Shown here: piece after piece, positions 1 through 6,177 of the stretch | Layout of the letters: every line of letters starts with the position of its first letter | How positions within the stretch are numbered: the stretch's first letter is position 1 | DNA from: Archaeoglobales archaeon | GTDB lineage: Archaea; Halobacteriota; Archaeoglobi; Archaeoglobales; Archaeoglobaceae | DNA length: 6,177 nt | Direction of reading: 5' to 3' | Assembly: GCA_003663055.1 (NCBI GenBank) | Contig: QMZF01000068.1 | Span: 1-6,177 of the forward strand | The notes under the pieces: model-generated | Told to the model about the DNA's origin: nothing | Database searches by the model: none | Seen by the model: the letters and a program-made list of their open reading frames with translations, nothing else | Made by a program: the position numbers and the translations under genes

Positions 1-1
1 G

Positions 2-193
2 AAGGTTTTGGTTGTAGAGGACGTAACGACAACGGGCAGTTCAGCCATATCAGCGGTTGAGAGGGTTAGAGCAAGAGGTGGTGATGTAAAGGCAGTCTTT
101 GTGGTCGTCGATAGAGAAGAGGGAGCTAAAGAAGCATTCGAAAAAATCAATGTAGAACTTGTGCCGCTGCTAAAGATGAGCGACCTGCGGTAG
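2..193 (+). CDS. pyrE: Orotate phosphoribosyltransferase, C-terminal part (partial at left edge)
   Basis: This is the last 63 or so codons of a gene that begins outside the window. The enzyme joins orotate to PRPP to make orotidine 5'-monophosphate, in cytoplasmic de novo pyrimidine synthesis. The visible protein opens with the PRPP-binding loop VVEDVTTTGSS of type I phosphoribosyltransferases: hydrophobic strand, adjacent E-D, then T-T-T-G-S. A helix (AISAVERVRARGG) and a strand with the VFVVVDREEGA pattern follow, which is the usual order at the end of PyrE. The tail (VELVPLLKMSDL) matches the typical PyrE C-terminus. The reading frame is open to the window edge, so no start can be assigned. 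The stop lies 8 bp from the stop of the convergent minus-strand gene, with no obvious terminator between. A PyrE-like PRPP-binding regulator cannot be fully excluded from this fragment. Confidence 0.87.
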   Translation, partial: KVLVVEDVTTTGSSAISAVERVRARGGDVKAVFVVVDREEGAKEAFEKINVELVPLLKMSDLR

Positions 194-201
194 TTGGAGT
201 T

Positions 202-723
202 TCAGAATTCTACGTTTTTCATCATACTGTACTCTATTTCTGCCATTATTATGTCCAACAGTTCTTTTTCTTCCGGGATTAATTCCATCAACCTTGAAAG
301 GAGAGATCGAGCTATTGATATGTCTTTACACTTTTGGAGGAGGGGGATTAGGTACGGAATTCTGAACTCACCGTTTGCGAAGTGAAGCTCTCTCAGAAAT
401 TCGTCGCTCACTTTTACGACATCCTCACCAATCCGCGGTGATCTCCTAGCCTCGCTTAAATCTTCCCTGCACAGAACGACGCACTTCGCAATCTTTTTTC
501 CCTCCGCAACGTCGGGTAAAAACTTGCGTATCTCTTCTTTCTCGAGTTCGCTGAGATATTTGACGTACTCTGGCTCCTCCTGGTGTATCGAAGTTACTAT
601 AGCTACTATATCTCCAACCTTTACGACGTCTCCCGCATCCGCATCTAGCTCGGCTTCAAACTCGCTATGGCTTAGAACTCTCAGAACTCTTCCTACTCCA
701 GCTACTTCAGCTTGCTCATCCAT
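202..723 (-). CDS. Small protein with HAS-barrel-like N-terminus, NurA-operon partner
   Basis: A 173-residue soluble protein that I do not recognise as a named gene. Residues about 8-47 (VAGVGRVLRVLSHSEFEAEL, then a GD-V-KVGDIVAIVTS stretch) form a short all-beta pattern like the HAS barrel at the N-terminus of HerA helicases and ATP synthase subunits. The remaining 120 residues look mostly helical and charged, with no ATPase motifs, so this is not HerA itself. The ATG at 723 lies inside the end of the NurA gene (22-bp overlap), so the two are co-transcribed and probably translationally coupled. NurA normally works with HerA in 5'-end resection, and HerA's HAS barrel helps contact NurA. A stand-alone HAS-barrel protein fused by operon to NurA therefore suggests a NurA adaptor or regulator, which is inference. 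It ends 8 bp from convergent pyrE. Confidence 0.7.
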   Translation of the reverse strand: MDEQAEVAGVGRVLRVLSHSEFEAELDADAGDVVKVGDIVAIVTSIHQEEPEYVKYLSELEKEEIRKFLPDVAEGKKIAKCVVLCREDLSEARRSPRIGEDVVKVSDEFLRELHFANGEFRIPYLIPLLQKCKDISIARSLLSRLMELIPEEKELLDIIMAEIEYSMMKNVEF

Positions 724-1625
724 TTGAAGGACACCCCTCTACTTCCTATAACCTTCATGAACGTTGCCCTTTCCTCGTTACTTATTACAGCATGTGCATG
801 AGCCCTTTCGAGGATATATGGGTAACCTCTCGTACTTCCCAACATACATTCTGCTGCAACGATCTCCATTGCCTCGTGGTGCATCCCTTTTTCCTTCATC
901 CATAGGGGGTATTCGATTCTTACTGGCGGAGAAGGTGTTATCCGCATGTACGCATAGCAAATTTCTCCAACTTCCTTTCGCGGAGATAGCAATGGCTCGG
1001 TGTAGGTCATGGGTTTCATCTCTGAAAGGAGGAAAGTGTCGTAAACGTCAAAACCAAGGGTTCTTGCGAGGTCTTTGGCGTAACTCCTGTCAACGTATCC
1101 TATCAGTGGCGTTTCCGTTTCTTCACTCGCTTTAATTAATGAAGACATTGCCTTGAAGTACTCCTTTCTCAACTCATCGCTAAGTTCGGCTGAAAATGTA
1201 GGGATGAAACTGCCGTCAAAGAAGAGCCAGCTCTTTCCGTCCATTTCTTCCATCAGAACTTCAGCTTCCATTTGAAATCGTTTTAAATCAACGTTTCCTT
1301 CGATGGGTACGAATGCGGAATAGTGCTTTACATCTGAAACACCTTCTCCGTGTACAACGAAGATTTTAGCCACCTGCACAGCTCCGACAGGTATACCAAC
1401 TTCTCTGAGGGGCATTATTTGGCTTCCATCGACACCAACGACTCTTTTCCCCTTCAAAACGTTGAGGTACCACTTTCCTTTTTTTCCGAGTTCGAAAAAT
1501 TCTACGCCAGAGAGCTTTGGTATCGCTTCCTTTCTTACGTCTTCAAGCTTAGAGCAGTAATCGTTAACGAACTGCCTGAATCTGTTAAGCTGGGCCATTA
1601 GACAGCCTTCGAGCCTGTCGTGCAT
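702..1625 (-). CDS. nurA: NurA-family 5'-3' nuclease
   Basis: A 307-residue protein with the NurA nuclease domain. NurA is a metal-dependent 5'-3' DNA nuclease that acts with the HerA translocase, usually beside Mre11-Rad50, to resect double-strand breaks. Motifs in order are: VVGVDGSQI with Asp66; an acidic helix near Glu120 and Glu122; LFFDGSF with Asp137; GYVDRSYAKDL with Asp179; and near the end ERAHAHAVIS with His276 and His278. Their order and spacing match the Asp/Glu/Asp/His metal site of characterised NurA proteins. The length is normal. The ATG at 1625 was chosen because a TATA-like box at 1648-1657 on the minus strand sits about 27 nt upstream, which fits a leaderless transcript. 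The internal ATG at 1598 (MAQLNRF) is an alternative but has no clear Shine-Dalgarno. The next gene overlaps the 3' end. HerA, Mre11 and Rad50 are not in the window. Confidence 0.88.
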   Translation of the reverse strand: MHDRLEGCLMAQLNRFRQFVNDYCSKLEDVRKEAIPKLSGVEFFELGKKGKWYLNVLKGKRVVGVDGSQIMPLREVGIPVGAVQVAKIFVVHGEGVSDVKHYSAFVPIEGNVDLKRFQMEAEVLMEEMDGKSWLFFDGSFIPTFSAELSDELRKEYFKAMSSLIKASEETETPLIGYVDRSYAKDLARTLGFDVYDTFLLSEMKPMTYTEPLLSPRKEVGEICYAYMRITPSPPVRIEYPLWMKEKGMHHEAMEIVAAECMLGSTRGYPYILERAHAHAVISNEERATFMKVIGSRGVSFKWMSKLK

Positions 1626-1645
1626 AGCTAAAGTTTATTGGAGGC

Positions 1646-1658
1646 GGCATTATAAGGC
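1646..1658 (-). promoter_or_regulatory. TATA-box promoter of the nurA operon
   Basis: Read on the minus strand the segment gives CCTTATAATG, an archaeal TATA-like box. Its centre is about 27-28 nt before the A of the nurA ATG at 1625, the normal TATA-to-start-site distance. Transcription would therefore begin at or next to the start codon, giving a leaderless mRNA. Position and sequence only; no transcript data. Confidence 0.5.
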
Positions 1659-1710
1659 TTTTCAGTAGTGCGAAAGTGTTAGTTTGGATTGCCGAATATT
1701 GCTATGGAGC

Positions 1711-1724
1711 AAAAACCTTTAAAG
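1711..1724 (+). promoter_or_regulatory. BRE/TATA promoter of tRNA-Leu
   Basis: A purine-rich stretch (AAAAAC, 1711-1716) is followed directly by CTTTAAAG (1717-1724), which resembles a BRE plus TATA box. Transcription would start near 1746-1750, leaving a 5' leader of about 15 nt for RNase P to remove before the tRNA at 1763. Confidence 0.55.
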
Positions 1725-1762
1725 CCGAACGTATCAAAATGCTAAGGGCTTACTGATAACGA

Positions 1763-1846
1763 GCGGGGGTTGCCGAGTCAGGAAAAGGCGGTGGCTTGAG
1801 GGGCCACTCCCGTAGGGGTCCGAGGGTTCAAATCCCTCCCCCCGCA
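1763..1846 (+). tRNA. tRNA-Leu (anticodon GAG)
   Basis: A complete 84-nt class II tRNA. The acceptor stem GCGGGGG (1763-1769) pairs with CCCCCGC (1839-1845), and A1846 is the leucine-type discriminator base. The short D stem pairs 1772-1774 with 1787-1789. The anticodon stem GTGGC (1791-1795) pairs with GCCAC (1803-1807) around the loop TTGAGGG, giving anticodon GAG at 1798-1800, which reads CUC and CUU. A long variable arm (1808-1821) has a CCC/GGG stem. The T stem GAGGG/CCCTC encloses TTCAAAT. No intron is present and CCA is not encoded. The T-rich run after 1846 can serve as terminator. tRNA genes are the usual target of archaeal integrases, and the DNA to the right looks like a decayed integrated element. 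Confidence 0.97.
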
Positions 1847-1857
1847 TTTGTTTTCTC
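1847..1857 (+). terminator. T-rich terminator after tRNA-Leu
   Basis: TTTGTTTTCTC follows immediately after the discriminator base. Oligo-T runs without a hairpin are a common archaeal terminator, so this probably ends the tRNA transcript. Confidence 0.4.
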
Positions 1858-1914
1858 CAAATTTAACGCCTCTTAAACGATTCTCCAAAAAGGTGATAGG
1901 TTAATCCCGAACTC

Positions 1915-2195
1915 ATGGGCGGGTCGTGTCAAGAATAGCAGAAGAAATACAACATATGCAACCGCACTAAACCAATTGGTAAGCTACGTTAAGCTGCAAA
2001 GGTCTTTCGGAGGAACAAGAAAGATGTAGAATTTAAAATTTTAGCGGCTCTACTATACTTCTTCGGTTGAGAAAAACAAGCAATTATCTATCCCCATTGA
2101 CGAGTTTCTTCTTCTACCCGGAGGTAAAGCCAGATAAGGAAGAGAACATCCTGAAGCACGACTTCATTGGGACAGGGTTCAAAATTGAGTACTGA
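1915..2195 (+). pseudogene. Decayed unknown gene next to tRNA-Leu (multiple frameshifts)
   Basis: No single frame is open here, but short protein-like stretches in different frames line up end to end. In order they are RVVSRIAEEIQHMQPH (to a stop at 1968), NQLVSYVKLQRSFGG (from 1970), KKDVEFKILAALLYFFG (to a stop at 2068), VEKNKQLSIPIDEF (about 2066-2107), and a final piece containing YPEVKPDKEENILK and ending HDFIGTGFKIEY before the TGA at 2193-2195. At least four single-base shifts would join them into a protein of about 90-95 residues with one C-terminus. The stitched product has mixed hydrophobic and charged residues typical of real protein, but I do not recognise the family. It lies within 70 bp of the tRNA 3' end and is probably part of an integrated element. 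Start position is uncertain. Confidence 0.5.
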
Positions 2196-2275
2196 TTTCC
2201 ATTTTTCTCGTTTTTGAGGAGTTCAATTTGGAAAAGATTAAGTTTGTTCATTCTTAGCGAATTTTGGTGCTTAAT

Positions 2276-2915
2276 ATGAAGCTCCGAGTTGTTTGCTTTA
2301 TTATTCCCATACTTGCTCTTGATTGCACTCAGCAGCCAATTGAGACATTAACTCCAGCTCCCGAGCACAACTCCTGAACAAACAACAACTCCTCTAATAA
2401 CACTAACACCGACTGCAACAACACTCGAGTTCCAGTACGTAAGTACAAGGTTAAAGTGGTTGACGTGATTGATGGAGACACCATCGATGTTTAGGCTCCT
2501 GGATGGTACAATAGAGCGCGTTAGGATGCTAGGAGTTGATACTCCCGAAAAGACCGCTGATAAAAACAAGCCTACGACGATATAACAGACCTTGAGTACT
2601 TGGCTGAGTGTCAAGGTGACAGAGTTTTACCAAGTTGATGCTTGGGGGAAATGATGTCTACATCGAGTTTGATGAGAAAGAGTGCTTCCGCGGATACTAT
2701 GGTAGGCTGCTCGCCCTATGTTTATCTGCTAAACGGGACAGACTTTCATGGCTGAACTCGTGAAGCAAGGCTACGCGAAGACCTACGTTGAAGAACATTT
2801 GAGAAAGAGAGCTACTACTTGCAGCTTGAAAATTAGGCGAAGCAGAAGGTGGAGGGCTGTAGAGCATTCTCGTATCAGAAACTCCGACACCCTCTGGAAC
2901 TGTTACTGTGGGGCT
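2276..2915 (+). pseudogene. Staphylococcal-nuclease-like (SNase/thermonuclease) lipoprotein, heavily frameshifted
   Basis: From ATG 2276 the product begins with a hydrophobic signal-like segment (MKLRVVCFIIPILALDC) ending in a possible, imperfect lipobox cysteine. A Thr/Pro-rich linker follows in a second frame. Then comes an SNase domain scattered over the three frames: KVKVVDVIDGDTIDV, RLLDGTIERVRMLGVDTPEK, VKVTEFYQVDAWG, NDVYIEFDEKECFRGYYGRL, MAELVKQGYAKTYVEEH and EKESYYLQLEN. The family's metal and catalytic residues are all recognisable: Asp in DGDT, Arg in ERVRML, Asp-Thr-Pro-Glu, and Arg in YGRLLA. At least eight frameshifts, and one in-frame TAG near 2835, destroy the gene. The ancestor was probably a secreted, membrane-anchored Ca-dependent DNA/RNA nuclease, common in archaea. 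The 3' limit is approximate; past about 2850 no frame resembles the family. No good promoter is seen upstream. Confidence 0.85.
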
Positions 2916-2977
2916 TCATCGGCACGCACTCTCCTTACTTGTTGAATATTTTCTTAGCTCCGCCTCAGCCCACCTTC

Positions 2978-3052
2978 AACTCTGTTTATTCAATATTTAT
3001 ATTTTTCTGCTGAATTAGAAAATAACTCTCCTTAGTCAACATTTATAAATGT
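2978..3052 (+). repeat. Direct repeat copy A: duplicated promoter segment
   Basis: This segment matches 3751-3827. The first 60 or so bases agree at about 51 positions with one single-base gap, including TTTATTCAA and TATTTATATTTTTCT. Both copies end in a TATTA-box core TTTATAAA and both lie directly before a small antitoxin gene. The pair looks like a promoter duplicated together with, or recruited by, two toxin-antitoxin loci. Confidence 0.8.
3041..3050 (+). promoter_or_regulatory. TATA box of the RelB-like gene
   Basis: ATTTATAAAT is a near-perfect archaeal TATA box. Its centre is about 27 nt before the ATG at 3073, so the message is probably leaderless; no Shine-Dalgarno is seen before that ATG. 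The box lies inside a wider inverted repeat, CAACATTTATAAATGTTG (3038-3055), an 18-bp perfect palindrome. This palindrome is a good candidate operator for autorepression by the antitoxin. Confidence 0.75.
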
Positions 3053-3072
3053 TGAATGCTTAATGCATATCG

Positions 3073-3264
3073 ATGGCAAACCAAATTGCTGAAATGATGA
3101 AAGACCTCAAAGAAGTAAGAGATAAGATAGATTCGATCATCGAAACACTTGAAATTATGGCGGACAAGGAACTTATGGAATCCATTAAAAAAGCAAAAGA
3201 TGAGCCGAAGAAAAGAGAGTTTCGGGAGTATCTGAAAGAAATAGGTGTAGACATTCAAGAATAG
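3073..3264 (+). CDS. RelB-like antitoxin of an archaeal RelE/RelB-type pair
   Basis: A 63-residue highly charged, helix-rich protein. The N-terminal half (QIAEMMKDLKEVRDKIDSII) has heptad-like spacing suggesting a coiled coil. The centre has the ETLEIMADKELMESIKKAK pattern that I associate with small archaeal antitoxins found beside RelE-type toxins. The charged C-terminal tail would wrap the toxin. Predicted role: bind and neutralise the RelE-like protein encoded opposite, and perhaps repress its own promoter. The ATG at 3073 is preceded by a TATA box at leaderless distance. Unusually, the partner toxin lies on the other strand with 3' ends overlapping by 10 bp, instead of in one operon. The antitoxin call rests on composition, size and neighbour; no DNA-binding fold is obvious. 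Confidence 0.72.
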   Translation: MANQIAEMMKDLKEVRDKIDSIIETLEIMADKELMESIKKAKDEPKKREFREYLKEIGVDIQE

Positions 3265-3518
3265 ATGTGTTTCCTATGACCGATTGTTCTCAAAATCACT
3301 TCTTTCGAGTTTTCGTCAATCTCGTAGACTATCCGGTATTTTCCAATGTGCAGGCTCCAATATCCTGCTAAGGCATAGGATAAGGGTTTTCCAGCGTAAG
3401 GATTCTCCTCCAGCTTTAAGATTGCTTTAGCTATTCTTTCCAATAGAGGTTTGTCTTTCTTAGTTAAATCTTCAAGCTTCTTTTCAAATTCATCTGTCGT
3501 GACTATGAGGTACTTCAT
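3255..3518 (-). CDS. relE: RelE/ParE-family toxin
   Basis: An 87-residue protein with the RelE-like fold pattern. Two N-terminal helices (DEFEKKLEDLTKKDKPLLERI and AKAILKLEENPYAGKPL) are followed by the typical beta-sheet: YWSLHIGKYRIVYEIDE, EVILRTIGHRKHIY. Conserved basic residues Lys60, Arg62, Arg77 and the terminal GHRKxIY motif fit the ribosome-dependent mRNA interferase site of archaeal RelE proteins. The ATG at 3518 (MKYLIV) is preferred because GAGATGAT, close to the anti-Shine-Dalgarno complement, ends 4 nt before it. Starts at 3524 or 3527 (MMPMKYL) would add two or three residues. A TATA-like box at 3578-3588 would give a leader of about 35 nt. It faces the RelB-like gene tail to tail with a 10-bp overlap. 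Intact, so toxicity would have to be held in check by the neighbour. Confidence 0.85.
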   Translation of the reverse strand: MKYLIVTTDEFEKKLEDLTKKDKPLLERIAKAILKLEENPYAGKPLSYALAGYWSLHIGKYRIVYEIDENSKEVILRTIGHRKHIYS

Positions 3519-3575
3519 GGGCATCATCTCTGCAGGGAGCTTGAAGAGAATGTGGATCGAGCGTATCAGTAACTC

Positions 3576-3589
3576 CTCATTTTTAAATC
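3576..3589 (-). promoter_or_regulatory. TATA-like box for relE (shared AT-rich divergent region)
   Basis: On the minus strand the segment reads ATTTAAAAATG, a usable TATA box that would start transcription near 3555, about 35 nt before the relE ATG. Read on the plus strand, the same bases (TTTTTAAAT) lie about 29 nt before the ATG at 3613 of a small relic gene, so the box could have served both directions. A 10-bp palindrome TTCTTAAGAA (3594-3603) sits beside it. Confidence 0.4.
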
Positions 3590-3612
3590 TATTTTCTTAA
3601 GAACATGTATGA

Positions 3613-3732
3613 ATGCAGATGGGGTATGAAAGAACAAAACAGCTTTTGGAGAAGTGGTTGCTGCCAGTTGGCGAGGAGCGGGGAAAAAACTCGAGTTCTG
3701 CGGTGATGTGTTCAAGTTTAAGGCAACGTTCT
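3613..3732 (+). pseudogene. Small relic gene between the two toxin-antitoxin pairs
   Basis: From ATG 3613 a plausible protein starts: GYERTKQLLEKWLLPVGEE. After about 24 codons that frame turns into low-complexity, Ser-rich sequence running to a stop at 3790-3792. In the frame one base over, a protein-like continuation appears: GKKLEFCGDVFKFKATFCR, with its own stop at 3732. The simplest reading is a gene of about 40-45 codons broken by one frameshift in the G/A run at 3680-3689. The ATG lies about 29 nt after a TATA-like box, so leaderless expression was possible. I do not recognise the family. The alternative is a genuine 59-residue ORF 3613-3792 running into the duplicated promoter, which seems less likely. 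Confidence 0.35.
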
Positions 3733-3750
3733 GCCGATGAGCTCAGCTCT

Positions 3751-3827
3751 AACTTTGTTTATTCAAATATTTATATTTTTCTCAAAAATTAGAAGATAAC
3801 CCTCTTTAGTACGAATGTTTATAAACT
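3751..3827 (+). repeat. Direct repeat copy B: duplicated promoter segment
   Basis: Second copy of the segment at 2978-3052, about 51 of 60 positions identical over its first part. It ends in GTTTATAAAC, a 10-bp perfect palindrome, and lies directly before the HicB-like antitoxin gene. The region where the copies differ most (CTGCTGAA versus CTCAAAAA) is in the middle, while the TATA core and the upstream T/A-rich tract are kept. Confidence 0.8.
3817..3826 (+). promoter_or_regulatory. TATA box of the HicB-like gene
   Basis: GTTTATAAAC contains the TATA core TTTATAAA (3818-3825), centred about 28 nt before the ATG at 3850. There is no Shine-Dalgarno before that ATG, so the transcript is probably leaderless. 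This matches the layout of the RelB-like promoter. Confidence 0.75.
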
Positions 3828-3849
3828 TACAGAACAGCTATAATTTACA

Positions 3850-4086
3850 ATGACAGACCGTATAAGCTTAACCTCTATAATCTGGAAAGAAGGAGATAAG
3901 TACGTCTCAAAATGCCCAGAGTTAGAAGTAGCAAGCTGCGGTGATACATTAGAGGAGGCCTTAGAGAATTTGAAAGAGGCTGTAGAGCTGTATATCGAGA
4001 ATGCAAAAGAGTTGGGGATGTTTGACGAAGAGCTTGAGGCAGTATTTAGTAAGAAATTCATAACCACGCTTGAAATTAAGATTTAA
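3850..4086 (+). CDS. hicB: HicB-family antitoxin
   Basis: A 78-residue protein with the partial RNase H-like HicB fold: ITSIIWKEGD-type strand (residues 6-16), KYVSKCPELEVASCGDT (17-33) with the typical C-PEL-V-S-GDT pattern, then the helix LEEALENLKEAVELYIENAK (34-53). HicB proteins bind and block the HicA mRNA interferase. There is no C-terminal helix-turn-helix or ribbon-helix-helix DNA-binding domain, so self-repression would need another factor, as for other short archaeal HicBs. The ATG at 3850 is placed for leaderless transcription. The cognate hicA lies on the opposite strand, overlapping by 11 bp at the 3' end, and is frameshifted. HicB may therefore now be an orphan. It carries no obvious damage itself. 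Confidence 0.87.
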   Translation: MTDRISLTSIIWKEGDKYVSKCPELEVASCGDTLEEALENLKEAVELYIENAKELGMFDEELEAVFSKKFITTLEIKI

Positions 4087-4337
4087 GGAGTTCTAGGAAT
4101 TCCTCTTTTGTTAAACCCGCTTGTTTTAGGATTGTTATTAGTGTTCCTCTGGGAATCTGATCTTTTCTGGGAATTATAACCAATCTCCTAGTTCCATTTC
4201 CTCGATTTTGTACATAGCAATATGGTACCCTTACCTCTCTTGGGGGCATACGTGAAACCCGCTTTGCTTAAGGCTCTAATTACTTCCCTGTCGGAGACTA
4301 CTGGCAACTTTGGCGTATGACTACTTTTGGTGGACAA
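4076..4337 (-). pseudogene. hicA: HicA-family toxin, frameshifted
   Basis: Two frames together encode a HicA mRNA interferase of normal size (about 80 residues). The first part reads PKLPVVSDREVIRALSKAGF then TYAPKRGKG, the family's N-terminal helix pattern, and stops at 4190-4188. One base over, the second part reads YVQNRGNGTRRLVIIPRKDQ then IPRGTLITILKQAGLTKEEF, ending at 4076. The break lies at about 4222-4245, just where the catalytic Gly-Ser-His loop of HicA belongs; no such His is visible, so the active site appears lost. The usual MPKLP start reads ACG (4316-4314), a likely lost ATG. An in-frame TTG at 4337 is the only upstream alternative. A TATA-like AATTTTAAAA (4341-4350, minus strand) lies about 29 nt before the ACG, supporting that as the original leaderless start. 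A sequencing error could mimic the frameshift. Confidence 0.8.
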
Positions 4338-4364
4338 TATTTTTAAAATTTTTTGTTATATTTT

Positions 4365-4424
4365 GAATCTTTTTGATGCATATTGATGCTTTTAGATGCT
4401 TATCGATACTTTTGGATATGAAGA
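4365..4424. repeat. 10-bp-period tandem array (about six imperfect units)
   Basis: Units are GAATCTTTTT, GATGCATATT, GATGCTTTTA, GATGCTTATC, GATACTTTTG and GATATGAAGA, starting at 4365, 4375, 4385, 4395, 4405 and 4415. The GAT-C-T pattern repeats exactly every 10 bp, close to one DNA helix turn, and the period is not a multiple of three, so it is not a coding repeat. It lies immediately upstream of hicA's TATA region on the minus strand and just before a relic gene on the plus strand, as expected of a regulatory binding array. Confidence 0.65.
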
Positions 4425-4567
4425 AAAGACAATAGAAGTTTATAAAGTCCATTCTTAAGAACCTACAGAGACTTGAGACTTTGATCCTCGCATGCGTTGA
4501 AGAACCAAAGTGACGAAGGAGCAAGTTGAGGAGATGGATGCAACGAGCAAGTTCGATAATTTTTAAT
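4418..4567 (+). pseudogene. Relic of a small helical protein gene (possible antitoxin)
   Basis: From ATG 4418 one frame reads MKKRQ, an in-frame TAG (4433-4435), then KFIKSILKNLQRLETLILAC and VEEPK to a TGA at 4511-4513. One base earlier, a second frame continues as VTKEQVEEMDATSKFDNF to the TAA at 4565-4567. One nonsense change and one frameshift would restore a charged, helical protein of about 48 residues. Size and composition (Leu-rich heptad-like helix, acidic tail) resemble small archaeal antitoxins, and it lies between a toxin-antitoxin locus and the DUF3800 gene, but I cannot name the family. A TATA-like GTTTATAAAG occurs at 4438-4447 inside the relic. Low confidence that this was ever a gene. 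Confidence 0.3.
4555..4566 (+). promoter_or_regulatory. TATA-like box of the DUF3800 gene
   Basis: The AT-rich GATAATTTTTAA stretch is centred about 29 nt before the ATG at 4591, so a leaderless start is expected. No Shine-Dalgarno precedes the ATG. The match to the TATA consensus is weaker than for the two antitoxin promoters. Confidence 0.4.
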
Positions 4568-4590
4568 TTTAACTTTTAGAATGCAACTCA

Positions 4591-5223
4591 ATGCTCTATG
4601 TATTCATTGACGAAAGCGGAAATTTAGGATTCACTAAGAAATCTACGAAATACTACGTTATTGCGAGTGTTGAAACAAGAAATTTGACAGAATTGAATGG
4701 TGTTGTCAAAAAAGTCAGGAAAACACTAAGAAAAAAGAAGAAGAACATTCCAGAATTCAAATTCACTAGATCTGATGATGTTATACGAAGGAGGTTCCTA
4801 AGTAGGCTTATCGAGATTGATGTTAGTTTTTCCGTAATTGTGCTACAAAAACAAACAGTTTATAACTACCTGAAAGATAAAAAAGAGAAATTGCACAACT
4901 ATCTAGCAGGATTTTTAGCAGAATCGTTAAGCTACGATTATAGCGATGAGAGAGAATTTAAAATAATCGTAGACAAATTCATAATGAGTAAGGAAAAGAG
5001 ATCGGAATTTGATTGGTACTTAGAGCGGAGATTGCTTAATAGTTATGAAGGTGTTGATTTCCCAAGAATTGGGATCTTACACGAGGGTTCCCAACAACAT
5101 CCAGGATTACAAGCTGCAGATTTCGTTGCTGGATCTGTTTTCCAATATTATGAACGTGGAAAAACCCAATATTACAACATAATTAAGCCAAAAATTAGAT
5201 TAGAATTAAGAAAGTGGTTTTAA
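4591..5223 (+). CDS. DUF3800 domain protein (predicted RNase H-like nuclease)
   Basis: A complete 210-residue DUF3800 protein. The family is known from sequence as a predicted RNase H-fold enzyme, frequent on mobile elements and in defence regions; its biochemical role is not established. The N-terminus MLYVFIDESGNLGF has the hallmark D-E-S-G (Asp7, Glu8). A strand FKIIVDKF supplies Asp128. The C-terminal HEGSQQHPGLQAADFVAGSV carries the conserved H, S and Q-AAD signature (Gln174, Asp177). Asp7, Asp128 and Asp177 would form an RNase H-like metal site. A very basic stretch at residues 40-51 suggests nucleic acid binding. The middle and C-terminus are normal length for short family members. Leaderless start at 4591. 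Its stop codon is the first strand of a GC-rich structured RNA candidate, so protein and RNA may act together (inference). It is the only intact larger gene of the island. Confidence 0.9.
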   Translation: MLYVFIDESGNLGFTKKSTKYYVIASVETRNLTELNGVVKKVRKTLRKKKKNIPEFKFTRSDDVIRRRFLSRLIEIDVSFSVIVLQKQTVYNYLKDKKEKLHNYLAGFLAESLSYDYSDEREFKIIVDKFIMSKEKRSEFDWYLERRLLNSYEGVDFPRIGILHEGSQQHPGLQAADFVAGSVFQYYERGKTQYYNIIKPKIRLELRKWF

Positions 5224-5311
5224 GCGGCCCCTACCTACTCCGTCCCACCCCGCTTACACGGGCCTCATCGTTTCGGTAGGAGGGGGCGTAAGCCCCGACC
5301 TTACCCGCTTA
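5221..5311 (+). ncRNA. GC-rich structured RNA candidate at the 3' end of the DUF3800 gene
   Basis: About 68% GC (58 of 85 bases, 5224-5308) within DNA that is clearly AT-rich, a classic sign of structured RNA in hyperthermophiles. I can pair: P1, TAAGCGG (5221-5227) with CCGCTTA (5305-5311), closing the whole block and including the DUF3800 stop codon; P2, CCTACC (5230-5235) with GGTAGG (5275-5280); P3 inside P2, CCCG (5249-5252) with CGGG (5259-5262); P4, GGGGC (5283-5287) with GCCCC (5292-5296) around a GTAA loop, a GNRA tetraloop only on the plus strand, which sets the strand. CTTAC in the P3 loop (5253-5257) complements GTAAG (5288-5292), a possible loop-loop contact. A second CCGCTTA (5250-5256) could compete for P1. 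Structured RNA motifs beside DUF3800 genes have been catalogued in Rfam (DUF3800 motifs); membership is untested. Confidence 0.7.
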
Positions 5312-5312
5312 G

Positions 5313-5330
5313 TGGATTATCTACAATCCA
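5313..5330 (+). other. Small hairpin just 3' of the RNA candidate
   Basis: TGGATT (5313-5318) pairs with AATCCA (5325-5330) around a six-base loop. It starts two bases after helix P1 closes, so it may be a 3' extension of the RNA or a processing or termination element. No T-run follows directly. The remainder, 5331-5420, is AT-rich and shows no gene. Confidence 0.35.
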
Positions 5331-5420
5331 TCTAAATAAATGTTTCTGTCAATACTTCATCACTTCAACATTATCTGCTGTTCAAAGCGTTAAATCGTTG
5401 AAAATTCTAGTACAAAAAAT

Positions 5421-5780
5421 TTAAATTTTGGCAAATTTTGGAGATTTTTGAGGTGATATTTTGGACAAGAAGGAGTAAACGTATTCGATTGATTTTTGGC
5501 TGAACAGCTCTTTCCTGCCATCATAGATTTCGAAGTAGTAACGCAGAATAGCGGAACCTTCATGGTTGAAGGCTGTCGATTCTTTTTCTTTGGACTTCTC
5601 AGCGCGGACATACACTATACGATTTTCAAGGTCGATGTCTTTTCCGCTAAGGTTTGTAACTTCTTCTAATCTCAATCCTGATGTTGCCGCCAGAACGAAT
5701 GCTGAAGTCGCTCTGAATTTTGTAGCCGGATGTATTCGCAAGTTCCAACGATTACGAGCAAAAGCAAGAGTGAGTAGTAG
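5421..5780 (-). pseudogene. Tyrosine recombinase (integrase) remnant, both ends missing
   Basis: The open frame runs from 5780 to the TAA at 5421, about 119 codons. The stretch FRATSAFVLAATSGLRLEEV carries box I of the lambda-integrase/XerC superfamily, with the catalytic Arg in SGLRLEEV. IDLENRIVYVRAEKSKEKES follows, the beta-hairpin with the catalytic Lys region. The tail (ELFSQKSIEYVYSFLSKI) leads toward box II, but the frame ends before the HxxR and Tyr motifs. Upstream, the N-terminal DNA-binding domain is absent: a stop lies at 5783-5781 and no ATG exists, only a TTG at 5741. So only the middle of the protein is left and it cannot recombine DNA. Such enzymes integrate elements into tRNA genes; with the tRNA-Leu 3.6 kb to the left, this remnant suggests the intervening DNA is a decayed integrated element. 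Confidence 0.82.
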
Positions 5781-5799
5781 CTAAGTAAGTCAAGTTAGG

Positions 5800-5810
5800 T
5801 ATAATTTAAA
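5800..5810 (+). promoter_or_regulatory. TATA box of the small membrane protein gene
   Basis: GTATAATTTAA is a good TATA box about 24 nt before the TTG at 5829 and about 30 nt before the in-frame GTG at 5835. Both distances fit leaderless transcription, so it does not decide between the two starts. Confidence 0.5.
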
Positions 5811-5828
5811 TGGAGTTGTTTAGAAATC

Positions 5829-6059
5829 TTGGTTGTGGCAAGAATATGGCTAGCTAGGTTTGATCCCAAGTTGGTTGAAGTTTTTAGAAGGTTGTTTCTG
5901 GGCTTAGCTATAAAAACTGTAGGATATCTGATTATTGCAGCTGGAATCTTTTTTTCCATAAAGGACAAAGACATAGCCCTTTTTGCCGTAATACTTGGAG
6001 CTTTTTTAGTTATTCTCGGTTGGATGCTTATTTACAGGGCTTTAAAAACGGTTGAGTAA
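5829..6059 (+). CDS. Small two-helix membrane protein
   Basis: A 76-residue protein of unknown family. After a short amphipathic, basic N-terminus (ARIWLARFDPKLVEVFRRLF), two membrane helices can be seen: about residues 23-43 (GLAIKTVGYLIIAAGIFF) and 49-69 (IALFAVILGAFLVILGWMLI). A tight charged turn, KDKD (45-48), separates them. The tail is short and charged. There is no ATG at the start; TTG 5829 or GTG 5835 are the candidates, both in range of a TATA box, so the first two residues are uncertain. It stands alone, with its own promoter, between the integrase remnant and another gene with a hydrophobic N-terminus. Function cannot be assigned; small hairpin proteins like this occur in many archaea. 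Confidence 0.65.
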   Translation: MVVARIWLARFDPKLVEVFRRLFLGLAIKTVGYLIIAAGIFFSIKDKDIALFAVILGAFLVILGWMLIYRALKTVE

Positions 6060-6093
6060 TCTTGCAATAAATAGCTGATGGGCAGCGGTGTGA

Positions 6094-6103
6094 TTTTTTA
6101 TAT
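6094..6103 (+). promoter_or_regulatory. TATA box of the right-edge gene
   Basis: TTTTTTATAT is centred about 25 nt before the ATG at 6125, the same leaderless geometry as for the other promoters in the window. Confidence 0.5.
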
Positions 6104-6124
6104 CCCCAGAGTTAACTTTACCGC

Positions 6125-6177
6125 ATGGCAAAGCTACCTTTACTTCTCGGAAATTCGATATGTCTACTTTTCATAGC
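6125..6177 (+). CDS. 5' end of a gene with a hydrophobic N-terminus (partial at right edge)
   Basis: From ATG 6125 the frame is open to the window edge for 17 codons, reading MAKLPLLLGNSICLLFI. One basic residue followed by a hydrophobic stretch suggests a signal peptide or first membrane helix; the Cys is not in a clear lipobox. Support for this start is a TATA box about 25 nt upstream. Too short to assign a family. Confidence 0.5.
   Translation, partial: MAKLPLLLGNSICLLFI

Follow-up and report, generated by a model that had tools for sequence, protein, structure and literature searches.

A DUF3800 gene and a convergent DUF3800-X RNA gene meet at a stop codon in an Archaeoglobales genome: a possible RNA-neutralised nuclease

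A DUF3800 gene and a structured RNA gene lie tail-to-tail

The DNA analysed here (the window, a stretch of 6,177 nt) is contig 68 of an archaeal (Archaeoglobales) draft genome of 1.45 Mb. It contains a DUF3800 gene and a gene for a structured RNA, located on opposite strands and meeting at the stop codon of the former. The features of this unit are as follows, with the basis of each row in brackets.

4591-5223, plus strand: DUF3800 gene, 210 aa, predicted RNase HII-like fold, conserved D7/E8/E55/D128/D177 (ORF, Pfam, homologues, fold)
5222-5310, minus strand: gene of the DUF3800-X RNA (RF02984), running from its 5' end at 5310 to a 3' end within the DUF3800 stop codon (Rfam; family covariation)
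5305-5310 (5' arm) and 5222-5227 (3' arm), minus strand: outer helix P1 (alignment to the Rfam consensus)
5283-5296, minus strand: insertion hairpin, whose reverse complement is the GNRA hairpin of the initial annotation (Rfam alignment, homologue copies)
5249-5262, minus strand: apical hairpin P3, capped on the RNA strand by the GNRA tetraloop GUAA (Rfam alignment, homologues)
5236-5239 (AGUA) and 5272-5274 (its partner GAA), minus strand: conserved internal loop (pair present in 41/42 homologues)
5333-5340, minus strand: TATA-like box TTTATTTA, at -30 to -23 of the RNA, predicted RNA promoter (upstream scan)
5342-5346, minus strand: purine-rich GAAAC beside the TATA-like box (part of the predicted promoter)

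According to Pfam, the ORF at 4591-5223 matches PF12686 (DUF3800) with an E-value of 3.1e-16 and 60.8 bits (curated cut-off 21) over positions 1-148 of the 149 in the profile, bearing out the initial annotation of an intact DUF3800 protein. The three active-site candidates named in that annotation are conserved among 38 homologues (Asp128 and Asp177 without exception, Asp7 in at least 90%), and so are Glu55 and Lys57 (both invariant) and Glu8 (at least 90%). Among the matches listed, the closest fold is that of RNase HII, followed by Argonaute PIWI, and the prediction is of an RNase H fold with acidic active-site residues, as in an RNase HII-like enzyme. The protein differs from RNase HII in that the two share 15% identity over the alignment, DUF3800 is its only Pfam match, and DUF3800 is paired with an RNA gene. 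A sequence search for a matching solved structure returned nothing convincing. The dN/dS ratio is 0.07-0.17 in the 6 of 9 pairs that are unsaturated. The closest named relatives of the protein are found in Archaeoglobaceae (including Ferroglobus placidus and Archaeoglobus sulfaticallidus), and the same genome contains a second unit (G000:C226), also convergent and with a gap of 0 nt between RNA and ORF, whose DUF3800 protein is 74% identical to that of the window. PADLOC gave no defence-family match. A viral-contig scan (which reaches close relatives only) revealed no viral carriage, and neither a DNA search of plasmids nor a tblastn search of phages gave a match.

The RNA is a full-length member of the Rfam family DUF3800-X (model positions 1-73 of 73), with an E-value of 2.9e-14 and 69.4 bits as compared to a gathering score of 38.2. 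It is a single full-length copy with no tandem repeat, and its GC content is 0.65, in agreement with the description of a structured GC-rich RNA at the gene end. The last two bases of the RNA are carried by the DUF3800 stop codon, so the outer helix does reach that codon, as had been read from the sequence. We ran both the covariance-model search and the covariation analysis that the initial annotation had suggested, and the helices covary over 42 distinct homologues: 91.5% of cells are paired, and 14 of 19 pairs show changes on both sides (42 of 59 distinct sequences; the 17 omitted are 9 with the insertion hairpin and 8 with indels or a low score). The covariation score was reached by none of 500 shuffles, and structures slid along the alignment scored 0.08-0.11 vs 0.31. 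Folding energies alone do not strongly mark DUF3800 3' ends, where z-scores have a median of -0.77 (12/58 at -2 or below), as compared to medians of -0.13 (4/57) and -0.07 (3/56) in the two controls.

The window RNA differs from the Rfam consensus in bearing the insertion hairpin, which sits after the GUAAG junction. The initial annotation had read this hairpin on the plus strand as a GNRA-capped 5-bp hairpin. It is found in 9 of 59 distinct X copies, with variable, unconserved loops, and the GNRA reading is therefore probably a coincidence. The GAA/AGUA internal loop is conserved, and we take it to be a loop-E (sarcin-ricin) motif.

We note other genes in the window. An integrase fragment of 106 aa (5421-5741, minus strand; Phage_integrase, E 1e-7) lies just past the RNA promoter. 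A ParE/RelE-type toxin gene (ParE_toxin, E 3.3e-15) is convergent with a 63-aa ORF (3073-3264, plus strand; 3255-3527, minus strand), and the 63-aa ORF has no Pfam match above cut-off. A HicB-like antitoxin ORF (3850-4086, plus strand) scores below cut-off, and HicA-like pieces in two frames (4076-4337, minus strand) represent a broken or misread toxin gene. By eye, two similar AT-rich stretches (about 2957-3060 and 3737-3830) lie ahead of the ORFs at 3073 and 3850; they may have arisen by duplication of an upstream region.

The RNA is encoded on the minus strand and shows no obvious guide

The initial annotation had placed the RNA on the plus strand, together with the gene; its DUF3800 gene and structured block stand, but four lines of evidence favour the minus strand for the RNA (the Rfam fit, an excess of G-U pairs, the internal-loop and tetraloop motifs, and the position of TATA-like boxes). 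At the window, the DUF3800-X model fits the minus strand. Read on this strand, helix cells contain 107 G-U vs 30 A-C (56 aligned copies, 50 distinct; this count and the motif and TATA counts that follow include near-copies), the GAA/AGUA pair is found in 41 of 42 homologues, and 40 of the 42 have a tetraloop of the NUGA or GNRA type. At 20 of 56 loci a strict TATA-like hexamer begins 22-42 nt before the 5' end of the RNA; the corresponding counts are 54 of 2036 for control windows and 3 of 56 for the mirrored place. The box of the window, TTTATTTA, is one base off the strict pattern. The 3' flank of the RNA is T-rich over 10 nt (50-55% T). We infer that the RNA is transcribed from its own TATA-like promoter.

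The unit had also been likened to TnpB and its omega RNA, with a guide suggested 3' of position 5311. The pairing of a predicted RNase-H-fold protein with a structured RNA is supported by the Rfam match, the fold match, the covariation and the conserved motifs, and a ribonucleoprotein of DUF3800 and its RNA is possible; the guide and the TnpB parallel are not supported. Both systems have an RNase H-fold protein adjoining a structured RNA, but in TnpB systems the RNA lies on the same strand at the gene 3' end and terminates in a guide, whereas the DUF3800-X RNA is convergent with its gene on the opposite strand, does not form the 3' end of that gene, and has no guide segment that we could see. 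Positions above 5311 are on the upstream (promoter) side of the RNA, and its 3' side enters the DUF3800 coding sequence. Given the spacing of the TATA-like boxes and the T-rich flank on the 3' side, no variable guide segment is obvious in homologues. We rejected the guide hypothesis on the RNA strand, the flanks and the promoter position.

No element ends were identified around the DUF3800 unit. One genus has an intergenic site that is empty in the genomes of L092, L096 and L104 (aligned on both sides) and filled in others, with no target duplication obvious by eye. The flank of the window itself gave weak partial matches only, in 3 of 54 relatives.

Distribution and geometry of DUF3800 genes and their RNAs

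In the phylum sample of 392 genomes, RF02984 was found in 49 genomes (56 places, 54 of them over the cut-off) and PF12686 in 53. The distribution of RF02984 is patchy, including in the family of the window (9 of 55 genomes). An intact DUF3800 gene (at least 55 bits) lies at 22 of the 56 X places, a broken or partial one at 7 and none at 27 (i.e. no DUF3800 by tblastn within 6 kb or to the contig end), and some of the latter retain a short remnant. To examine the geometry we added 13 loci of one family to these 56 places, giving 69 in total, among which 29 units have an intact domain of at least 190 aa. All 29 are convergent; the distance from the stop codon to the RNA end is -6 to +10 nt in 24 of them, and in the other five the ORF extends into the RNA antisense.

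The scan of named genomes covered 47 loci, of which 39 as well as L204 were examined with Rfam. X is convergent with DUF3800 at 14 of the 19 archaeal loci scanned and at one acidobacterial locus (L188), and another Rfam family, DUF3800-III (RF02962), is likewise convergent with DUF3800 at L190 and L193; a third DUF3800-III match (L194) lies away from the gene matched there. No Rfam DUF3800 RNA above cut-off was found at 31 DUF3800 loci without X (including the N1 and N2-like loci described below).

Other arrangements were also seen. A weaker X RNA (47.7 bits; L083, 6001-6653) lies 3 nt from the stop codon of a convergent GNAT acetyltransferase gene. Upstream of 6001 in L081, an X RNA begins a few bases past an apparent tRNA 3' end (by eye), and may therefore be cotranscribed with the tRNA. 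In L137 and L138, a short and conserved hairpin-like element is present twice in tandem in each DUF3800 3' flank (by eye; no Rfam match above cut-off). Four alphaproteobacterial DUF3800 genes (L201, L204, L206, L212) have a common conserved block at the 3' end (by eye), and no Rfam DUF3800 match was found in this block for L201 and L204.

A sister RNA, gene arrays and protein clades

A related convergent element, which we call N1, was found 3' of X-less DUF3800 genes in the phylum (L129-L132) and in other archaea (L181-L183); at L129, L132, L181 and L183 it has no Rfam DUF3800 match with E-values up to 1. In the N1 alignment, which includes L173, 97.1% of cells are paired and 15 of 22 pairs have changes on both sides, and none of 500 shuffles scored as high. 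L173 is called X by Rfam (42.0 bits) and aligns with N1, and the N1 model matches an X-like locus, L191, at 26.3 bits; these matches suggest a single superfamily with N1 and X as branches. N1 RNAs are found in 9 of 392 genomes, 5 of which have no DUF3800. A third element (N2-like) is common to L123 and L127 (by eye).

L181, L182 and L183 contain arrays with 4, 6 and 2 N1 copies and 4, 3 and 1 DUF3800 genes, respectively. Each of the 8 genes in these arrays is matched by a convergent RNA of its own, at a distance of 5-15 nt from the stop codon, and TATA-like sequences are found upstream of the RNAs (by eye); there are also extra RNA copies lacking an intact gene. The array proteins share 28-51% identity, and the RNA stems differ. 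Because one RNA would suffice if it were shared by all genes, this strict one-to-one pairing points to cognate specificity between RNA and protein. RNA class tracks protein clade: on a tree of 63 DUF3800 domains (several long branches of which are uncertain, and in which near-copies help clustering), the RNA labels need 10 changes, as compared to a minimum of 9 and a shuffled mean of 29.3.

RNAs persist in genomes without the protein

Stop-free DUF3800 genes that score 55 bits or more number 33 in the 392 genomes, and 28 of them fall in the window's clade. An RNA lies at the 3' end of every one of these 28 (22 X, 4 N1 and 2 N2-like by eye); the remaining five (G149:C9, G102, G044, G258 and G316) belong to other subfamilies and have no assigned RNA. 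In this sample, clade DUF3800 genes lacking the RNA number 0 of 28, while RNAs lacking the protein are common.

Three genomes of one genus lost DUF3800 by a common deletion and kept the RNA (the alignment stops at 729 and resumes at 1373 in each), with no DUF3800 elsewhere in these genomes at an E-value of 0.01. Their RNAs are identical at 71, 72 and 73 of 74 positions in pairwise comparison, the upstream 100 nt at 73-77% of aligned positions, and the downstream 100 nt at 70-75%, except for one of the three pairs at 96%. In a second genus, whose genomes contain no DUF3800, syntenic orphan RNAs are identical at 68-72 of 74 positions, with flanks at 70-91%. Six genomes of family f7 kept the RNA and lack an intact DUF3800 (L040 and L041 have remnants upstream, on the same strand). 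We also found one rearranged genome (G409, outside the sample of 392) with a DUF3800 ORF that has an altered 3' end and no RNA there; the RNA lies on another contig.

In L049 (6001-7475) and L060 (6001-7496), the orphan X RNA lies directly against a long convergent gene, at the 3' end of that gene; the gene in L049 encodes an ATPase_2/DUF234 protein. Since such a gene adjoins the orphan RNA in the second genus, partner exchange or co-option is a possible source of orphan conservation.

Comparison with known systems

The DUF3800 RNA motifs reportedly come from Weinberg et al. 2017. DUF3800-linked RNAs are already known (Rfam; available portion of PMC10910872), so that the window adds a locus to catalogued pairs, and we claim no priority on the orientation of these RNAs. 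In the accessible portions of the DUF3800 literature searched, we found no tested function of the associated RNAs, and no description of the convergence rule, the one-to-one arrays, N1 or the conservation of orphans.

Type I toxins are small, usually hydrophobic, and silenced by an antisense RNA. The DUF3800 unit resembles type I pairs with a convergent antisense RNA in that the RNA overlaps the 3' end of the protein gene, but its protein is a predicted nuclease of 210 aa instead of a small hydrophobic peptide, and the RNA has a conserved and covarying fold. In type III (ToxIN) systems, to judge from the portion of PMC8167048 available, the antitoxin RNA lies upstream of the toxin in the same transcript and consists of tandem repeats. 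The likeness would be a nuclease with a structured RNA that neutralises it; DUF3800-X differs in that the RNA is a separate, single-copy gene, downstream and convergent in all 29 intact X units, with a predicted promoter of its own, and in that the DUF3800 fold is RNase H-like.

A possible RNA-neutralised nuclease

We tentatively favour, as a serious possibility, a compact two-gene unit in which a predicted nuclease gene is accompanied by a convergent structured RNA that binds the nuclease and keeps it inactive. The two would be separate genes meeting at the stop codon: the RNA, made from its own TATA-like promoter, would bind the RNase HII-like DUF3800 protein directly and hold it inactive until something removes the RNA. 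The free protein may be toxic, and the unit may serve in defence or addiction. An orphan RNA would outlive its toxin and still protect against other DUF3800 copies. The loss pattern is what led us to rank this reading first, since a cofactor or a guide should vanish with the protein and the orphan RNAs persist. We count against it the different layout of type III systems, the rearranged G409, the f7 remnants, the possible co-option of orphans and the lack of a PADLOC match. The ParE-like and HicBA-like genes of the window provide mild context.

Next comes an effector ribonucleoprotein in which the DUF3800 nuclease would need its RNA as a cofactor or scaffold and would not be inhibited by it. 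The strict pairing of RNA and gene, the RNA class following protein clade, and an internal loop resembling protein-binding ones would all fit, and DUF3800 is found with Cas12a2 and type VI-F loci (available portions of PMC10910872 and PMC12669027); however, genomes without DUF3800 retain conserved RNAs and no guide segment is seen, and we consider this reading rather unlikely. Antisense control would have the convergent RNA silence DUF3800 by base-pairing with the 3' part of its mRNA, as happens in some type I toxin-antitoxin pairs. This would fit the overlap at the stop codon, but simple antisense pairing needs neither a covarying fold nor a specific internal loop, and orphan RNAs persist without the gene, making it improbable. 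Slightly less credible still is an independent regulatory sRNA, co-opted by the host in some lineages and linked to DUF3800 mainly by shared mobility: no DUF3800 is detectable next to 27 of 56 X RNAs and the syntenic orphans of one genus are conserved beyond their flanks, but all 8 array genes have their own RNA and RNA class follows clade. A DNA recombination site like integron attC is hardly credible, as TATA-like boxes at a fixed distance and G-U cells favoured on one strand speak against it, although structured blocks do end tandemly arrayed genes and the window has an integrase fragment close by.

Returning to the RNA-neutralised nuclease, a wider version of it, which we regard as more doubtful, is that the archaeal DUF3800 proteins and those from several bacterial phyla make up one class of nucleases, each neutralised by a cognate RNA that is transcribed separately and converges on the stop codon of the nuclease gene, with the pairs diversifying in tandem cassettes and orphans acting as immunity against units that arrive from outside. 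The RNA design of such a class would be P1, a GUAAR junction, P2, an asymmetric loop and a tetraloop hairpin. If true, this large class would consist of RNA toxin-antitoxin or defence systems with a new architecture. Based on the orientation rule, the one-to-one arrays, N1 and the conserved orphan RNAs, we predict that DUF3800 is harmful or active alone and is neutralised by its own RNA. If this is the case, the DUF3800 units would represent a new RNA-controlled nuclease architecture ranging from archaea to bacteria.
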